Shown here piece after piece: positions 1-64,000 of a stretch of DNA of 64,000 nucleotides. The position numbers and the translations under genes were made by a program. The notes under the pieces are model-generated. The model searched no databases and was not told the DNA's origin. It was given only the letters and a program-made list of their open reading frames with translations. Position 1 is the stretch's first letter. Each line of letters opens with the position of its first letter. The stretch is from NCBI RefSeq assembly GCF_022227765.1, contig NZ_JAJMLZ010000010.1, positions 1-64,000 of the forward strand, read 5' to 3'. The stretch comes from Ectothiorhodospira shaposhnikovii (lineage in GTDB: Bacteria > Pseudomonadota > Gammaproteobacteria > Ectothiorhodospirales > Ectothiorhodospiraceae).

Positions 1-2
1 GC

Positions 3-332
3 CTGGCTCCACACCACTCGGCACGGGTGATCGAGTACATGCAGAGTCATCTGGATCAGCGTGTCACGCTGACCGAGCTCGCGGCGCTGTGTGACTTGTC
101 TCCATGGCACTTTTCCCGGGCCTTTACACACTCCCATGGGGACCCGCCCCATCGTTATCTGACGCGCTTGCGCCTGCAGAGGGCCCGGGAACTGCTGGAA
201 ACCACCTCCTTACCCATCTGCGCGGTCGCATCGGCCACAGGCTATTCGCATCAGCAGTTGGTGCGCCATTTTCGCTTGGCCACCGGCATGCCCCCCGGCA
301 CCTACCGTCAGCAGTACCGGGACCAGATCTGA
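3..332 (+). CDS. AraC-family transcriptional regulator, C-terminal part (cut by window edge)
   Basis: This is the DNA-binding end of an AraC/XylS-type regulator. Two helix-turn-helix units are visible: one around LTELAALCDLSPWHFSRAF and a second around VASATGYSHQQLVRHFR, followed by the usual short proline-containing end (GMPPGTYRQQY). The reading frame is open to the first base of the window, so the GTG at 27 is probably internal and the N-terminal effector domain lies outside. The ligand and targets cannot be told from this piece. It ends 120 bp before the truncated hemoglobin gene on the same strand, so the two could share regulation, but nothing in the sequence proves it. Confidence 0.85.
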   Translation: MAPHHSARVIEYMQSHLDQRVTLTELAALCDLSPWHFSRAFTHSHGDPPHRYLTRLRLQRARELLETTSLPICAVASATGYSHQQLVRHFRLATGMPPGTYRQQYRDQI

Positions 333-452
333 GTCCTGGCCCGATCGAGTAGCTGAAACCGCAAGAAGTGAAAAGTGACCGCAAGCAGATGGAAGTCAGT
401 CCATGCCGGCCCGCCTAACCTCAACGACAGGTGGCAATCAAAGGAGGTTTTC

Positions 453-815
453 ATGAATTCGTCCAGCCTATACGAGCGCCTGGGGGGCGAAGACAAGATT
501 CACGCACTGGCGACGACGATCTTTGACCTTCACAGGCAGAACCCCGCCGTGCGCAACCGCTACGTGGACAGTGATCGCGACAAGGTGATCCGGCTGGCAG
601 CAGAGTTCATCTGCGCCGGAACCGGGGGACCGCAGTCGTACACCGGTCTGGACATGGTGAGCGCCCATCGCGGGATGAACATCAGTGAAGAGGAATACGT
701 GGCGGTGGTGGACGACATCGTCCAGGCCATGCAGCAGCACGACATCGGCGAACGTGAACAGCAGGAAATGCTCATGATCCTGTGGTCACTCAAGCCCGAG
801 ATCCTGCGTCTTTAA
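453..815 (+). CDS. Group 1-like truncated hemoglobin
   Basis: A 120-residue protein that starts like truncated hemoglobins (SLYERLGGEDKI) and has the expected length for a group 1 globin. The likely proximal heme histidine is in MVSAHRGMNIS (about residue 70), matching the F-helix pattern HxxMxI. It would bind heme and O2 or NO in the cytoplasm, with possible NO detoxification or O2 sensing as family knowledge. By eye, the position that is usually a distal tyrosine (B10, in the FY of FYxRV) appears as IF here, so the distal pocket may be unusual. The start is set by a strong ribosome binding site, AAAGGAGG, at 440-447. It stands alone, after the AraC-type gene and before a gene-poor region. 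Confidence 0.85.
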   Translation: MNSSSLYERLGGEDKIHALATTIFDLHRQNPAVRNRYVDSDRDKVIRLAAEFICAGTGGPQSYTGLDMVSAHRGMNISEEEYVAVVDDIVQAMQQHDIGEREQQEMLMILWSLKPEILRL

Positions 816-1161
816 GACTGTTACGTCCCACCCTATCAAAGGTCTTCCATCCCGACCTCAGGGGTGGCCGTTCGAACGATGGACCAAGACCGTGGGCAAA
901 GGACGTATCCAGACAATGATTTCAGGGGAAGGTGCGCCAGCGCGGGCTGGCGGTCGCATTGATTTCAAGGTGGTGCTGTTTTCCCCAGTGCTGTGCCGCG
1001 TTGATCTCGCCTTCCAGGTGCAGGCGCTCGCTGAATCCGTGCAAGATGCCTGATAATCCAGCCGCCACCCCCTGGTGATCCGGACTGTCCGAATGCCCGC
1101 CGCGATGCCCCCCATCTATTCGTCTATTCGCGCTCGCCACGTTGACTCGTTTCTCGGCGAG
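816..1161. other. Gene-poor stretch, no supported gene
   Basis: About 350 bp after the truncated hemoglobin with no convincing coding region. Short open frames on both strands (for example the minus-strand frame around 922-1140) have no recognisable domain, no good ribosome binding site, and overlap each other. Together with the two gene fragments that follow it looks like a deletion scar where older genes have been eroded. I see no terminator with a T-tract behind the globin gene. Confidence 0.5.
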
Positions 1162-1413
1162 CTCCTATATGTCACCCATGACCAGGTGGAGGCCATGACC
1201 CTGGGGCAGCGGGTGGCCGTCATGGCCGGGGGTATCCTGCAGCAGGTGGACACCCCGATGGCCCTGTACGACCAGCCCGCCAATCTTTTCGTGGCCCGGT
1301 TTCTGGGGAGCCCGCCCATGAACTGCTTTACGGTCCGGCTAAGGGGCGAGTCAGGACGTCGGGAATGGGAGCTGGCCGGGCAGTGGCTGCCCCTACCGAA
1401 TCCGGGGTGGTGA
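1162..1413 (+). pseudogene. Remnant of a MalK/UgpC-type sugar ABC transporter ATPase
   Basis: The frame reads [20 protein letters not shown], then an LQQVDTP motif and [15 protein letters not shown]. This is the segment from the switch (H-loop) histidine to the start of the OB-fold domain of carbohydrate ABC ATPases such as UgpC and MalK. Walker A, the signature motif and Walker B are absent, and the preceding in-frame sequence is unrelated. The fragment covers roughly 80 residues of a normally ~360-residue protein, including the first part of the regulatory domain. It cannot act as an ATPase. It has no transporter neighbours, so it is best read as a relic of a deleted operon. Confidence 0.8.
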
Positions 1414-1445
1414 TGACCACGAACGGCAGCCCGCGGTCGCCGTAA

Positions 1446-1586
1446 CGGGTGAACAGAATGTGGGCGGAAGAAGAAACGCGGTTCGGCAACCTGCCGCCCA
1501 GGGCGGGCAACATCCTCGAAGCGATCCTCTACCGCGGTGAGCTCCCGCGCGGCGAGGTTGCTGGTCTGCTCGGCACCACCGCGTGA
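1446..1586 (+). pseudogene. Remnant of a Fic-family protein C-terminus (winged-helix end)
   Basis: After an in-frame stop (1443-1445) the frame reads RMWAEEETRFGNLPPRAGNI and continues ILEAILYRGELPRGEVAGLLGTTA before a stop at 1584. The pattern LPPRAGxILEAxLYRGELPRGEV is typical of the C-terminal winged-helix domain that follows the Fic AMP-transferase domain in DUF4172/Fic proteins. The HxFxDGNGR Fic motif is not in the window, so no enzyme function remains, and the domain ends before its second recognition helix. With the ABC ATPase remnant just upstream it marks a recombination or decay scar. Confidence 0.6.
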
Positions 1587-1695
1587 CTACATGCAGCGAT
1601 GAACGGCTTGAATTGCGTTTTTTGGGCGCCCCACTCCCCCGTTTTCTTGTATCGTGTGGCCTTTCTTCGCATCGACCAGAGATTCGGATAACCCC

Positions 1696-3183
1696 ATGAC
1701 AAACAAGAAGAAGATCACCATTATCGGTGCCGGCTTTTCCGGCATGGCGGCGGCGGCCACCCTGGCCCGGGAAGGGATGGACGTGACCGTGATCGAACGC
1801 CACGACATCCCCGGCGGACGGGGGCGACAGTTCTCGGCGCAAGGGTTCACCTTCGACATGGGACCCAGCTGGTACTGGATGCCCGATGTGATCGATGACT
1901 TCTTCGCCCGCTTCGACCGTCGGGTGTCGGACTATTTCGAGCTCAAACGGCTGGACCCGTCCTATCGGATCTATTTCGGCAAGGATGATTATGTGGAGAT
2001 CCCCGCCAGCATGGAAGAAGCAGAAGCCCTGTTCGAGGGCATCGAACCCGGCGCCGGGGCGCAGCTGCGGGCCTTCATGCAGGAGGCCGAGGTGAAGTAC
2101 ACCGTGGGCATCGGCGAGTTCGCCAACAAGCCCTGTCTGTCCATCATGGAGTTCGCCCAGCTGCGGCTGCTCAAGTATCTGTTTTCCATGCACCTGCTGC
2201 GCTCCTTCCGCAGCCACATCAGCCGCTACTTCAAGAGTCCCCGCATCCAGCGCATGCTGGAGTTCCCCATCCTGTTCCTGGGGGGGACGGGCCGCACCAC
2301 CCCGGCCCTGTACAGCATGATGAACTATGGTGATATCAAGCTGGGCACCTGGTATCCCATGGGGGGCATGCACCAGCTGGCCCGGGCCATGCACCGGCTG
2401 GCGGAGGAACAGGGGGTGACGTTCCACTTCAGTACCGAGGCCACCCGCATCGACACCCGGGACGGCAAGGCGGTGGCGGTGGAGACGAACCAGGGGCGGT
2501 TCGAGGCGGATTTCATCATCGCCTCCGGCGACTATCACCACATGGAACAGGTCCTGCTGCCCCGGGAGGCCCGCACCTACGACCAGGCCTACTGGGACAA
2601 GCGGGTGATGTCTCCCTCCTCCCTGATCTTCTACATGGGGGTGAACAGGAAGCTGGAGGGGCTGTTGCACCACACCCTGCTGTTCGACGCGGATTTCGAG
2701 GCCCATGCGGCACAGATTTATGAAGATCCCCAGTGGCCCACGGAACCCTCCCTGTACATCAATGTCACTTCCCAGACCGACCCTTCCGTGGCACCGGAAG
2801 GCCAGGAAAACCTCATGGTCCTGATCCCGGTGGCCCCGGGGCTGGAGGATACCCAGGCCGTGCGCGATCGTTACTACACCCTCATCATGGACCGCATCGA
2901 GGCCATCACCGGCCAGTCCATCCGCGAGCATGTGGTGTATTGCCGCAGTTATGCCCAGAATGACTTCACCGAGGATTATCATGCCTTCAAGGGCAATGCC
3001 TACGGCCTGGCCAACACCCTGATGCAGACTGCCTTCCTCAAGCCCCGCATGCAAAGCCGCAAGCTGGATAACCTGTACTTCGCCGGCCAGCTCACCGTGC
3101 CGGGACCCGGGGTGCCCCCCACCATCCTGTCCGGGACCATCGCCGCCGGCGAGATCCTGGGCCGTTGCCGGAGCCAGTCATGA
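1696..3183 (+). CDS. Phytoene desaturase (CrtI/CrtN)-family FAD-dependent oxidoreductase
   Basis: A 495-residue flavoprotein. The N-terminus has the dinucleotide-binding fold KITIIGAGFSGMAAAATLA followed by an acidic ribose contact (VTVIERHDIPGGRG). The C-terminus carries the family signature YFAGQLTVPGPGVPPTILSG, which contacts FAD. CrtI-family enzymes desaturate or isomerise carotenoid precursors. No phytoene synthase or other crt gene is nearby, so the substrate is not established, and a non-carotenoid amine or polyene oxidase role is possible. ATG 1696 is preferred over an upstream in-frame ATG (1654) because homology begins there. The stop overlaps the pdxH start by four bases (ATGA), showing translational coupling. 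Confidence 0.85.
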   Translation: MTNKKKITIIGAGFSGMAAAATLAREGMDVTVIERHDIPGGRGRQFSAQGFTFDMGPSWYWMPDVIDDFFARFDRRVSDYFELKRLDPSYRIYFGKDDYVEIPASMEEAEALFEGIEPGAGAQLRAFMQEAEVKYTVGIGEFANKPCLSIMEFAQLRLLKYLFSMHLLRSFRSHISRYFKSPRIQRMLEFPILFLGGTGRTTPALYSMMNYGDIKLGTWYPMGGMHQLARAMHRLAEEQGVTFHFSTEATRIDTRDGKAVAVETNQGRFEADFIIASGDYHHMEQVLLPREARTYDQAYWDKRVMSPSSLIFYMGVNRKLEGLLHHTLLFDADFEAHAAQIYEDPQWPTEPSLYINVTSQTDPSVAPEGQENLMVLIPVAPGLEDTQAVRDRYYTLIMDRIEAITGQSIREHVVYCRSYAQNDFTEDYHAFKGNAYGLANTLMQTAFLKPRMQSRKLDNLYFAGQLTVPGPGVPPTILSGTIAAGEILGRCRSQS

Positions 3184-3818
3184 CCCAGATCGACCACCGA
3201 CAGACCCGCCGTGACTATAGCCGGGGCAGCCTGCGCCGGGCGGACCTGGCCGCCGATCCCTTCGTGCAACTGGGCCGCTGGCTGGCGGAGGCAGAGGACC
3301 AGCCCGATGCCACCGCCATGGCCCTGGCCACGGTGAATGACCACGGTCAGCCCTCCCAGCGCATGGTCCTGCTCAAGCATCTGGATACCCGAGGGCTATG
3401 CTGGTATTCCGATACCCGCAGTCAGAAGGGACGGGAGCTGGCCCACAATCCCCGGGCCTGTCTGCTGTTTTTCTGGGCGCCGCTGGAGCGGCAAATTCGG
3501 GTGGAGGGGATCGTGGAGCGTCTGACCGAGGCGGAGGCGGAGGCGTATTTCCGCAGCCGTCCGCCGGGCAGCCGACTGGCGGCGGCGGCCTCGCACCAGA
3601 GCGCCCCCATCGCCGGTCGGGATGCCCTGGAGGCCCGTCTCAAGGCGGTACAGGAACGTCATCCGGACGGGGACGTGCCCAGGCCGGAGAGCTGGATCGG
3701 GTTCAGACTGGTGCCGGAGGCCTTCGAGTTCTGGCAGGGCCGGGATAACCGGCTCCATGACCGGTTCCGCTACCACCGGGATGAGGCGGGCTGGGGGCTG
3801 ACCCGGCTGATGCCGTAA
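3180..3818 (+). CDS. pdxH: Pyridoxamine/pyridoxine 5'-phosphate oxidase
   Basis: A 212-residue FMN enzyme that oxidises PNP or PMP to pyridoxal 5'-phosphate, the last step of vitamin B6 synthesis and salvage. Visible family features are the N-terminal DYSRGSLRRADL, the FMN-binding stretch QRMVLLKHLDTRGLCWYSD and the following SQKGRELAHNP. Later come SRLAAAASHQS, and the C-terminal signature EFWQGRDNRLHDRFRY ending in RLMP, close to the usual RLxP end. Length matches E. coli PdxH (218). The ATG overlaps the desaturase stop codon, so the two are one transcription unit. The PLP made here would serve the PLP enzyme TrpB encoded 6 kb away, though nothing links them directly. Confidence 0.97.
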   Translation: MTQIDHRQTRRDYSRGSLRRADLAADPFVQLGRWLAEAEDQPDATAMALATVNDHGQPSQRMVLLKHLDTRGLCWYSDTRSQKGRELAHNPRACLLFFWAPLERQIRVEGIVERLTEAEAEAYFRSRPPGSRLAAAASHQSAPIAGRDALEARLKAVQERHPDGDVPRPESWIGFRLVPEAFEFWQGRDNRLHDRFRYHRDEAGWGLTRLMP

Positions 3819-3821
3819 GCC

Positions 3822-5171
3822 TCAGTCGGTCAGCACCAGCCGGGTGCCGAAGGGGGGTTCGGCGTCCTGAAAGGCCGCCGTGACCACCCACAGCACGGGC
3901 CAGCCGGGCCGAAACCCGGCCGGCCCCTGCAAATCCGTGAGCACCACGCCCATGTCGGGCCGGTAGCGATCCGCGGCCTGCAGCAGAGGCGTGAAGTCCG
4001 TGCCCCCGCCGCCTTCGAAGACGATGTCTCGCAGGTTGGATACCCCCGGCTCCAGCTCTTCCACCGCCCGCACCCGGGTATCGCCGATGATCACCACCAG
4101 GCGGGATTCCGTGCGCCGGGTGATGGCCTCGATCTCGGTGGCGAAACGGCCCAGCAGGGCCTCGTCGATGGAGCCGGACACGTCCACCACCAGCACCAGA
4201 CGGGGCACCGAGGCGGCGGTGACCATACCCGGTTCCCAGGGCATGCGTCGCCCTCCCGGTGCCCGCCCCCGATTGGCCAGGTAGGACCGGGAGGGCCGGG
4301 ACCAGGACACTTCCGGTCGGCGGGCCAGTCCCCGGCTGACCCGGGTACGCAGCACCTGTTCCCAGGGCACCTTCACCCGGGGCAGATCGGCGATGAGGCC
4401 CCGCAGCATGGAAAAGTCCCCGTCCCCGGCGTGGGCACGGGTGATGCGCTGCGCCCATTCCCGGCTCTGCTCCGCCACGGTTTCCGGTTTGAGGGCATCC
4501 TCGTCGGAGGGCAGCAGATCCCTCAGAATATCCGCCCCCAGTTGACGGGTCCGGGCCGCCCGGGGGCCGTCTTCCATGGCCTGGGCCTGACCGCCCTGCC
4601 CTTCCCGGGCGGGTCCCGAGCCGCCGTCACCCTCCCGGGATGTCTGACTGGATTGCCGGGAAGACGAGTCGCTGGGCCGACGGTCGTCGATCTGGCGATA
4701 GAGGCGTTCCACGTCCCATTCCAGCAAGGATTTTTCCTCGCTCTGCTGGATCTGCAACACGTCGCCCAATAGGCTGGACAGGGTGACGGAACCCTTGGGC
4801 AGGGCCATCCAGGTGAGGTGCCCGAGGCTGCTGTTGACGATGGCGTCGGCGCAGATATTGAAGAGGTCCGGGTCCACGCTGCCCCTCAGTCGGGCGATGG
4901 CCTGCATGCGCTGGGGGTGGCGCAGGGCCACGTGCAGCACCTGGTGGGCCACCAGGCCCACCTGCTGGGGATGAGGCAGTCGTTCGAAGGCGGGGCCGTA
5001 GACAATGGTATGGCCGTCGTTGGCGACGGTGATGGCCTCCCGGCCATCCGGCAGGTCACGGTGCTGCACCCACAGGGCCAGGCCGCCCGTGGACGGCGCG
5101 AACTCCACCAGGGTCTGGATGGCGCGGGTGCCCCGGTGGGTGGGGCCGGTGGTGAAGGCGGGTGTGTTCAT
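3822..5171 (-). CDS. DUF2201-like putative metallopeptidase/VWA-domain protein
   Basis: A 449-residue protein with two parts. The N-terminal part (about 1-130) resembles the DUF2201 metallopeptidase-like domain and carries VAHQVLHVALRH where a zinc HExxH would be expected. The glutamate is glutamine, so peptidase activity is doubtful. A low-complexity Ser/Gly/Gln linker (about 160-210) follows. The C-terminal part (about 315-449) is a von Willebrand A fold with the MIDAS motif VVDVSGSID and a later VLTDLQG. Such proteins act with MoxR-type AAA+ ATPases encoded beside them. Its ATG overlaps the stop of the AAA+ gene (ATGA), so the pair is translated together. It converges with pdxH, with only 3 bp between the stop codons. 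Confidence 0.85.
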   Translation of the reverse strand: MNTPAFTTGPTHRGTRAIQTLVEFAPSTGGLALWVQHRDLPDGREAITVANDGHTIVYGPAFERLPHPQQVGLVAHQVLHVALRHPQRMQAIARLRGSVDPDLFNICADAIVNSSLGHLTWMALPKGSVTLSSLLGDVLQIQQSEEKSLLEWDVERLYRQIDDRRPSDSSSRQSSQTSREGDGGSGPAREGQGGQAQAMEDGPRAARTRQLGADILRDLLPSDEDALKPETVAEQSREWAQRITRAHAGDGDFSMLRGLIADLPRVKVPWEQVLRTRVSRGLARRPEVSWSRPSRSYLANRGRAPGGRRMPWEPGMVTAASVPRLVLVVDVSGSIDEALLGRFATEIEAITRRTESRLVVIIGDTRVRAVEELEPGVSNLRDIVFEGGGGTDFTPLLQAADRYRPDMGVVLTDLQGPAGFRPGWPVLWVVTAAFQDAEPPFGTRLVLTD

Positions 5172-6247
5172 TCCCCACGCTGTTCCATGTAGCGCCCGTA
5201 GACCGGGCTGCCCAGCACGGCATTCTCCAGCCCCAGGGACAGGGCCCGGTGCATGAGCAGTTCCATGGTGAGGGTCTGGGCTTCGCGGATGGGCAGGGGA
5301 ACATCGCCGCGGATGTCCGGATACTGCTCCACGATCTCCAGGGCCCGGGCCATGCCGTGCTCCCCCGTCACTGCCGCCAGCAGGCCGTAAATCATGCCGT
5401 ACAGACCGTCCAGGGTGCGGGGCAGCAGGGCCGCCGTCTCCTTGCCGGGGGCGGCGTCCAGCAGACGGGTGACGTCCACCCCGGCCTGGATTTCCCGCAA
5501 CACGCCGAAGAATTCCGCCGCGTTGGCGGCACCGATGCGTCCCTGGACAAACAGGCGCTTGGCACTGTCCGACATTCCCGACTTGAGCACGTTGGAAATG
5601 TCTTCCCAGCCCCGGGGGCTGGCGCCGATCAGGTAGTCGTTGGCCAGCTGGGTCTGGGTGTCGTCCAGCTTGTCGGCGCGCACCTTGAGGTAGGCCATGA
5701 CCTCGGGGGCGAATCCCCGCGCCAGGGCATGTTCCAGAAAGGCGTCGATCACCGTCTGCACGTTGAAATGGAACATGCGGTCCGCCAGGGCCGTGCCCAT
5801 GTCGTGGCTCACGGCGCCGTGGAAGCGGGCGTTACCGGCCGCCACCACCATCCAGCCTTCGGGCAGGAGGTAATGGCCGACACGGCGGTCCAGGATCAGG
5901 GAATAGGCGGAGATCTGCAGGCGCTGGTCCGCGGCGGTCAGTTCGTCCAGAAACAGGACGCCTTCGGGCGTATCGGCCTCGGGCAGGAATTCCGGCGGAA
6001 ACCAGACGGTGCGGGACTGCTGTTCGTCCGCGTAGATGGCGCCGCGAATGTCCACCGGTTCGATGGTGGTCAGGCGCAGGTCCACCAGGGGGACGTCATA
6101 ATGCCGGGCCAACTGGGCAACGATGGAGGATTTCCCCACCCCCCGGGTCCCCCACAGCATGGAGGCCCTGCGCCGCAGCACCGGATCGGCATATTGCTCG
6201 ATCAGGGCCTGCTTGGCCGCGGCGATGGAAACTGCGGGGATGTTCAT
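5168..6247 (-). CDS. MoxR-type AAA+ ATPase partnered with a VWA protein
   Basis: A 359-residue AAA+ ATPase. Walker A is WGTRGVGKSS (about residue 35) and Walker B is GVLFLDELTAAD. Sensor 1 lies in VVAAGNARFHGA, and an arginine-finger region follows (LADRMFHFNV). MoxR-type ATPases remodel or load cofactors into partner proteins, usually with a VWA protein as adaptor, and here the VWA gene follows with a 4-bp overlap. ATG 6247 is chosen because AAGG lies seven bases before it. An alternative start at 6262 adds five residues. The target of the complex is unknown, and the upstream membrane protein gene is the natural third component. Confidence 0.88.
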   Translation of the reverse strand: MNIPAVSIAAAKQALIEQYADPVLRRRASMLWGTRGVGKSSIVAQLARHYDVPLVDLRLTTIEPVDIRGAIYADEQQSRTVWFPPEFLPEADTPEGVLFLDELTAADQRLQISAYSLILDRRVGHYLLPEGWMVVAAGNARFHGAVSHDMGTALADRMFHFNVQTVIDAFLEHALARGFAPEVMAYLKVRADKLDDTQTQLANDYLIGASPRGWEDISNVLKSGMSDSAKRLFVQGRIGAANAAEFFGVLREIQAGVDVTRLLDAAPGKETAALLPRTLDGLYGMIYGLLAAVTGEHGMARALEIVEQYPDIRGDVPLPIREAQTLTMELLMHRALSLGLENAVLGSPVYGRYMEQRGE

Positions 6248-6312
6248 GGGGTTGCCTTGCATGCGTTATATCCGTCCTCGGGGTTGATCGTTTGGGACTG
6301 TGCCATATCGGC

Positions 6313-7392
6313 TCAGGCATCGGTATCCCGGGTCCAGGCGGGCAGGTCCAGGGGTCTGGGCGGGGGCGGGATCTCCAGTACCGGCACCTCCCGCGACCAG
6401 CTCCAGAAGACCGCCAGCAGCAGGACCGGGGGAATGCCGGTGGTCCACAGGGGCAAGGGCTCCTCGCGGCCCAGACCCAGCAGGTAAAGCACCGGCACCA
6501 GCGCCAGGATGCCCAGTACCCCCTGGACCGGGAGGCTGCGACGAAAGACCACCTGCCAGCGCCGACGCAGGAAGCGGGCATGAAAATCCTCGGGAGGGCG
6601 GGAGAAGATCGCCACCAGATGGGAAATGGTCTGGGCAAACTTGTTTTCCGCGTCCTCGGAACGCTCGGGTTCCCGATGGGCCAACTTGATCGTGGACTTC
6701 CAGCCGCTGTCGGTGGCCTGCAGGGGACGCCAGGCCCGGCCTCGCACGGCCAGCAGATCGGCGGGCAGGGCCACTTCCCCGGCGGGCGGTTTTTCCAGCA
6801 CCAGCTTGGCCGGCAGGCCTTCCACCTGGCGGGCGTCCAGGGTCAGGCGTCGACCGGCCACCACAGCCTCTCCGCCCGCAAAGCGCATGGGCCAGATTTC
6901 CCCGCCCTGCAGACGGCGCCGCGCCACCCGCCGGACGCGGTAATCCAGGGCCGCCAGCACGCCATCCACCCGCATGAACTGCTGCGCCGGGGCCACCTTG
7001 GTGAGCTGCCGGTAGACCCCTTCCACCGTGGGTCCTTCCACCTCCAGCGTGGCCTTGATTCCCGAGGCATGGGTCAGGGTCCGGACCAGGCGGAACTGGT
7101 CGGTCTTCGGGTTTTCCAGGGTGAGGGTTTCCGTCAGGGTCAGGCCGGCCAGACCCACCGACGCATGCTCGACGGGCTGGAAGACGAGGGTTCGTGCCTG
7201 CCGGTCCGTGGCCGCCAGATCCACCCGGCGGCCATCCCGTGAAAAGGGTGCCACCAATTTGAGAATTTCATGATGGGTCAGTGGGATCACCTTCCCTCCT
7301 TCGCCCTGTTCCGGATTTTGCTCCGGTGTTGGATCGGCGCCCACCATCCAGCGCAGCGTGGCGCCGAGGGGCATGGCTTTTCTGACTGTCAT
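6313..7392 (-). CDS. Unknown membrane-anchored protein of the AAA+/VWA operon
   Basis: A 359-residue protein that I do not recognise. Residues 1-270 are soluble and rich in beta-type sequence, with no known motif. Two hydrophobic helices near the C-terminus (VQGVLGILALVPVLYLLGL and the following GIPPVLLLAVFWSW, about 293-335) are separated by a short turn, which should place both ends on the same side of the membrane. A short Pro-rich tail ends in TRDTDA. It is the first gene of the minus-strand set, 65 bp ahead of the AAA+ ATPase start, so it is likely the membrane partner or client of the AAA+/VWA pair. That role is inference from position only. Confidence 0.75.
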   Translation of the reverse strand: MTVRKAMPLGATLRWMVGADPTPEQNPEQGEGGKVIPLTHHEILKLVAPFSRDGRRVDLAATDRQARTLVFQPVEHASVGLAGLTLTETLTLENPKTDQFRLVRTLTHASGIKATLEVEGPTVEGVYRQLTKVAPAQQFMRVDGVLAALDYRVRRVARRRLQGGEIWPMRFAGGEAVVAGRRLTLDARQVEGLPAKLVLEKPPAGEVALPADLLAVRGRAWRPLQATDSGWKSTIKLAHREPERSEDAENKFAQTISHLVAIFSRPPEDFHARFLRRRWQVVFRRSLPVQGVLGILALVPVLYLLGLGREEPLPLWTTGIPPVLLLAVFWSWSREVPVLEIPPPPRPLDLPAWTRDTDA

Positions 7393-7440
7393 AGTACGAT
7401 ATGTTTCCCCATGAATGTGCTGACCCTGCCGTCACTCCCG

Positions 7441-7521
7441 CTTCAACCTGCCGTCACTCCCGCGAAAGCGGGAGTCCAGAGGTTCTACACGCACTGGATT
7501 CCCGCCTGCGCGGGAATGACG
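7441..7521. repeat. REP-type palindromic element, copy 1 (inverted to copy 2)
   Basis: Two different hairpins lie back to back: CCCGCGAAAGCGGG (stem around 7459) and TTCCCGCCTGCGCGGGAA (around 7499). The outer ends are CGTCACTCCC and GGGAATGACG. The same unit occurs in reverse orientation at 8828-8910, and a shortened copy is at 50888. Homology with copy 2 continues past the hairpins into CTTCAACCT on the outer side. It lies in the divergent gap between the membrane-protein operon and the DUF5610-type gene. Elements of this kind are non-coding REP/BIME-like units, possibly spread by a RAYT transposase, none of which is in the window. Confidence 0.85.
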
Positions 7522-7640
7522 GCTGGTCCAAAGGCCGGAATGACAGCTCGGATTCAGGAATCATTTTTTCCAGCATATCCCTAAAGTCGCTCAAGAGACT
7601 GCCGCTACAGTCAGCATACCCATCATTCCCGGAGTTCACC

Positions 7641-8801
7641 GTGGTCAAGATCAACACACCCGTCACGGTCCTTCCCAACACCCCCGACTTCAAGGCCAGA
7701 AATCAGGGGATGTCCCAGGCCGGTGGCCGTACCGACAGCGACAGCACCCGCGCACTCTCGAATCTGCAGACCCGTATCCTGGAGGCCCTGGCCAAGCATA
7801 CGCCCGGGATGAACGCGGCCGGTTTCAAGCAGCTCAAGGCAGAGGATTACACCCCGGACAAGGTGGCCGACCGGATCACCCAGTTCGTGGAAATGGGCCT
7901 GGCCAACGCCCGCGCCCGCGGGGCTTCCGAAGAACAGCTTCAGTCCATGTACGACAGCGCCATGAAGGGCGTCGAACGGGGTTTCAGGGAGGCCAGGGAG
8001 ATCCTGGACGGCCTGAACCTGCTCAACGGCCGCATCGCCGAACAGGTGGACGAAACGCAGCGGCTCACTTTCGAGGGCCTGGCGGCCCTGGCACCCAATG
8101 GGCAGGGGCAGTCCCTGTCGTCCCTGACCAATTTGTCGGTGATGCAGCGTTACAGTCGCGCCGAGAGCCTGGAGCTGACCCTGACCACCCGCGAAGGCGA
8201 CAAGGTGACCATCCAGTTCCAGAGCGCCACCGACATCCAGGCCCGAGGCGGGATGCGCGGCGACGGCAATCAGTCCATGCAATGGCTGGACGTGAGCCGG
8301 GCCGAACAGAGCGGCTATCGGTTCTCGGTGCAGGGCGATCTCAATGCCCAGGAACTGGAGGCCATCGAGAACCTGGTGCGGGATGTCAGCAACCTGGCCA
8401 ATGAGTTCTTCAACGGGGATGTGCAAAAAGCCTTCGAGATGGTCCCCGATCTGCGTTTTGACGGCAGCCAGCTGGCCTCCATGGATCTGAGCATGACCCG
8501 GGTGGAGCAGTATTCCGCCGCCGCGCGGTATCAGCAGACCCAGCAGATCGAGGAAGGCGAACGTGCCCGGCCCGGCCTGCGCCTTGGTCAGCTCATGCGG
8601 GAGATGCAGGAGCAGTTCAACCGCTCCGTGCTGGCATTCCTGGATCGTCCCCAGGAAGAGGCGGGGCGGATCATGTCCGCGCTGGTGCAGCAGGATGTGC
8701 GGTTCCTTGAAGCCGGTGAATCCCAGCAGGCGCGGTTCCGGGAGAATCTGGATCGACTGTTGGGTGCCTTGCCCCGGCAGGAAGTGGATGGGGATGTCTG
8801 A
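7641..8801 (+). CDS. DUF5610-type protein of unknown function
   Basis: A 386-residue soluble protein. GTG 7641 is taken as start because GGAG sits seven bases before it and the frame upstream of it runs through the repeat element at 7441-7521, which is not protein sequence. A DUF5610-like region covers about residues 35-130 (LEALAKHTPGMNAAGFKQLK, then DKVADRITQFVEMG). The rest is mostly helical, with a central beta-rich stretch around LELTLTTREGDKVTIQF. It has no signal peptide or membrane helix. DUF5610 proteins are found in gammaproteobacteria without a proven role. The gene is bracketed by inverted copies of an ~80-bp repeat. Confidence 0.75.
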   Translation: MVKINTPVTVLPNTPDFKARNQGMSQAGGRTDSDSTRALSNLQTRILEALAKHTPGMNAAGFKQLKAEDYTPDKVADRITQFVEMGLANARARGASEEQLQSMYDSAMKGVERGFREAREILDGLNLLNGRIAEQVDETQRLTFEGLAALAPNGQGQSLSSLTNLSVMQRYSRAESLELTLTTREGDKVTIQFQSATDIQARGGMRGDGNQSMQWLDVSRAEQSGYRFSVQGDLNAQELEAIENLVRDVSNLANEFFNGDVQKAFEMVPDLRFDGSQLASMDLSMTRVEQYSAAARYQQTQQIEEGERARPGLRLGQLMREMQEQFNRSVLAFLDRPQEEAGRIMSALVQQDVRFLEAGESQQARFRENLDRLLGALPRQEVDGDV

Positions 8802-8827
8802 TCAGAGTTGAAGGCCTATCCGAAATC

Positions 8828-8910
8828 CGTCATTCCCGCGCAGGCGGGAATCCAGCGCGTGCAGAATCCCCTGGACTCCCGCTTTCGCGGGAGTGACGGG
8901 AGGTTGAAGC
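8828..8910. repeat. REP-type palindromic element, copy 2 (inverted to copy 1)
   Basis: Reverse-complement copy of the element at 7441-7521: TTCCCGCGCAGGCGGGAA first, then CTCCCGCTTTCGCGGGAG, followed by the shared outer flank AGGTTGAAG. After it, short variants of the end (GAAGTGACGG, GGGAGTGACGG, GGGAGTGACG) repeat between 8911 and 8962, so the outer end has been duplicated in tandem. It starts 26 bp after the stop of the DUF5610-type gene and could act as its transcription terminator or mRNA-stabilising hairpin. Confidence 0.85.
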
Positions 8911-8981
8911 TGAAGTGACGGAGGGGGAGCAGGGAGTGACGGGCGGGGAAATCGGGAGTGACGAGAGAGGCCGCCGGAGGT

Positions 8982-9401
8982 TCACGGCCGCCGATTGCGC
9001 CCCAGGCCGGACAGTGGATCCACGTCCCGCCAACCCATGAACAGCAGGGTGAACAGTCCACCATGGAAGAACAGCGACGCCACCCCCAGATGCGACAACT
9101 GCCAGACCATGGCCGTGGCTCCGGCCATGGCCGCCACCCCCAGGGCATACCCCAACAGATACCGGCGGTCCACGGGCCTCAAAAGTCGCCAGCTCACAAG
9201 CGTCAGCGCCCCCAGGGTCAGCACCGTCTTGAGTCCGGCAAACCCCTTCAGCAAAGCCGCCGTGTCGGCGTCAACGGCCCGTGGCGCTGCCGGGTCACCC
9301 AGTGCCAGCACCAGCAACACAGCCAGCAGAGCCCCGCCCCAAGGCAGCAGCAGGCGCCCGTGGAGGACGCCGCGAGAGTGTTCGGCGATGATGGATTTCA
9401 T
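8982..9401 (-). CDS. Small four-helix membrane protein of unknown function
   Basis: A 139-residue protein with about four hydrophobic segments (around residues 18-36, 50-72, 81-102 and 105-122) and few charged residues in between. I recognise no motif. A GAGGG Shine-Dalgarno lies about seven bases before the ATG at 9401. It is probably an inner-membrane protein. The neighbouring minus-strand gene (9471-9692) is 69 bp upstream and could be co-transcribed with it. Between them is a small inverted repeat (CCTCAT/ATGAGG, 9408-9428). Confidence 0.6.
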   Translation of the reverse strand: MKSIIAEHSRGVLHGRLLLPWGGALLAVLLVLALGDPAAPRAVDADTAALLKGFAGLKTVLTLGALTLVSWRLLRPVDRRYLLGYALGVAAMAGATAMVWQLSHLGVASLFFHGGLFTLLFMGWRDVDPLSGLGRNRRP

Positions 9402-9470
9402 GACATGCCCTCATCAGCAAATGATGAGGTTGGACCGCGGGCAGCGGGGAAAGTGGCATCGGTAAGGGGA

Positions 9471-9692
9471 TCAGTGGCCGCCTTCCCTGCCCGGCTCCGA
9501 CATTTGTCGACGCCGCAAATCCTCGTAGTGACGGCCAGCGCAGTAATCAATCTTCCAGAAATACAGCAGGTTGATCAGGCGCCGCAGCAGGCACCAGCGC
9601 CTGTCACCTTCGGTGCAGAGGCGATAGGCCTTGCCCGGCAGGGATTCCGGCAGGTCCTGGTGGGATGGTTCAGCCTTCGGGGATTCCGTCAT
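9471..9692 (-). CDS. Small hypothetical protein (73 aa)
   Basis: A 73-residue Arg-rich protein. The middle (WCLLRRLINLLYFWKIDYCAG) is amphipathic or weakly hydrophobic and could associate with the membrane. It contains three cysteines, and I recognise no family. AGGA lies about ten bases before the ATG at 9692, a modest ribosome binding site. It sits upstream of and on the same strand as the small membrane protein, and a two-gene unit is possible. Because it is short and unrecognised, the call rests on the start context and on the absence of a better gene on the other strand. Confidence 0.45.
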   Translation of the reverse strand: MTESPKAEPSHQDLPESLPGKAYRLCTEGDRRWCLLRRLINLLYFWKIDYCAGRHYEDLRRRQMSEPGREGGH

Positions 9693-9808
9693 GTCGGGAT
9701 GGTCCTAGGGACAAGACAGTTGTCGAGCAGGCTACCGCCAGCCCTTTTCCGGGTCAAGATCCGCTCTCTCGCAAAAAGAGGGCTGTGCCTGGTTTTATGG
9801 GTGGGGCT

Positions 9809-9866
9809 TGTGGGAGCGGCCCCTGGCCACGAATGACACAAAGGCTTCCCAAAGGCCCCTCCCACA
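9809..9866. repeat. REP-like palindrome of the TGTGGGAG...CTCCCACA type
   Basis: Imperfect inverted repeat with outer arms TGTGGGAGCGGCC and GGCCCCTCCCACA. It lies directly after the stop codon of trpB (minus strand). It resembles the GTGGGAGCGGCC-type REP sequences common in Pseudomonas and relatives, and a related unit is at 51540-51613. It may serve as a transcription-terminating or mRNA-stabilising hairpin for trpB. Confidence 0.7.
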
Positions 9867-9875
9867 GGGAACTTG

Positions 9876-11105
9876 TCAGAGGCCCAGACGCTCCGCCACG
9901 AAGTCGGCGTCCTTGTCACCACGGCCGGAGAGGTTGATGAGGAAGCGAGTGCCGGGTTCGGCTTCCCGGGCGGCCTTCATCACCCAGGCCACCGCATGGG
10001 CGGATTCCAGGGCGGGAATGATCCCTTCCAGACGGGACAGGCTCATGAAGGCGTCCAGACAGGCCTCGTCATCCTGGGCATGGTATTCAGCGCGGCCGAT
10101 GTCCTTGAGATAGCTGTGCTCGGGACCCACGGAGGGGTAATCCAGGCCGGAGGCGATGGAATACACCGGCTGCGGCTCACCAGCCTCGTCCTGCAGCATG
10201 TAGGAATGGAAACCGTGCATGGTGCCCGGCTTGCCGTAGGTCAGGGTCGCCGCGTGCTCGCCCAGCCCCAGACCGCGGCCGCTGGGCTCCACTCCCACCA
10301 GACGCACCCCCAGATCCTTCATGAAACCGGAGAACAGACCCATGGCATTGGAACCCCCGCCCACGCAGGCCACCACATAGTCCGGCAGCTCGCCCTTGAG
10401 GGTCAGGAACTGCTCCCGGGCCTCGCGGCCGATGATGGACTGGAAGTCCCGCACCATCATGGGGAAGGGATGCGGCCCCACCACGGAACCGATGGCATAG
10501 AAGAAGTTCTGCGGATCCTTCATGTATTCCTCGAAGGCGCTGTCCACGGCGTCCTTGAGGGTGCGGGTGCCGGTTTCCACGCTGATCAGCTTGGCACCCA
10601 GGATCTTCATCTTGGTGACGTTGGGGTGTTCCTTCTCGATATCCACGGCACCCATGTGGATCTCGCAGGGCAGGCCCACCAGGGCGCAGGCGGTGGCCAT
10701 GGCCACGCCATGCTGGCCGGCACCGGTTTCGGCGATCACCTTGGTCTTGCCCATGTGCTTGGCCAGCAGGGCCTCCCCCAGGGCATGGTTGATCTTGTGG
10801 GCACCGGTGTGGTTCAGGTCTTCCCGCTTGAGGTAGATCTCGGCCCGGCCACCGCAATGGGCGCTCAGGCGCTTGGCGTGATAAATGGGACTGGGACGAC
10901 CGACGTAATAGGTATACAGCTCCGCCAGTTCGTTCTGATAGGCCTCGGTCCGGCGGATGGCCAGAAAAGCCTCGGCGATCTCATCCATGATGGCCTTGAG
11001 ATGGGGAGGCACCGCCTGACCGCCGTAAGGACCAAAACAGCCATTGGCATCGGGGGTGGGCTGTTCGAGCAGGGCTTGCAGATCGGTGGCCGGGGCTTTG
11101 TTCAT
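9876..11105 (-). CDS. trpB: Tryptophan synthase beta chain
   Basis: A 409-residue PLP enzyme that condenses indole with L-serine to give tryptophan. The PLP lysine is in [17 protein letters not shown]. The phosphate-binding glycine loop is [11 protein letters not shown], and the catalytic glutamate lies in [13 protein letters not shown]. Other family blocks are [13 protein letters not shown] and [14 protein letters not shown]. The length is normal for a TrpB1-type subunit. No trpA, trpF or other trp gene is beside it, although TrpB normally pairs with TrpA, so it is either an isolated copy or trpA lies elsewhere. The 219-bp gap to divergent zapE must hold its promoter. Confidence 0.97.
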
Positions 11106-11324
11106 GGATGTCTACTCTCGTTCAAAATCGGCGATGGAGTCAAAACTGGATCAAAGAGGCTGTCAACGACCCGTAATGCTAACCGCCCTGCCCCGACCTG
11201 AACAGTGCCGGCTGCCATGGCGGCTTCCCGCCTGAAACCATAATGAAAATACGGCATTTGCTTATCACCAAATCGATTCATGTTATGCTGCGCCGCTACA
11301 TCACCGTCTGATTGAGCCTGCGCC

Positions 11325-12422
11325 ATGCCGCAACATCGCCCACTGCTCGAAGATGACTTCCAGGACAAGACCCTGGACCCGGCCCAGGAGCGGGCCTGGC
11401 AGCATTTGCAGCGCATCCTGGATGCGTTGCAGGCCGCCCCGCCCCGCCCTCCCGCCCGCAGTCATGCCATCACCCGCTGGCTGCGCCGGACACCCGCACC
11501 CGCCGAACCCGTGCGCGGCCTCTATCTCTGGGGCGATGTGGGTCGCGGCAAGACCTTCCTGGTGGACCGGTTCTTCGAGGCACTGCCCCTGGAAGACAAG
11601 CTGCGGCTGCACTTTCACCGTTTCATGCAGCGGGTCCATGCCGAACTCAAGACCCTCAAGGACCAGCCCGATCCCATCCGCGTCGTCAGCCGCCGACTGG
11701 CCACGGCGCGGGTGCTGTGCCTGGACGAATTCTTCGTCTCCGACATCACCGACGCCGTGCTCCTGCATCGCCTGCTGGCGGGGCTGATGGAGAACGGCGT
11801 GACCCTGATCACCACCTCCAACATCCCGCCCCGGGAGCTGTACAAGGACGGCCTGCAGCGGGACCTGTTCCTGCCCGCCATCGACATCCTGCAGCGCCAT
11901 CTGGAGGTGGTCCATCTGGACGGGGCCGTGGACTACCGGTTGCGGGCCCTGGAACAGGCCGAGATCTACCACGCCCCACTGGATGACACCGCCGACGCGC
12001 GACTCCACGAGGCCTTCCTGTCCCTGGCGCCGGAACCCGGCACCCTGGGGGGAACACTGACCGTGGAAGGACGGGACATCCCGGTGCAAAGGCTGGCCGA
12101 CGGCGTGGTCTGGTTCGATTTCAAGGATATCTGCGATGGCCCCCGCAGCCAGCTGGACTACGTGGAAATCGCCCGGGAATTTCACACCGTGCTGATCTCC
12201 CGGCTGCCGGTCATGGATGCCGCCATGGAAAATGCCGCACGACGGTTTCTGGCCCTGGTGGACGAGTTCTATGATCGCAAGGTCAAGTTGATCGTCTCGG
12301 CCGAGGTCCGACCCGAACAGATCTACCAGGGGCAGCGACTGCGGTTCGAATACCAGCGCTGTGTCAGCCGCCTGCTGGAGATGCAGTCGCGGGCGTACCT
12401 GGCCAGCCCGCACCTGCCCTGA
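11325..12422 (+). CDS. zapE: Cell division ATPase ZapE (AFG1-like)
   Basis: A 365-residue AAA-type ATPase of the AFG1/ZapE family, which in E. coli associates with the Z-ring under stress or low oxygen. Walker A is LWGDVGRGKTFLVD (about residue 69) and Walker B is VLCLDEFFVSDITDA. The arginine-containing segment TTSNIPPRELYKDGLQRDLF follows. Length and order of blocks match the bacterial family. It is divergent from trpB. Downstream is a pair of hairpins before the NERD gene, so it is probably monocistronic. Confidence 0.94.
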   Translation: MPQHRPLLEDDFQDKTLDPAQERAWQHLQRILDALQAAPPRPPARSHAITRWLRRTPAPAEPVRGLYLWGDVGRGKTFLVDRFFEALPLEDKLRLHFHRFMQRVHAELKTLKDQPDPIRVVSRRLATARVLCLDEFFVSDITDAVLLHRLLAGLMENGVTLITTSNIPPRELYKDGLQRDLFLPAIDILQRHLEVVHLDGAVDYRLRALEQAEIYHAPLDDTADARLHEAFLSLAPEPGTLGGTLTVEGRDIPVQRLADGVVWFDFKDICDGPRSQLDYVEIAREFHTVLISRLPVMDAAMENAARRFLALVDEFYDRKVKLIVSAEVRPEQIYQGQRLRFEYQRCVSRLLEMQSRAYLASPHLP

Positions 12423-12424
12423 CG

Positions 12425-12464
12425 GGGATCATTTGATCCCGGCGGGACATTATTTTAATGTCCC
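12425..12464 (+). terminator. Two tandem hairpins after zapE, possible terminator
   Basis: Immediately after the zapE stop there are two perfect small palindromes: GGGATC-ATTT-GATCCC (12425-12440) and GGGACATTA-TTT-TAATGTCCC (12444-12464). A C-rich run follows rather than a T-tract, so classic intrinsic termination is not certain. They lie in the 122-bp gap before the NERD-domain gene and could separate the two transcripts. Confidence 0.45.
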
Positions 12465-12544
12465 CCCTTATCCGGACTGAACGCAGGGATTCACCGATTG
12501 ACCGTCCAGCCGGTACTCACCCATAGCGGCCAAGGCGTTTCACC

Positions 12545-13711
12545 ATGCTGATCAAGCATCCTGACGATCATTCCCACCATGCAGAAGTGCTCCACGGACT
12601 GATGGAGTCCTATCCCGGGCAGGCGGACGAGATTCATCGGGAACTGCTGCAGGTGCAGCTCCGGGAATCCATCCACATGTTCGCCGAACTGCTGGAAATG
12701 CAGATGGACCCCCTGGACGAGAACGTGGTGATCCTGCATGACCTGCGCCTGGAACACGAGGGCCGGTTCGTGGAGTTTGATCACCTGCTCATCAACCGCA
12801 ACCTGCAGATCACCCTGGTGGACTCCGTCCTCGTCGGCTGCGGTTCCCTGCGGATCACCGCAACCGGTGACAGCCTGATCTGGTCCGAAGAGAACAACCG
12901 CTGGCTGACCGCGTACCGGCAACCGTTCCAGGAACTGGAGGAAAAGGCGCAGATCCTGGGGCAGATCCTGGATGCGGGCTGGTGGCCCAAGCGGATGGGC
13001 ATCCGTCTGGCCCACCCCATCGAAACCTGCCTGGTACTGGACGATCATGACCGGATCGTGCTGGATGACCCGGATGCCTACGCTTCCCGGGTCATCAAGA
13101 TGGGGGATTTCCTGCCCTGGTACAGCAAACAGCGGATGAAGACGCCCATCACCCAGGGAGCGAAGGCCCTCATGCAACGGGCGGTCAACCGGGTGGATCT
13201 GAACAGCCTGGAACGGATCGGCTTCGATCTGGCGGATCGGCACCATGCCGCGCCGCTGGACTATTACGAACGTCTGGGTCTGGATCAGGTGGCGCCGATA
13301 TCTCCGGACGACCATCCGGCGCCGGAGGAAGAAGAGATGGCAGACATCCCGGCCATCGAGACGCCGGCCATCGAGACGCCGGCCGTCGAACCCGAACCGG
13401 AGCCGGAGCCGAAACCCCAACCCAAGACGGCGGCAGGAAAGAAGAACACCGCGCCCGCCGACGAGGATCGCCAGCCCTCATCCCGCATCGCCGCGGCACT
13501 GAAGCTGAAGACCCCCGAGTTCCTCGCCGAGATGGAATCCCGGGGCCTGCTGAAAAAGAATCAGAAGGATCAGCTGGAACTGACCCCGGCCGGACGCAAG
13601 CTCGGCGGCAAGGTCAAGGGACGCGGCGGCAACCGCTCGTTTTCCTGGCCCAAAGCCGCGGTGGAGGCCCTGTTCCAGAATCCGGAATCAGAGCAAGAAA
13701 AACAGACCTGA
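12545..13711 (+). CDS. NERD (nuclease-related) domain protein with repeat linker
   Basis: A 388-residue protein. Residues about 45-160 look like a NERD domain (VVILHDLRLEHEGRFVEFDH, then LLINRNLQITLVDSV), with the pattern of an acidic residue and a later beta strand expected of that PD-(D/E)xK-like fold. Residues 260-320 are a Pro/Glu-rich linker that contains an exact 15-bp tandem repeat coding for AIETP. The C-terminal part (about 325-385) has a small helical region ending in a basic stretch (RGGNRSFSWPKAAVEALF) that may bind nucleic acid. Nuclease activity is not proven for NERD proteins. The start has no strong ribosome binding site. Confidence 0.65.
   Translation: MLIKHPDDHSHHAEVLHGLMESYPGQADEIHRELLQVQLRESIHMFAELLEMQMDPLDENVVILHDLRLEHEGRFVEFDHLLINRNLQITLVDSVLVGCGSLRITATGDSLIWSEENNRWLTAYRQPFQELEEKAQILGQILDAGWWPKRMGIRLAHPIETCLVLDDHDRIVLDDPDAYASRVIKMGDFLPWYSKQRMKTPITQGAKALMQRAVNRVDLNSLERIGFDLADRHHAAPLDYYERLGLDQVAPISPDDHPAPEEEEMADIPAIETPAIETPAVEPEPEPEPKPQPKTAAGKKNTAPADEDRQPSSRIAAALKLKTPEFLAEMESRGLLKKNQKDQLELTPAGRKLGGKVKGRGGNRSFSWPKAAVEALFQNPESEQEKQT
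13351..13380 (+). repeat. 15-bp tandem repeat inside the NERD gene
   Basis: The unit GGCCATCGAGACGCC occurs twice in perfect tandem, with a third diverged start (GGCCGTCGAAC) after it. It encodes the AIETP repeat of the Pro/Glu-rich linker. Being a multiple of three, it can expand or contract without frameshift. Confidence 0.9.
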
Positions 13712-13795
13712 GACAATCCAGATACCGATGGTACGGGCTCGTTCGGATCATGACCGGTATACTTTCAGTCGGATGCCGCCATAGAGTCCGGTCAC

Positions 13796-14894
13796 ATGGA
13801 CAAGCCCACTGTCCTGATTGTTGATGACGAACCCGTCAATCTGTCCCTGCTGACGGAGTTGCTGCGTGCCGATTATCGCGTCAGAGCGGCCAGCTCGGGG
13901 CGCCACGCGCTCAAGGCGGCCGCCTCCAGTCCCTTTCCGGATCTCATCCTGCTGGATGTGATGATGCCGGAGATCGACGGCTACAGTGTCTTGAAAACCC
14001 TTCGGGCCCGGCCCGATACCCGGGATATCCCGGTCATCTTTCTCACCGCCCTGAGTGATGCCGTCGACGAGGAACGGGGCCTGGAATGCGGTGCCAACGA
14101 TTACATCACCAAGCCCATCAAGCCCGCCGTGCTGCGTGCCAGGGTACGCACTCAGCTGGACGTAAAGCGGGCCCGCGATTTTCTGCAGAACAAGAACGAC
14201 TATCTGGAGGCGGAGATCGCACGCCGGATGCTGGATCACGAAATCGCCCAACAGGTCGGTATCCGCGCCCTGGCACATCTTGCGGAAACCCGTGATCCCG
14301 AAACCGGCAACCACATCCTGCGCACCCAGGTCTATGTGAGGCTGCTGGCGGAAAAGCTCGGGGACCATCCCCGTTTCGCGTCCCAACTCACTCCCGCCAA
14401 CATCGAACTCCTGACCAAGTCGGCGCCCCTGCATGACATCGGCAAGGTGGGCATCCCGGATGCCATCCTGCTCAAACCCGGCCCGCTCACGGAAGATGAA
14501 TGGCAGATCATGAAGACTCACGCCCGACTGGGCTTTGATGCCATCGAGCGGGCGGAGGCCGACGTGGGAACGCCCGGTTCCCTTTCTCATCCTGGCCAAG
14601 GAGATCGCCCGCTGGCACCATGAAAAATGGGACGGCAGCGGTTATCCGGACGGTCTGGCCGGAGATGACATTCCGGTATCGGCCCGGATCATGGCGGTGG
14701 CGGACGTCTTCGATGCCATGACCTCGCCCCGGGTCTACAAACCGGCCCTCCCCATGACCGAGGCCCGCGACTTCATCGGCGATGCCCGTGGCCGCCATTT
14801 TGATCCCGACGTCACGGATGCCTTCATGGCCGTCTATGATGAGTTCGCGCGCATCGCCCATCGCCATTCCGATGCCGAACCCCCACCTCCATGA
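13796..14894 (+). pseudogene. Response regulator with HD-GYP phosphodiesterase domain, broken by a +1 frameshift
   Basis: Residues 1-120 are a receiver domain with acidic pocket VDDEP and phospho-acceptor Asp54 (LILLDVMMPEIDG). Then follows an HD-GYP domain, a c-di-GMP phosphodiesterase fold, with APLHDIGKVGIPD. The first frame stops at 14623. The rest of the domain, including HHEKWDGSGYPDGLAG and ARIMAVADVFDAMTS, continues in the next frame up to 14894. The two halves join exactly if one G is removed at 14576-14577 (CCCGGTTCCC read as CCCGTTCCC gives VGTPVPF). This may be a real mutation or a sequencing error. The second-frame stop overlaps the start of the hybrid kinase (ATGA), which shows that the full-length frame was the functional one. 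Confidence 0.88.
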
Positions 14895-17800
14895 ACCATG
14901 AATCCCTGCTGCTTGAGGCACGCGGAGACCTGTCCTGGGTCATCCTGATCTTCATGGCCATCCTGATGGGCCTTCTGGTGGCCACGGCCACGGCCATGTT
15001 GCTGAACCAGCGCCGCCGTCTGCAGCTGGAACGGGCCATCAGCCGGGAAAAGGCAGACAGTCTGGCCGTGGCCGAACAGCACCAGCAGCAGCTCAAAGCC
15101 TCGGAGTCCCGCCTGCGGGAGCGGGAAGAATTGCTGCGACAGTTCATCGAGCATGCCCCCGCGGGTCTGGCCATGTTCGACCAGGACATGCGCTATCTGG
15201 CCACCAGCCGCCGCTGGCGGGACACCTACGGCCGCGGCGAGCAGGAAATCCCGGGGGCGTATCATTACGACGTCTTCCCCGAGATCAGCGAGGCCTGGAA
15301 AGCCGTCCATCGGCGCGGACTGGCCGGCGAGATCGTCCGTGCCGAGGAAGACCGGTTCGAGCACGCCGACGGCACCGTTCAATGGCTGCGCTGGGAAGTA
15401 CGCCCTTGGCGCCATGACGGCGGCAGCGTCGGCGGCATCATGATCCTGTCGGAGGACATCACCGAACGTCACCATCAGGCCCGGACCCTGCGCCTGCTGG
15501 CGCGGCGGGCCGAGGCCCTGCTCGAATTGCCCAAGACGGCCGAGATTCTTGACGAGAATACCTTTCTGCAACACACCCTGACCATCGCGGAGGACCTGAC
15601 CGAAAGCGGTATCGGTTTCATCCATTTCGTGCATGAGGACGGCGACCGGATTGATCTGGCGGCCTGGTCGGAACAGACCCTGGCCCGGTTCTATCGAACC
15701 GAGATCAGACGACATCACGCGTTGAGCCAGGCCGGTCCCTGGGCGGATGCCGTGCGTCGGAAGGCACCGGTGATCATCAACGACTATGCCGGCCACGGAG
15801 ACAGGGACGGTCTGCCGCAAGGCCATTCCCCCCCGCGACGGATACTGGTCGTGCCGGTGATCGAACAGGACCGCGTGGTCATGCTGGCCGGTGTGGGTAA
15901 CAAGCCAACCGATTACACCGATACCGACACGGAAACCCTGCGACTGATTGCCGAGCAGGCCTGGCACCGGGTGCAACGCCGGCGATCCGAAAATCACCTG
16001 CGCCAGCTTTCCCTGGCCATCGAGCAAAGCCCCGATAGCATCGTCATCACGGATCTACAGGCGCGCATACTGTATGTCAACGAGGCGTTTCTGCAGACCA
16101 CGGGATACACCCGCGATGAAGTCCTGGGGCAGAACCCGCGCATCCTGCAGTCCGGCAAAACCCCGCCGGACCATTATCAGGACATGTGGCGACATCTGAC
16201 CCAGGGACAACCCTGGAAGGGGGAGTTTTACAACCAACGCAAGAACGGCACGGAGTACATCGAATTCGGCCATGTCGCCCCGCTTCGACAGCCGGACGGC
16301 GGCATCACTCACTATGTCGCGGTCAAGGAAGACATCACCGAAAAGAAACGCACCGCGGCGGAACTCGATCGCCACCGGCACCAGTTGGAAAATCTCGTGG
16401 CTGAGCGTACGGCGCAACTGGAGGATGCCCGTCGGCGAGCCGATTCCGCCAATCAGGCCAAGAGCGCCTTCCTGGCCAACATGACCCACGAGATCCGCAC
16501 CCCGCTCAATGCCATCGTGGGCCTGGTACACCTGTTGCGCACAGGCGACGCCACCCCCGCGCAACGGGAAAAACTGAACAAGGTGGACAGTGCCGCCCAT
16601 CACCTGCTTTCCATCATCAGCGACATCCTGGACATTTCCAAGATCGAAGCCGGCAAGTTCAGCCTGGATCAACAGGATTTTCACCTCTCCGCCATCCTGG
16701 ATCATGTGCGCTCGGTGATCTCCGAGACGGCGCGCGCCAAGGGTCTCACCCTGAAGACCGAAACCGACTCGGTACCCGTCTGGCTGCGAGGCGATCCGGC
16801 CCGACTGCGTCAGGCGCTGCTCAATCTGGCGGGCAACGCGGTGAAATTCACGGAACAGGGAACGATCACCTTGCGCGCCCGACGGCTATCGAGCCGGGGG
16901 GACACGGTTCGGGTCCGCTTCGAGGTGGAAGATACCGGCATTGGGATCGAGGCAAGCCGCCTGGACCTGCTGTTTCAGCCCTTCGAGCAGGCGGATACTT
17001 CCATCACCCGAAAATACGGCGGAACCGGCCTTGGCTTGGTGGTCACCCGTCGACTGGCGGAGCTCATGGGGGGAGGCGCCGGCGCCCGCAGCGAACCCGG
17101 CAAGGGCAGCCTGTTCTGGTTTGATGTCAGGCTCCATCAAGGTCGTGCCCGCGGTACCGTCGCCGACGATCAGGGAAACGAGAGCATCCCCGCCACGGAG
17201 CGTATCAGGCAACATACCGGCAAGCGGGTGCTGCTGGTGGAGGATAATCCCATCAATCAGGAAGTGGCCGCGGAGCTTCTGCACCGGGTCGGCCTTTCGG
17301 TGGACAGCGCACGGGATGGGGCTGAGGCCCTGACCATGGCGTCGACGACGGACTATGACCTGATCCTGATGGATGTCCACATGCCCGACATGGATGGCCT
17401 GACCGCCACCCGTTGCATCCGTGCCCTGCCCGGCCGCAATGACCACCCCCCCATTCTGGCCATGACCGCCAATGTGTTCGAGGAAGACCGACGCACCGCC
17501 CTGGCGGCGGGGATGAATGACTTCATTCCCAAGCCCGTGGACCCGGAGCTGCTTTACCGAACCATCGTGCGATGGCTGGATCCGGACACGCCGGATAACG
17601 CCGATGCAGAACCGGAGCAGGTGCGGGATCGTGATCCGATGCATGTGGCTCCCCGGGGACTGGCCACCGCCGCCGGCTACCATGCACGGTATCGGACGCT
17701 CATCCCCCGCTTCCTGGAATACCATGGTGAAGACCCTGTACTGTTCAGGGATCTGGCCGGGCGAAGGGACTGGGAGGCATTGAGCCGACGGGCCCATGCC

Positions 17801-18214
17801 CTCAAGGGGGCGGCCGCCAATCTGGGTGCCGATACCATCGCTGTCATTGCCCGCGAACTGGAACGGCTGGGACGGGACACACAGGACACGAAGATGCTCA
17901 ACACCCTGTGCGAACAATTGCGGCAGACCCTGGACAGCCTGCGGGCCGGCTTCCCGGCCACCGATGCAGCCCTCTGCCGAGCGGATGCCGAAGACCACGA
18001 CGCCAAGGCCCTGTCCGCTGAAGAGGGAGAGCGGGTACTGGATCGGATGGAAGCGCTGCTGGACAGTGACGACACCGACATCGTCGATGTCTATGAAGCA
18101 CACCGTCACTGGCTGCACGGGACACTGGGGACGGAAGTCCAGGCGCTGCGGCGGCACATCGAACACTTCGACTACCCCGCAGCCCTGGCACTTCTCAGAC
18201 ACCTGCGCCGCTAG
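14891..18214 (+). CDS. Hybrid sensor histidine kinase (TM-PAS-GAF-PAS-HisKA-HATPase-REC-Hpt)
   Basis: A 1,107-residue membrane-anchored phosphorelay kinase. In order it has one N-terminal membrane helix (about 15-37), a PAS domain (81-200), a GAF-like domain (207-360) and a second PAS (377-483). HisKA follows with phospho-acceptor His533 ([15 protein letters not shown]), then HATPase (about 634-750) with N-box NLAGNAVKF and G-boxes DTGIGI and GGTGLGL. A receiver has Asp828 ([11 protein letters not shown]), and a C-terminal Hpt domain has His969 ([14 protein letters not shown]). A helical tail of ~65 residues closes the protein. The signal is unknown. It overlaps the HD-GYP regulator gene by four bases, and that regulator is its likely output. 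Confidence 0.95.
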
Positions 18215-18216
18215 GC

Positions 18217-19506
18217 TCAGGCCACGGCGCGGGCCGCATCCCCGCGGGGATCACCACCGGTCAGACGCAGATCAAACCGTTCCTGCAGCACCTGGAACAC
18301 GTCGGGGGTGATGAAGGCCGGCGGATTCGGCCCCAGGGTGATCCCCTTCACCCCCAGGCTCAACAGGGTCAGCAACACCGCCACCGCCTTCTGCTCGAAC
18401 CAGCTGATCACCAGGGTCAGCGGCAGTTCGTTGACCCCGCAGTTCATGGCCTGGGCCAGGGCGGTGGCCACCCGGATGGCGCCGTAGGCGTCATTGCACT
18501 GCCCCATGTCCAGCAGGCGGGGGAAACCCAGGTGCTCGCCGTAGTCGTGGTCGCGGATGCGGTATTTGCCGCAGCCCAGGGTGAGGATGAAGGTATCCTG
18601 GGGCGTGGCCTCGGCATAGTCGCTGAAGTAGTTGCGGCCCTTGGCCGCGCCGTCGCAGCCGCCGATGACGAAGAAGCGACGGATCTGACCGGCCTTGACC
18701 GCGTCGAGCAGGGTCTCGGCATGGGCCAGCAGCACACTGTGATGGAAACCCACCACCGACTCACCGGTCACGGCATCGGGGCAAGGCGCGCAGCGCCGGG
18801 CGGCCTCGATCACGGCGGAGAAATCGTCACCCTCGATGCACTGTCCCTGGGGCACCGCCGTGGCCCGGGTGGTGAACAGGCGATCCCGATAACTTTCCGG
18901 CGGGATCAGCACGCAGTTGGTGGTGGCCAGGATGGCGCCGGGAAACTGGGCAAACTCCCGCTTCTGATCCTGCCAGGCGCCGCCGAAGTTGCCGGCCAGG
19001 TTCGGATGTCGATGAAGCTTGGGATACATGTGAGCCGGCAGCATCTCGCCGTGGGTGTAGACCATGATGCCGGTGCCCTCCACCTGCTTGAGCAGGTTCC
19101 ACAGATCCAGCAGATCATGGCCGGTCACCAGGATGCCGGGGCCGGCCACCGTGCCGTGTCTGACGGTGGCCGGGGCGGGCTGGCCGAAGGTCTCCACATG
19201 GCCCCGATCCAGCATCTCCATCACCTTCAGGTTCATCTCGCCGCAGCGCATGCACAGCGCCAGCAGGCTGTCCATGTTGAAGTTGACGTTGGTCATGGTG
19301 GCAAACAGGGCTTCCTCCATGAAGGCGGCCACGTCCGGATCGGACTGGCCCAGACGGCGGGCATGGTGGGCATAGGCGGCCATGCCCTTGAGGCCGTAGA
19401 GCAGCAACTCCTGCAGGGAGTGCATGTTCTCGTCCTTGCCGCAGGTGCCCGGCGAGCTGACGCAGGCGGTCTGGCGGAAAGTCTGTTCGCACTGGTTGCA
19501 ATTCAT
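18217..19506 (-). CDS. hcp: Hybrid cluster protein, short form (hydroxylamine/NO reductase family)
   Basis: A 429-residue protein of the Hcp (prismane) family. The N-terminal cluster ligands are MNCNQCEQT followed by CVSSPGTCGK. Ligands of the hybrid Fe-S-O cluster are recognisable in VYTHGEMLPAH, ATTNCVLIPP, CIEGDDF, GGCDGA and LGCGKYR. Typical Hcp of E. coli or Desulfovibrio is ~550 residues. About 110 residues of the second N-terminal helical bundle are missing, as in the short class known from archaea and thermophiles, while both ends are complete, so this is a natural short form rather than a truncation. The family handles NO and hydroxylamine under low oxygen. An FNR/NnrR-like site lies ~66 bp upstream. 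Confidence 0.92.
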   Translation of the reverse strand: MNCNQCEQTFRQTACVSSPGTCGKDENMHSLQELLLYGLKGMAAYAHHARRLGQSDPDVAAFMEEALFATMTNVNFNMDSLLALCMRCGEMNLKVMEMLDRGHVETFGQPAPATVRHGTVAGPGILVTGHDLLDLWNLLKQVEGTGIMVYTHGEMLPAHMYPKLHRHPNLAGNFGGAWQDQKREFAQFPGAILATTNCVLIPPESYRDRLFTTRATAVPQGQCIEGDDFSAVIEAARRCAPCPDAVTGESVVGFHHSVLLAHAETLLDAVKAGQIRRFFVIGGCDGAAKGRNYFSDYAEATPQDTFILTLGCGKYRIRDHDYGEHLGFPRLLDMGQCNDAYGAIRVATALAQAMNCGVNELPLTLVISWFEQKAVAVLLTLLSLGVKGITLGPNPPAFITPDVFQVLQERFDLRLTGGDPRGDAARAVA

Positions 19507-19571
19507 GTCTGCGCTCCTGGAAGGATCTGAAAAGGTGGGCGCAGTATCGGTAACCGGCCGGCGGACCGGCC

Positions 19572-19585
19572 TTGACTCGCATCAA
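19572..19585. promoter_or_regulatory. CRP/FNR-superfamily (NnrR/DNR-like) operator upstream of hcp
   Basis: The sequence TTGACTCGCATCAA matches the TTGAN-N4-NTCAA pattern bound by FNR, DNR and NnrR regulators. It is centred about 72 bp before the hcp start codon (minus strand), within the expected promoter zone. Control of hcp by NO-responsive members of this family is established in many denitrifying or facultative bacteria. That it acts here is inferred. It also lies ~83 bp before the tail-sheath remnant on the other strand. Confidence 0.65.
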
Positions 19586-19667
19586 GGCGAAAACCACCAC
19601 GTTGCCCCGGCTTCGTCAACAACCGATAGCGTGCGTCAGTTCCCGCTCCCGGCACAGGAGCTGCGCG

Positions 19668-20287
19668 ATGGGTAAATATCTAGCACCCGGGGTGTATGTG
19701 GAAGAGGTGCCCTCCGGCGCACGCCCCATCCAGGCGGTGAGCACCAGCACGGCGGGCTTCGTGGGCATCGCACCGATCCGGTCGGCACACCCCCACGAAG
19801 CGGTCGGCACCAGCAACTGGACCCAGTTCTTGCGGGAATTCGCCTCCAACGGGGGCGATCACGTCGGCAACCCCCTGGCACAGGCCGTCTATGGTTTTTT
19901 TCTCAATGGCGGCAGCCGCTGCTACGTGGTCAACTGCCAGAGCGAGGACCAACTCAGCGGCAGCCATCAGGGCTTGAATGTCCTTGAGACGGTGGACGAG
20001 GTGGCCATCGTGGCCGCCCCCGGCATGACCGGGGCATCCGCCTATGATGCCGTCCTGAGCCATTGCGAGCTGATGGAAATCCGTTTCTTTCCCGGCGAGG
20101 GCATTCGCGTCTGGGGCGCTCGAACGCTGGCCCCGGCCGCCGGCGAATGGCCGGACGGGTGGACTACGCCGACCTCACCCTGCGCTACGGAATGACCGCT
20201 TCCACCCAACTGTGGGAATGGATGGAATCCTCCATTGCCGGCAACGTGGATCGCCGCCATGTCTCGTTGATCAGGGCCGTGGCCTGA
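19668..20287 (+). pseudogene. Decayed contractile tail remnant: sheath N-terminus joined to sheath C-part and tail-tube end
   Basis: The first frame (ATG 19668, AGGAG seven bases before) reads GKYLAPGVYVEEVPSGARPI and continues into STAGFVG, the classic start of contractile tail sheath proteins (phage tails and extracellular injection systems). Near residue 135 (LSHCELMEI) it jumps to FFPGEGIRVWGARTLAP, a block from much later in sheath proteins, so a few hundred bases are deleted. After ~20150 the useful frame changes and reads VDYADLTLRYGMTASTQLWE and WMESSIAGN up to the stop at 20285, which resembles the gp19-like tail-tube family. The central and C-terminal sheath and the N-terminal tube are gone. 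It is a non-functional relic, with no other tail gene within the window. Confidence 0.8.
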
Positions 20288-20292
20288 GACGG

Positions 20293-21714
20293 TCAGTCCC
20301 CCACTCGCTTGAAGTCCCCCGCCGACGCCAGGGGCGGCGGGGCCATGCGCAGGAACAGGCGGTACAGATCCGCCGCGCTGTCCCCCTGCCCCATGGTCTC
20401 CCGCAGCAGGCCCAGCACCAGAAACATGAGGATGGTGCGCTCGGGCAGGTGGCTGAAGCCCTCGTCGCCCAGCCCCTCCACGTACTCGGTCATCAGGGCC
20501 TCGGCCCGGGCGAAATCCCGGCTCCAGATCAGCAGCACCAGCAGATCGTAGAGCACCCCCAACTGGGCCGCCTGGTCATACTCGTCCAGGCGGCCCAGCA
20601 GTTCATAGGCCTCCAGCAGGGTATCCCGGGCCTGGGGCAGACGATCAGTGGATTTCTGCAGGGCGGCCAGGTCCACCAGGGTATGGAACACCTCCATGTG
20701 GGCATGGCCGTATTCCTCCTGTTTCCCTGCCAGCACCTTGAGCAACCAGCCTTCCGCCGCCTCATGATCCCGGGCCTCGAAACAGGCCACCGCCAGATCC
20801 CGCTGGATGACCATAAGATTATCGGGGTCCACCCGTCCCGGCTCCGCCGCGAGCTTCAACGCGGACTCCAGATGGATCATGGCCTTGTCGAAGGCACGCT
20901 GGTTCATGCACTCCCGCGCCATCTGATGCAGCAGTTCGACGAGCATGGCCGGATCGGGGCCGCGCACCCAGCGCAACCGCCCGAAGGGCTCGTCGGTGTC
21001 GCTGGAGGAATTGTCCGTGGTCAGGGAGACCACCCGGGGCCGGTTCTCGTAGAGCCAGGGGTTATCGTGCAGGGTCCAGTAGGGCGCCTTGTAATCCCGG
21101 GAAAAGACCGACTCGTCCAAGCCTCGCCGAAACGAGATCAGACTGCGGGCATAGAGGGACTTGAGTTCCCTCTTGCTGGGGATGCGCCAGTCCCGGAATC
21201 CGGCATGACCGCTGCTGTTGAAATACTGCAAGCGGATCATGGCCGACTCGGCGGAAAAGACATCGGGACTGCCGTATACCGTGCCGCCGCTCCAGGACTC
21301 CCCCACCGAGTGGACGAACCACTGCAGGCCCGTCTTCAGATCCATCACGGTGCCGTCGCCCAGATCGATGAAACGCTCGCCCCGTCCCATCGGGGCTGGA
21401 GACAGGGCGTAGGAATACTGATAGGCATAGCGGCGGGCACGACTGGGCCTGGCCGCCGGTTCCGGTGGTTGGAATCCCCGGGCGTAGCGCTGGTTGGCGA
21501 TCCAGGTGTCGTGCTCCCGGCGCCGCTCCGGATCGGACAGCACCGTATAGGCATCGTTGATGATCTTGGTGATCCGCTCCGCCTTCTCCCGCTGATGCTG
21601 ATTCTTGTCCGGGTGCCACTTCTGGGACAGGAACTTGTAGGCCCCCCGGATCACCTCGGGACTTGCGTTCTCGGTGACCTGCAGATTTTCGTAATGGGTT
21701 CTTAACCGCTTCAT
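20293..21714 (-). CDS. J-domain/DUF1566/TPR fusion protein
   Basis: A 473-residue cytoplasmic protein with an unusual order. Residues 1-70 are a DnaJ J-domain with the essential HPD (KWHPDKNQHQ) and DAYTVLSDPERRREHD. Residues about 110-250 look like a DUF1566/Lcl-type domain (DGTVMDLKTGLQWF, then RDWRIPSKRELKSLY and LRWVRG). Residues about 255-455 form helical TPR-like repeats (AFDKAMIHLESALKLA, then AEGWLLKVLAGKQEEY). The J-domain should recruit a DnaK-type Hsp70 to whatever the TPR and DUF1566 parts bind. It starts 3 bp after the MuiA-like gene on the same strand, so they form an operon. The client is unknown. Confidence 0.8.
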   Translation of the reverse strand: MKRLRTHYENLQVTENASPEVIRGAYKFLSQKWHPDKNQHQREKAERITKIINDAYTVLSDPERRREHDTWIANQRYARGFQPPEPAARPSRARRYAYQYSYALSPAPMGRGERFIDLGDGTVMDLKTGLQWFVHSVGESWSGGTVYGSPDVFSAESAMIRLQYFNSSGHAGFRDWRIPSKRELKSLYARSLISFRRGLDESVFSRDYKAPYWTLHDNPWLYENRPRVVSLTTDNSSSDTDEPFGRLRWVRGPDPAMLVELLHQMARECMNQRAFDKAMIHLESALKLAAEPGRVDPDNLMVIQRDLAVACFEARDHEAAEGWLLKVLAGKQEEYGHAHMEVFHTLVDLAALQKSTDRLPQARDTLLEAYELLGRLDEYDQAAQLGVLYDLLVLLIWSRDFARAEALMTEYVEGLGDEGFSHLPERTILMFLVLGLLRETMGQGDSAADLYRLFLRMAPPPLASAGDFKRVGD

Positions 21715-21717
21715 GGT

Positions 21718-23313
21718 TCAGCGCAATCCAATGATGTCCTCCACGTCTTCCGGCCAGGTCAGGGTATAGGCAAAGCGGATCCGGGTCCGGGCATCCGGTT
21801 CCAGAGACTGGTGCCAGGCCAGCACCCCCCGCTTGCCGTCCACGTCCCGCTCGCTGGGCGGGGTGGCGCGACTGCCCAGTTCCACCTTGATGCGTTCGTC
21901 CCGGGCCACCGGAAGCTGATCCAGCACGGTGATGTCCACCGGCCGAGGATGGGCATTATGCACCGAGATCAGGTAGGCCCGCTCCAGCCGCTGCTGACGC
22001 CGGATCAGTCCCTCCTGGCCGCGGCTGTCCCGGTCCAGTTCATAGCGGATGCCGATGCGCTCATCCACGCCGAAGGCCAGGCGCAGGGGACTGCCGGGCT
22101 GCAGGGCCGACAGCGGCACCTGGCCCACCAAAGTGCCGTCCTGGAACAGGTTCACCTGTCCGGCAGGCAGCGGCGCTTCGCCCTCGAAGGTGGTTTCCGC
22201 AAACAGGTAGGCATGGGGCATCAGCCGGGGCACGGCGCGGGCCGACAGGGTGGCCTCCAGGCGATGCTCCGCCAGGGCATGACGATGAGGCTGATTGTCC
22301 GAGGGGATGGTGACCTGCCCCGCGATCCGGTACAGGGCGCTGAACTGCGCCGCCTCCAGGTCGGCCACCTGCTCCCCCGCCTTCATTTCCGGCACCGGTG
22401 CCATGGACATCAGGGCATCCATGGCCGCTTCCTGGGCGCGTCGTGCCATGGGCGCCGGTGTCGGCCGGGCCACGTCCACATACCAGGGCTGCAGTTCCGG
22501 CAGCCGGCCGCCCAGTTCGGGGCGGGCGGTGGACAGTCGCAGGATCACGTTGTTCCAGTCCTGGCCGGTATTCTGGCTCAATTCCGCCCGCTGCACCAAC
22601 CGCAGTTCACCGGTGGCGGTATCCAGACGGGCCTCGTAAATGGGACGCCAGCCGGCATGGCGCACCCGGTATTCCAGCCTCAGGACGGCCTCTCCCGCCG
22701 CCGGGCTTTGATAATGTACCCGCGCCTCCAGGGTATCCCGGCGGCCCCGTTGCAGGGTCTCCAGTTCGTCACGGATACGCCGGATGTCCGCCTCGACGTC
22801 GCGCAGGGACTGTTCGTGGTTCTGGATCGCGCGCAGGATGTCCAGGGCGCCCTCCCCCACCACCCGCCAGGCCCGCGGCCACTGGTCCGGATCAAGGCCC
22901 GTCTCCCCCGGCGGCGAGGCCTGCCCCATCCGCTCCACCAGACGCAGCTGGATCTCGCCGGCGCGGATCTCGTCGGTGATGCTCCGCTTGCTGTCTTCCA
23001 GCGCCTGCAGTCTTTCCGTCAGGGCCTGCTCGGCGGGGTGGGCCAGATCACGGCCATGCACCACCCGGGTCTCCAGGGTGCCCAGTATCAAGCCGTCGGG
23101 CCCCCGGGCGCTGACCCGCAAGCCGGCCGTGTCCAGATCGGCGGGCAGCCGGTCCACGGTGATCACCCCCTGCCCGGCGGACAGGGTGGCCGTGTGCTCC
23201 ATCACCACGCCGGCCTGGCTGGGGAACACGGTGACTTCCACCACCTGGCCCGCCCAGGCGGTACCGGAGACGGCGGCGAACAGCAGGGACAGCGACATCC
23301 TGAAGGGGTACAT
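21718..23313 (-). CDS. MuiA-like (DUF4139/DUF4140) exported protein
   Basis: A 531-residue protein with a signal peptide (about 1-21, ending TAWA before GQVVEVTVF). The N-terminal region has the DUF4140-type beta domain (VTVFPSQAGVVMEHTATL), then a coiled-coil of ~90 residues (about 90-200: TERLQALEDSKRSI, ... IRRIRDELETLQRGRRD). The C-terminal half is the DUF4139 beta domain (LRLEYRVRHAGWRPIYEARLD, ending FAYTLTWPEDV). The family is called mucoidy inhibitor A after a Rhodococcus gene, and its biochemical role is not known. It is probably periplasmic. It is the first gene of an operon with the J-domain protein, an odd pairing of an exported and a cytoplasmic protein. Confidence 0.85.
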   Translation of the reverse strand: MYPFRMSLSLLFAAVSGTAWAGQVVEVTVFPSQAGVVMEHTATLSAGQGVITVDRLPADLDTAGLRVSARGPDGLILGTLETRVVHGRDLAHPAEQALTERLQALEDSKRSITDEIRAGEIQLRLVERMGQASPPGETGLDPDQWPRAWRVVGEGALDILRAIQNHEQSLRDVEADIRRIRDELETLQRGRRDTLEARVHYQSPAAGEAVLRLEYRVRHAGWRPIYEARLDTATGELRLVQRAELSQNTGQDWNNVILRLSTARPELGGRLPELQPWYVDVARPTPAPMARRAQEAAMDALMSMAPVPEMKAGEQVADLEAAQFSALYRIAGQVTIPSDNQPHRHALAEHRLEATLSARAVPRLMPHAYLFAETTFEGEAPLPAGQVNLFQDGTLVGQVPLSALQPGSPLRLAFGVDERIGIRYELDRDSRGQEGLIRRQQRLERAYLISVHNAHPRPVDITVLDQLPVARDERIKVELGSRATPPSERDVDGKRGVLAWHQSLEPDARTRIRFAYTLTWPEDVEDIIGLR

Positions 23314-23447
23314 GATGCAGGGACTCCCGGGAAGCGTTGCAGGGATGACACAATCGGGGATTTAGGCGATACCATATGCCAGATCCGGGTGCGTTGCACC
23401 ATTACTCACTGATCCGGCCAGGGCAGGCACGGCCACTGGAGTCTTTC

Positions 23448-24521
23448 ATGTCACATTCAATCGCCGTCATCCCCGGTGACGGTATCGGCAATGAAGTCAT
23501 GCCCGAGGGCCTGCGCGCCCTGGAAGCTGCGGCTCGACGCTTCGGCATCGACCTGAATTACACCCATTTCGACTTCGCCTGCTGCGACTACTACCTGGCC
23601 CACGGCCGCATGCTGCCCGAAGACTGGTTCGACCGGCTCAAGGGCTTTGACGCCATCTTCTTCGGTGCGGTGGGCGATCCGGCACGAGTACCGGATCACA
23701 TCTCCCTGTGGGGTTCCCTGCTGCAGTTCCGCCGCGCCTTCGACCAGTACATCAACCTGCGCCCCTGCAAGCTGCTGCCCGGCATCCGCAGTCCCCTGGC
23801 GGGCCGCGGCCCCGGCGACATGGATTTCTACGTGGTACGGGAAAATACCGAAGGCGAATATTCCAGCATCGGCGGCCGCATGTTCGAAGGCACCGAGCGG
23901 GAGGTGGTGATCCAGGAAACGGTGATGACCCGGATCGGCATCGACCGGGTATTGCGGTATGCCTTTGAACTGGCGAACCGCCGCCCCCGCCGGAAACTGA
24001 CTTCCGCCACCAAGTCCAACGGGATTTCCATCACCATGCCCTACTGGGACGAGCGGGTGAAGGCCATGGCCGGGCACTATCCGGAGGTGACGGTGGACCA
24101 GTACCACATCGATATCCTCACCGCCAACTTCGTGCTCCACCCCGACTGGTTCGACGTGGTGGTGGCCAGCAACCTGTTCGGCGACATTCTCTCCGACCTG
24201 GGACCGGCCTGTGCCGGCACCATCGGCGTGGCCCCGTCGGCCAACATCAATCCCGACGGCACCTTCCCCAGCCTGTTCGAGCCCGTGCACGGCAGTGCCC
24301 CGGACATTGCCGGCCGGGGGATCGCCAACCCCATCGGCCAGACCTGGTCGGCGGCGATGATGCTGGAACACCTGGGCCACCAGGCGGCGGCCCAGGCCAT
24401 CGTGACGGCCTTTGAAGCGGTGCTGACCGAGGGTGATCCCCGGGTGCTGACCCCCGACATCGGCGGACAAGGCAACACCCGCAGCCTGGGCGAAGCAATC
24501 GCCGCCCGGATCGGGGGCTGA
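23448..24521 (+). CDS. Tartrate dehydrogenase/decarboxylase-type (D-malate/isopropylmalate family) dehydrogenase
   Basis: A 357-residue NAD-dependent beta-decarboxylating dehydrogenase. It opens with IAVIPGDGIGNEVMPEG and has the substrate loop LLQFRRAFDQYINLRPCKLLPG and the VVRENTEGEYSSIGG block. The metal site lies in ASNLFGDILSDLGPACAG and the cofactor region in EPVHGSAPDIAGRGIANPIG. The tartrate dehydrogenase branch is favoured by SLWGSLLQFRR and the NTEGEYSS block, but D-malate or another 2-hydroxyacid is possible. ATG 23448 is preferred because GGAG lies six bases before it. The last 61 bp of the gene region are duplicated 25.5 kb away. It converges with the ETF-QO gene, stop codons 17 bp apart. 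Confidence 0.88.
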   Translation: MSHSIAVIPGDGIGNEVMPEGLRALEAAARRFGIDLNYTHFDFACCDYYLAHGRMLPEDWFDRLKGFDAIFFGAVGDPARVPDHISLWGSLLQFRRAFDQYINLRPCKLLPGIRSPLAGRGPGDMDFYVVRENTEGEYSSIGGRMFEGTEREVVIQETVMTRIGIDRVLRYAFELANRRPRRKLTSATKSNGISITMPYWDERVKAMAGHYPEVTVDQYHIDILTANFVLHPDWFDVVVASNLFGDILSDLGPACAGTIGVAPSANINPDGTFPSLFEPVHGSAPDIAGRGIANPIGQTWSAAMMLEHLGHQAAAQAIVTAFEAVLTEGDPRVLTPDIGGQGNTRSLGEAIAARIGG

Positions 24522-24538
24522 CCCGCCCCGGGATGGCC
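24478..24538 (+). repeat. 61-bp direct duplication, original copy (end of tartrate dehydrogenase gene)
   Basis: This stretch covers the last codons of the dehydrogenase (SLGEAIAARIGG and stop) and the short gap up to, but not into, the ETF-QO stop codon. It recurs at 49991-50051 in the same orientation with one mismatch (54 bp identical from 24485). Here it is in its natural setting because it continues the protein reading frame. Confidence 0.95.
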
Positions 24539-26176
24539 CTACATGGCGGGATAGTTGGGGCCATCCCCCCCTTGGGGCACCACCCAGTCGATGTTCTGAC
24601 CCGGGTCCTTGATGTCGCAGGTCTTGCAGTGCACGCAGTTCTGGGCATTGATCCGCAGTCGCGGCCCGGCACCGTTCTCCTCCACATATTCATAGACGCC
24701 CGCCGGACAGTAGCGGGTCTCGGGACCGGCAAAGCGGGCATGATTCAGTGACAGGGGCAGCGCCGGGTCCCGCAGTCGCAGGTGGACCGGCTGGCCTTCC
24801 TCGTGATGGGTGTTGGACAGAAACACCGAAGAAAGCCGGTCGAAGGTGAGCGTGCCGTCGGGCTTGGGATAGTCGACGGGGGTCGAGGATGCCGCCGGCC
24901 GCAGGGCGGCATGGTCCGGATGATGGTGCAGGGTCCAGGGCGCCCGGCCCTTGAACACATAGGTTTCCAGGGCGGCATGGGCCAGACCGCCCCACAGGCC
25001 CCAGCGGAAACCGGGACGGATGTTGCGGGCCGCATGCAGTTCCCGCATCACCCAGGTCTGATCCAGACGCTGCCGGTAATCGGTGGCCTCGCCCCGCTGC
25101 CCGGCCCCGTCGGCCAGCAGATCGAATACCGCCTCGGCCGCCGTCATGCCGCTCTTCATGGCGTTGTGGCTGCCCTTGATGCGGGGCACATCCAGAAAAC
25201 CGGCGGCGTCTCCGGCCAGCAGGCCGCCCGGGAAACCGAGACGGGGAATGCTCTGCCAACCGCCCTCCACCAAGGCCCTGGCCCCGTAGGCAATGCGGCG
25301 CCCGCCCTCCAGCACCTCGCGGATGGCCGGATGGGTCTTGAACCGCTGCATTTCCTCGAAGGGGCTCAGATAGGGGTTGCGATAATCCAGTCCGACGATG
25401 AAACCCACCGCCACCTGATGGTCTTCCAAGTGGTAGAGGAATCCACCGCCATAGGTGCCTCGATCCAGTGGCCAGCCGATGGTATGACGGACGGTGCCGG
25501 GACGGTGCCTTGCCGGGTCCACTTCCCAGAGTTCCTTGACCCCGAGGCCGTAGGTCTGGGGGTCGACGCCGTCCCGTAGCGCAAAACGGGCCATCAACTG
25601 CTTGGTCAGTGAACCGTGACAGCCCTCGGTGAACAGGGTCTGGCGGGCGTGGAGTTCCACCCCCGGCTCAAACTGGGGGCCTTCGCTGCCATCGGCCAGA
25701 CGACCCATGTCGGCGGTGGCCACGCCCATCACCGCACCCTGGTCATCGAACAGGATCTCCGCCGCCGGGAATCCGGGCAGGACCTCCACCCCCAGATCCT
25801 CGGCCTGCCGGGCCAGCCAGCGGCAGAGATTGCCCAGACTGATGATGTAATTGCCCTGGTTGTGCATCTGGGGCGGCAGGGGCAGTGTGAACGCCCGCTG
25901 CCGCCCCAGCCACAGGAAGGCATCTTCGGTGGCCGGCGTATGCAGGGGTGCCCCCCGGGCCTGCCAGTCGGGAATGAGTTCGTTCAGGGCCCGGGGGTCG
26001 AACACGGCCCCGGAAAGGATATGGGCACCCACCTCGGAACCCTTCTCCAGGACGCAGACCGACAGTTCCCGGCCGGCGGCCTCGGCCAGCTGCCGCAGAC
26101 GGATCGCCGCCGCCAGGCCGGCCGGGCCGGCGCCGACGATGACCACATCAAATTCCATGCTTTCACGTTCCGACAT
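24539..26176 (-). CDS. etfD: Electron transfer flavoprotein:ubiquinone oxidoreductase
   Basis: A 545-residue membrane-associated iron-sulfur flavoprotein that passes electrons from reduced ETF to quinone. The FAD fold is at the N-terminus (VVIVGAGPAGLAAAIRLRQL). The middle has GPPG-like membrane and quinone contacts (GGGFLYHLEDHQVAVGFIVG). The C-terminal 4Fe-4S site has CPAGVYEY and INAQNCVHCKTCDIKDPGQN. Length matches the family (~550). ATG 26176 starts the protein just before the FAD fold, while the longer in-frame extension to 26302 is not conserved-looking. It is the last gene of the etfB-etfA-etfD set and serves the acyl-CoA dehydrogenases of the neighbouring liu operon. Confidence 0.96.
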   Translation of the reverse strand: MSERESMEFDVVIVGAGPAGLAAAIRLRQLAEAAGRELSVCVLEKGSEVGAHILSGAVFDPRALNELIPDWQARGAPLHTPATEDAFLWLGRQRAFTLPLPPQMHNQGNYIISLGNLCRWLARQAEDLGVEVLPGFPAAEILFDDQGAVMGVATADMGRLADGSEGPQFEPGVELHARQTLFTEGCHGSLTKQLMARFALRDGVDPQTYGLGVKELWEVDPARHRPGTVRHTIGWPLDRGTYGGGFLYHLEDHQVAVGFIVGLDYRNPYLSPFEEMQRFKTHPAIREVLEGGRRIAYGARALVEGGWQSIPRLGFPGGLLAGDAAGFLDVPRIKGSHNAMKSGMTAAEAVFDLLADGAGQRGEATDYRQRLDQTWVMRELHAARNIRPGFRWGLWGGLAHAALETYVFKGRAPWTLHHHPDHAALRPAASSTPVDYPKPDGTLTFDRLSSVFLSNTHHEEGQPVHLRLRDPALPLSLNHARFAGPETRYCPAGVYEYVEENGAGPRLRINAQNCVHCKTCDIKDPGQNIDWVVPQGGDGPNYPAM

Positions 26177-26205
26177 GGCGGGTGTCTCCGTATCAGGGTG
26201 TCGGG

Positions 26206-27147
26206 TCAGGCCTTCATCTGTCTGAGTCCGTCCCGCAACGACGGCAGGATCTCGAACAGATCCCCCACCAGGGCGTAGTCGGCGGTCTGCACCATGGGGC
26301 ACTCCTCATCCTTGTTGATGGCCACCACCACCTTGCTGTCCTTCATTCCGGCCCAGTGCTGGATGGCGCCGGAGATGCCCACGGCGATGTACAGCTCCGG
26401 GGCGACGATCTTTCCGGTCTGGCCCACCTGGTAGTCGTTGGGCACAAATCCCGCGTCCACCGCCGCCCGGGAGGCACCGATGGCGGCACCCAGTTCATCG
26501 GCCACCGCCTCCAGCAACTCAAAGCCCTCCGCACTGCCGACGCCCCGCCCACCGGAGATCACCACCCGGGCGGCGCCCAGTTCGGGCCGTTCGCTGCGGG
26601 TCATGGCATCCTCCACGAACCGGGACAGGCCCGGATCGGGGCCGGCGGCGATGGCCGTGATCTCCGCCTGCCCGTCCTCGGGGGCCGGGGCAAAGGCCGT
26701 GGTGCGGATGGTCAGCACCCGGATGGGCTCCTCGCAACAGACCCGGGCCATGACATTGCCCGCATAGATGGGACGCTGGAAGACGGTGGGGCTCTCAATC
26801 GCGGTGATGTCCGATACCTGGCCCACGTCCAGCAGGCCCGCCACCCGGGGCATGACATCCTTGCCATGACTGGTGGCGGCGGCCACCACCGCCTGATGGT
26901 CGGCGGCCAGGGCGGCGATCAGTACCGCCAGGGGCTCCGCCAGCTGATGTGCGTACAGCGGGTCATCACACAGCAGCACCTGCGTCACGCCTCGCAACCG
27001 CGCCGCGGCCTCGGCCACGGCACCGCAATGATGACCGGCCACCAGAACCCGGACGTCGCCCCCCAGGGCCGTCGCCGCCGCCACCGCCCGGCGACCGGCA
27101 TCGGAAAGGATTTTATGATCGTGTTCCGCCACTACCAGGACTGTCAT
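26206..27147 (-). CDS. etfA: Electron transfer flavoprotein alpha subunit
   Basis: A 313-residue FAD-binding subunit of ETF. The C-terminal FAD domain shows [19 protein letters not shown], then [20 protein letters not shown] followed by [21 protein letters not shown], the hallmark of EtfA. The N-terminal part ([12 protein letters not shown]) is the usual nucleotide-like fold. ATG 27147 is chosen because AGGAG lies eight bases before it. A longer version from a TTG at 27165 would include that ribosome binding site. It follows etfB by 14 bp. ETF takes electrons from isovaleryl-CoA dehydrogenase and other acyl-CoA dehydrogenases. Confidence 0.97.
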
Positions 27148-27161
27148 GGTTGTTCTCCTGT

Positions 27162-27914
27162 TCAAATCACCTGGGCATCATGCTTGAGCCGATGGAGCAG
27201 GTCTTCCACGCTCTCCACCCGCACCCCGGGCTTGCGTGCCGGCGGTTCCGACACGCCCAGGCAGCGGATGCCGGTGGACGTATTCACGCCCAGGCTTTCA
27301 AGCGGCTTGATGTCCAGTGGTTTTTTCTTGGCCTTCATGATGTTGGGCAGTTTCAGGTAGCGGGGTTCGTTAAGCCGCAGGTCGGTGCTGACTACCGCCG
27401 GCAACGGTAGGGCCACGGTGCGGGTCCCGCCGTCCACCTCCCGGCTGACCCGGGCCTCGCCGTCCGCCAACGCCAGCCGACAGGCAAAGGTGCCCTGCCC
27501 CCAGCCCAGACGGGCCGCCAGCATCTGGGCGGTCTGGTTGCAGTCGTCATCGATGGCCTGCTTGCCCATGAGCACCAGCCGTGGCGCTTCTTCATCCACG
27601 ATGGCCTTGAGGATGCGACTGATCACCACCGGCTCCAGAGCGGCTTCCGGAGTCTGTACCAGAACCGCCCGGTCGGCGCCGAAGGCCAGGGCGGTGCGCA
27701 GCACATCCTGGCAGGCATCGGTGCCGATACTCACCGCCACCACCTCGCTCACCTGCCCCGCCTCCTTCAGGCGCACGGCCGCTTCCATGGCGATCTCGTC
27801 AAAGGGGTTCATGGACATCTTCAGATTGGCCAGGTCCACGCCGGAACCATCCGAGCGGGCGCGCACCCGTACGTTGTAATCCACGACCCGTTTCACCGGT
27901 ACCAGTACCTTCAT
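27162..27914 (-). CDS. etfB: Electron transfer flavoprotein beta subunit
   Basis: A 250-residue AMP-binding subunit of ETF. It starts [18 protein letters not shown] and has the motifs [35 protein letters not shown] and the C-terminal recognition-loop region [20 protein letters not shown]. The second of two nearby ATGs (27914) is chosen because GGAG is seven bases ahead of it and only one base ahead of the first. It lies 12 bp after the universal stress protein gene, in one long co-directional run. Confidence 0.97.
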
Positions 27915-27926
27915 GGGCATTCTCCT

Positions 27927-28739
27927 TCAGGATTTGTCTTCGGGACGCATCACCAGCACCGGCGAGCGGGCGGCGCGGACCACCTCGCGGGCGAAGCTCC
28001 CCATGAGCGCCCGCTGCAGACCGGCACGACCATGGGTGGTCATGGCAATCACGGCCCCCTTGATGAGGGCGGAATACTCCACCACGGCCTGGGCCACGTC
28101 CTTGCCATGAAGCACATCCCAGTTGACGGACATGCCGTGCAACTCGGGCATGTGGTCCGCCACCCGGCGCAGATAGACCCATTCCCCGGAGTCGGCGCCA
28201 CCGCCCACGCCGAAGGAGGGCTTGAGCACCTGGATCAGGCGAATGTCGGCGCCAATGGCCCGGGCAAAGGACACGGCCTCCGGCAACATGGCCTCGGACA
28301 GAGGCGAACCATCCAGACAGACCAGCACGGTGCGGATCGGGCCGGTCCACTCCTCGGCAAACTCCGGCCCGGTGAACAGCAGGGGCCGGTGCGTATTCCG
28401 TACCATGTGACTGGCCACACTGCCGGCCACGGCCTCCCCCACCAGGCCGCGGGCATGGGTGGACATGACCACCGGCGAGTCCGGGTCCTGATTGATGAGT
28501 TCCATCACCCCGTCGGTGACCGAGGCATGGGTGATCACTTCCACCAGGGCATCATTGAGTCCCCGGGCCGCCAGGATGCTCTGCAACAGCGCCTTGCGTT
28601 CGCCGGCATCCTGATCCCGGGACACCACGGAGGCCAGACGGACCCGCAGGCCCAGCTGACCCGCCAGTGACAGCCCCGGTCGCAGGGCCGCCTGGGAGCG
28701 GACGCTTGAATCCAGCGGAATGGTGACGGCAGCAGACAT
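27927..28739 (-). CDS. Tandem-domain universal stress protein
   Basis: A 270-residue protein with two UspA-like domains. The first (1-125) has an eroded nucleotide site (MSTHARGLVGEAVAGSVASH). The second (about 133-270) has the start VLVCLDGSPLSEAMLPEA and the ATP-binding pattern MTTHGRAGLQRALMGSFARE followed by VVRAARSPVLVMRP, which fits the G-2x-G-9x-G(S/T) rule. The second domain probably binds ATP. It sits between livF (32 bp away) and etfB (12 bp away), so it would be made together with the transporter and ETF. Its role there is unknown. Confidence 0.9.
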   Translation of the reverse strand: MSAAVTIPLDSSVRSQAALRPGLSLAGQLGLRVRLASVVSRDQDAGERKALLQSILAARGLNDALVEVITHASVTDGVMELINQDPDSPVVMSTHARGLVGEAVAGSVASHMVRNTHRPLLFTGPEFAEEWTGPIRTVLVCLDGSPLSEAMLPEAVSFARAIGADIRLIQVLKPSFGVGGGADSGEWVYLRRVADHMPELHGMSVNWDVLHGKDVAQAVVEYSALIKGAVIAMTTHGRAGLQRALMGSFAREVVRAARSPVLVMRPEDKS

Positions 28740-28771
28740 GACATGACTCCTTGTTGAGGACGTTGCGCGAC

Positions 28772-29608
28772 TCAGGCAAGCCAGCGCTTGCGGCGTCGAT
28801 AATGTTTCACGTTGAGGTAATCCACCTTGCCCGCGCCGCCCAGATAGAACTCCTGGACATCCGGATTCTCCCGCAGCACGGCGGCCTCGCCGCTCATGAC
28901 CACATGACCGTTTTCCAGCAGGTAGGCATAGTCCACCACGGCCAGGGCGGCGGTGGCGTTCTGTTCCACCAGCAGCACGCTCATGCCCTGTTCCTCGTTG
29001 ATCTTGCGGATGATCTCGAAGATCTCCTGCACCAGCAGCGGGGAAAGGCCCAGGCTGGGTTCATCCAGCATGATCAGGTCCGGCTCGGTCATCAGGGCCC
29101 GGCCGATGGCCAGCATCTGCTGTTCACCGCCGGAGAGGTAACCGGACTTGGTGCGGGCCCGCTCCTTGAGGCGGGGGAAATAGGTGAACACCTGTTCCCG
29201 CAGTTCCTGATAGCGCTGTCGGCTGCCCCGCAGGGGGAAGGCGGCCAGCAGGTTGTCCTCCGGGGTCAGATGCTCGAAGATGCGCCGTCCCTCCAGCACG
29301 TGGACAAGACCGGCGGCCACCCTTTTGGGCGGTGTCAGCGGCAGCATGTCCTGTCCCTTGAACCAGAGATTGCCGCGGGTGACCAGACCCCGTTCCGGTG
29401 CCAGCAGACCGCTGATGGACTTGAGGGTGGTGCTCTTGCCGGCGCCGTTGCTGCCCAGCAGGGCGATCATCTGCCCCTGCTCGATCTTCAGCGACACACC
29501 CTTGATGGCAAGGAACACCCGGTCATACACCACTTCCACGTTGCTCAGTTCAAGCAGGGGCTGGGCCGTATCCCGCAGGGGCACGGCGGTATTCGATGAT
29601 GTCAGCAT
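28772..29608 (-). CDS. livF: Branched-chain amino acid/HAAT-family ABC transporter ATPase (LivF type)
   Basis: A 278-residue ATPase. Walker A is LLGSNGAGKSTTLKS, the signature is YLSGGEQQMLAIGRAL and Walker B is LIMLDEPSLGLSP, followed by LLVEQNA. The C-terminus has a basic tail (VKHYRRRKRW) longer than in standard LivF. ATG 29608 is preferred over an in-frame start at 29683, although its Shine-Dalgarno (AGGA, ~15 bases ahead) is weak. It is the second ATPase of the transporter, LivG being at 34920-35723. This version belongs to the transporter group that carries an acyl-CoA synthetase gene in the operon. Confidence 0.93.
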   Translation of the reverse strand: MLTSSNTAVPLRDTAQPLLELSNVEVVYDRVFLAIKGVSLKIEQGQMIALLGSNGAGKSTTLKSISGLLAPERGLVTRGNLWFKGQDMLPLTPPKRVAAGLVHVLEGRRIFEHLTPEDNLLAAFPLRGSRQRYQELREQVFTYFPRLKERARTKSGYLSGGEQQMLAIGRALMTEPDLIMLDEPSLGLSPLLVQEIFEIIRKINEEQGMSVLLVEQNATAALAVVDYAYLLENGHVVMSGEAAVLRENPDVQEFYLGGAGKVDYLNVKHYRRRKRWLA

Positions 29609-29686
29609 GGGAACACCGTTTTCCTGTCTGTGGTGGAGGGTTCCGGAGAGTGCCACCCCGGCGGCACCGGGGTGGCCGACCACGGG

Positions 29687-30934
29687 CTAGCGGCCGTCCC
29701 TGAAACCCTGGGCATCCTTCTCGATCTCGTGCCAGACGATCTCCTGGAAGGCATTGCTCCAGTCGGTCAGGGGTTCCCAGGTCTGGCCGTTCCACTGGGA
29801 GACACGGCCATAACCGCCGCCCTGGTGGTCGGTGGCGGTGAGGGTCACCGGCGGCATCAGGCCGCGGGCATCGAAGCCCTCGATCATTTCAAAGCCGCGA
29901 CGCAGGGTGTCTCCGGTCAGGGGCGCGCCGAATTCACGGATGGCGAGGCGGGCGGCCTCCACCGCCACCGCCATGGTGGCCACGCCGATGTTGTAGTAGC
30001 TTGATCCCACATTGGCGGCGGGACCGGCACCCAGACCCGGTTCAACCACGTGAGTGAGAATGTCCTGGATCACCGCCGGCTCCCGGCCGGAAGCCACCGC
30101 CTCGAAGCGCTTGACGCCGTTCATGTGGTTACCGCCCACATTTCGGGCATCGGTTTCCGACAGCCACACCACGGAAAGGATGTTCTGAGGACGGATGCCG
30201 TTACGAATGGCCTCGCGCACGGACACCTGCTGACCGCCGCCGGCACCCCAGATGATCACATGATCGGGCCGGTAGCGACGCACATCGGACCAGGTGGCGG
30301 ACTGTTCAGTGCCCGGGCTGGGATAACCGAAGCTGCGCAGCTGGAAACCCTTTTGCTGGGCCAGCTCCTGCAGCACCGGCAACGGTTCGCGACCAAAGGG
30401 CGAGTCGATATGCACCAGGGCGATGCGCTTGTTGGCCAGACCGCCCTGATGACGGTCGATGTAGTCCGCCAGCAGCGTGGCCTGGGACCAGTAGGTGGCC
30501 ATCATGGGAAAGACGAAGGGGAAGGTCTCGCCGTGGGAGGCATCGCCGCGCCCGTGCAGGGCGGTGATCATCACCACTTCATCCCGCAGTACCCGGTTCA
30601 CCGCCGCCCGGGATACCGGCGTGCTGAAGAAGTCCACCAGCACGGCGCCCTCGCGCCGGGCCCGGTTGTAGGCCTCCAGACCCCGCTGGGGTTCGTTGGC
30701 GGTGTCGCGGATGATGGTCTCGATGGGATGACCCTCGACGCCGCCGGTTTCGTTGATCAGGCGCAGGTAGTCCTGCTGGCCTTGGTTGTACTCGCTGGAG
30801 ACGAAGGTGTAGACGGCGGTGAAGTCCTGCAACAGGGCGAACTTGATCGGTTCCTTGTCGGCACTGGCGGTCCCTCCCACCGCCAGTGCCATGGCGCCGG
30901 CCACCCCGGCCAGCCCTTTGAGCAATGTCTTCAT
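29687..30934 (-). CDS. HAAT-family ABC transporter substrate-binding protein (LivK type)
   Basis: A 415-residue periplasmic binding protein with a signal peptide (about 1-26, ending GTASA). The mature part has the type 1 periplasmic-binding fold (IKFALLQDFTAVYTF, ... GVEGHPIETIIRDTANEP). GAGGAG lies about seven bases before the ATG. It is somewhat larger than E. coli LivK (~370) and more like the binding proteins of transporters that carry an acyl-CoA synthetase gene. The substrate is therefore uncertain: leucine, other branched amino acids or amide-type compounds are all possible. Confidence 0.92.
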   Translation of the reverse strand: MKTLLKGLAGVAGAMALAVGGTASADKEPIKFALLQDFTAVYTFVSSEYNQGQQDYLRLINETGGVEGHPIETIIRDTANEPQRGLEAYNRARREGAVLVDFFSTPVSRAAVNRVLRDEVVMITALHGRGDASHGETFPFVFPMMATYWSQATLLADYIDRHQGGLANKRIALVHIDSPFGREPLPVLQELAQQKGFQLRSFGYPSPGTEQSATWSDVRRYRPDHVIIWGAGGGQQVSVREAIRNGIRPQNILSVVWLSETDARNVGGNHMNGVKRFEAVASGREPAVIQDILTHVVEPGLGAGPAANVGSSYYNIGVATMAVAVEAARLAIREFGAPLTGDTLRRGFEMIEGFDARGLMPPVTLTATDHQGGGYGRVSQWNGQTWEPLTDWSNAFQEIVWHEIEKDAQGFRDGR

Positions 30935-30980
30935 GGCATACTCCTCATTATCATCATCTGGCCCGGGGGCCTGGTTGGTA

Positions 30981-32054
30981 TCAGCTCTGGGTATGACGGA
31001 ACGGCCAGACCAGGAAGTACTTGCGGATGTTGTCGTAGATCTTGGCCAGTCCCAGGGGCTCGAACAGAATCACACCGATGATCAGTGCCCCGTAGACCAT
31101 CAATGGAATGTGCGACAGCAGATTGAAGGAGATGGGAATCAGGTCGAACTGGGCCACGAAGGCCAGCAGGTTGGTGAGCACGATGGGCAGCAGCAGGACA
31201 AATCCGGCCCCCAGATAGGCACCGATGACGCTGCCAAGGCCCCCCACCAGCACCATGGCCACCAGCTGGATGGAGACGTTGAACCCGAACTGTTCCGGGG
31301 TCACCGCCTGGTAGTAGCAGAACGCCAGCACCGCGCCGGTCACACCGCCCAGGAAGGAACTGGCGAAGAAGGCCAGCAACTTGTACTTGAGCGGGTTGAC
31401 GCCGATCACCGAGGCGGCAAAATCCTTGTCCCGCACCGCCACCAGGGCACGCCCGAAGCTGCTGCGCTTGATGTTCATGATCAACAGCGTCACCACCACC
31501 GTCCACAGCAAGGCCGTGTAGTAGAGGGCGCCGTCACTCTGGAGCGGGATGAACAGGAAGGTCACGTCCGGGGTGCTCAGGGTGGCCTGGGCACCGCCGG
31601 AGATGGCCGGCACGTTGATGATGGTCCACTCCACCAGGTACTGCATGGCCAGGGTGGCCATCACCAGGTAGAGCCCCTTCACCCGCAGGGCCGCCGCCCC
31701 GAACAGGCAACCGATGAGGGCCGCCATCAGGCCGGCACCCAGCAGGGCCAGTTCGAAGGGCACCCCGGCCCGGGTCAGATGGATGCTGGTATAGGCCCCG
31801 ATGGCCATCACCGCGGCAAAGCCGAAGTGAAGCTGGCCGGCGACGCCCATCAGCAGGGTCAGGGACAGGGCCGCCGCGGTCCAGATCAGCCAGGGCAGCA
31901 TGTAGCTGGTCAGATACAGGTCGGAGAGCAGGAAAGGGGCCGCCACTGCCAGCAGCAACAATCCCTGGACGATCCGCCGGTCGGCGGTCACGGGCCAGAG
32001 GGCACGCGCCGACTCGTAACGGGTATGGTGAATGCCGGACAGTCGATAGAACAT
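30981..32054 (-). CDS. livM: HAAT-family ABC transporter permease (LivM type)
   Basis: A 357-residue inner-membrane permease with about ten hydrophobic helices. Family blocks include LLMGVAGQLHFGFAAVMAIG and the cytoplasmic coupling region GRALVAVRDKDFAASVIGVNPLKYK. It follows livH by 5 bp and precedes the binding-protein gene by 46 bp. Confidence 0.94.
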   Translation of the reverse strand: MFYRLSGIHHTRYESARALWPVTADRRIVQGLLLLAVAAPFLLSDLYLTSYMLPWLIWTAAALSLTLLMGVAGQLHFGFAAVMAIGAYTSIHLTRAGVPFELALLGAGLMAALIGCLFGAAALRVKGLYLVMATLAMQYLVEWTIINVPAISGGAQATLSTPDVTFLFIPLQSDGALYYTALLWTVVVTLLIMNIKRSSFGRALVAVRDKDFAASVIGVNPLKYKLLAFFASSFLGGVTGAVLAFCYYQAVTPEQFGFNVSIQLVAMVLVGGLGSVIGAYLGAGFVLLLPIVLTNLLAFVAQFDLIPISFNLLSHIPLMVYGALIIGVILFEPLGLAKIYDNIRKYFLVWPFRHTQS

Positions 32055-32059
32055 GGCGC

Positions 32060-32947
32060 TTAGACCCTCTCGATGTCTTCACGGCCGAAGATGCCGTGGG
32101 GACGGAACATGATGGTGAGCAGGATGATCAGGGAAGTGACCACGTCGCGGGTGCCGCCACCCACCAGCGGGTCCACGTAACCGGGGATCACGCTGCCCAG
32201 GATGCCGACGATGAGACCGGCGATGAGAACGCCGTAGATGCTGTCCAGACCGCCCAGGATGACCACGGCCACGGCCGGGAACAGCAGGGCCGTCAGGGTC
32301 CAGTCCACCCCCTGTACCGAGCCCCACATGGCCCCGGCGGCCACCGCGGAGATCCCCGCCAGCCCCCAGGAGATGGCCACAGCCCGCTCCACGGAGATGC
32401 CCACGGACCAGCTGGAGATGTGGTTGTCGGACACCGCCCGCAACTTGGTGCCCAGGCGGGTGCGGAAGAACAGCAGGGACAGGCCCACCATGGCCGCGCC
32501 GATAAGGCCGCCCACCAGATATTCCCGGTTGATGAACACGTCACCGATGATGATGGGCATCATGTCCAGTCCCAGGTCCAGACTCTTGGGTGCCGCCCCC
32601 AGCAGGCCGGGGCCGATGCCGCGCAACAGGCTCTCCAGGCCCAGGGTGAGCATGACCACCATGATGATGGGCTGCCCCACCATCTTGCGCAGCAGGAAGC
32701 GCTCGGTGAGCATGCCGAACAGGAACATGCCCACCAGGGCCATGAAGAGGGCCACCAGGATGGGCGTGCCCAGCAGGCCGGCAAAGATCCACACCAGATA
32801 GGCGGCGATCATCACCATGGCCCCCTGGGCCAGATTGGGCACCCCCGAGGACTTGTAGATGAGCACGATGCCAAGGGCCACCAGGCTGTACATGAGCCCG
32901 GTCAGCGCCCCGTTGATGGTCAATTCGATCAGGAACTGGAAATCCAT
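32060..32947 (-). CDS. livH: HAAT-family ABC transporter permease (LivH type)
   Basis: A 295-residue inner-membrane permease with about eight helices. It starts with the typical NGALTGLMYSLVALGIVLIY and NLAQGAMVMIAAY, and has the coupling block GTKLRAVSDNHISSWSVGI. A strong Shine-Dalgarno (GGAGGTG) lies eight bases before the ATG. It is only 3 bp after the acyl-CoA synthetase gene. Confidence 0.95.
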   Translation of the reverse strand: MDFQFLIELTINGALTGLMYSLVALGIVLIYKSSGVPNLAQGAMVMIAAYLVWIFAGLLGTPILVALFMALVGMFLFGMLTERFLLRKMVGQPIIMVVMLTLGLESLLRGIGPGLLGAAPKSLDLGLDMMPIIIGDVFINREYLVGGLIGAAMVGLSLLFFRTRLGTKLRAVSDNHISSWSVGISVERAVAISWGLAGISAVAAGAMWGSVQGVDWTLTALLFPAVAVVILGGLDSIYGVLIAGLIVGILGSVIPGYVDPLVGGGTRDVVTSLIILLTIMFRPHGIFGREDIERV

Positions 32948-32950
32948 GGG

Positions 32951-34930
32951 TCACACCTCCTCCGCCAGCCGGGCACCGGTCACGTCCGCCACCGCCAGGT
33001 GGCGCTTGAGGGTGCCGGACTCGCCGGTTTCGTAACTGATTCTTGCCTCGAACTCGATGGCGCCGCGGCCGTCGTAGAGGGATTCGATGATGGGGGCGTA
33101 GTGGGCGTCGATGACCTTGCGCCGCAGCTTGCGGGTCCGGGTCACCTCGCCGTCGTCCGGGTCGAACTCCTTGTGCAGATTGACAAAGCGCTGGATTGCC
33201 AGGGCCTCGGGCAGCACTCCGTTCACATGGGCCACCTCCTTGCGCACCAGTTCGTAGACCTGGGGCTTCTGGGACAGGTCGGCGAAGGAGGTGTAGGCCA
33301 CCCCGTTTTCCTCCGCCCAGTGCCCCACCGCGTCGATGTCGATAACGATCAGGGCGGCCAGATAGTCCCGATCCTTGCCCAGGATGCAGGCATCCTTGAT
33401 GTAGTGACTGAACTTGAGCCGGTTCTCCACGTAGGTGGGGATGAACCGCTCGCCACCCCGGGTGTATACCACCTCGGACACTCGGCCCAGTACCACCAGC
33501 TGACCGTCCTCCTCCAGATAGCCCGCGTCCCCGGTATGCATCCAGCCGTCCTGGAGGGTCTCGGCGGTGGCCTCGGGATTGTTGAAGTAACCGTCGAAGA
33601 TGTTGTCGGAACGCACCAGGATCTCGCCATCGTCGCTGATCTTCAGTTCCACCCCGGGGAAGGGTCGACCTGCGGTGTGCAGGCTGATGGAATCCGGTGG
33701 CTGAGCCACGCACAGGGCACAGTTCTCGGTCTGGCCGTAGAACTGGCGCAAGTTGAGGCCCAGGGCGCGGAAGAACAGGAACACGTCCTCCCCCATGGCC
33801 TCGCCGGCGGTATAGGGCCGCTCCACCCGGGCCAGTCCCAGCTGATCCTTGAGGGGGCCGAAGATCAGCACCTCCCCCACGGCGCGCCAGACACGCTCGA
33901 CCGCCGTGGGCGCCCTGCCCTCCAGCCGACGCCGTTCCAGTTCCACCGCAAAGGGCATGAAATGGTGATAGAGGCGACGCTTGAGGCCGGTGGATTCACT
34001 GATCCCCACCTGGATGCGGGTGAGCATGTTGGACCAGGCCCGGGGCGAACCGAAGTACAGGGTAGGGGCGATTTCCCGCAGATCATGCAGGGCGGTTTCC
34101 TGGCGCTCGGGGATATTGACGCAGAAACGCAGTACCAGGGCGGCGCCGATGGTGAAGATGAAGTCACCCACCCAGGCCATGGGCAGGTAGGCCATGTGCA
34201 CCTCGCCTTCGCGGAAATATCCGGCCTGGGAGGCATTGCGCACCCCCGAGAGGATGTGCCCATGCTTGAGGGGAATGCCCTTGGGGGCACCGGTGGTACC
34301 CGAGGAGTGCAGCAGCACCGCCGTGTCATGGACCGAGGGCCGGGACTGCAGGTCCCGGGCCAGGTTCGGCTCCCGTTCCAGTCGGGCGCGGCCCCGAGCC
34401 AGCAGGTCTTCCAGGGCCAGCGCACCCCGGGGTTCCTTGTCCTTGAGACCCCGGGGGTCATCGAACAGGATGTGATCCAGATGGCCGTAGCCGGCGGCGC
34501 GGATGCCCAGCAGCTTGTCCACCTGCTCCTGGTCCTCCACCAGGGCACAACGGATGGACTCCGCCTCCATCTGGGACTGGATTTCCTGGGGATTGGTGTC
34601 CGGGTAGGCCGGGGACGGCACAGCCCGCAGGGTCACCGCCGCCAGCATGCCGAAATACAGTGCCGGCCGGTTGTCCCCCACCACCAGGACCCGGTCCCCC
34701 GGACCGATCCCCAGTGTCTCCAGACCGGCGGCCAGGGCCATGACCCGTTCCAGGTAATCCTGCCAGGTATATTCCTGCCAGATGCCCCGGTCCCGCTCCC
34801 GCAGGGCGACCTGGTCACCATGGTCGCGGGCATTGTTCACCAGCTGCCGGATCAGGTGGTCCTGATCCTGCCAGCCAGGGTGCATGGCCCTGGAGCTCTC
34901 CAGATTCTGATGTATCTTTTCAGGCAGCAT
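32951..34930 (-). CDS. AMP-binding long-chain-type acyl-CoA synthetase within the liv operon
   Basis: A 659-residue enzyme that makes acyl-CoA from a carboxylic acid, ATP and CoA. Motif A3 (P-loop) is intact: LLHSSGTTGAPKGIPLKHGH. A5 is FYGQTENCALC and the adenylate-binding block is GWMHTGDAGYLEEDGQLVVLG. The C-terminal domain has RTRKLRRKVI. It belongs to the long-chain (~650 aa) group frequently encoded between livG and livH. ATG 34930 overlaps the end of livG by 11 bp and has GGAAGG six bases before it. It may activate the imported compound or its keto-acid product directly at the membrane, which is inference from operon position. Confidence 0.93.
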   Translation of the reverse strand: MLPEKIHQNLESSRAMHPGWQDQDHLIRQLVNNARDHGDQVALRERDRGIWQEYTWQDYLERVMALAAGLETLGIGPGDRVLVVGDNRPALYFGMLAAVTLRAVPSPAYPDTNPQEIQSQMEAESIRCALVEDQEQVDKLLGIRAAGYGHLDHILFDDPRGLKDKEPRGALALEDLLARGRARLEREPNLARDLQSRPSVHDTAVLLHSSGTTGAPKGIPLKHGHILSGVRNASQAGYFREGEVHMAYLPMAWVGDFIFTIGAALVLRFCVNIPERQETALHDLREIAPTLYFGSPRAWSNMLTRIQVGISESTGLKRRLYHHFMPFAVELERRRLEGRAPTAVERVWRAVGEVLIFGPLKDQLGLARVERPYTAGEAMGEDVFLFFRALGLNLRQFYGQTENCALCVAQPPDSISLHTAGRPFPGVELKISDDGEILVRSDNIFDGYFNNPEATAETLQDGWMHTGDAGYLEEDGQLVVLGRVSEVVYTRGGERFIPTYVENRLKFSHYIKDACILGKDRDYLAALIVIDIDAVGHWAEENGVAYTSFADLSQKPQVYELVRKEVAHVNGVLPEALAIQRFVNLHKEFDPDDGEVTRTRKLRRKVIDAHYAPIIESLYDGRGAIEFEARISYETGESGTLKRHLAVADVTGARLAEEV

Positions 34931-35723
34931 CTTTGACCTTCCCGATATAGGCCGTGACGACGGCAGGATCATTGATGGCTTCGCGGGTGGGGCCTTCGGC
35001 GATCTTCTCGCCGTTGTTGAGCACCACGGCCCGGTTGCAGATGGCGGTGACCACGTCCATGTGATGCTCGATCAGCAGCATGGTGGTACCCATGGCCTCC
35101 CGGGCATCCAGGATGAAGCGCACCATGTACTCCTTTTCTTCCTGGTTCATGCCGGCCATGGGCTCGTCCAGCACCAGGAAACGGGGCTCGGCACAGAGGG
35201 CGCGGGCCAGTTCCACGCGCTTCTGCATCCCCAGGGGGATCACATCCACGGGTTCGTCCCGCACGCTCTCCAACTGCAGCAGATCGATGATTTCCTCCAC
35301 CTTGACCCGGTGCGCCACTTCCTCCTTCTGCGCCCACCACCAGTAGAACAGGGAGGCCATGATGCTGGGACGCATGAAGATGTGACGGCCCAACAGGATG
35401 TTGTCCAACACACTCAGGCCCCGGAACAGGGCCACGTTCTGAAAGGTGCGGGCGATGCCCTTCTGGGCGATGCAATGGGGCTTGAGTCCGTTGATGGGTT
35501 CACCCAGAAAGCGGATCTGGCCCTGCTGGGGCGGATAGAAGCCGGTGATGGCATTGACCAGGGTGGTCTTGCCCGAGCCGTTGGGTCCGACCAGTCCGAA
35601 GATCTCTCCCTTGCGTACCGACAGGGAGATGCCCTTGAGTGCCTGAAGACCGCCGAACCAGCGATTCACCTGGTCGCATTCCAGTACGATGTCCTGGTCG
35701 GCGTCATGCTGAGTCTGTGTCAC
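34920..35723 (-). CDS. livG: HAAT-family ABC transporter ATPase (LivG type)
   Basis: A 267-residue ATPase and first gene of the liv run. Walker A is LVGPNGSGKTTLVNAITG and Walker B is RFLVLDEPMAGMNQEEKE. The signature loop is IPLGMQKRVELARAL, a variant of the LSGGQ loop usual for LivG. The C-terminal LivG extension (EKIAEGPTREAINDPAVVTAYIG) is present. Translation starts at GTG 35723 behind GGGAGGGTAAGG. The 167-bp gap to the next gene must hold the operon promoter. No ACGT-type LiuR box was found there. Confidence 0.95.
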   Translation of the reverse strand: MTQTQHDADQDIVLECDQVNRWFGGLQALKGISLSVRKGEIFGLVGPNGSGKTTLVNAITGFYPPQQGQIRFLGEPINGLKPHCIAQKGIARTFQNVALFRGLSVLDNILLGRHIFMRPSIMASLFYWWWAQKEEVAHRVKVEEIIDLLQLESVRDEPVDVIPLGMQKRVELARALCAEPRFLVLDEPMAGMNQEEKEYMVRFILDAREAMGTTMLLIEHHMDVVTAICNRAVVLNNGEKIAEGPTREAINDPAVVTAYIGKVKDAA

Positions 35724-35890
35724 GCCTTACCCTCCCGATGCCTGGTGATCTTGACTGCCGGCGGCCAGGCTGCCGGCGGTGTGTTGCGTTGATGGGCCGT
35801 AGCCGGCCCGTGGCCGCCGGGGCGGCTCGGTACCGGTCGCTGTTTCCGTGATCAGCCCCCTTGCATGCTCGCGGCGGGGCCGGGCCGCCT
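35724..35890. promoter_or_regulatory. Upstream region of the liv-etf gene run, no clear operator
   Basis: A 167-bp GC-rich gap between livG and the AMP-binding protein gene, both on the minus strand. It must contain either the liv promoter or read-through sequence. I see no ACGT palindrome of the kind present before the liu genes, so LiuR control of this run, if any, would come through read-through from the upstream gene. Confidence 0.4.
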
Positions 35891-37585
35891 TCAGGTCGCC
35901 GGCGGCGCGGGGATGCCCAGCGCCGCCAGGGCCTCGTCACGCAGCATGAACTTGAGCGCGCGCCCCGTACTGCGGGGAAATGCCTCATAGAGACGCACAT
36001 GCAGGGGAATCTTGAAATGGGCGATCTGCCCCTTGCAGAAGTCCTTGACCTCCGCCTCCGTGAGCGATACCCCGGACCCAAGTTCCACACAGGCGCAGAC
36101 CACCTCCCCCAGTCGGTCATCGGGAATGCCCACCACCACCGCATCCCGGATCCCAGGATGGGTGCGCAGGAAATCCTCGATCTCCCGGGGGTAGATGTTC
36201 TCGCCGCCGCGAATGATCATGTCCTTGACCCCGCCGACGATGCGGCAGTAACCCTCCTCGTCGATCCGGGCCAGGTCGCCGGTATGCAACCAGCCGGCGG
36301 CATCCACCACCCGCCGGGTCAGCTCCGGATCGTCCCAGTACCCGCGCATGACGTTGTACCCCCGCACGCACAGCTCGCCGGTGCCCCCTCTGGGGACGAT
36401 GCGGCCCTCGCTGTCGATGACCTTGGCCTCCACGTGGGGGCGAATGGTGCCGACGGTGTTGAGGCGCCGCTCCACCGGGTCATTCACGTCGCTCATGAAG
36501 GAGATGGGAGAGGATTCGGTCATGCCGTAGCCGATGGTGACCTGATCCATGTGCATCAGGCGCATCACCTGATCCATGGTGTCCGGTGGACAGGGCGCCC
36601 CAGCCATGATCCCGGTGCGCAGGGAAGCCAGATCAAAATCGGCGAACCGTTCATGGTCGAGCATGGCCTTGAACATGGCGGGCACCCCGTAGAGGGCGGT
36701 GCATCGCTCGCCGGCCACGGCCTTGAGGGTGTCCAGCGGATCGAAGGCCTCGCCGGGATAAACCATAGTCGCTCCATGTCCCAGGCAAGCCATGTTGCCC
36801 ATCACCATGCCGAAGCAGTGGAACAGGGGGACCGGGATGCAGACCCGGTCATCCGCCCCCAGGCGCAGGGTCTGCCCAACCATGTAGCCGTTATTGATGA
36901 TGTTGTGGTGGGTCAGCGTGGTGCCGGCGGGCTCGCCGCCCATGGCGTTGCTGAACTGGATGTTCACGGGATCATCCATCTCCACCCGGGCGGCCAGGGC
37001 CGCCACTTCGGCCAGGGCCTCCGGGTCGACGTCACCCTCCATGAGCCTGGTGAAATCGAGCATGCCGGGGGTGCTCGCCTCCCCCACCCGGATCACGCGG
37101 CGCAGTGACGGAACGGCGACGGCGTTCAGGATGCCGCTTTCGGCCTCGGCCAGTTCCGGCAGCAGTTCCTGGAGCATCCGGATGTAGTCACTGGTCTTGA
37201 ACGCATCCTGGGTCACCAGGGCCCGCGCCTGCACCAGGTTCAGGAAACGCTGCAACTCCGCCTTGCGCACGCCGGGATTGATGTTCACCGAGATCATGCC
37301 CAGGCGCGCCGCGGCCAGTTGGGTCAGAGTCCATTCACTCCGGTTCATCATCCAGATGGCGATCCGGTCCCCCGGCTGCAGACCCAGCCCCAGCAAGGCG
37401 GCGGCCAGCCGGTCCACCGCGACATCCATCGCCTTCCAGCTCAGGCGGACACCGTGGGCACAGTCCACCAGGGCCGGGCCCTCGGGGTGGCTGGTCGCCA
37501 GCAGGCGCAACCGTTCCCCCACGGTGGTACCCTGGAGCGGCTCCCCCCCCTTGCCCTGCACATAACTGCGGTCAGGCTGACTCAT
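35891..37585 (-). CDS. AMP-binding (acyl-CoA synthetase-like) protein with eroded catalytic motifs
   Basis: A 564-residue member of the acyl-CoA synthetase family, close in length and layout to medium-chain FadD-type enzymes. The scaffold is intact: YGMTESSPISF (A5), GWLHTGDLARIDEEGYCRI (A7) and MIIRGGENIYPREIEDFL. Three ATP or adenylate-handling motifs have changed. The P-loop TSGTTGxPKG reads SNAMGGEPAG with no lysine. The arginine of GRxKD is glycine (VGGVKD). The A10 catalytic lysine is arginine (STGRALKF). Adenylation as in normal relatives is therefore doubtful. A very strong Shine-Dalgarno (GGAGGAAGGAG) and a LiuR-type box with promoter (37649-37677) precede it, so it is well expressed and not an obvious pseudogene. 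Confidence 0.85.
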   Translation of the reverse strand: MSQPDRSYVQGKGGEPLQGTTVGERLRLLATSHPEGPALVDCAHGVRLSWKAMDVAVDRLAAALLGLGLQPGDRIAIWMMNRSEWTLTQLAAARLGMISVNINPGVRKAELQRFLNLVQARALVTQDAFKTSDYIRMLQELLPELAEAESGILNAVAVPSLRRVIRVGEASTPGMLDFTRLMEGDVDPEALAEVAALAARVEMDDPVNIQFSNAMGGEPAGTTLTHHNIINNGYMVGQTLRLGADDRVCIPVPLFHCFGMVMGNMACLGHGATMVYPGEAFDPLDTLKAVAGERCTALYGVPAMFKAMLDHERFADFDLASLRTGIMAGAPCPPDTMDQVMRLMHMDQVTIGYGMTESSPISFMSDVNDPVERRLNTVGTIRPHVEAKVIDSEGRIVPRGGTGELCVRGYNVMRGYWDDPELTRRVVDAAGWLHTGDLARIDEEGYCRIVGGVKDMIIRGGENIYPREIEDFLRTHPGIRDAVVVGIPDDRLGEVVCACVELGSGVSLTEAEVKDFCKGQIAHFKIPLHVRLYEAFPRSTGRALKFMLRDEALAALGIPAPPAT

Positions 37586-37857
37586 GATCTCCTTCCTCCG
37601 GAGCGCCGACGTTTCGGTTGACGTCGATCTGGTTATGAAGTTATGGCTAATCTAGTTACCGTTTACGTCTACGTCAACTATTTTTTCCATGATTCCACTG
37701 GGGTTTCTATGTGCAGTGCACAAAACCCATGCAGGCAAGTTGGCAATTGCGTAGAATATTCCGTAAACGGAAACCTGATCGAGTCCAGCGGGTCCAAATC
37801 AGGACCCACGCGGCGACACCACAGCCAGGAAGCCTCCATAACCCATGGGAAAACATC
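37586..37857. other. Divergent gap between AMP-binding gene and liuR
   Basis: 272 bp. Holds the TTGACG-N17-TAGATT promoter and LiuR-type box of the minus-strand gene (37649-37678), and the AT-rich stretch TATTTTTTCC (37680-37689). No clear -35/-10 pair for liuR itself was found, and the open frame that extends upstream from liuR into this region lacks a ribosome binding site. Confidence 0.55.
37649..37678 (-). promoter_or_regulatory. LiuR-type operator with embedded -35, upstream of the AMP-binding protein gene
   Basis: On the minus strand the sequence begins TTGACGTAGACGTAAACGG and continues TAAC before TAGATT. TTGACG fits a -35 (37672-37677) and TAGATT a -10 (37649-37654), with exactly 17 bp between. 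The spacer is filled by ACGT-type half-sites. MerR-family regulators bind in such spacers. The box lies in the 272-bp gap between the AMP-binding gene (minus) and liuR (plus), so it may also influence liuR. Confidence 0.7.
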
Positions 37858-38364
37858 ATGAGCGAACCCCAGCCGACCATCCGGGAACACGACCTCAACG
37901 GCACCACCTACACCATCGGTGAACTGGCGAAGGAATTCGACGTCACCACCCGCGCCATCCGCTTCTACGAGGACGAAGGCCTGCTCAGCCCGGTTCGCAT
38001 CGGCTCCAAGCGCCTCTACCGCCGCCGGGACCGGGCCCGGCTCAAGCTCATCCTCCGTGGCAAGCGCCTGGGCTTCACCCTGGCCGAGATCCGCGAGACC
38101 TTCAATCTCTATGACGAAGCCCATGGCGAGTCCCAGCAACTGCGCTATTACCTCTCGGTGCTGGAAGAAAAGCGCCAGCACCTGATCCGCCAGCGGGCAG
38201 ACCTGGAAGAGACCCTGCGGGAACTGGATCAGTCCTATGCCCATTGCGAGCAGTTGCTGGCACAGCAGGAGCAGCGCAAGGCAAAAGACCAGAATGCCGC
38301 CGCCCGCCGACCGACACGTCGCGATCCGACGGCCGCCACCCAGCAGGACTCTGTGGCGAACTGA
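37858..38364 (+). CDS. liuR: MerR-family regulator of leucine/isovalerate catabolism
   Basis: A 168-residue MerR-type protein. The winged helix is YTIGELAKEFDVTTRAIRFY followed by EDEGLLSPVRIGSKRLYRRRD, then a dimerisation coiled-coil (about 95-145: LRYYLSVLEEKRQHLIRQRA and on). The tail is disordered, with no metal-binding cysteines. LiuR controls liu operons in gammaproteobacteria, and the gene stands directly before liuA as usual. ATG 37858 is chosen because the helix-turn-helix follows soon after. The frame extends upstream to 37711, but that part lies near the operator region. Confidence 0.9.
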   Translation: MSEPQPTIREHDLNGTTYTIGELAKEFDVTTRAIRFYEDEGLLSPVRIGSKRLYRRRDRARLKLILRGKRLGFTLAEIRETFNLYDEAHGESQQLRYYLSVLEEKRQHLIRQRADLEETLRELDQSYAHCEQLLAQQEQRKAKDQNAAARRPTRRDPTAATQQDSVAN

Positions 38365-38479
38365 CGCCGGGAAGCCCTCCCGGCCCACCGGCAACGGCAC
38401 CGCGCCCGGTGCCGCCCCCCCTTTTCCGCCCTCATCTCGGCCAGATTTAACCTTTCCGTAAAATACTTACGCCCAAATA

Positions 38480-38508
38480 TTGACGTTTACGTCAACGGAA
38501 TTTAAGCT
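38480..38508 (+). promoter_or_regulatory. LiuR-type operator and promoter of the liu operon
   Basis: TTGACGTTTACGTCAA (38480-38495) is an almost perfect palindrome. Its first six bases can serve as -35, and TAAGCT (38503-38508) is a possible -10 after a 17-bp spacer. It lies 34 bp before the liuA start codon. The same TTGACG-N17 layout occurs upstream of the AMP-binding gene and the outer-membrane protein gene, which supports a shared regulator, most simply LiuR. Confidence 0.75.
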
Positions 38509-38541
38509 CCATCACAACCACCCAACACAGAGGGACTTTCC

Positions 38542-39708
38542 ATGAGCCATTTCCCCACGCTGGACTTTGCCCTGGGCGAGGAAATCAACATGCTGCGGGA
38601 TGCGGTGGCCGAGTTCGCCGCCGCCGAGATTGCCCCGCGGGCGGCGGATATCGACCGGGAGAACCAGTTCCCCCAGGATCTGTGGCCCAAGCTGGGTGAA
38701 ATGGGCCTGCTGGGCATCACGGTAGGCGAGGAATACGGCGGCACCGGTATGGGGTATCTGGCCCACATGGTGGCCATGGAGGAGATCTCCCGGGCCTCGG
38801 CCTCGGTGGCCCTGTCCTACGGCGCCCATTCCAACCTGTGCGTGAACCAGATCAAGCTCAACGGCACCGAGGCGCAAAAGCGCAAGTACCTGCCCAAACT
38901 GATGACCGGCGAGCATGTGGGCGCCCTGGCCATGTCCGAGCCGGGCGCCGGTTCCGACGTGGTCGGCATGCGCCTGCGGGCACGCAAGGAAGGCGACCGC
39001 TATATCCTCAACGGCAACAAGATGTGGATCACCAACGGCCCCGAGGCCAGCACCCTGGTGGTCTACGCCAAGACCGACCCCGATGCCGGCCCCCGGGGAA
39101 TCACCGCCTTCATCGTGGAACGGGGCATGAAGGGCTTTTCCACCGCGCAGAAACTGGACAAGCTGGGCATGCGCGGTTCCAACACCTGCGAACTGATCTT
39201 CGAGGACTGCGAGATCCCGGCGGACCACATCCTGGGCAAGGAAGGCGAAGGGGTGAAGGTACTGATGTCCGGCCTGGATTATGAACGGGCGGTGCTGGCC
39301 GCCGGCCCCCTGGGGATCATGGCCGCCTGCATGGACGTGGTCATCCCCTACGTGCACGAACGCAAGCAGTTCGGCCAGGCCATCGGCGAATTCCAGCTCA
39401 TGCAGGCCAAGCTGGCGGACATGTACACCAGCCTCAATGCCTCCCGGGCCTATGTCTATGCGGTGGGCCGGGCCTGCGACCGGGGCGAGACCACCCGCAA
39501 GGATGCCGCCGGCGCCATCCTCTTTGCCGCCGAAAAGGCCACCTGGATGGCCCTTGAGGCGATCCAGTGCCTGGGCGGCAACGGCTATATCAACGAATAC
39601 CCCACCGGGCGCCTGCTGCGGGATGCCAAGCTCTACGAGATCGGCGCCGGCACCTCGGAGATCCGGCGCATGCTGATCGGCCGCGAACTGTTCAAGGAAA
39701 CCCGCTGA
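38542..39708 (+). CDS. liuA: Isovaleryl-CoA dehydrogenase
   Basis: A 388-residue FAD acyl-CoA dehydrogenase that converts isovaleryl-CoA to 3-methylcrotonyl-CoA and hands electrons to ETF. Family blocks: [20 protein letters not shown] (IVD-like), [40 protein letters not shown] and the C-terminal [20 protein letters not shown]. The catalytic glutamate of IVDs is in the G-helix region ([18 protein letters not shown]), E being in DYER. AGAGGGA lies a few bases before the ATG. First gene of liuABCD-maoC-liuE, behind a LiuR-type box. Confidence 0.95.
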
Positions 39709-39761
39709 ACCTGCTTCAGCCCATCGTCGGGGACGCCAGCACAGGGGAGTCAGGGACCATC

Positions 39762-41369
<1,608 letters not shown>

Positions 41370-41386
41370 TCGCAAGGAGCCCTTTC

Positions 41387-42190
41387 ATGCCCGACACCTC
41401 AGCCCTGACCTGCGAGATCCGGGACGACATCGCCTGGATCACCCTCAACCGTCCCGAGCGGCACAACGCCTTCGACGACGCCCTGATCCGGGACCTCACC
41501 GAGGCCCTGCGCCGGGTATCGGCGTCGCCGGCGGTACGCGCCGTGGTGCTGGCAGGCGCCGGCAAAAGTTTTTCCGCCGGCGCCGACATCGGCTGGATGA
41601 AGCGCATGGCCCACTACACCGAGGCGGAAAACCTGGCGGATGCCCAGGCCCTGGGGGATCTCATGGATACCCTCTATCGCATGGACCCGCCGACCATCGC
41701 CCGGGTCCATGGCGCCGCCCTGGGCGGCGGCGTGGGCCTGGTGGCCGCCTGCGATCTGGCCCTGGCCACGGAGCAGGCCCATTTCTGCCTCTCGGAGGTT
41801 CGCCTCGGCCTGATCCCGGCCACCATTTCCCCCTACGTGATCGAGGCCATGGGGGCACGCCAGGCCCGGCGCTACTTCATCACCGCGGAGCGCATCGATG
41901 CCCGGGAGGCCGCGCGCATCGGCCTGATCCATCAGGTGCTGGCGGACGAGGCCGCCCTGGATGCACAGATCCTCCAGACCCTGAACCAGATCCGTCGCAA
42001 CGGCCCCGAGGCCATGGCCGCCGCCAAGGCCCTGGTCCGGGACGTGAGCCATCGCCCCATCGACGCCGCCCTGGTGACCGAGACCGCCGGGCGCATCGCC
42101 CGCATCCGGGCCGGTCGGGAAGCCCAGGAGGGCCTGGGTGCCTTCCTGGAAAAACGGCAGCCCGCCTGGTGCCCCTCCGACCCGGCCTGA
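41387..42190 (+). CDS. liuC: Methylglutaconyl-CoA hydratase
   Basis: A 267-residue crotonase-family enzyme that hydrates 3-methylglutaconyl-CoA to HMG-CoA. Blocks: ITLNRPERHNAFDDALIRDL, the oxyanion hole part GKSFSAGADIGWMKRMAHYT (GADIGWM is typical of LiuC) and VHGAALGGGVGLVAACDLAL, with the acid residue in LSEVRLGLIPATISPYV. Length is normal. The stop overlaps an ATG at 42190 (TGATG) just ahead of liuD. Confidence 0.94.
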   Translation: MPDTSALTCEIRDDIAWITLNRPERHNAFDDALIRDLTEALRRVSASPAVRAVVLAGAGKSFSAGADIGWMKRMAHYTEAENLADAQALGDLMDTLYRMDPPTIARVHGAALGGGVGLVAACDLALATEQAHFCLSEVRLGLIPATISPYVIEAMGARQARRYFITAERIDAREAARIGLIHQVLADEAALDAQILQTLNQIRRNGPEAMAAAKALVRDVSHRPIDAALVTETAGRIARIRAGREAQEGLGAFLEKRQPAWCPSDPA

Positions 42191-42216
42191 TGGCCCCCAA
42201 CCGCAGGGAATCGAGC

Positions 42217-44223
42217 ATGTTCCACAAGATACTGATTGCCAACCGGGGCGAGATCGCCTGCCGCATTGCCCGTACCTGCCGCGAGTTGGGGATTCGTACC
42301 GTGGCCGTCTATTCGGAGGCGGACCGGGAGGCCATGCACGTCAAGGCCTGCGACGAGGCCTGGCCCATCGGCCCGGCACCGGCCCGAGATAGCTACCTGA
42401 ACATCCCCCGCATCCTGGAGGCGGCCCGACGCAGCGGCGCCCAGGCGATCCATCCCGGCTATGGGTTTTTGTCCGAGAACGCCGATTTTGCCCGCGCCTG
42501 CGACGAGGCCGGCATCGTTTTCATCGGTCCCCCGGTGGGGGCCATCGAGGCCATGGGCTCCAAGAGTGCCGCCAAGGCGATCATGGAAGCCGCCGGCGTG
42601 CCCCTGGTGCCGGGGTATCACGGCGACGATCAGTCCCCTGCCCTGCTGGCCGACGTGGCCGCACGGATCGGCTATCCGGTCCTGATCAAGGCCTCCGCCG
42701 GCGGCGGCGGCAAGGGGATGCGACGGGTGGATGATCCGGACCGGTTTCGCGAGGCCCTGGAAGCGGCCCGGCGCGAGGCCCGCTCCGCCTTCGGCGATGA
42801 CCGGGTGCTGGTGGAAAAATACCTGCTCCAACCCCGCCACGTGGAAGTCCAGGTCTTTGCGGACAGCCAGGGCCGGGTGGTCCACCTGTTCGAACGGGAC
42901 TGCTCGGTGCAACGGCGACATCAGAAAGTCATCGAGGAAGCGCCCGCCCCCGGCCTGGATCAGGCGCGTCGGCACCAGCTGGGCGAAGCGGCCATTGCCG
43001 CCGCCCGCGCCATCGGCTACGTGGGCGCCGGCACCGTGGAATTCATCATGGACAGTCGCGGCGAATTCTATTTCATGGAAATGAACACCCGCCTGCAGGT
43101 GGAGCACCCGGTCACCGAGATGATCACCGGCCAGGACCTGGTGGCCTGGCAACTGCGGGTGGCCGCCGGTCACCCTCTGCCCTGCGAACAGGCTGACCTG
43201 GCCATCCGGGGGCATGCCTTCGAGGCCCGCATCTATGCCGAGGACGCAGATCGGGATTTCCTGCCCGCCACCGGCACCATCGGCCACCTGCGCACCCCGC
43301 CGTCGAGCCGGCACGTGCGCATCGATACCGGCGTACAGGAAGGCGACGAGATCAGCGTTCACTACGACCCCATGATCGCCAAGCTGGTGGTCTGGGATCA
43401 GGACCGGGAGACCGCCCTGCGCCGCCTGGCCACGGCCCTGGAGTCCTTCATCGTCGTGGGCACCACCACCAATGTGGGTTTTTTGTCCCGCCTGGCCCGC
43501 CATCCGGCCTTTGCCGAGGCACGGATCGATACCGGCTTCATCGACACCCACCGGGCCGACCTGCTGCCGCCGGTACCACCGATCAATGACGGACAGCTCT
43601 GTGCCGCCACCCTGCATGAACTGCTTCGAGTGGAGCAGGCGGCCCGGGAGCGAGCGCGTCAGTCCGGCGACATCACCTCCCCATGGCATGCCACCACCGG
43701 CTGGCGCCTGAACACCGACAGCCACCGCACCCTGCACTTTTTCGACTCGGCCCGAGACCGGGATCTCAAGGTGGTGGCCCACTATCTGGACACGGGCTTT
43801 CGCCTGGACCTGGGACAGGGTGAACACTGGGTCCAGGGCGATCTGCAGCCCGATGGTCGCCTGCGCATGCAGGTGGACGGCGTGCATCAGGATGCCTGGG
43901 TGTTGCAGGAAGGACGCCGTCTGAGTGTCTTCATGGCGGGTCACACCCGTGACCTGGTGATCCATGATCCCCTGGCGGCGGGCATGGACGACGAGATCCA
44001 GGAAGGCAGCCTGATGGCCCCCATGCCGGGCCTGGTGGTCGCCGTCCATGTGAAGCCGGGTGACGTGGTACGGGAAGGCGATCCCCTCATGGTGCTGGAG
44101 GCCATGAAGATGGAGTATCAGATCAGCGCCCTCACCGACGGCATCGTCGACAGCGTGAACTACAGCGAAGGCGAACAGGTGACCGAAGGCGCCCAGCTCC
44201 TGACCATTCGCCAGGGAGAATGA
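42217..44223 (+). CDS. liuD: Methylcrotonyl-CoA carboxylase, biotin carboxylase/biotin carrier (alpha) subunit
   Basis: A 668-residue subunit. The biotin carboxylase part (1-450) has ILIANRGEIACRIARTCREL, the ATP-grasp loop LIKASAGGGGKGMRRVDDP, FERDCSVQRRHQKVIEEAPA and FMEMNTRLQVEHPVTEMITG. The biotin carrier domain at the end has the biotinylated lysine in VLEAMKMEYQIS. Length fits MccA. ATG 42217 is used because the family starts at MFHKILIANRG. An alternative ATG at 42190, overlapping the liuC stop, would add nine residues and give tighter coupling. Confidence 0.95.
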   Translation: MFHKILIANRGEIACRIARTCRELGIRTVAVYSEADREAMHVKACDEAWPIGPAPARDSYLNIPRILEAARRSGAQAIHPGYGFLSENADFARACDEAGIVFIGPPVGAIEAMGSKSAAKAIMEAAGVPLVPGYHGDDQSPALLADVAARIGYPVLIKASAGGGGKGMRRVDDPDRFREALEAARREARSAFGDDRVLVEKYLLQPRHVEVQVFADSQGRVVHLFERDCSVQRRHQKVIEEAPAPGLDQARRHQLGEAAIAAARAIGYVGAGTVEFIMDSRGEFYFMEMNTRLQVEHPVTEMITGQDLVAWQLRVAAGHPLPCEQADLAIRGHAFEARIYAEDADRDFLPATGTIGHLRTPPSSRHVRIDTGVQEGDEISVHYDPMIAKLVVWDQDRETALRRLATALESFIVVGTTTNVGFLSRLARHPAFAEARIDTGFIDTHRADLLPPVPPINDGQLCAATLHELLRVEQAARERARQSGDITSPWHATTGWRLNTDSHRTLHFFDSARDRDLKVVAHYLDTGFRLDLGQGEHWVQGDLQPDGRLRMQVDGVHQDAWVLQEGRRLSVFMAGHTRDLVIHDPLAAGMDDEIQEGSLMAPMPGLVVAVHVKPGDVVREGDPLMVLEAMKMEYQISALTDGIVDSVNYSEGEQVTEGAQLLTIRQGE

Positions 44224-44226
44224 CCC

Positions 44227-44700
44227 ATGGCACCCATCACGACCCCCTATTATCTGGAAGACCTGAGTCCCGGCATGTGCTTCGAGACCGAGGCCACCAC
44301 CATGACCGAGGCGGACATCATCCGCTTCGGTCGGGAATTCGACCCCCAGCCCCACCACGTGGACCCGGAGGCCGCCCGTCACACCCTGTTCGGCGGTCTG
44401 GTGGCCAGTGGCTGGCACACCATCGGCGTGATGACCGCCCTGGCGGTGCGCTCCGGCATGCCCCTGGCGGAAGGCCAGATCGGCGTGGGGGTGGAAGGCA
44501 TTCGCTTCGCCAAGCCGGTTCGCCCCGGTGATCGCATCCGACTGCATCTGAAGATCCTGGAGGCCCGCCCACGGGAATCCCGGCCCGGCTGGGGGGTGGT
44601 GAGGGTGCAGTGGACCGGCATCAACCAGTATGACGAAGTGGTGGTCGAACTCCAGCCCAGCGTGCTGGTGCGCGCCCGCGACGGGGAGATCGCCCGATGA
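44227..44700 (+). CDS. MaoC-like hotdog dehydratase in the liu operon
   Basis: A 157-residue MaoC/R-hydratase fold protein: MTEADIIRFGREFDPQPHHV is the hydratase 2-like motif with Asp and His, followed by FGGLVASGWHTIGVMTALAV. MaoC proteins hydrate 2-enoyl-CoA. Leucine degradation already has LiuC, so this one may act on a side product or on another acyl-CoA such as a terpenoid or methyl-branched intermediate. It begins 3 bp after liuD and its stop overlaps the liuE start by 4 bp, so it is firmly part of the operon. Confidence 0.9.
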   Translation: MAPITTPYYLEDLSPGMCFETEATTMTEADIIRFGREFDPQPHHVDPEAARHTLFGGLVASGWHTIGVMTALAVRSGMPLAEGQIGVGVEGIRFAKPVRPGDRIRLHLKILEARPRESRPGWGVVRVQWTGINQYDEVVVELQPSVLVRARDGEIAR

Positions 44701-45605
44701 ACCTGTCCGGATCGTCAGTGCGTCTGGTGGAGGTTGGTCCCCGGGACGGCCTGCAGAACGAACCGGGCACCATTCCCACGGCCGTCAAACTGAGCCTCAT
44801 CGAGCGCCTGGCCGACGCGGGCCTGACCTGGATCGAGGCCACCGCCTTCGTTTCCCCAAAATGGGTGCCCCAGATGGCGGACCATGGAGAGATCATGACC
44901 GCCCTGGCACCCCGACCCGGGGTGCGCTATCCGGTCCTCGCGCCGAACCTCAAGGGTCTGGAGGCCGCCGTGGCCGCGGGCGCCAGGGACGTGGCGGTCT
45001 TTGCCGCGGCCTCGGAAAGTTTTTCCCGCAAGAACATCAACTGCGGCATCGACGACAGTCTGGACCGTTTTGCCCCGGTGATGGAACGGGCCAGGGCGCT
45101 GGACATCCCGGTACGGGGCTACGTCTCCTGCACCCTGGGCTGTCCCTATGAGGGCGAGATCCCGCCGGAGGCCGTGGCCCGGGTGGCGGCGCGCCTCCAT
45201 GCCATGGGCTGCCATGAGATCTCTCTGGGAGACACCATCGGCACCGGCACCCCCCTCAAGGCCCGTCGCATGGTGGAGCGGGTGGCCGAGGTCGTGCCCA
45301 TGGCGCAGCTGGCGGCCCATTTCCATGACACCTACGGCCAGGCCCTGGCCAATCTCTACGCCGTCATGGAACTGGGCATCCGCACCATCGACACCTCGGT
45401 GGCGGGCCTGGGGGGCTGCCCCTATGCCCGGGGCGCCTCGGGCAATGTGGCCACCGAGGACGTGGTCTACATGCTGCACGGCATGGGTATCGACACCGGG
45501 GTGGACCTGGCGACCCTGGTGGAAACAGCCCACTGGATCTGCGGACAGTTGGGACGGCCCGTGAACTCGCGAGTGGCCCGCGCCATGGCGCCTTGTGATA
45601 TCTGA
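44697..45605 (+). CDS. liuE: Hydroxymethylglutaryl-CoA lyase
   Basis: A 302-residue TIM-barrel enzyme that cleaves HMG-CoA to acetyl-CoA and acetoacetate. Blocks: VRLVEVGPRDGLQNEPGTIP, the catalytic-region VFAAASESFSRKNINC, the metal site HFHDTYGQALANLYAV and the active-site signature with the essential cysteine, VAGLGGCPYARGASGNVATE. Length matches bacterial MvaB/LiuE. Starts within the maoC stop (ATGA) and ends the operon. The acetoacetate made would be activated by the acetoacetyl-CoA synthetase at 47967. Confidence 0.96.
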   Translation: MNLSGSSVRLVEVGPRDGLQNEPGTIPTAVKLSLIERLADAGLTWIEATAFVSPKWVPQMADHGEIMTALAPRPGVRYPVLAPNLKGLEAAVAAGARDVAVFAAASESFSRKNINCGIDDSLDRFAPVMERARALDIPVRGYVSCTLGCPYEGEIPPEAVARVAARLHAMGCHEISLGDTIGTGTPLKARRMVERVAEVVPMAQLAAHFHDTYGQALANLYAVMELGIRTIDTSVAGLGGCPYARGASGNVATEDVVYMLHGMGIDTGVDLATLVETAHWICGQLGRPVNSRVARAMAPCDI

Positions 45606-45612
45606 AGACTGG

Positions 45613-46476
45613 TCAGCCGGCGCGCTCCCACCCGCCCTGAATGATCCGGATCCGACCGGCCGCCAGGTTCTCCATCACGTTGCGACCCATCACGAAAAAG
45701 CGTTCGCCGAAGATCAGTGACGGGTTCAGCGCCCCGGACTCGCCCCGGGCCTCACGGCCCGTGTGCTTGCGGCGCCATTGCAGCGCCTGCTCGCTGATAT
45801 CCTCCATGAACAGGGGACGCAGTCCGATCGTCTCCAGCCGCGCTTTCAGGGTTGCCAGGTCCGGCAGATGGCTGTGCCGGGGCAGGTCCGCCCAGGGCAC
45901 GGGTAACTGCAACGCCCCCTCCCCCGACCCTGCCACCACTTCATGGATCAGCAGTCGCCCGCCGGGACGCAGCACCCGGACGATCTCATCCAGTGCTTGC
46001 GGCAGGTCCGGCACGTTCAGGAACACATGCTGTGCCCAGACCGCATCAAAGGTGGCCATGGCAAAGGGCAGGCATTGGGCATCGCCGTGAACAAAATCAG
46101 TCCTGGCGGCCAGCCCGGTGGCGCGACTGAGCCACCGGCCGGTGGACACGAAATCCGGCGTGATATCCAGGCCGGTGACCCGCAGCCCATGGTCATGGGC
46201 CAGCAGACGGGTCGTGCCCCCGGTGCCGCAGCCCAGATCCAGCACCCGCTCAGCTTGGGAAAAACCCGCCCGGTCCGCCAGCCGACGACTGGCCGCCCGT
46301 CCGCCCACATGAAGTTGATCGATGGCGGCGACATCATCGCAGGCGAGTCGATCCGGGTTCAGCCCAGCCTGGATCAGGGCTTGACGCAGGATCTGTTCAA
46401 GCCCCGACGGGGCGTAGCGTGAGGCAAGGGAGCCGGCAGGGTCCGGTGGTTGCAAGTCCATCTCTATCAAATCCAT
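45613..46476 (-). CDS. Class I SAM-dependent methyltransferase
   Basis: A 287-residue methyltransferase. Motif I is VLDLGCGTGGTTRLLAHDHG and the acidic residue of motif II is in VTGLDITPDFV. Later motifs are FVHGDAQCLPF and LDEIVRVLRPGGRLLIHEVV. The region resembles UbiE/glycine-sarcosine type small-molecule methyltransferases, but the substrate cannot be named. It converges with liuE (8 bp apart). Its start lies directly behind the intrinsic terminator of the outer-membrane protein gene, leaving no room for a separate promoter, so expression would depend on read-through. An alternative ATG is at 46461. Confidence 0.85.
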   Translation of the reverse strand: MDLIEMDLQPPDPAGSLASRYAPSGLEQILRQALIQAGLNPDRLACDDVAAIDQLHVGGRAASRRLADRAGFSQAERVLDLGCGTGGTTRLLAHDHGLRVTGLDITPDFVSTGRWLSRATGLAARTDFVHGDAQCLPFAMATFDAVWAQHVFLNVPDLPQALDEIVRVLRPGGRLLIHEVVAGSGEGALQLPVPWADLPRHSHLPDLATLKARLETIGLRPLFMEDISEQALQWRRKHTGREARGESGALNPSLIFGERFFVMGRNVMENLAAGRIRIIQGGWERAG

Positions 46477-46480
46477 TACG

Positions 46481-46506
46481 AAAAAAGGGGAGCCGTTCGG
46501 CTCCCC
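46481..46506 (-). terminator. Intrinsic terminator of the outer-membrane protein gene
   Basis: On the minus strand GGGGAGCCG-AA-CGGCTCCCC forms a perfect 9-bp GC-rich stem followed by TTTTTT, 17 bp after the stop codon of the outer-membrane protein gene. It ends five bases before the start codon of the methyltransferase gene. Confidence 0.92.
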
Positions 46507-46522
46507 GAAGGATGGCCCGCGA

Positions 46523-47782
46523 TCAGAATCGCGTCTGCAAATTGAGGCTCACCGCGTTGACGCTGTCCCGGTCGGGCAGCAGATCGGCGGTATCGGCAAA
46601 GCCGTAGGTGGCCCAAAGACGAGTGGACTGGGTGACATGGTAGTGGAGCTGGATATCACCGAATACCACATCCTCGGACTGGTTCAGATCCCGTGCCAGA
46701 CCGTCATACTGCACCCAACCGGCGGCCAGCTTGAGCTGCCAGCTGTCGCTGGGACTGAAAGTGCCACGGACCGCAATCAGATGACGGTCGAAGTCCCGTC
46801 GAACTCCCTCGAACTCCCTGGCTCCCTTCCCCAGCCCGGACATGCTCAGGGCGTCGATCCGGGTGGCGGTGGCATCGTGGCGGGGGCTGCTGTGAATCAG
46901 GCTGGAGAAGCTGTCGAACCCGGGCTCGATCAGAGAGCCATTGAGGTTGAAGAAATACTGACCTTCCAGCTTGAAGGCGGGGGTGACGTCAAAACCGCCG
47001 CGCACAAATCCTGCGTAGGTGTCATTGGTGAACAGGGCATCCCCACCGCCCAGATAGTGGGCACCGGCCGTCAGTTCCACCTCGCCCACCTTGCCCTGGA
47101 CCCAGGGGGAGATCAGGGTGCCGCCGCGCACGTTGTAGAACCGATCCGATTCGTAGTCCCCTGTGGCATCCTTCTCATCATCCCCCAGGTAGTAGCCCAG
47201 CAGCGCCCCCCAGGCCCAGCCGCTGTTGCGGCCGGTCAGGCCGGTATAGAGCAGGTAACCGTCGTCCTTGTTGTCATCCAGGGTCTTCTTGCGACGCTGG
47301 TCCGCGCCCACCAGGAAGGTCACCCCGTCGGCCACCGGCCCCAGCAGGATGATGCGGTCACGTCGGTCGTCCGCCACGGTGATGCCGAAGTTCCAGTTGG
47401 CAATCTGCCGGCCCGCCCGGAGCTGCCAGCCCTCCCCCAGAGGCACACTGACATAGCCGTAGTCCAGGGTCACGGTGCGGTGATCCCGGCCGTCGGTGAA
47501 GGGTTGGTTCTGCTGAAGATCTTTCAGATCACCCGAAGTGTCCCCCCGCCAGGTGTCGTTGATCAGATTGACGCCCGCATGCACGCTCACCCCGTCCTGG
47601 ATGCGGATGTCCGTGCGCAGACGCAGACGCTGCTCAAAACCGTTCTGGTTGCCCCCGGTGGCCATACTGCGATCAAAACCGCGCACATCGATGTCGCCAT
47701 TGAACTTGTATTCCACGGCCTGGGCGCCGGGCACGGCCAGAAGGCCGGCCAACGCAAGGTGGCTGGGTCTGATACCCATCAT
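46523..47782 (-). CDS. Outer-membrane beta-barrel (porin-like) protein, probably LiuR-controlled
   Basis: A 419-residue protein with a signal peptide (about 1-22, cut after AQA before VEYKFNGDID) and alternating hydrophobic/polar strands throughout. The C-terminus ends in NLQTRF, a terminal phenylalanine as required for outer-membrane barrel assembly. The order of strands fits a 16- to 18-strand barrel, and no specific porin family is certain. Its promoter carries a LiuR-type box (47858-47886), shared with the divergent acetoacetyl-CoA synthetase gene. It may admit the compound degraded by the liu pathway, which is inference. Two adjacent ATGs (47782, 47779) are possible starts behind GGAGGAG. 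Confidence 0.8.
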   Translation of the reverse strand: MMGIRPSHLALAGLLAVPGAQAVEYKFNGDIDVRGFDRSMATGGNQNGFEQRLRLRTDIRIQDGVSVHAGVNLINDTWRGDTSGDLKDLQQNQPFTDGRDHRTVTLDYGYVSVPLGEGWQLRAGRQIANWNFGITVADDRRDRIILLGPVADGVTFLVGADQRRKKTLDDNKDDGYLLYTGLTGRNSGWAWGALLGYYLGDDEKDATGDYESDRFYNVRGGTLISPWVQGKVGEVELTAGAHYLGGGDALFTNDTYAGFVRGGFDVTPAFKLEGQYFFNLNGSLIEPGFDSFSSLIHSSPRHDATATRIDALSMSGLGKGAREFEGVRRDFDRHLIAVRGTFSPSDSWQLKLAAGWVQYDGLARDLNQSEDVVFGDIQLHYHVTQSTRLWATYGFADTADLLPDRDSVNAVSLNLQTRF

Positions 47783-47857
47783 TGACTCCTCCCATCACTT
47801 TCTTTGGTGGTGATTCTTGTCTGGGTGCTCCGGTCGCAAGACGCCGGGCACCGACTA

Positions 47858-47887
47858 AAACTAGATTACGTTTACGGTAACGTCAAT
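47858..47887 (-). promoter_or_regulatory. LiuR-type operator and promoter of the outer-membrane protein gene
   Basis: On the minus strand TTGACGTTACCGTAAACG with TAATC follows, then TAGTTT. TTGACG (47881-47886) and TAGTTT (47858-47863) are separated by 17 bp, and the spacer holds ACGT-like half-sites. Same layout as the boxes before liuA and the AMP-binding gene. Confidence 0.7.
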
Positions 47888-47897
47888 ATTTATTTTC

Positions 47898-47916
47898 CTT
47901 GACGTAAACGGTAACC
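47898..47916 (+). promoter_or_regulatory. LiuR-type box upstream of acetoacetyl-CoA synthetase
   Basis: TTGACGTAAACGGTAA (47899-47914) repeats the half-site pattern of the other boxes on the plus strand, 51 bp before the start codon of the acetoacetyl-CoA synthetase gene. A good -10 at 17 bp is not visible here, so how it drives transcription is less clear. Confidence 0.6.
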
Positions 47917-47966
47917 TTGAGACCCAATCAGCATTGCACCACCCACAAGGTCCGCGGAGAGACATC

Positions 47967-49949
47967 ATGGCGACTCAGGCTGAAATCCTTTGGCAACCGG
48001 GAACACGTGAACTGAAGGAGAGCGGGATGGCCCGCTACCAGGCCTGGCTGGCGCAGACAGGCTACGGCCATTTCCCGGACTACCCGGCGCTGCACCGCTG
48101 GTCCGTGGAACACCTGGAGGCCTTCTGGGAGAGCATCTGGCGCTTCACCCAGGTTCGCGCCAGTCGGCCTTACGAGCATGTCCTTGACCACCCCGCCATG
48201 CCCGGTACCCGGTGGTTTCCGGGGGCACGGCTGAATTTTGCCCAGAACCTGTTGCGCCACGTCATCGACCAGCCCGATGACCGGGAAGTGATCACGGAAG
48301 TCAGCGAATCCCGCCCTGCCCTACGGCTGAGCCGGGCCGGACTGCTGGCACGGGTGGCCGCCCTGCAGGCCGCGCTCAAATCCCAGGGGGTCGAACCGGG
48401 GGACCGGGTGGCCGGCGTGGTGGCCAATACCCATGAGGCCCTGGTGGGGATGCTGGCGGCCACCGGCATGGGGGCCATCTGGAGTTCCGCTTCTCCCGAC
48501 TTCGGCACCGCGGCGATTCTGGATCGCTTCGGCCAGATCGAACCCAAGGTGCTCCTGGCCGCCAACGGCTACCGGTATAACGGCAAGTGCTTTGATCGCA
48601 GGCAGCAGAACCTGGATCTGGCCGCGGGCCTGCCGACCCTGGCCGGCGTGATTTCCCTGCCCATCGTGCCGGAGCTGGGCCACCCGGAGGATGACCGTTT
48701 CCTGAGCTGGGAGGAGATCATGGCCGTCCATGCCGACGCCGAACCGGTGTTCGTGCAGGGGCCGCCGGATCAGCCGGTCTATATCCTGTATTCATCCGGC
48801 ACCACCGGCGTGCCCAAATGCATCGTTCACGGCGCTGCCGGCATGCTGCTCAACCACAGCAAGGAACTGCTGCTGCACGGGGACATCGGTCCCGATGACT
48901 GCTTTTTCTATTTCACCACCACTGGCTGGATGATGTGGAACTGGCTCGCGTCCGGCCTGCTGACCGGCGCCAGACTGGTGCTGTTCGACGGCTCGCCCGG
49001 CCACCCCGACATGAACCGGCTGTGGGATCTGACGGCCGAGGAAGGCGTCACCCACTTCGGCACCAGCGCCCGGTTCCTGGGCAACTGCCGCAAGCTGGAA
49101 CTCATTCCCGGCAGAAGCCATGATCTGTCCGCCCTGCGGGTGATCTTCTCCACCGGCTCCCCCTTGCTGGCGGAGGACTTCGACTGGGTCTATCACGGTG
49201 TCAAGAAGGATCTGATGCTGGCCTCCATCTCCGGCGGCACGGACATTTGCGGCTGCTTTGTCGGCGGCAGCCCTCTGCTGCCGGTGCGCCGGGGCGAGAT
49301 TCAGTGCGCACAACTGGGGGTGGATGCCCATGCCTTTCTCTCGGACGGCAGTGATGCCGGCCCGGAACGGGGGGAACTGGTCTGCCTCAAGCCCCTGCCC
49401 TGCATGCCGGTGGGATTCTGGAACGATCCCGACGGCAGTCGTTACCGGAGTGCCTATTTCGAACAGTTCCCCGGCGTCTGGGCCCACGGGGACTTCATCC
49501 AGTTCACCACCCACGGCGGCGCCATCATTCACGGCCGCTCCGATGCCACCCTCAACCCCGGCGGCGTCCGGATCGGCACCGCGGAGATCTACCGCCAGGT
49601 GGAGACCATTCCGGAAATCCTGGACAGCCTGGTAGTGGGGGCGCCGGACCCGGAGGGGGACGTGCAAGTCATTCTGTTCGTGGTCATGGCCCCGGATCAG
49701 CCCCTGACAGCGGAACTGGAACGGACCATCCGCACCCGCATCCGCACCAACGCCAGTCCTCGACACGTCCCGGCACGGATCCTGGCCGTACCCCAGATCC
49801 CCTACACACGCAGCGGCAAGAAGGTGGAACTGGCGGTGGCAAGGATGTTTCAGGGCGCGGAGATGAGGGAAAACACCGGCGCCCTGGCCAACCCGGAGGC
49901 GCTGGAACAAATGGCAGACGTGCTGCGGGAGGCCCGGTTACTGGCCTGA
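47967..49949 (+). CDS. Acetoacetyl-CoA synthetase
   Basis: A 660-residue AMP-binding enzyme that converts acetoacetate, ATP and CoA to acetoacetyl-CoA, closing the leucine pathway after HMG-CoA lyase. It has the AacS-specific N-terminus (ARYQAWLAQTGYGHF, then FWESIWRFTQVRASRPYEHV). The P-loop is intact (YILYSSGTTGVPKCIVHGAA), as are TTTGWMMWNWLASGL and the A8/A10 motifs (ATLNPGGVRIGTAEIYRQVE, and YTRSGKKVEL with the catalytic lysine). ATG 47967 has GGAGAG a few bases before it. It is divergent from the outer-membrane protein gene, sharing a region with two LiuR-type boxes. Confidence 0.95.
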   Translation: MATQAEILWQPGTRELKESGMARYQAWLAQTGYGHFPDYPALHRWSVEHLEAFWESIWRFTQVRASRPYEHVLDHPAMPGTRWFPGARLNFAQNLLRHVIDQPDDREVITEVSESRPALRLSRAGLLARVAALQAALKSQGVEPGDRVAGVVANTHEALVGMLAATGMGAIWSSASPDFGTAAILDRFGQIEPKVLLAANGYRYNGKCFDRRQQNLDLAAGLPTLAGVISLPIVPELGHPEDDRFLSWEEIMAVHADAEPVFVQGPPDQPVYILYSSGTTGVPKCIVHGAAGMLLNHSKELLLHGDIGPDDCFFYFTTTGWMMWNWLASGLLTGARLVLFDGSPGHPDMNRLWDLTAEEGVTHFGTSARFLGNCRKLELIPGRSHDLSALRVIFSTGSPLLAEDFDWVYHGVKKDLMLASISGGTDICGCFVGGSPLLPVRRGEIQCAQLGVDAHAFLSDGSDAGPERGELVCLKPLPCMPVGFWNDPDGSRYRSAYFEQFPGVWAHGDFIQFTTHGGAIIHGRSDATLNPGGVRIGTAEIYRQVETIPEILDSLVVGAPDPEGDVQVILFVVMAPDQPLTAELERTIRTRIRTNASPRHVPARILAVPQIPYTRSGKKVELAVARMFQGAEMRENTGALANPEALEQMADVLREARLLA

Positions 49950-49990
49950 CCCTCGGATCACATGCGCTCACCGATGGGGACGACCGGCCG

Positions 49991-50051
49991 CCCGCACCCT
50001 GGGCGAAGCAATCGCCGCCCGGATCGGGGGCTGACCCGCCCCGGGATGGCC
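49991..50051 (+). repeat. 61-bp direct duplication, displaced copy
   Basis: Copy of 24478-24538 in the same orientation, with one mismatch. It carries the last codons and stop of the tartrate dehydrogenase gene and the gap that follows, but no dehydrogenase sequence precedes it, so it is a detached fragment. It lies between acetoacetyl-CoA synthetase and the DUF4197 gene, whose stop codon comes within a few bases of its end, just as the ETF-QO stop borders the first copy. Confidence 0.95.
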
Positions 50052-50054
50052 ATG

Positions 50055-50783
50055 TCAACGCCCGAACAATCCCCTGAGCATCTGGCCGCCCTGTCCCATC
50101 GGATCCTCCCGGATCATGCCCTCGCGCTCGGCCATCAGATCGAACAGGCCGGCCACGGTCTGGTCGTTCACATAGGTATCGAGATCGAAATCCCGCAGCG
50201 CCGATATCCCCGGCAGACGGGTGCCGATATGGTCGATGAGACTGGACAGGGCCTGGGTGGCGCCGGTCTCCCGCAGGGCGTGGCGGGTTTCGGGCAACAG
50301 GGCCTGGGCGACCCGTTCCCCTTGGCGATCCCGCAGATGACGGGTCGCGCCGTCAGCAGACCCCAGAATCGGTTGCACATCCTCAAAACGCAGGTCCCGG
50401 ACGGCTTCCGCCAGGATGGGGCGTGCCGCCGGCGCGGCCCGTTCCGCCGCCGCATTGATGGCGGTCTCCAGATCATCCAGTTGCTGCGAGAGGCCCAGAC
50501 CACTCAACAGCCCCTGGGCATCCTTCAAGATACCCGGCAACGGAATCCGGATCCCGGGGTTGTCCAGGAATCCACCCTGTTGCCCGGCCGTGGAAACCGC
50601 ATGGTCGCTGCTGGTGTTGAGCAGATCCCTGAGGCCCGCCTCCTGTCCCGATGCCGGGGCCTGGGCATCACTGGCCGGCAAGGCACGGCGAAGACGTTCA
50701 CCCCAGTCGGTCTGGGCGTGGATTGGCAGACACAGGGACAGCAGCAGGGCTGCGATCACCCCCTGAGGTTGGATTTTCAACAT
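50055..50783 (-). CDS. DUF4197-family exported protein
   Basis: A 242-residue protein with a signal peptide (about 1-24, IAALLLSLCLPIHAQ). The mature part is helical and matches the DUF4197 layout in a general way: short helical region GIRIPLPGILKDAQGLLSGL and a C-terminal part with LRDFDLDTYVNDQTVAGLFD and LMAEREGMIREDP. Function unknown, expected periplasmic or outer-membrane associated. ATG 50783 is preferred because GGGAG precedes it at the right distance and the signal peptide begins there. Confidence 0.85.
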   Translation of the reverse strand: MLKIQPQGVIAALLLSLCLPIHAQTDWGERLRRALPASDAQAPASGQEAGLRDLLNTSSDHAVSTAGQQGGFLDNPGIRIPLPGILKDAQGLLSGLGLSQQLDDLETAINAAAERAAPAARPILAEAVRDLRFEDVQPILGSADGATRHLRDRQGERVAQALLPETRHALRETGATQALSSLIDHIGTRLPGISALRDFDLDTYVNDQTVAGLFDLMAEREGMIREDPMGQGGQMLRGLFGR

Positions 50784-50887
50784 CGAACATCTCCCATCTG
50801 TTGTGGTCCCGGCGATAATGCCGTCACAAGGATTCGGCCGGAATACCACGAAAGTATAGTGGCACTGCAGAGCAAGCACCGACCCCG

Positions 50888-50960
50888 TGTCATTCCCGCG
50901 CAGGCGGGAATCCAGAGGAAGACTGTCGAATCTCCAGACTCCCGCTTTCGCGGGATGTCA
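50888..50960. repeat. REP-type element, copy 3 (shortened)
   Basis: Contains TTCCCGCGCAGGCGGGAA and then CTCCCGCTTTCGCGGGA, as at 8828-8898, but with a changed centre and an eroded right end (GATGTCA instead of GAGTGACG). It lies upstream of the DUF4197 gene, in the gap before the small membrane protein gene. Confidence 0.8.
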
Positions 50961-51130
50961 AGGCAATCGGAAGGCCACCCGAGTTCAGACATGTACCGGA
51001 CAACCCGCTGAAACTAGGAACCGGCCGGCAATTCATGCACACTATGTAATGTTATTGTGCCCAGGCATCTCCAGCCGACGAAGATGTCCCGGGGCCCGTT
51101 CCGATGTATCCACTCATTCCCGGAGAGACC

Positions 51131-51517
51131 ATGCCTGCCAGAACACGTATGATCCTGATCGCCGCGGCGGCCTTCGTGGCCATCGTCTTCTTCCAGCCCC
51201 TGCTGACCTTCCTCGGCGGGATACTTGTGATCGCGGTGGCGGCCACCCTGATCTTCCGCGACCTGCCGCAGGATACCCAGGACATGATCGAAGGCCACAT
51301 CAATGGCTGGATCGGTCGTGCCCGCAGTGGTTTCTGGCCGTCCGACAGCAGTGCCCCTCGGCGCGGCAGCACGTCGGCCCGCGCCCGGGTGATCGAGGCG
51401 GAACTGGATGATGATGACTACGAGGAGGAAGCCCCGGCACCCAAGCCCAAGCCCCGCGCTCGCCGTCCCCGTGCCAAGAAGACCCCCTCGGCCTCCGGCA
51501 GCAACACGTCTTCCTGA
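51131..51517 (+). CDS. Small membrane protein with charged, lysine/proline-rich tail
   Basis: A 128-residue protein. Two hydrophobic helices lie near the N-terminus (MILIAAAAFVAIVFFQPLLT and FLGGILVIAVAATLIF, about 7-42), followed by a soluble part. An acidic run (ELDDDDYEEE) leads into a basic Pro/Arg/Lys tail (KPKPRARRPRAKK). No family is recognised. GGAGAG five bases before ATG 51131 sets the start. The tail is likely disordered and may bind nucleic acid or protein. Confidence 0.75.
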   Translation: MPARTRMILIAAAAFVAIVFFQPLLTFLGGILVIAVAATLIFRDLPQDTQDMIEGHINGWIGRARSGFWPSDSSAPRRGSTSARARVIEAELDDDDYEEEAPAPKPKPRARRPRAKKTPSASGSNTSS

Positions 51518-51539
51518 TTCCGCCTCACGGAAGCCACCT

Positions 51540-51613
51540 TGTGGGGGCAGGCCTGCCCGCGAGCCGCGGTGCCACTGGAAACACCGCTCTCGCCGGCAAG
51601 GCCGGCTCCCACA
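51540..51613. repeat. REP-like palindrome of the TGTGGG...CCCACA type
   Basis: Outer arms TGTGGGGGCAGGCCTGCC and GGCAAGGCCGGCTCCCACA with GCGAG/CTCGC inside. Related to the element at 9809-9866. It lies between the convergent small membrane protein gene and putA, and is a likely transcription barrier or mRNA-end stabiliser. Confidence 0.75.
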
Positions 51614-51655
51614 GGGGAGATGCAGACAACACCTACCCGGCTTCCGGGTTGCCGG

Positions 51656-54600
51656 TCACGTTTTCCCCTTGCCGCGTCCGGCATTTCGCTCCTCCCCCAT
51701 CACCAGCAAACCCGCATTGCCGCCGGTGGCCGTGGTATTCACCGTCAGTACCCGCTCGGTGGCGAAACGCAGCAGATAGTGGGGGCCGCCGGCCTTGAAA
51801 CCGGTCCCCGACAGCCCCTCGCCGCCGAAGGGCTGGCTGCCCACCACCGCCCCCACCATATCCCGATTGACGTAGGTATTCCCTACCCGCGCCTGACGGG
51901 CCAGCCGGTGGACAACGGCATCGATCCGGCTATGAATTCCCAGCGTCAGACCATAGCCGGTGGCATTGATCTGACGGATCAACCCGTCCAGTTCACCGGT
52001 ACGCCAGCGCAGCACATGCAGCATGGGACCAAACACCTCCCCCGGCAACTCATCCAGCCGCTCCAGCCGATACAGGCTCGGGATCATGAAACTGCCCCGC
52101 TCACAGCCGCCCGACAGACGGGCACGGTGAAGCAGCCGATCCTTGCGCCTCATCTCCTCGTCATGGGCCTGCAGAGCCGCCAGGGCCCGGTCGTCGATCA
52201 CCGGTCCCACATCGGTGGAGAGCCAGTGGGGATCTCCCACCACCAGGGTGTCCATGGCGCCCTTGAGCATCTCCAGCAGGGGTTCGGCCACCGTCTCCTG
52301 CACGCACAACACCCGCAGCGCCGAACAGCGCTGACCGGCACTGAAGAAAGCCGAACGCAGGATGTCCGTCACCACCTGCTCATGCAGGGCGGTGGCATCC
52401 ACCACCATGGCATTGATGCCGCCGGTTTCCGCGATCAGGGGGACGATGGGGCCATGCTCCCGGGCCGCCAGCCCCCGGTGAATCAGACGGGCGGTCTCGG
52501 TGGAGCCGGTGAAGGCCACCCCGGCGATGCGCGGATCGGCCACCAATCGGGGGCCGATCTCCTCTCCCCGACCGGGCAGACAGTGCAGCACGTTCACCGG
52601 CACGCCGGCCTGATGCATGAGTTGCGTGGCCCGCACCGCCACCAGGCTGGCCTGTTCCGCCGGCTTGGCGATCACCCCGTTACCCGCCGCCAGGGCGGCG
52701 GTCACCTGGCCGGTGAAGATGGCCAGGGGGAAATTCCAGGGGCTGATGCATAGAAACACCCCCCGGCCCCGCAGGGTAAGTTCATTGCGCTCCCCGGTGA
52801 CCCCGGGCAGGGACAGGGGCCGGATGAACCGTTCCCGGACCTGGGCGGCATAATAGCGGCAGAAATCCACCGCCTCGCGCACCTCGGCCTGGGCATCCCG
52901 CAGGGTCTTGCCCGCCTCTTCCACACACAGGACCATAAGCTCCGCCGTGTGCTGCTCCAGCAGATCGGCCACCCGGTCCAGGATCGCCGCCCGCTGGGCC
53001 GGCGGGCGTTCATCCCAGGCCGTCCAGGCCTGATGAGCGGCCGCCAGGGCCGTCTCCAGATCCTCGTCACCGGCCCAGGTGACGCGGCCGACTTCCCGCC
53101 CCCGATCGGAGGGCGCGTAGACCCCATGTCCATGGCCGGTCCTGAGCCGCCCGCCGCAGAGGGGGCCACCGTTCCAGGGGGCACGCGCCCCGATGCGGTT
53201 CATGTCCGCCGCCAGCTTCCGCAGGGTCTGGCGGTCGGCAAAGTCCAGGCCCCGGCTGTTGCGTCTGGAGGGGGCATAGAGGGCGCCGGGCAGGGGGATG
53301 CGTGGATGGCGCCAGGTACCGTAACCCTTGAGGGTGGTCACCGGATCGGTGATGAGCTGTTCCAGATGTTCCTCGTGCAGGCGATGAACAAAGGACGAGT
53401 TGGCGCCGTTTTCCAGCATGCGCCGCACCAGATAGGGCAGCAAGGTCTCGTGACTGCCCACCGGGGCATAGATCCGGCAATGGCGGCGACTCTGGCCGGA
53501 CCGTTCCACCAGTTGCCCGTAGAGCCCCTCCCCCATACCGTGGAGACGCTGGAATTCGTATTCCCTGTCGCCGGCCATCTCCATCACCGCCGCCACCGTC
53601 TGGGCATTGTGGGTGGCGAACTGGGGGTAGAGGTGGGGACTGTCCTGGAGCAGGCGGCGGGCACAGGCCAGATAGGACACGTCGGTGGCCGCCTTGCGGG
53701 TGAAGACCGGATAATCGTTCAATCCCTGCTGCTGGCTGTCCTTGATCTCCGTGTCCCAGTAGGCGCCTTTCACCAGTCGCACCATGACGGTACGACGATG
53801 CCGGGCGGCCTGCCGCTCCAGCCAGCCCAGCACGGCCCAGGCCCGTTTCTGATAGGCCTGCACGGCCATGCCCAGGCCATCCCAGCCGTTGAGGTCCGCA
53901 TCGGCGATCAGGGCCTCCATCACGTCCAGGGAGAGATCCAGGCGCCAGGATTCCTCGGCATCGATGCACAGGGAGATACCCTGATCCCGGGCCAGCCGGC
54001 ACAGCTCCAGGATACGGGGCAGAAGCCGGCATTGCAGACGGCTTTCCTGGCCGGGTTCGTAGCGGGCATCCAGGGCGGAGAGTTTCACCGAAATGCCCGG
54101 TCGTTCCCGCAATGGAGCGCGCAGGTCCACCGCCTCGCCGATGCGTTGAATGGCCTGCCGGTAGGCCTCGAAATAGCGCCGGGCATCCTCCTCGGTGCGG
54201 GCCGACTCCCCCAGCATGTCGTAGGAATGGCAATAGCCCTCCTGCTCCCGGGGACGTGCCCGTTTCAGGGCCTCGTCGATGGTGCGCCCCAGCACGAAGG
54301 CATCGCCCAGCATGGCCATGGCGCGGCGCACGGCGGAACGGACCAGGGGAGCACCGGCCCGGGCCAGCAGACGATGGACCGTTCCCCCCAGCCAGTGGCG
54401 GCGATCCTCGGTGTCGATGATGCGCTCGCTGATCCACAGTCCCCAGGTGGCGGCATTGACGAAAAAGGGCCGGTCCTTGCCCAGGTGGGCATCCCAGTGG
54501 GCGGCAGAGAGCTTGTCCTGGATCAGCTGGTCCGCGGTGGCCTTGTCCGGCACCCGCAGCAGGGCCTCGGCCAGACACATGAGGGCAATGCCCTCTTCCG

Positions 54601-54841
54601 AGGAAAGGTCGTATTCATGCAGCAGCGCCCCGATGCCGGACTGGTGTTCCTGGGCCTTGATCATGCCCCGCACCAGCCCCCGGGCCAGGAAACGCACGCG
54701 GGTCGCCGCCTCTTCCTCCTGGGAGGCATGGGACAGCAGGGCCTTGACCGCCTCCGCTTCATCCATGCGGCAGGCCAGCATGATGGACTCGCGATCCTGG
54801 ATGGACAGCGCGTCGAGGTCCGGGTACACGTATCGGCTCAT
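51656..54841 (-). CDS. putA: Bifunctional proline dehydrogenase/P5C dehydrogenase PutA
   Basis: A 1,061-residue enzyme that oxidises proline to glutamate. The proline dehydrogenase barrel covers about 80-480 (ISVKLSALDARYE, MVRLVKGAYWDTEIKDSQQQ and RRMLENGANSSFVHRLHEEH). The aldehyde dehydrogenase part covers about 560-1060 (VFLCISPWNFPLAIFTGQV, VAFTGSTETARLIH, LIAETGGINAMVVDATAL and the catalytic cysteine in SAGQRCSALRVLCVQE). There is no N-terminal ribbon-helix-helix domain, so it is not autoregulatory like E. coli PutA. ATG 54841 gives the normal N-terminus, and the frame upstream to 55090 lies in the divergent promoter. It is divergent from putP. Confidence 0.97.
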   Translation of the reverse strand: MSRYVYPDLDALSIQDRESIMLACRMDEAEAVKALLSHASQEEEAATRVRFLARGLVRGMIKAQEHQSGIGALLHEYDLSSEEGIALMCLAEALLRVPDKATADQLIQDKLSAAHWDAHLGKDRPFFVNAATWGLWISERIIDTEDRRHWLGGTVHRLLARAGAPLVRSAVRRAMAMLGDAFVLGRTIDEALKRARPREQEGYCHSYDMLGESARTEEDARRYFEAYRQAIQRIGEAVDLRAPLRERPGISVKLSALDARYEPGQESRLQCRLLPRILELCRLARDQGISLCIDAEESWRLDLSLDVMEALIADADLNGWDGLGMAVQAYQKRAWAVLGWLERQAARHRRTVMVRLVKGAYWDTEIKDSQQQGLNDYPVFTRKAATDVSYLACARRLLQDSPHLYPQFATHNAQTVAAVMEMAGDREYEFQRLHGMGEGLYGQLVERSGQSRRHCRIYAPVGSHETLLPYLVRRMLENGANSSFVHRLHEEHLEQLITDPVTTLKGYGTWRHPRIPLPGALYAPSRRNSRGLDFADRQTLRKLAADMNRIGARAPWNGGPLCGGRLRTGHGHGVYAPSDRGREVGRVTWAGDEDLETALAAAHQAWTAWDERPPAQRAAILDRVADLLEQHTAELMVLCVEEAGKTLRDAQAEVREAVDFCRYYAAQVRERFIRPLSLPGVTGERNELTLRGRGVFLCISPWNFPLAIFTGQVTAALAAGNGVIAKPAEQASLVAVRATQLMHQAGVPVNVLHCLPGRGEEIGPRLVADPRIAGVAFTGSTETARLIHRGLAAREHGPIVPLIAETGGINAMVVDATALHEQVVTDILRSAFFSAGQRCSALRVLCVQETVAEPLLEMLKGAMDTLVVGDPHWLSTDVGPVIDDRALAALQAHDEEMRRKDRLLHRARLSGGCERGSFMIPSLYRLERLDELPGEVFGPMLHVLRWRTGELDGLIRQINATGYGLTLGIHSRIDAVVHRLARQARVGNTYVNRDMVGAVVGSQPFGGEGLSGTGFKAGGPHYLLRFATERVLTVNTTATGGNAGLLVMGEERNAGRGKGKT

Positions 54842-54982
54842 GTTCTTGTTGTCCTGTGGCAAATGCACGCCATGTCGGCGGGGCGTCCGCGGCTGGCCCC
54901 GACGGGGTGTCCTTCTTAGAATAGCCGCTCGCATCGGGATCGTTCCACGATCCTGCCCTGTCCTTCTCAACGGGAGTCCGTG

Positions 54983-55096
54983 ATGCAAGAAACCCTGACC
55001 ACCGCCACCTGGTTCTGGCTGCTGGTGCCCATGCCCCTGCTGGTGTTGCTGTCGCTCGTCAGCCTGCTGCGCCACAGCCTGGGGAGGCACGGGTGA
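54983..55096 (+). CDS. 37-aa single-helix peptide coupled to PutP (putative symporter small accessory protein)
   Basis: A short gene with its own Shine-Dalgarno (GGGAG, seven bases before ATG 54983). The product MQETLTTATWFWLLVPMPLL continues with VLLSLVSLLRHSLGRHG: one membrane helix with a basic cytoplasmic end. Its stop overlaps the putP start (TGATG), which is a mark of translational coupling and stoichiometric co-production. Small proteins of this kind are annotated beside several sodium:solute symporters, so an accessory role for PutP is likely, but this is family knowledge and position only. The gene would be missed by a length cut-off. Confidence 0.75.
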   Translation: MQETLTTATWFWLLVPMPLLVLLSLVSLLRHSLGRHG

Positions 55097-56580
55097 TGAC
55101 CGGTAGCGTGGAAATCAACTTCGCCCTGCTGGCGACCCTCATCGTCTATCTGATCCTGATGATCCTGGTGGGCCTGCTGGCCTACCGGGTGACCAGCAAT
55201 CTGTCGGACTACATCCTGGGCGGACGACGGCTGGGCGCGGGCACGGCCGCCCTCTCGGCCGGGGCCTCGGACATGAGCGGCTGGCTGCTGCTGGGCCTGC
55301 CGGGAGCAGTCTACGCGGCTGGCATGAACCAGCTCTGGATCGCGGTCGGGCTGACCATCGGCGCCTATCTGAACTGGCAGTTCGTGGCCGAGCGCCTGCG
55401 GCGGTTCACCGCCGCCGCCCGGGACTCGATCACCATTCCGGCCTATTTCGAGAACCGTTTCCGGGACGAGACCTCGGCCCTGCGGGTGGTGTCGGCCCTG
55501 GTGATCCTGGTGTTCTTCACCTTCTACACCTCCGCCGGCCTGGTGGCCGCCGGCACCCTGTTCGAGGGGACATTCGGCATCGACTATGAGCTGGCCCTGG
55601 CCATCGGCGCCGCGGTGATCCTGGTCTATACCCTGCTGGGGGGCTTTCTGGCGGTGAGCTGGACCGACTTCATCCAGGGCATCCTGATGTTCGTGGCCCT
55701 GGTCCTGGTACCCGTCATCACCATCATGAACCTGGGCGGCTGGACCGAGACCAGCCAGATGGTGGCGCAGCTCAATCCCGGCGCCCTGGATGCCTTTCAC
55801 GATATCACCCTGTTCGGCATCATTTCCCTGATGGCCTGGGGCCTGGGTTACTTCGGGCAACCCCATGTACTGGCCCGGTTCATGGCCATTCGCAGTCCCG
55901 GCGACATTCCCCTGGCCCGCTTCATCGGCATCACCTGGATGGTGGTGGCCCTGTTCGGCGCCATGCTCACGGGCTTTGCCGGGATTGCCTATTTCGGCGA
56001 AGCGGGACTGGCGAACCCGGAGACGGTGTTCATCCTGCTGATTCAGGCCCTGTTCAATCCTTGGGTGGCCGGATGCCTGATCGCGGCGGTGCTGGCGGCC
56101 ATCATGAGCACCATCGACTCCCAGCTGCTGGTGTCCTCGTCGGCCCTGTCCGAGGACTTTTACAAGCGCTTCTTCCGCCCCGCTGCCTCGGATACGGAAT
56201 TGGTCTGGATCGGCCGGGGCACGGTGCTGGGCATCGGCGTGCTGGCCACGTTGCTGGCGCTGAATCCGGATGCCGCGGTGCTGGATCTGGTGTCCTATGC
56301 CTGGGCGGGCTTTGGCGCGGCCTTCGGGCCGGTCATCATCCTGTCGGTGTTCTGGCGCGGCATGAACCGCAACGGCGCCCTGGCGGGGATCGTCACCGGC
56401 GCGCTCACGGTACTGATCTGGGAACGTTACGAGGGCGGCCTGTTCGACATGTACGAGATCCTGCCGGGCTTCATCCTGGCCACCCTGGCCATCTTCCTGT
56501 TCAGTCGGGTGGGCAAGGGCCCGACCGAGGACATGAAACGGGAGTTCGACGCGGTGCAACGGGCGCAACGGGAAGGCTGA
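55096..56580 (+). CDS. putP: Sodium/proline symporter
   Basis: A 494-residue sodium:solute symporter with about 13 helices. Family motifs: SDYILGGRRLGAGTAALSAG and ASDMSGWLLLGLPGAVYAAG (cation and substrate site region), GLGYFGQPHVLARFMAIRSP, and AAVLAAIMSTIDSQLLVSSS followed by ALSEDFYKRFF. The start ATG 55096 overlaps the stop of the small upstream peptide. GGGGAGG at 55081-55087 is the ribosome binding site. With putA it forms a proline uptake and catabolism unit. Confidence 0.96.
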   Translation: MTGSVEINFALLATLIVYLILMILVGLLAYRVTSNLSDYILGGRRLGAGTAALSAGASDMSGWLLLGLPGAVYAAGMNQLWIAVGLTIGAYLNWQFVAERLRRFTAAARDSITIPAYFENRFRDETSALRVVSALVILVFFTFYTSAGLVAAGTLFEGTFGIDYELALAIGAAVILVYTLLGGFLAVSWTDFIQGILMFVALVLVPVITIMNLGGWTETSQMVAQLNPGALDAFHDITLFGIISLMAWGLGYFGQPHVLARFMAIRSPGDIPLARFIGITWMVVALFGAMLTGFAGIAYFGEAGLANPETVFILLIQALFNPWVAGCLIAAVLAAIMSTIDSQLLVSSSALSEDFYKRFFRPAASDTELVWIGRGTVLGIGVLATLLALNPDAAVLDLVSYAWAGFGAAFGPVIILSVFWRGMNRNGALAGIVTGALTVLIWERYEGGLFDMYEILPGFILATLAIFLFSRVGKGPTEDMKREFDAVQRAQREG

Positions 56581-56600
56581 CGCCGGCCCTGACCGAACCC

Positions 56601-56635
56601 GGCGGCAGGTCACGTAGGCTGCGTGACCTGCCGCC
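56601..56635. terminator. Large palindrome between convergent putP and SulP genes
   Basis: GGCGGCAGGTCACG and CGTGACCTGCCGCC form a perfect 14-bp stem with a 7-base loop, 20 bp after the putP stop and 12 bp before the stop of the converging sulP gene. No T-run follows on either side, so it is a probable bidirectional terminator or mRNA-stability hairpin. Confidence 0.75.
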
Positions 56636-56647
56636 GGATTGCCGCCA

Positions 56648-58381
56648 TCACCCCAGCCAGCGCCGGGCCACCCTGGCGCCCTCCTCCATGTCCGTCACAT
56701 AGGTCAGGCGCCCCGCCTCCTTGCGTACCCCGGCCCGGCGCAGCTTGACGATCAGGCGGGCCTTCATGCCCACGAAGATGAGGGCGATCCCCTTCTGACG
56801 CAGATCGGTGATCAGGCTCTGCAAGGCCACCAGGGCGGTGCCGTCCATGCTGGGGACATCCCGCATGTCCAGCATGACCACCTTCACGCCGGGGTCCACC
56901 AGCCGCAGGGAAGACATGGCCTTCTCCGCGGCACCGAAGAACAGGGGACCGTTGACGTCATAAAGGGCCACCGCCGCCGGCAGTGAGCGGGTATCCGGAT
57001 GACGGTCCGTCTGCACCCGGTCGGAGTGGGTGATCAGGGACATGCGATGAATGAACAGGGCCGCCGCCAGCCCCATGCCCACGGCCACCGCCAGCACCAT
57101 GTCGAACAGCACCGTCAGGCCGAAGCAGATCAGCAGGATGGCCACATCGGGCCTGGGAGCGGAGCGGATCGTGCGGGCAAACAGGTGGGCCTCGCTCATG
57201 TTCCAGGCCACCACGAACAGCAGCGCGGCCAGGGCCGCCATGGGGACATGGCCCAGCACGCCGGCCAGGCCCACCACCGCGATCAGCACCACCAGGGCAT
57301 GGACCACGGCGGCAATGGGGGATCGGGCCCCGCTGCGGATGTTGGTGGCGGTCCGGGCGATGGCACCGGTGGCGGTGATGCCGCCGAAGAAGGGTGCCAC
57401 CACGTTGCCCAGGCCCTGCCCGATCAATTCCGAGTTGGGATCATGGCGGGTTCGGCTCAGCCCATCCGCGACCACGGCGCAGAGCAGGGATTCGATCGCG
57501 CCCAGCATGGCAATGGCAAAGGCCGGCCCCAGCAATGCCCGGATCAGATCGAAATTCAGCTGCAACGGTTGCCCGTCGGGACCGGGGAGATGCCACGGGA
57601 GGGCGAAGGCGGGGGGAATGGGCGGAATCCCCTGCCCCGACTCCCCCCGGTATTCCCAGGTGAAACGGGAGGCAATGGTATCCACGGCCCCACCGCCCAG
57701 CCAGTGATTGAGGGCCCATGTGGCCAGGGCCGCCGCCACCAGTGCCACCAGGGGTGCGGGCACGGGAACCTTGAGACGTCCCCAGAAGACGAGGATCAGC
57801 AGGGTGAAGATGCCCACCCCCAACTCCATCGGGTTGATGCTGGGGAAGGCGGACACGATGCTCCCCAGGTTGGCCAGATAGTGCTCTCCCAGATGATCCA
57901 CGGTCAGCCCCAGAAAATCCGGCAACTGCAGGGTGGCGATCACCACGGCGATGCCGGCGGTGAACCCCAGTACCACCGGATAGGGCACGAACTGGATCAG
58001 GGCACCCATGCGGGTCAACCCCAGGGCAATCAGGATCAGTCCGGCCATCACGGTGGCCACCAGCAAGCCGCCCAGACCGTACTGCTGCACCACCGGGATG
58101 AGGATCACCACGAAGGCCGCCGTGGGCCCGGAGACGTTGAAACGGGAGCCTCCGGTGAGGGCGATGATGGCCCCCGCCACGATGGCCGTGTACAGGCCAT
58201 GTTGGGGCGGCACCCCCACGGCGATGGCCAGCGCCATGGCCAGGGGCACCGCGACAATACCAATGGTCAGGCCGGCCATCACATCCTTGCGCAGGTCGGC
58301 CAGACCGTAGCCTTCCTTCCAGGCGGCCCGAAGCCCCATGAACAGACCGGGCATGCGGCCGGACCAGGGGGAATTGTGCAT
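56648..58381 (-). CDS. SulP-family anion transporter with STAS domain (DauA-like)
   Basis: A 577-residue inner-membrane transporter. It has the family block AVGVPPQHGLYTAIVAGAII, with about 12-14 helices to residue 430, and a C-terminal cytoplasmic STAS domain (about 440-555). Sequence order around PDFLGLTVDHLGEHYLANLG recalls E. coli DauA (YchM), a C4-dicarboxylate transporter, rather than the sulfate transporters, but substrate is not proven. ATG 58381 has GAGGAG about nine bases before it. It converges with putP. Confidence 0.88.
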   Translation of the reverse strand: MHNSPWSGRMPGLFMGLRAAWKEGYGLADLRKDVMAGLTIGIVAVPLAMALAIAVGVPPQHGLYTAIVAGAIIALTGGSRFNVSGPTAAFVVILIPVVQQYGLGGLLVATVMAGLILIALGLTRMGALIQFVPYPVVLGFTAGIAVVIATLQLPDFLGLTVDHLGEHYLANLGSIVSAFPSINPMELGVGIFTLLILVFWGRLKVPVPAPLVALVAAALATWALNHWLGGGAVDTIASRFTWEYRGESGQGIPPIPPAFALPWHLPGPDGQPLQLNFDLIRALLGPAFAIAMLGAIESLLCAVVADGLSRTRHDPNSELIGQGLGNVVAPFFGGITATGAIARTATNIRSGARSPIAAVVHALVVLIAVVGLAGVLGHVPMAALAALLFVVAWNMSEAHLFARTIRSAPRPDVAILLICFGLTVLFDMVLAVAVGMGLAAALFIHRMSLITHSDRVQTDRHPDTRSLPAAVALYDVNGPLFFGAAEKAMSSLRLVDPGVKVVMLDMRDVPSMDGTALVALQSLITDLRQKGIALIFVGMKARLIVKLRRAGVRKEAGRLTYVTDMEEGARVARRWLG

Positions 58382-58622
58382 GAATGACACTCCTCAAAGG
58401 TGCTGACGGTTCGACGACGGCAAGGGGATGGCAGACAGCTGCCCGGGGCAGACCACGGCCTGTGCCTGATGCAAGGTGACGGGAGTCGTGGCAGATATTG
58501 CCAAACGGAATGATGGTATCACTTCTGACACAAATCAGGGGATTCACGCGTCACGGTCTTGCCCTGGCGAGCCGTAAACGGTGAACATCCGGAACTGGGC
58601 ATCCAGAATCATGGAGCAAGGC

Positions 58623-60191
58623 ATGGCAAAGGCATTCCATTCTTCAGGCAACGGACGGACCCTGGCCCTCTGGGTGGTGGCGCTGGTGTCCCTGGCGGCC
58701 ATTCTGACCGCCCTCTGGCAACTTCATGCCGGTACCCGGGGGCTCGAGATACGTCAGATTCAGGTGGATGGCGTACCCATGACCCTATATCTGCCGGCCC
58801 GGGAGGCTCCCGCCCCGGTCGCGGTCATTGCCCACGGCTTTGCCGGCTCACGGCAGATGATGCAGCCCCTGGCCATCACCCTGGCCCGCAACGGGTACAT
58901 CGCCCTGACCTTCGACTTCCCCGGTCACGGCGCCAATACCCAGCCCTTCGTCGCCGATCTGCTGGACGAGGACAAGCGTCGCGGCCTGCTGGGCGGAGCG
59001 CTGGAGACCGCGGTGACCACGGGCCTGGCCCTGCCCCGTTCGGATGGACGCCTGGCGTTGCTGGGGCACTCCATGGCCGGGGACATCATACTCATGCACA
59101 TGCATGAACACCCCGACCGGGTCCGGGCCGCCGTGCTGCTCTCCCCCTACATCTCGGGCGCCTTTCCCATGGAGACACTGAACAACCTGTTGTTCGTGTT
59201 CGGCGGGCTCGAACCCGCCGGCCTCCATCAGGCCGCCCTGGCGGCTTTTGCCCCGTTGACGGATACCCCCGAGACGGGCGTCACCTACGGCAACATGGCG
59301 GACGGCTCGGCCCGGCGCCTGGCTCTGGCCGGCGGGGTGGAACACATTGGCGTGCTCTACGCGCGGGACATGCTGCGGGAGTCCCTGGCGTGGCTGAACG
59401 CCAGCGTCAGCCCGGCGGGTGCAAGCCACGACGGTGATCTGGACCGGCGCGGCCCCTGGCTGGGCCTGCTGTTTTTGGGCATCATCGCCCTGGCCTGGCC
59501 CCTCTCCCGCCTGCTGCCCCGGGTGGCGGTCCCGTCGGTGGGTCTGGGCCTGCCCCGTCGGCAATTGCTGAAAATCCTCTGGTTACCGGCCCTGCTCACG
59601 CCCCTGCTGCTCTGGCCCGTGCCCGTGGGGCTGTTGCCCCTGTTGCTGGTGGACTACCTGGCCCTGCATTTTGCCGTCTATGGCCTGCTCTGCTGGGGCC
59701 TGCTGGGATGGTCGGCCCGTCGCCACCGGGAATCCGCCGGGGCCACCATCCGCTGGCAGGCCCTGGCTCCGGCCGTGCTGCTGGCGGCCGGCTATCTCAC
59801 CCTGGCCATCGGCATCCCCGTTCATCTCTATGTCACCGGCTATCTGCCCGGACCGGAGCGGGCGCTGATCCTGCCGCTGGTGTTTCTGGGCATGCTCCTG
59901 TTCTTCTCCGCCGACGAATGGATGACCCGAGGGTCTGAAGCGGCCCGCGGGGCCTATGCCCTGACCAAGGTCTTTCTATTCCTGTCCCTGATCCTGGCCG
60001 TGGCCCTGCGGCTGGAGACCTTGTTCTTCCTGATCATCATCCTGCCGGCGATCCTGGTGTGTCTCACCGTCTACGGCCTGCTCAGCGGGTGGATATATCG
60101 CGCCACGGGGCACCCCTGGGTGGGCGCGACGGCGGTGGCCCTGGCCCTGGCCTGGGGCATGAGCGTGACCTTCCCCCTGGTGGGGGCATAA
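58623..60191 (+). CDS. Alpha/beta hydrolase fused to a polytopic membrane domain
   Basis: A 522-residue protein. An N-terminal membrane anchor (about 15-35) is followed by an alpha/beta hydrolase (about 50-275) with nucleophile elbow LLGHSMAGD, oxyanion region VAVIAHGFAGSRQMM and LTFDFPGHGANTQPF. The C-terminal half (about 290-520) has about seven to eight hydrophobic helices. The likely catalytic serine is in GHSMAG, and the histidine candidate is in GGVEHIGVLY. Substrate unknown. The start 58623 has GGAG six bases ahead. In-frame upstream GTG and ATG codons exist at 58581 and 58611. It is followed by the kinase gene after 30 bp. Confidence 0.75.
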   Translation: MAKAFHSSGNGRTLALWVVALVSLAAILTALWQLHAGTRGLEIRQIQVDGVPMTLYLPAREAPAPVAVIAHGFAGSRQMMQPLAITLARNGYIALTFDFPGHGANTQPFVADLLDEDKRRGLLGGALETAVTTGLALPRSDGRLALLGHSMAGDIILMHMHEHPDRVRAAVLLSPYISGAFPMETLNNLLFVFGGLEPAGLHQAALAAFAPLTDTPETGVTYGNMADGSARRLALAGGVEHIGVLYARDMLRESLAWLNASVSPAGASHDGDLDRRGPWLGLLFLGIIALAWPLSRLLPRVAVPSVGLGLPRRQLLKILWLPALLTPLLLWPVPVGLLPLLLVDYLALHFAVYGLLCWGLLGWSARRHRESAGATIRWQALAPAVLLAAGYLTLAIGIPVHLYVTGYLPGPERALILPLVFLGMLLFFSADEWMTRGSEAARGAYALTKVFLFLSLILAVALRLETLFFLIIILPAILVCLTVYGLLSGWIYRATGHPWVGATAVALALAWGMSVTFPLVGA

Positions 60192-60221
60192 GATGAAGCG
60201 GGACAACCAAGAGGACAACCA

Positions 60222-61154
60222 ATGACAAAGAGAATCGTCACCCTGACCCTGAATCCGGCCGTGGATGCCTCATGCGCCACCGACAAGGTCAGGCCGGTCC
60301 ACAAGATCCGCACCACCAACGAGCGCATGGACCCGGGCGGCGGCGGCATCAACGTGGCCCGGGTGGTCAACGAGCTTGGCGGGCAGAGTTTCGCCGTCTA
60401 TCTGGCCGGTGGACGGTCCGGTGACGTGCTCGACGAACTGGTGGCCGATGCCGGGGTCATGGCTCACCGGGTCCACACCCGCGAAACCACCCGGGTCAGC
60501 CACGTGGTCTACGAACAGAGTTCAGGACAGGAATTCCGCTTCACCCCGGAAGGTCCCACGGTGCAGCCGGCCGAGTGGAAGGCCGCCCTGGATTTCATCG
60601 AACTGCTGGACTTCGACTACGTGATCGCCAGCGGCAGTATCCCGCGGGGGACACCGGAAGATGTCTACGCCCGTCTGTCGGTGATGACCAAGCGACGCGG
60701 TGCCCGGATGGTCCTGGATACCTCCGGACCGGCACTGGCGGCCGCGTTGGAAGAAGGCGTTTACCTGGCCAAGCCCAGCCGGGGTGAGTTTGCCGCGCTG
60801 ATGGGACGGGATCTGGAAGACCCCAGGGAACTGGAAGCAGCGGCCCGGGAGATCGTGGCCGATGGAGGCGTCGAGATCCTGACGGTAACGCTGGGGCATG
60901 ATGGCGCCCTGCTGGCCACCCGGGACGGCATCGCCTGGCTCAAGACACCGGAAGTGACCGCCAAGAGCGCCGTCGGTGCCGGTGACAGCTTCGTGGCCGG
61001 CATGACCCACGGCCTTTCCACCGGTGAAAGCATCTCCCGGGCCTTCGCCCTGGGCGTGGCGGCGGGAACGGCCACGGTGCTCACCTCGGGTACCGAACTG
61101 TGCCACAAGTCCGACGTGATGCACTTCTGGGAAATGCTGACGCAGCAGGAGTAG
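60222..61154 (+). CDS. PfkB-family sugar-phosphate kinase (1-phosphofructokinase/Pfk-2 type)
   Basis: A 310-residue ribokinase-fold kinase. Start RIVTLTLNPAVDASCATDKV is typical of phosphofructokinase-2, tagatose-6-P kinase and 1-phosphofructokinase. The substrate motif is MDPGGGGINVARVVNELGG and the catalytic motif is SAVGAGDSFVAGMTHGLSTG with the base Asp. IASGSIPRGTPEDVYA also fits. The exact sugar phosphate cannot be fixed: E. coli PfkB-like fructose-6-P kinase is the closest pattern. It follows the hydrolase gene after 30 bp and may be co-transcribed. There is no fru PTS gene nearby. Confidence 0.9.
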   Translation: MTKRIVTLTLNPAVDASCATDKVRPVHKIRTTNERMDPGGGGINVARVVNELGGQSFAVYLAGGRSGDVLDELVADAGVMAHRVHTRETTRVSHVVYEQSSGQEFRFTPEGPTVQPAEWKAALDFIELLDFDYVIASGSIPRGTPEDVYARLSVMTKRRGARMVLDTSGPALAAALEEGVYLAKPSRGEFAALMGRDLEDPRELEAAAREIVADGGVEILTVTLGHDGALLATRDGIAWLKTPEVTAKSAVGAGDSFVAGMTHGLSTGESISRAFALGVAAGTATVLTSGTELCHKSDVMHFWEMLTQQE

Positions 61155-61188
61155 GTGCATGATCCCATGCCTGCCTTTCTCTTTCGGC

Positions 61189-62022
61189 TCAGTCCTGCAT
61201 CGCCACCTCGTCCACCAGGGCATCCAGCGCCGCCGGATCGGGCAATGCCAGATAATCCACCAGATGCTCGCTGCTGATGCTCCATTCCGCATAGGTCATC
61301 AGGGAGGCATCCACCGCCGTGGCAAAACGCAGGGCCAGTTTGAGAATGACGACCAGATCCGGCACGTCTTCATGGAGGGTTCCCAGATGCGTGATCTGGT
61401 CCACCGCATACTGCTGGTCGATGGCGTGGACCACCGCCGGGGGAATATGCCAGCGCTGGGTGATCAGCGCCCCCACCCGGGGATGCTGCACACCGAACAA
61501 GCGCATCTCCTCCGGCAACAGTGCCGACCATCCCTTCGTCGGCGCCGCCTTGACCAGGGCGACATACTCATCGCCCATCAGACTGCACAGGGCTGGAATC
61601 CCCACCATGTGGAACAACCCCAAAAGATGGGCCTCGTCCACCAGATCCGGGCGCTTGATCACCCGTGCCGCCCGGGCCGCCGACTCCGCCACATGGACCC
61701 CGCGTTTCCAGAAGGCCGCCATGCCGGGATACTGAGCCATGGCATTGCGCAGTGCGACGGTACGGACAATGGCGTAAACCCGGTTAAAACCCAGCAACAT
61801 CACCGCCTGCTGAATGGAACTGATCTCCCGGGCCCGTCGAAACAGGGGGGAATTGACGATCTGCAACACGCCGCCGGCGATACTGGCATCACCGGCGATA
61901 TGCCGGGCGACCCGCCCCAGGTCGGGATCCTCCCTTCTGGACTCCGCCACCACCACTCGCAGCACCTCCGGTTGGGGAGGGATGACCAGCTTGTCGACGA
62001 TGTCGTGTTCTTCAACCTGCAT
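61189..62022 (-). CDS. HDOD-domain signalling protein
   Basis: A 277-residue single-domain HDOD protein. HDOD proteins resemble HD phosphohydrolases but usually lack the metal ligands and act in regulation. Here LVIPPQPEVLRVVVAESRRE, HIAGDASIAGGVLQIVNSPL and LGLFHMVGIPALCSLM are seen. The classic HD pair is not conserved (LLGLFHMVG). The start ATG 62022 fits the domain. The frame extends beyond to 62697, but that segment is antisense to the next gene. Converges with the kinase gene (34 bp) and is divergent from the 222-aa unknown. Confidence 0.85.
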   Translation of the reverse strand: MQVEEHDIVDKLVIPPQPEVLRVVVAESRREDPDLGRVARHIAGDASIAGGVLQIVNSPLFRRAREISSIQQAVMLLGFNRVYAIVRTVALRNAMAQYPGMAAFWKRGVHVAESAARAARVIKRPDLVDEAHLLGLFHMVGIPALCSLMGDEYVALVKAAPTKGWSALLPEEMRLFGVQHPRVGALITQRWHIPPAVVHAIDQQYAVDQITHLGTLHEDVPDLVVILKLALRFATAVDASLMTYAEWSISSEHLVDYLALPDPAALDALVDEVAMQD

Positions 62023-62103
62023 GGATCCAGTATCCTGTCGGGCACAAGCGCGATAGCTTCCTTTCGCGGAGAGTAATCCATTGACAGCCGATTGCGTAGT
62101 CGC

Positions 62104-62772
62104 ATGAACAGCACCAAGCAGGAAGACCCCCATGGCCTGATCCGCGACCAGGGCATGATTACCCGCTGTGCCCTGGAAGTCATCGACGCCATCCGTGTGC
62201 AGCGCGGCCGACCCCTGCAGTCCCGGGACCGAATGGCCCTGAAACTGCTGACCCCGCGCAATGCCGCCCTGATGATGAAGGAAAACCGTCGACATCTGGC
62301 CTGTCGTCAGGTGAGTTTCGAGATCCTTACCGATGACGTGGGCCTGGGTGCCTATCGCCTCCTCCCCGTCGGCGTGCATGTGCTCAATCCGGAACGGGGC
62401 TGGTGGAACGATGACTACGGCGTCCGCCGTTTCCTGTGGAACCTGTATCTGGGGGAAGATCCCATCGAAGGCATGCAACGCATCCTGGAGCGCCTGTTCA
62501 AGGTATCCCCCCAGGGCCTTCGCACCCTCTCCGGCAACCTGGACATGCACCAGGCGGAACAGGACATTGAGGCCACCGTCCGCCCCGACCTGAATCTTTA
62601 CATCCGCCGTCACAAGGGCAGCGTGGAAACCTCCCTGCGCAGGCTCAACCAGGCCCAGGCCCTCCACCGGATCAAGGACCTGGGAATCGACACCCACGGA
62701 CAGGGCCGCATGGCCCTGGTGTTCGGCAGCAACCGACGCTATGCGGTGAGTTTTGCGGTGGAGAGGGCTTGA
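62104..62772 (+). CDS. Hypothetical protein (222 aa)
   Basis: A soluble 222-residue protein with many Arg residues and no recognised motif. Patterns include a helix-rich N-terminus (ITRCALEVIDAIRVQRGRPL), a conserved-looking Trp-rich middle (LNPERGWWNDDYGVRRFLWN) and a terminal part ending in FGSNRRYAVSFAVERA. The upstream gap to the divergent HDOD gene is only 81 bp, so they may share a promoter region. A start at TTG 62092 is possible but ATG 62104 is more normal. Function unknown. Confidence 0.6.
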   Translation: MNSTKQEDPHGLIRDQGMITRCALEVIDAIRVQRGRPLQSRDRMALKLLTPRNAALMMKENRRHLACRQVSFEILTDDVGLGAYRLLPVGVHVLNPERGWWNDDYGVRRFLWNLYLGEDPIEGMQRILERLFKVSPQGLRTLSGNLDMHQAEQDIEATVRPDLNLYIRRHKGSVETSLRRLNQAQALHRIKDLGIDTHGQGRMALVFGSNRRYAVSFAVERA

Positions 62773-62934
62773 TACCGGCGCCCATCAAGGGGCATCATCC
62801 CCGGTCAAACGGGTTCGTGACACCGGAGTGTCATGGACCCGGTGCACAATTCATCCACTGCAACATGATCCTGTCTCGGACCCCGGTCCGATCCGCCTTT
62901 TTTCTCACATCTTTCCCAGTTTGATTCGAGGCCT

Positions 62935-64000
62935 ATGAGCAAAGTCCTGATTATCGGCGCCGGCGGCGTTGGCGGAGTTGTCACCCACAAATGCGCGCAG
63001 CATCCGGAGGTCTTCACGGAGATCTGTCTGGCCAGCCGCAACGAGGCCAAGTGCCGCGCCATCGCGGCCCAGCTGGACCGTCCCATCCAGACCGCCCAGG
63101 TGGACGCGGACGACGTGGAGGCCCTGGTGGCCCTGATCGAGTCCTTCAAGCCTGATGTCCTCATCCATGTGGCCCTGCCCTACCAGGACCTGACCATCAT
63201 GGAAGCCTGCCTGCGCACCGGCACCCCCTACCTGGATACCGCCAACTACGAACACCCCGACGAGGCCAAGTTCGAGTACAAGGAGCAGTGGGCGTTCCAG
63301 GACCGCTACGCCAAGGCCAACCTCATGGCTACCCTGGGCTGCGGCTTCGATCCGGGGATGACCAACATCTACTGCGCCTGGGGTCAGAAGAACCTGTTCG
63401 ACGAAATCCACCGCATCGACATCCTGGATGCCAACGGCGGCGACCACGGCTACCCGTTCGCCACCAACTTCAACCCCGAGATCAACATCCGCGAGATCAC
63501 CGCCAACGGCCGCTATTGGGAGGAAGGCGAGTGGAAGGAAACCGCTCCCCTGGCGGAAAAGCGGGTGTTCGACTTCGACGGCATCGGTCCCAAGGATATC
63601 TACCTGCTCTACCATGAGGAGCTGGAGTCCCTGTGCCGCAACATCAAGGGTCTCAAGCGCATCCGTTTCTGGATGACCTTCTCCGAAAAGTACATCACCC
63701 ACCTGAAGGTGCTGGAGAACGTGGGCATGACCTCCATCGAGCCCATCCGCTTCGAAGGCAAGGAGATCATCCCCCTGCAGTTCCTCAAGGCCATCCTGCC
63801 CGACCCGGCTTCCCTGGGGCCTCGCACCAAGGGCAAGACCAACATCGGCGTGATCCTGGACGGCATCAAGGACGGCAAGCGGCGCAAGGTCTACATCTAC
63901 AACATCTGCGACCACGAGGCCTGCTACCGGGAAGTGCAGTCCCAGGCCATTTCCTACACCACCGGCGTGCCCGCCGTCACCGGCGCCATGCTCATGGTAC
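62935..64000 (+). CDS. Carboxynorspermidine/saccharopine dehydrogenase family protein (cut by window edge)
   Basis: The frame starts at ATG 62935 (GAGG a few bases before) and runs to the end of the window without a stop, 355 codons seen. The N-terminus is a Rossmann fold (KVLIIGAGGVGGVVTHKCAQ) with LASRNEAKCRAIA. The centre has ATLGCGFDPGMTNIYCAWG and ANGGDHGYPFATNFNPEINI, typical of the Lys9-like dehydrogenases that act in the carboxynorspermidine route to polyamines (condensing aspartate semialdehyde with a diamine and NADPH). A partner carboxynorspermidine decarboxylase gene would be expected just beyond the right edge. Confidence 0.85.
   Translation, partial: MSKVLIIGAGGVGGVVTHKCAQHPEVFTEICLASRNEAKCRAIAAQLDRPIQTAQVDADDVEALVALIESFKPDVLIHVALPYQDLTIMEACLRTGTPYLDTANYEHPDEAKFEYKEQWAFQDRYAKANLMATLGCGFDPGMTNIYCAWGQKNLFDEIHRIDILDANGGDHGYPFATNFNPEINIREITANGRYWEEGEWKETAPLAEKRVFDFDGIGPKDIYLLYHEELESLCRNIKGLKRIRFWMTFSEKYITHLKVLENVGMTSIEPIRFEGKEIIPLQFLKAILPDPASLGPRTKGKTNIGVILDGIKDGKRRKVYIYNICDHEACYREVQSQAISYTTGVPAVTGAMLMV

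Follow-up and report, generated by a model that had tools for sequence, protein, structure and literature searches.

A conserved 37-amino-acid membrane peptide encoded directly before putP in Ectothiorhodospira is probably a second part of a sodium-driven proline importer

The window (the whole 64,000-nucleotide stretch of DNA analyzed here) carries a 37-amino-acid (37-aa) open reading frame directly before putP, the gene for a sodium/proline symporter of the sodium/solute symporter (SSS) family. Judged from its conservation, the product is probably an overlooked second part of a sodium-driven proline importer. With a rough probability of 0.6, we read it as an accessory subunit of one PutP lineage, formed by a single N-out/C-in helix, comparable to MAP17 with SGLT2 and needed for stable insertion, assembly, or full transport activity.

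The features of the locus are as follows.

51656 to 54841, minus strand: putA, bifunctional proline dehydrogenase/glutamate-semialdehyde dehydrogenase (NF008869/PRK11904, 1505 bits against a cutoff of 747)
54972 to 54976, plus strand: Shine-Dalgarno (SD)-like GGGAG of the peptide gene, read in the sequence, 6 nt 5′ of the ATG
54983 to 55096, plus strand: gene for the 37-aa single-helix membrane peptide, MQETLTTATWFWLLVPMPLLVLLSLVSLLRHSLGRHG, with ATG at 54983 and stop codon TGA at 55094 to 55096
55081 to 55087, plus strand: SD-like GGGGAGG of putP, within the peptide gene, 8 nt 5′ of the putP ATG
55094 to 55098, plus strand: TGATG stop/start overlap of the peptide gene and putP, the putP ATG starting at 55096
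55096 to 56580, plus strand: putP, sodium/proline symporter, 494 aa (Pfam SSF; TIGR02121, 709.8 bits, above the curated cutoff of 515.5)

The putA gene lies upstream of the peptide-putP pair, in divergent orientation. A preliminary description of this DNA had given the 37-aa frame its own ribosome binding site and a TGATG overlap with putP, and both are present in the sequence. A GTG in the same frame at 54980 could also serve as the start, but alignment with relatives favors the ATG. On the other side of putP, the gene converging on it (56648 to 58390, minus strand) resembles, by eye, a SulP-type anion transporter whose C-terminal part is STAS-like.

A total of 84,980 species genomes were scanned with PutP only, and the best 80 of 459 loci were kept. 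The genome to which the window belongs is 3.34 Mb in size, and among these best 80 loci the closest named PutPs are those of Ectothiorhodospira shaposhnikovii and E. lacustris (99% identity). A peptide profile seeded with three Ectothiorhodospira copies was then run on all open reading frames of at least 20 codons on both strands. Already in the first round, each of the 80 PutP-chosen loci contained a match (E ≤ 0.01). The last round yielded 81 matches, one per locus on the sense strand and directly 5′ of putP, plus one overlapping extra match in locus L082. The preliminary description had named the absence of a conserved short frame before putP in relatives as a finding that would speak against the peptide; the frame was clearly there in every locus. 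Within the genus, 8 of 10 genomes, including that of the window, carry a PutP of at least 82% identity, and all 8 have the peptide at the same place.

Only 5 of the 80 loci are from Ectothiorhodospira. Other carriers are Halorhodospira abdelmalekii, marine Pseudomonas, Aestuariirhabdus, Roseospira, Marivibrio, and many Bacillaceae, together with single metagenome-assembled contigs labeled Desulfuromonadales and Puniceicoccaceae (taxonomy as given by the contig labels). Starts placed by script were ATG in 57 loci, GTG in 19, and TTG in 4, and an SD-like tetramer preceded the peptide gene in 77 of the 80, by a loose test run without a control. From this conservation the 37-aa frame is a real gene, far beyond chance, with a predicted translation product.

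Linkage to putP was also examined in genome collections searched with the peptide itself. Among 369 gammaproteobacterial genomes, a profile built from the genus only gave six matches at E < 1e-5; two are from Ectothiorhodospira, the window included, and all six are directly before putP. Weaker matches (E > 1e-4) lay away from PutP in the loci inspected, a minority of them. PutP was found in 61 of 340 gammaproteobacterial genomes (E ≤ 1e-120), and the 30 best-scoring of these PutP loci comprise five with the peptide (including the window and one genus mate) and two with a divergent look-alike. In the latter (L176 and L177, positions 1384 to 1476), a hydrophobic peptide (MSLDLLTSLFLWAPM...) lies 18 nt before putP and matches the profile weakly (E of 0.02 to 0.04), so the family may extend beyond the profile's reach. 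Among 250 Bacilli genomes the peptide was found in 17 (E ≤ 1e-4), directly before putP in all 17, one of which is the center genome and was chosen through PutP. PutP is present in 131 of these 250 genomes, all 17 carriers among them, and none of the 119 genomes without PutP has the peptide. The peptide is rare in Alphaproteobacteria: 2 of 190 genomes matched, one being the Roseospira center genome, recruited by PutP similarity. The other match, a stretch within a larger open reading frame at a locus without PutP, was rejected as chance. A search of a plasmid collection with one Bacillus-type peptide gave no match.

Some genomes hold two PutPs. In three of them (G402, G447, and G190) one PutP has the peptide and the second has no match nearby. 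In Halobacillus hunanensis (G407, locus L242) a single contig region holds both PutP genes, and a separate peptide copy directly precedes each of them.

Presence of the peptide depends on the PutP lineage. On a quick tree of 120 PutP rows (66 carry the peptide, 53 lack it, and 1 is doubtful), in which the peptide-free PutPs are a nonrandom sample made up of the best-scoring ones from two surveys and their relatives, presence requires 4 changes, against a mean of 39.7 for shuffled labels. We read this as an old association with a few losses, the root being unfixed and gains being possible. One peptide-free group (L009, L013, L014, L161, and L163) is nested among carriers and was taken as a loss. 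Relatives from the window's own family with PutPs of about 62% identity (L009 to L013) lack the peptide, so that presence tracks the PutP lineage and not the organism. Constant linkage to one transporter lineage is a feature expected of an accessory subunit, and the peptide shows it.

Linkage of this kind is not universal. Most PutPs surveyed are without the peptide, and in E. coli K-12 nothing similar to it lies between putA and putP. The annotated 8-codon frame ymdG found there (L241, record positions 1079120 to 1079146) is too short to be compared with the peptide. The earlier suggestion that many PutP annotations miss a subunit would accordingly hold for part of PutP only (66 PutPs with and 53 without the peptide in the tree; 17 of 131 in Bacilli) and does not extend to E. 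coli K-12. Purification and reconstitution of E. coli PutP are the subject of a title in the reference list of PMC7918813. Given this and the many PutPs without the peptide, the PutP fold as such needs no such helix.

How the peptide might act can be outlined. In the window, the TGATG overlap would couple translation of the two genes and hold both products near a fixed ratio. From the positive-inside rule and the positively charged C terminus we infer a single helix that inserts N-out/C-in. It would then pack on the outside of PutP and stabilize or activate the transporter. The small accessory subunit proposed in the preliminary description is the best-supported reading; binding to PutP and a requirement for transport are predictions.

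The main rival to an accessory subunit is a modulator of PutP activity or turnover: the peptide would bind PutP to inhibit it, alter its response to Na+ or osmotic conditions, or steer its turnover by FtsH, in the manner of MgtS, MgtR, and MgtU. Small membrane proteins commonly act in this way (PMC10710835, excerpt), and the existence of many PutPs without the peptide is compatible with a modulator. The coupled genes and the absence of any gap across the 80 loci of one PutP range, however, are more easily explained by a permanent partner than by a regulator tied to particular conditions, and we consider regulation unlikely.

The peptide sequence itself bears on two further alternatives. Its features were read from an alignment of 56 rows, from which close copies and four loci were omitted (L082, with an unclear peptide start; L086, with a frame shortened to 24 aa; and L087 and L121, with long tails). 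The peptides are about 32 to 40 aa long and have an acidic or neutral N terminus, a helix with the pattern T-W-x-W-L-(L)-(V/I)-P-M, and a charged C terminus, which is strongly basic in Ectothiorhodospira. Across the 56 aligned peptides T9 and P16 never vary, and W10, W12, L13, M17, and L23 hardly do. Across a 24-codon core, pN/pS was 0.21 in the peptide frame and 0.95 and 3.1 in the two shifted frames, calculated from 251 pairs with 75 to 97% DNA identity; the pairs share history and are therefore not independent. They came from 78 of the 80 loci, the core being not fully placeable in the other two. The contrast between frames indicates that the amino acid sequence is what is kept: the peptide is under purifying selection.

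Such selection weighs against a leader frame whose translation merely opens or couples the putP start, or acts as an attenuator, with an irrelevant product. The TGATG overlap in the window genome and the location of the putP SD-like sequence within the peptide frame are what such a leader would look like. Against it stand the selection at the amino acid level and the conservation of a hydrophobic helix across phyla. The spacing to putP also varies from an overlap to about 70 nt (in L068 the stop codon ends at 2401 and the first putP ATG is at 2474), a distance at which coupling would be weak, and no RNA family reached threshold in positions 54800 to 55200. With the protein sequence selected and the spacing variable, a leader frame is very improbable. 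A chance frame, of which this GC-rich region has many short ones, is refuted by conservation and has a negligible probability, since linkage to putP, the tree pattern, and selection contradict it as well and Bacillaceae, whose DNA is quite different, carry the same peptide.

Some residues of PutP track the presence of the peptide. The best of them is Q95 of the window PutP (the Q of NWQF; codon 55378 to 55380). Of the PutPs with the peptide, 61 of 66 have this Gln, as does 1 of the 53 without it, and the nested peptide-free clade has lost it. We treat it as a lead, since well-supported branches provide only three independent pairs. At a second position, D341 (codon 56116 to 56118, in the helix motif STxDSQLL), 64 of the 66 carriers have Asp; the 53 peptide-free PutPs have Asp in 18 cases and Ser in 33. 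Because Asp also occurs in those 18 peptide-free PutPs, D341 marks an older split. By alignment it would be close to a sodium site found in SiaT and SGLT1, where it might affect how ions are coupled. Covariation between the peptide and PutP was uninformative: invariant columns dominated the normalized mutual information calculated from 108 distinct pairs, and the effective number of sequences was 39.

Structure prediction made use of locus L068, in which the peptide and putP share a reading frame and can be read through; a natural spacer of some 24 residues separates the peptide from the first putP ATG. With 34 paired read-through rows as input, AlphaFold2 gave pLDDT values of 40 to 50 for the peptide, 54 to 93 for blocks of PutP, and 44, 54, and 38 for blocks of the spacer (residues 31 to 60). 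When 41 PutP-only rows were added to the same 34, the values for the peptide were 81 to 93 and those for the spacer were still poor (55, 38, and 30); in this 75-row input L015 was entered twice and the rows were realigned, so that peptide columns may differ slightly. The rise is as would be expected if PutP places the helix, pLDDT being a local measure from which no interface can be read. In a fold search, residues from about 59 on had the SSS fold, and the peptide stretch was barely covered by the alignments. The PutP part of L068 matched the solved SSS transporters SiaT (5nva, Z of 35.8) and SGLT2 (of 8hez, Z of 31.9).

A search of the window genome with PutP as the query, which may miss more distant SSS genes, found four SSS genes, each with a small membrane protein gene as its neighbor. 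Besides the peptide-putP pair, and outside the window, these include a DUF485 gene directly before an ActP-type SSS gene (DUF485 by Pfam only) and a DUF4212/TIGR03647 "sodium/substrate symporter small subunit" gene directly before a VC_2705-type symporter gene (L225/L227 for both). The remaining SSS gene (G000:C5:14407-15660) reaches no NCBIfam SSS cutoff. Directly following it is a gene for a 39-aa one-helix protein of no known family (L226, G000:C5:14128-14244), also outside the window. This 39-aa protein was found in 26 of 40 genomes searched, its own included, and each of the 12 loci read has it next to the same SSS gene. It appears to be another symporter partner that has so far gone undescribed.

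The window peptide matches no Pfam or NCBIfam family. For the 56 aligned peptides there was no convincing match in either library; the best E values were 0.011 (NCBIfam) and 0.033 (Pfam), each family being hit by 1 to 5 of the 56. TIGR03647/DUF4212 was matched neither by the window peptide nor by any of the 56 at E ≤ 1, and both models detect their true member in the same genome. PF04341 (DUF485) likewise did not match the peptide, the true DUF485 protein of this genome scoring 107.5 bits. By these profile tests the peptide belongs to neither DUF4212 nor DUF485. A peptide profile searched against PDB sequences matched no solved chain at E ≤ 1. Among the best-ranked open-license PMC papers, which are what the literature search covered, none deals with a small partner of PutP, and the words "subunit," "accessory," and "small membrane" are absent from the main text of the SSS review PMC7918813. 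Small partners of SSS transporters are a known kind; the peptide family and its partnership with PutP appear to be new.

If a large PutP lineage does need a second subunit, heterologous expression and structural studies of such PutPs may not work, or may give misleading results, when this unannotated peptide is left out. PutP, the textbook example of a sodium/proline symporter made of one polypeptide, serves as a bacterial model for the SLC5 family. The peptide would, if the accessory-subunit reading is true, provide a minimal system in which genetics can address why transporters of the SLC5 type have single-helix partners, as SGLT2 has MAP17. A curated model of its family would also fill a gap in both Pfam and NCBIfam.

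Among known systems, two bacterial families have the same arrangement as the peptide. TIGR03647/PF13937 (DUF4212) proteins are small membrane proteins encoded directly before an SSS transporter, in this genome too, and the peptide shares their placement directly upstream of the transporter gene, which holds for all 80 loci and takes the form of a TGATG overlap in the window. The DUF4212 member is longer (120 aa in this genome), its partner belongs to another SSS branch, and the PutP peptides do not match the family. PF04341 (DUF485) proteins are likewise small membrane proteins encoded directly before an SSS symporter, this genome included; DUF485 before ActP is presumably the YjcH type. The DUF485 protein has about 102 aa and an acetate-type symporter as its partner, and the PutP peptides fall outside that family.

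MetS of the Corynebacterium MetPS system is a short peptide encoded together with a sodium-coupled methionine/alanine importer and required for it; its partner is an NSS-family transporter. Library scans with the PutP peptides returned no MetS-type family among their matches. Kinship with MetS and MAP17 was compared through these Pfam and NCBIfam scans, insofar as the libraries contain their profiles. The targets of MgtS, MgtR, and AcrZ are encoded elsewhere, or these proteins act under stress; the PutP peptide gene, unlike theirs, overlaps the gene of its own transporter. MgtS, MgtR, and AcrZ are proteins of about 30 to 55 aa that act on membrane transporters (PMC10710835, excerpt).

The closest functional likeness is MAP17 (PDZK1IP1) with human SGLT2, a small partner within the same SSS/SLC5 superfamily. 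MAP17 is a single helix, N-out/C-in, and is longer than the peptide. PutP, with its 13-helix topology, should lack a counterpart of the TM13 that MAP17 contacts in SGLT. MAP17 is eukaryotic and is not encoded in an operon with its partner; its sequence relation to the peptide was examined by Pfam scan only. It is essential for SGLT2 activity, interacts with TM13 of SGLT2, and is thought to have a structural role (PMC10203128, excerpt). A bolder reading, to which we give somewhat less than even odds, takes one PutP lineage, found in several phyla, for a transporter of two components in which a single-helix subunit of 32 to 40 aa is obligatory, a bacterial counterpart of MAP17-SGLT2; more widely, bacterial SSS transporters may as a rule have small helical partners.
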